5,144 bases of DNA. Source: Prolixibacteraceae bacterium (GTDB lineage Bacteria > Bacteroidota > Bacteroidia > Bacteroidales > Prolixibacteraceae). The notes under the pieces were generated by a model that did no database searches, had not been told where the DNA came from, and saw only the letters and a program-made list of their open reading frames with translations. The DNA lies in contig JACMKG010000129.1 in assembly GCA_014380255.1 (NCBI GenBank), forward strand, positions 1 through 5,144, given 5' to 3'. The translations under genes and the position numbers were made by a program. Each line of letters starts with the position of its first letter. The stretch's first letter is position 1. This document shows, in pieces, positions 1 to 5,144 of this stretch.

Positions 1-1425
1 GATTGGCTTTATCCAAATCTTTCAGCAGAATCAAAGAAGATAATTCGTGATGCTATCGTATATAAGGGGATTTATCCCTCTCTTGATCCCAAATACAACA
101 GCTGGCAAAGAGTGGTTAATAACTGGAATCAGGTATGCAATGCCGGAATGACATACGGTGCCTTGGCTGTTGCAGAAGATCATCCTGAACTTTCAAAAAT
201 GGTCATTGATCGTGCTCTCAATACAATACATCTTTCAATGGATGAATACAAACCGGAAGGTGCATATCCTGAAGGATATGGTTATTGGGGGTATGGAACT
301 TCATTTAATGTGATGTTTCTAAGTGCCATCGAAAAGGCATTGGATTCAGATTTCGGATTAACAAACACACCGGGATTTTTACAAACTGGCCGTTTCTTCC
401 AGAATATGACAGGAGTTACAAACGAGTGTTTCAACTGGGGAGATTCAGGATTACGGGGCAACTTAAGTCCAGCTATGTTTTGGCTGGCACAGAAGAATGC
501 TGACCCAACCTTGCTATGGGTGGAGAAAACATATCTTCAGAAGGATGATTTTGCTGGATTTACACGCGATCGTCTATTGCCTGCCATAATGATTTGGGGG
601 AAAGACATGTCTTTGGATAAAGTAGCTGAACCTAAAATAAGTGCATGGAAAGGTCAAGGTGCCAATCCTCTTGCAATGATGCGTACCTCATGGACTGATC
701 CTAATGCCATTTTTGTGGGTTTTAAAGCTGGATCTCCTTCTGTGAATCACGGGCACATGGATGTTGGATCTTTCATCATGGAAGCTAACGGTATCCGATG
801 GGCATCAGATTTCGGAATGCAGGATTATGAATCACTTGAATCTAAGGGAATTGCTTTGTTTGGGAGAACACAGGATGCTCAACGATGGACTGTTTTCCGA
901 CTGAATAATCTTGTTCACAATACATTGACTATAGATGATCAATTACAAAGGGTAAAGGGTTATGCCAAAATAGACCAATTTTCTGATAATCCCGATTTTA
1001 TGTATGCTGTTTCAGACATTTCCTCCGTGTATGAAAATCAGATTACATCAGCAAAAAGAGGGGTAGCAATAGTGGACAAAAAATTTGTAGTGGTAACTGA
1101 TGAAGTAGTAGCGAATGATAAACCAACAACTATTCGCTGGACCATGCTGACTTCAGCTACACCCAAGCTTGGAAAGAATAGTATCACTTTAACCAAGGAT
1201 GGAAAACAATTGGTTATACGGGTCAATACTCCTTCTTCTGTTACCATGAAAACCTGGACCACTCAGTCAACAACAAGTTATGATGCGCCAAATCCGGGTA
1301 CAACATTGGTTGGATTTGAAATGAAATTAAACCCTAATCAAAAACAAGCCATCCAAGTTCTGCTTATTCCTGATCCTGAAAAAAACACAAAGGTTAAGTT
1401 TAATAAGGTACTAGGGAATTGGTAA
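1..1425 (+). CDS. Heparinase II/III-family polysaccharide lyase, 5'-truncated by the window edge
   Basis: Frame 1 is open from the first base, so this is the C-terminal 474 codons of a longer gene; a GTG at 112 is internal, not a start. Residues counted from base 1. The (alpha/alpha) toroid part carries NNWNQVCN (from N40) and PEGYGYWGYG (90-99), where Y95 is the likely catalytic tyrosine. The beta-sandwich part carries VNHGHMDVGSF (H250, H252, D254), then WASDFG (D270) and VHNT (H306), the His/Asp set that in heparinase II supplies a catalytic histidine and a zinc site. The C-terminus ends in an all-beta region. Family knowledge: these enzymes cleave uronate-containing polysaccharides by beta-elimination, usually in the periplasm or at the cell surface. 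The missing N-terminus should hold a signal peptide and the start of the helical domain, judging from the downstream paralogue, which has about 167 residues before the equivalent DWLY. Anomaly: Asn (N40) where the paralogue has His (H209). The exact PL family and substrate are not determinable by eye. Confidence 0.9.
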   Translation, partial: DWLYPNLSAESKKIIRDAIVYKGIYPSLDPKYNSWQRVVNNWNQVCNAGMTYGALAVAEDHPELSKMVIDRALNTIHLSMDEYKPEGAYPEGYGYWGYGTSFNVMFLSAIEKALDSDFGLTNTPGFLQTGRFFQNMTGVTNECFNWGDSGLRGNLSPAMFWLAQKNADPTLLWVEKTYLQKDDFAGFTRDRLLPAIMIWGKDMSLDKVAEPKISAWKGQGANPLAMMRTSWTDPNAIFVGFKAGSPSVNHGHMDVGSFIMEANGIRWASDFGMQDYESLESKGIALFGRTQDAQRWTVFRLNNLVHNTLTIDDQLQRVKGYAKIDQFSDNPDFMYAVSDISSVYENQITSAKRGVAIVDKKFVVVTDEVVANDKPTTIRWTMLTSATPKLGKNSITLTKDGKQLVIRVNTPSSVTMKTWTTQSTTSYDAPNPGTTLVGFEMKLNPNQKQAIQVLLIPDPEKNTKVKFNKVLGNW

Positions 1426-1624
1426 TTTTATATGGTGAATTTTCCAATATTGAAACACAGGGGTATTCAGTTAAAGTTTCTTTAGAATTGGATATTATTG
1501 ATGTAAAGGAAGTGACGTATTCATGAGATATTATTTATGAGAGGCTTTGGTTAAGATGCATAAATCGTGTCATTTACATCTTTTGTAAGTTAAATCTGGT
1601 GAAATTGAGAGTCAACAAAACAAA
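1426..1624. other. Intergenic gap between the two lyase genes
   Basis: About 200 AT-rich bases with stops in all frames I read and no gene remnant. It holds two small symmetric sequences: the 8-bp palindrome CAATATTG (1445-1452) and TTACA/TGTAA with a 5-base spacer (1574-1578 and 1584-1588). Neither is followed by a convincing T-tract. I found no good match to the Bacteroidota promoter (TTTG about 19 bases before TAnnTTTG). The gap is long enough for a promoter of its own for the second lyase, but the sequence does not show one clearly. The last 25 bases are A-rich, as is usual before Bacteroidota start codons. Confidence 0.5.
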
Positions 1625-3508
1625 ATGATCAACCATATGAGAAGAGTCAGTCAGATTTTAAATCTTACAATCTTTATTCTTCTACTCTCTACGTTGAGTT
1701 TCTGCCAAAAGTCAGAAGCTCAACCTGAGGTAGAACCGGAATTAGAGTTAACTGGAATATTGAAGACTCTTCATAAAGACCATCCTAGGTTATTATTGAC
1801 CAATGTTCGGCTTCAGGAATTAAAGATCCTGAGCAGTAAAGACCCTAAACTGAAGAAATATGCAGCCGATGTGATCGCACAGGCGGATAAGGACCTTTTT
1901 AAATCTCCGATAGAGCATGTTTTGATTGGCCCTCGGTTGTTGGATAAAAGTCGTGAATGCCTCAATCGAGTGTACAATCTTTCTTTTGCGTATCGTTGGA
2001 CGAATAATCCGAAATACCTGAGTTCAGCCATTGCGAATATGAAAAATGTTTGCTCATTTGCTGATTGGAACCCTTCACATTTTCTGGACGTAGCCGAAAT
2101 GACCCACGCCGTTGCGATTGGCTATGATTGGCTTTATCACAGTATGGATCAGCCAACCCGTAATCAGATTAAAGCTGGATTAATCAAGCTGGGCTTGGAA
2201 GAGGGGAAAAAAGCATATGCCTCTAATGCATGGTGGATGAAAGTTGATCATAATTGGAATCAGGTATGCAATAGTGGATTAGCAATTGGGGCATTGTCCA
2301 TCGCCGAAACAGATCCGGATCTTGCCTTGTATATGATACCCAAAGCAATTGAATTACTGCCCTTTGCTTTGAAAAGTTATGGGCCTGATGGTGTTTGGGG
2401 CGAAGGACCAGGCTATTGGTTGTACGCGACCGATTACACAGCTTACGGAATCTCGGCTTTGCAAACTGCACTGGGAAGCGATTTCGGATTGACAAAACAG
2501 CCTGGTCTGAACCTTACGGGTTATTTCCCCATTTATTCAGCCGGTCCTTCCGGATATATGCTCAATTATGCTGATGCAGGTGAGAAGTCGAAACTGGGAG
2601 TACCTCATCCTTGCCTTTGGCTGGCCGGAGTATATAATAACAGCCATTTTTCAGATTTCGTAATTGACCAATTAGAAACCCGAACAGCCAATGTTTTTGA
2701 TATCATTTGGTTTCAGCCCTATGCCCATTCTGCTGCAAATCGCCCCTTGGATATATTCTTTGATGGCAAAGTTTCCCTTTATTTTTCAAGAAGTTCCTGG
2801 ATTGATCCGAATGCATTGTGGATTGGGTTTAAAGCTGGTTATAATAAAGTTAATCATGCTCATCTTGATCTTGGAAATTTCGAATTGGATGCTTTAGGTG
2901 TTCGGTGGGCCCGCGATCTGGGCTCAGATGATTACAATCTTCCAGACTATTTTGGCAGCAAAAGATATACCTACTATAGGCTTCAGTCCATTAGTCACAA
3001 TGTCCCCGTTTTGAACGGACAAAACCAACGTCAGGACGGCACATCCCAGTTTATAAAACATGGAGAGGGAATTTCTGAACCCTATGCGGTAATTGATTTT
3101 ACTAGTGCATATAAAGACTTTGCCAGTTTAGCGCAACGGGGGATTAAGTTACTGGACAACAGAAAATCAATCTTGATTCAGGATGAATTCATTTTAACCA
3201 AATCAGCTGAATATATGTGGGGAATGACTACGGATGCTTCTATTCAAATCATAGGCTCAAAAGAAGCTGAACTTACATTGAACGGACAGAAAATGAAGGC
3301 AAGGATTTTGGCACCATCCAATGCTGTATTTACAGTCGAATCAGCCCAACAGGCTAAGCCACAAAAAGAAAACAGGGATGTAAGCAGGCTTTTAGCTAAA
3401 GTTCCTGAAACGATTGGAAGCATCACTTTTGCCATTCAGTTATCACCACAATGGCCAGGGTCGGTTGCAACAACAACCATCGTTGAACCACTTTCAGAAT
3501 GGAAATAA
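1625..3508 (+). CDS. Exported heparinase II/III-family polysaccharide lyase (complete)
   Basis: Complete 627-aa protein, paralogous to the upstream gene. Residues 5-26 are a basic then hydrophobic export signal. It is followed either by a signal peptidase I site (SEA, cleavage after A32) or by a lipidated C27. HPRLLLTNVRLQELK (53-67) is the typical N-terminal opening of this family, followed by a long helical domain (about 70-370) with HNWNQVCN (H209, N210) and GPGYWLY (Y264, likely catalytic Tyr). The beta-sandwich part has VNHAHLDLGNF (H411, H413, D415), WARD (D431) and SHNV (H458). The H209-Y264 spacing of 55 equals the His202-Tyr257 spacing I recall for Pedobacter heparinase II. Expected role: beta-elimination cleavage of a uronic-acid polysaccharide outside the cytoplasm. 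Start: ATG 1625 gives the longest form; ATG 1637 (MRRVSQ) is an equally plausible start with a better signal-peptide n-region. No Shine-Dalgarno sequence is seen. GH88 follows after 34 bases, so co-transcription is likely. The substrate (heparin-like, other GAG, or another acidic glycan) is unresolved. Confidence 0.92.
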   Translation: MINHMRRVSQILNLTIFILLLSTLSFCQKSEAQPEVEPELELTGILKTLHKDHPRLLLTNVRLQELKILSSKDPKLKKYAADVIAQADKDLFKSPIEHVLIGPRLLDKSRECLNRVYNLSFAYRWTNNPKYLSSAIANMKNVCSFADWNPSHFLDVAEMTHAVAIGYDWLYHSMDQPTRNQIKAGLIKLGLEEGKKAYASNAWWMKVDHNWNQVCNSGLAIGALSIAETDPDLALYMIPKAIELLPFALKSYGPDGVWGEGPGYWLYATDYTAYGISALQTALGSDFGLTKQPGLNLTGYFPIYSAGPSGYMLNYADAGEKSKLGVPHPCLWLAGVYNNSHFSDFVIDQLETRTANVFDIIWFQPYAHSAANRPLDIFFDGKVSLYFSRSSWIDPNALWIGFKAGYNKVNHAHLDLGNFELDALGVRWARDLGSDDYNLPDYFGSKRYTYYRLQSISHNVPVLNGQNQRQDGTSQFIKHGEGISEPYAVIDFTSAYKDFASLAQRGIKLLDNRKSILIQDEFILTKSAEYMWGMTTDASIQIIGSKEAELTLNGQKMKARILAPSNAVFTVESAQQAKPQKENRDVSRLLAKVPETIGSITFAIQLSPQWPGSVATTTIVEPLSEWK

Positions 3509-3542
3509 ATCAGTTTAAATAGAATTAAATAAACTTAACTAT

Positions 3543-4769
3543 ATGAAATCTTTAATTGTTGTATTTCTTCTTTTTCTATGTGTTTGTGCAGTCGATGCCG
3601 GTACTCCAAAGTATAAAAGGATTGTGAGGGATGCTGAAAAGCAAACCAATGTAATGCTTGATGAGATCAATCAGGAAAAATCAGTAGCAACCAATGATGC
3701 GGAGAAAACGAAAAAAGCTGAGCTTGTGTCACCCCGTACCCTTTCATCAGATAACAATCTGATTCTTGTGCCTTCCAAAGATTGGACAAGCGGTTTCTTC
3801 CCTGGAGTTTTATGGTATCTCTATGAATCTACAGGTGACAAAAAATGGGAACAACAAGCACGTGCTTTTACTTCAAAAATCGAAAAGGAAAAGATGAATG
3901 GAGGTACTCATGACATGGGATTTAAAATCTACTGTAGTTTTGGAAATGGGTACCGTCTGACAAACGATCCAGGTTATAAAGAAGTTATTATCCAGTCTGC
4001 CAAAACTCTTTCCACACGTTTCAATCCAAAGGTAGGATGTATCCGTTCATGGGATCATAACAAGGATAAATGGGACTATCCTGTTATTATTGACAACATG
4101 ATGAATCTTGAACTCTTATTTGCGGCAACACACCTGACAGGTGATTCTTCCTTCTATAAAATTGCTGTAAGCCATGCAAATACCACCATGCAAAACCATT
4201 TTCGTTCTGACTTTAGTAGTTATCATGTGATTGATTACGATCCTATTACAGGTAATGTGACAAAAAAGAACACTCACCAGGGATTCAGTCATGAATCATC
4301 ATGGGCACGCGGTCAAGCCTGGGCTTTGTATGGTTATACAATGTGCTATCGGGAAACAAAGAATCCGAAATATTTGGAATTGGCAGAAAAGATTGCCGGA
4401 TTTATCTTGAATCATCCTAATTTACCTGCAGACTTAGTTCCTTATTGGGATTTTAATGCACCGGGAATTCCCAATGAACCAAGGGATGCTTCTGCTGCAT
4501 CCATTATAGCATCAGCATTCTATGAATTATGCGACTATTCTGAAAAAGGCAAGTATTACCGTGATTTAGCCGATAGGATCATGGAAAACTTGACAATCAA
4601 TTATCGTTCTTCATTAGGCGACAATAAAGGTTTTATTTTGGTGCACAGCACCGGTTCAAAACCGATGAATAGTGAGGTAGATGTTCCATTAAATTATGCT
4701 GACTATTATTACCTTGAAGCCCTGTTACGCTCGAAAAATAAAATCAAATATATGGTAAAAATCAAGTAA
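3543..4769 (+). CDS. GH88 unsaturated glucuronyl hydrolase, exported
   Basis: Complete 408-aa protein of normal family length. Family role: hydrolyses the 4,5-unsaturated uronic acid from the non-reducing end of oligosaccharides made by polysaccharide lyases, through hydration of the double bond. Residues 1-19 are a signal peptide (MKSLIVVF..., cleavage likely after VDA, A19), pointing to the periplasm. The (alpha/alpha)6-barrel motifs appear in order: DWTSGFFPGVLWYLYE (80-95), HDMGF (123-127, D124), DNMMNLELL (184-192, D184), YDPITGNV (232-239), HQGFSHESSWARGQAW (245-260), PYWDFNAP (300-307), RDASAASI (314-321) and LEALLR (391-396). D124 and D184 match the two catalytic aspartates recalled for the Bacillus enzyme (Asp88, Asp149), with nearly the same spacing (60 versus 61). 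HDMGF and WARGQAW favour GH88 over the related GH105. The lysine-rich tail after LEALLR (about 12 residues) is a minor extension. The gene lies 34 bases after the lyase and fits one transcript. The leader before ATG 3543 is AT-rich with no Shine-Dalgarno sequence. Confidence 0.95.
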   Translation: MKSLIVVFLLFLCVCAVDAGTPKYKRIVRDAEKQTNVMLDEINQEKSVATNDAEKTKKAELVSPRTLSSDNNLILVPSKDWTSGFFPGVLWYLYESTGDKKWEQQARAFTSKIEKEKMNGGTHDMGFKIYCSFGNGYRLTNDPGYKEVIIQSAKTLSTRFNPKVGCIRSWDHNKDKWDYPVIIDNMMNLELLFAATHLTGDSSFYKIAVSHANTTMQNHFRSDFSSYHVIDYDPITGNVTKKNTHQGFSHESSWARGQAWALYGYTMCYRETKNPKYLELAEKIAGFILNHPNLPADLVPYWDFNAPGIPNEPRDASAASIIASAFYELCDYSEKGKYYRDLADRIMENLTINYRSSLGDNKGFILVHSTGSKPMNSEVDVPLNYADYYYLEALLRSKNKIKYMVKIK

Positions 4770-4869
4770 GTTTTTGGAAAGCTTAGTTGTCGTATATAAC
4801 GAACGAATGTTTTTTAATTTTAGATGTGAACTCCAGCTCATACGGCTGACAGTCCACGACATGAAATTA

Positions 4870-4883
4870 GGCAATACATTGCC
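4870..4883. repeat. Nested palindrome GGCAAT-AC-ATTGCC
   Basis: A perfect 6-bp inverted repeat with a 2-base centre overlaps the outer end of the long palindrome. Its ATTGCC half (4878-4883) is also complementary to GGCAAT at 4966-4971, so in RNA that half could pair either locally or with the far arm, not both. The two GGCAAT copies (4870-4875, 4966-4971) also form direct repeats around the core. Confidence 0.75.
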
Positions 4884-4916
4884 TGTGTCTGTACGGTATC
4901 TGTACTGATGCTGTAC
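4884..4916 (+). repeat. Three tandem 11-bp units ending in CTGTAC (left arm)
   Basis: The units are TGTGTCTGTAC (4884-4894), GGTATCTGTAC (4895-4905) and TGATGCTGTAC (4906-4916). The last six bases are invariant and the first five vary. An 11-bp period is close to one turn of B-DNA, so the CTGTAC cores lie on nearly the same face of the helix. Confidence 0.9.
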
Positions 4917-4932
4917 TAATATGCCCAATTTA

Positions 4933-4965
4933 GTACAGCATCAGTACAGACACAGTACAGACAGT
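4933..4965 (-). repeat. Three tandem 11-bp units (right arm, inverted)
   Basis: On the + strand these read GTACAGCATCA (4933-4943), GTACAGACACA (4944-4954) and GTACAGACAGT (4955-4965). Read on the minus strand, the middle unit is TGTGTCTGTAC, identical to the outermost left-arm unit, and the inner unit TGATGCTGTAC is identical to the inner left-arm unit. A further isolated GTACAG at 4983-4988 is out of the 11-bp phase. Confidence 0.9.
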
Positions 4966-5020
4966 GGCAATGTGTGGGATAAGTACAGGAAAAGTAGCAC
5001 CGGGGTTTACGGACAAAGAA

Positions 5021-5045
5021 ATTATAATTATAGTGGAATTATAAT
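5021..5045. promoter_or_regulatory. AT-rich 9-bp inverted repeat upstream of the next gene
   Basis: ATTATAATT (5021-5029) and AATTATAAT (5037-5045) are perfect reverse complements separated by ATAGTGG. The repeat ends 36 bases before the ATG at 5082, a position suited to an operator or promoter-overlapping site; each half contains TATAAT. As RNA the all-A/T stem would be weak, so a DNA-level role is more likely. No -33/-35 element at proper spacing was found, so the regulatory role is inferred. Confidence 0.4.
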
Positions 5046-5081
5046 CGTGCTTACAGGAGTAAAACCTATAAAACCAGATCA

Positions 5082-5144
5082 ATGAAAAAGAACTCACTCA
5101 TAACTACTGTTTATTCTATCCTGATTGCCTTGAATGCAACCTGC
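5082..5144 (+). CDS. Start of an exported protein of unknown function (3'-truncated)
   Basis: Only the first 21 codons are in the window. They read MKKNSLITTVYSILIALNATC: a basic start followed by a hydrophobic stretch, typical of an export signal. C21 could be a lipidation site, but NAT before it is a poor lipobox, and the cleavage site may lie beyond the window. The frame closes upstream at TAG 5031-5033 and no other start codon fits between, so ATG 5082 is the likely start. By context it may be another exported component of the same polysaccharide locus; the visible residues do not identify it. Confidence 0.65.
   Translation, partial: MKKNSLITTVYSILIALNATC

Follow-up and report, generated by a model that had tools for sequence, protein, structure and literature searches.

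A periodic palindrome from Bacteroidales, read as a possible copy of a MITE-like, genome-specific fold-back repeat

A 98-bp palindrome built from GTAC-core modules lies near one end of the window, by which is meant the whole 5,144-bp stretch of DNA that was analysed. At about even confidence, it is read here as one copy of a dispersed fold-back repeat that is non-coding, specific to its genome, and MITE-like, and whose modules would be protein sites placed every 11 bp. The architecture of the element, the multi-copy dispersal of similar arrays in other genomes, the genome-specific modules of those arrays, and the absence of the palindrome from the orthologous gap of the nearest relatives were all observed. 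Genomes are designated below by the prefix G and loci by the prefix L.

The palindrome occupies positions 4876–4973 (98 bases), with two 44-base arms that match at 40 of 44 positions across a loop of 10. Each arm consists of an outermost 8 bp (ACATTGCC), three 11-bp units, and an innermost TAA, such that CTGTAC recurs three times per arm at an exact pitch of 11 bp. The features of the region are as follows.

3543..4769, plus strand: upstream GH88-like hydrolase gene, an open reading frame matching PF07470 Glyco_hydro_88 (E 2.6e-10)
4876..4919, plus strand: left arm, ACATTGCC followed by three 11-bp units, each ending in CTGTAC, and TAA; complementary to the right arm at 40/44 positions
4889..4894, plus strand: CTGTAC site 1, outer, left arm (from the sequence)
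4900..4905, plus strand: CTGTAC site 2, left arm (from the sequence)
4911..4916, plus strand: CTGTAC site 3, inner, left arm (from the sequence)
4920..4929, plus strand: centre or loop, TATGCCCAAT, unpaired in the RNA minimum-energy structure and in the DNA-fold centroid
4930..4973, plus strand: right arm, lag-11 self-match 0.64
4933..4938, minus strand: CTGTAC site 4, inner, right arm; reads GTACAG on the plus strand (from the sequence)
4944..4949, minus strand: CTGTAC site 5, right arm; reads GTACAG on the plus strand (from the sequence)
4955..4960, minus strand: CTGTAC site 6, outer, right arm; reads GTACAG on the plus strand (from the sequence)
5082..5144, plus strand: first 21 codons of the next gene, beginning MKKNSLITTVYSILIALNATC and truncated by the window end (from the sequence)

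The periodicity is pronounced, with a self-match at lag 11 of 0.61 in the left arm and 0.64 in the right, compared with at most 0.41 at the other lags from 5 to 16. When the window was shuffled 100 times with dinucleotides preserved, the best palindrome with 44-bp arms had a mean of 24.8 matching positions and a maximum of 27/44. A sequence-only reading had reported the same coordinates, arm length, loop, 40/44 match, and 11-bp CTGTAC units, and recomputation confirmed each of these, the shuffles never exceeding 27/44. Positions 4840–5010 fold as RNA at −75.1 kcal/mol (z −7.6), and the DNA fold of 4862–4987 has a z-score of −10.8.

Such a fold is what would be expected of a hairpin acting at the RNA level in the transcript of the cluster, either as a processing or stability element or as a terminator independent of a T-tract. 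This explanation is unlikely in our view. The site does lie between two genes on the same strand, and the match of 40/44 between opposed arms exceeds that between neighbouring units (0.61–0.64). The 5-base spacers of the window tell a similar story when counted by eye, with agreement at 11/15 positions where opposed and at 12/30 where unopposed. However, RNA pairing gives no reason for a GTAC every 11 bp, and no T-tract follows the stem. The sequence-only reading was correct in setting the palindrome apart from an ordinary terminator, since a T-tract is missing 3′ of the long stem on either strand and the stem does not qualify as an intrinsic terminator; that candidate was rejected. The sole terminator-like match in 4740–5144 is a separate 6-bp hairpin on the minus strand (4884–4869), part of a small, distinct inverted repeat at the left edge of the palindrome (4869–4884).

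Comparison with reference collections produced no named relative. Rfam 15 gave 15 matches with E values of up to 5, all below the gathering score, and those over the palindrome were animal microRNA hairpins. A plasmid collection searched with 4860–4990 yielded no matches, nor did viral contigs searched for the exact module CTGTACTGATGCTGTACTAA. A search of viral sequences for three successive CTGTACN5 units gave 28 stretches versus 24 for the reversed pattern; pitches of 10 and 12 bp gave 41 and at least 120, respectively, and the viral matches were set aside as background.

The palindrome is intergenic. The GH88-like gene stops 106 bp short of it, and the gene at 5082 starts 108 bp 3′ of it. 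Adjoining heparinase II/III-type genes occupy 1–1425 and 1625–3508 and are followed by the GH88-like gene, an arrangement comparable to a polysaccharide-lyase cluster. The closest relatives of the GH88-like protein are encoded at L094, from an uncultured Bacteroidales (82% across a portion of the protein), at L030 (76%), and at L029 (70%). In these three nearest relatives found, the palindrome is absent 3′ of the GH88-like gene, and the gene that follows differs from that of the window. The sequence-only reading had held that a single occurrence, not conserved in close relatives and with neither a transcript boundary nor protein binding at the site, would argue for chance or decay. Absence from the three nearest relatives agrees in part with that condition, but a lineage-specific dispersed repeat predicts the same pattern. 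In loci L029–L108, a hairpin scan found only one other long hairpin (L104), which is not periodic, and when those 963,345 bp of unselected DNA were scanned for periodicity, no 11-bp periodic palindrome emerged. Palindromes with periods of 7 and 14 bp were seen in the latter scan at L036, L045, and L072, all Chitinophagaceae-type loci.

Arrays of the same design are found in multiple copies in a small number of other Bacteroidales genomes. In G003, to which L029 belongs, CTGTACN5CTGTAC has 14 matches versus none for the reversed control. The unit TCTGTACCCSTTCTGTACC, allowing up to three mismatches, has 34 + 33 matches in this genome versus 2 + 0 for the control, and these resolve into 18 loci, leaving out five isolated places with three mismatches. 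In G008, the order-wide scan for CTGTACN5CTGTAC gave 11 matches versus 0, and the module NARSTCCAGTA gave 61 + 56 matches versus 5 + 4. Nineteen loci were read among the G008 matches listed, and converging arrays are present in all 19, none of which lies inside an open reading frame call of at least 80 codons. Fitting four units to each arm leaves a centre of 12 bp in 17 of the 19, of 14 bp in L457, and of 23 bp in L456, which bears one additional unit; the figure of four is imposed by the fit, and by eye an extra unit is visible in L456 and remnants in L457, L459, and L463. The proportions of the window palindrome (44 + 10 + 44) are like those of the G008 arrays.

A further family is that of G757, in which a pattern for the centre of the element matched at 28 + 15 = 43 places versus 0 in the control, 41 of the 43 without mismatch. 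Apart from the central one, almost every module in the 30 copies read consists of GTAC plus AATATAT, AATACTT, AATAGTT, or AATATTT. The long palindromes of this genome have the outer ends ACCAACTCCGG and CCGGAGTTGGT on some copies, while others are shortened on one side. Palindromic arrays were also seen in the three copies read from each of G061 and G710. By contrast, G057 bears arrays yet none of the five copies read is a palindrome. The best period of the palindromes was 11 bp in 15/18 loci of G003, 19/19 of G008, 29/30 of G757, 3/3 of G061, 3/3 of G710, 1/1 of G589, and in the window palindrome itself (1/1), although 11-bp patterns had served to select these loci and the pitch is therefore not independent evidence.

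With respect to distribution, 393 genomes of the order were scanned; 25 contain the pattern GTACN7GTACN{8,38}GTACN7GTAC, versus 19 for the reversed control (hand count). Presence barely exceeds the control, and the signal lies in copy number within a few genomes. Order-scan matches number 195 in G757 (overlapping), 28 in G057, 6 in G003, 5 in G710, 3 in G008, and 3 in G589, all versus 0 in the control, while G061 has 19 versus 11. The reversed core, CATG, gave no comparable copy numbers save for 14 in G752 and 11 in G061. CTGTACN5CTGTAC was present in 17 of 99 genomes of the order versus 12 for the control (hand count), with G003 and G008 alone standing out, and three successive CTGTACN5 units were present in 3/395 genomes of a phylum-wide sample versus 2/395 for the control.

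Each family is private to its lineage. For instance, the G008 module was found in 2 of 41 genomes, one being G008 itself and the other G020, in which it forms a plain tandem repeat. Likewise, both G757 copies on L589 are missing from the orthologous gaps of G842 and G840 (2/2 sites), where diverged intergenic DNA obscures the junction. Judged from sequence, then, the families are lineage-specific: GTAC recurs at an 11-bp pitch and the remaining bases are specific to the genome. The recurrence of GTAC is in part a product of the searches, because these used GTAC, and they would miss families with another core. A dispersed palindromic repeat family was one of two options raised by the sequence-only reading. 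Such families are real in G003, G008, G757, G061, and G710, each with its own unit sequence, and the window copy belongs with them by architecture and GTAC, not by sequence homology. The arrays of G003, G008, and G757 are non-coding, dispersed, and multi-copy, as is expected of MITEs.

The positions of the arrays relative to genes follow no common rule. In G008, flanking gene pairs are ++ in five cases, −− in three, +− in four, and −+ in six, with one side open in the remaining case. Convergent (+−) pairs make up 9 of 18 in G003, followed by −− (4), ++ (3), and −+ (2); three of the nine convergent pairs have an insertion-like element as a neighbour. In G757, oriented by the centre of the element, the left gene is on the minus strand in 21/30 copies and the plus strand in 7, with none in 2; an open reading frame call overlaps 15 of the 30 copies, most of these calls being short and two long. 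The lack of a common orientation argues against a single terminator or promoter role for all. With regard to the RNA hairpin in particular, the G008 gene pairs show no preference for 3′ ends, though G003 leans toward convergent pairs.

A further question is whether it is the sites or the pairing of the stem that is kept. In G008, opposed units match at 644 of 836 positions, compared with 664.5 ± 7.9 when right arms are shuffled among loci, and 99.66% of shuffles match at least as well as the observed arrangement, in a test that includes L456 with its register off by one unit. Opposed units thus match slightly below the shuffled level, and it is not exact pairing that has been maintained in this genome, contrary to what an RNA hairpin would predict. 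The G008 data favour sites over stem. In G757, the innermost tier has exactly one mismatch in 30/30 copies, the next tier is neutral (303 versus 300.4 ± 2.1 shuffled), and the outer tier scores 126 versus 119.2 ± 2.7, a value reached by 2.9% of shuffles (n = 12). Pairing is favoured or allowed in the window and in part of G757, and it may matter in some families. Perfect palindromes are unstable, and the avoidance of matches in G008 could reflect this instability. The other option of the sequence-only reading, a cooperative binding array, is favoured in G008, where the putative sites and their geometry are kept and opposed units are unmatched.

If the modules are protein sites, the palindrome could instead be a fixed operator and not a dispersed repeat. 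Its facing arrays would serve a head-to-tail regulator resembling CarH, BldC, or an excisionase, with either the gene at 5082 or the polysaccharide cluster under its control. BldC and excisionases, like CarH, are analogues of head-to-tail DNA binding. We consider a fixed operator unlikely. Its intergenic position, with a start codon 108 bp downstream, is suitable, and in the portion of the literature available (PMC9304148), the CarH and CarA operators are described as tandem 11-bp direct repeats of nnnnTnnACAn, three or four in each. That account shares with the present arrays the 11-bp pitch, the head-to-tail sites, and a tolerance of degenerate repeats, and a TGTACA stretch, as occurs in G757, fits the CarH repeat. 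On the other hand, the operators it describes have one orientation and overlap a single promoter, as opposed to being dispersed palindromes, and by eye none of the six window sites fits nnnnTnnACAn on either strand. Because the window sites fall outside this consensus, CarH is invoked as an analogy and not as a statement of membership. Nor do the surroundings suit an operator: the three nearest relatives differ in both the next gene and the gap, and the arrays of G003, G008, and G757 adjoin unrelated genes in no shared orientation.

Direct, non-palindromic 11-bp GTAC arrays were observed at L112, L119, L196, L197, and L110 (G001, G080, G002, G112), upstream of genes whose products look secreted; PKD, endosialidase-chaperone, or YCF48-type domains are present in some of these. 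Those at L112, L119, L196, and L197 count in favour of an operator insofar as they precede secreted or surface-type genes in other Bacteroidales. At L198 (1501–1949), an 11-bp GTAC array adjoins a small HTH_17 gene (PF12728, E 5e-9), which is followed by a mobile-element-type gene; this proximity also favours an operator, and the array may serve in autoregulation by the adjoining gene. Against such weight, the scan that yielded L196–L198 had hits in 3 of 16 genomes and control hits in 3 of 16. A second kind of 11-bp GTAC array, with CTGTACATATA-type units, was noted alongside the CCAGTA family at L191 and L195 of G008.

In the preferred reading, that of a dispersed fold-back repeat, 11-bp modules built on GTAC are lined up head-to-tail in two arrays that face each other across a short centre, and each genome has a module sequence of its own. 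The window's genome would hold further copies, one having been observed in 5,144 bp. A protein would stack on the modules at 11-bp intervals on the same side of the DNA, in the manner of CarH on its 11-bp direct repeats, and the element would form a landing platform of two arrays. A row of small DNA-binding domains, stacked head-to-tail along one side of the helix, would fit the 11-bp pitch, the GTAC core, and the acceptance of degenerate units. The element would spread through a transposase or recombinase that acts on these modules or its outer ends.

Signs of mobility were sought in the multi-copy families. Twenty G757 copies with both outer ends showed no target-site duplication: equal flanks comprised three 2-mers (2.05 expected), two 3-mers (0.95 expected), and none of 4 bp or longer, although the short ends are motif-defined and a shifted boundary could hide a duplication. 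The G003 arrays have conserved flanks. A 597-bp segment taken as the G003 element (L176:4861-5457) was rejected, as it is complete at one further locus, the others being partial and many consisting of the array and near flanks.

An insertion-like element with two open reading frames has an end within 250 bp of 5 of the 18 G003 arrays (L173, L174, L179, L180, and L186), its family having been named by eye from the two frames. Four of these loci have approximately 1.9 kb in common at 96–98% identity. A similar insertion-like end adjoins the G057 arrays. Some insertion sequences target palindromic units, for example IS1397 in E. coli. The placement of the insertion-like ends beside the arrays resembles that of such sequences.

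Dispersed palindromes in several genomes also bring to mind REPs or REPINs that a REP-associated tyrosine transposase (TnpA-REP, RAYT) mobilises, an explanation we regard as very improbable. In the accessible parts of the relevant accounts (PMC3733652, PMC2817692, PMC3116915), REP, REPIN, and BIME elements are likewise dispersed extragenic palindromes with a genome-specific sequence. The arrays described here are internally periodic at 11 bp and exceed the REP length of 20–40 bp given there (PMC3733652). Y1_Tnp occurs in five of six array-bearing genomes tested, but equally in five of six non-bearing ones, and G003, with its 18 array loci, has no Y1_Tnp match. Moreover, none of the 29 Y1_Tnp loci returned carries a GTAC pair at the 11-bp pitch or two G008 units. 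The link to RAYT was therefore rejected.

Porphyromonas gingivalis belongs to the same order, Bacteroidales. Among described elements, the closest is BrickBuilt, a MITE of intergenic regions in P. gingivalis with 23-nt direct tandem units in 1 to 22.8 copies, a leader and tail, short terminal inverted repeats, and a length of 84–991 nt, according to the part of the account available (PMC4596501). As described there, BrickBuilt is comparable to the present arrays in being non-coding, intergenic, species-limited, and present in 19 copies in one genome. It is likewise built of tandem units in which some positions are conserved and others vary, is predicted to form long stem-loops, and lacks an end in some copies. 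The arrays differ from BrickBuilt, so far as that account extends, in unit length (11 bp), in facing each other, and in size (~100 bp), with a near-fixed number of units per arm in G008. At their outer edges, the arrays have ACCAACTCCGG and CCGGAGTTGGT on some G757 copies, conserved flanks in G003, and, in the window, ACATTGCC alone. The TAACTGA heptamer arrays of Beggiatoaceae, Cyanobacteria, and a few Bacteroidetes are another case of short-unit intergenic arrays in the latter group; in the available portion of their description (PMC4679880), they are non-palindromic 7-nt direct repeats, which in the main species precede start codons in most cases. A literature search that took in few subscription journals found no account of 11-bp GTAC palindromic arrays.

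A bolder interpretation, offered tentatively and held to be improbable, is that the arrays are an undescribed landmark of Bacteroidales genomes: a pair of operators that face each other, each with four steps of 11 bp (44 + ~12 + 44 bp), bound by a head-to-tail reader of the GTAC core, with a spelling that drifts along with the reader and is private to each species. The beneficiary of such a landmark would be the chromosome or a selfish element, through positioning, supercoiling, or targeted insertion, and not the neighbouring genes.

Bacteroidales are abundant in many habitats, and their dispersed palindromes are little described. If the reading of the window palindrome as a dispersed fold-back repeat is correct, a single architecture, with a common GTAC core and a private spelling, recurs across distant genomes of the order. 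This would imply a DNA-binding protein or transposase yet to be discovered, and the sites now known in several genomes would offer a route to finding it.
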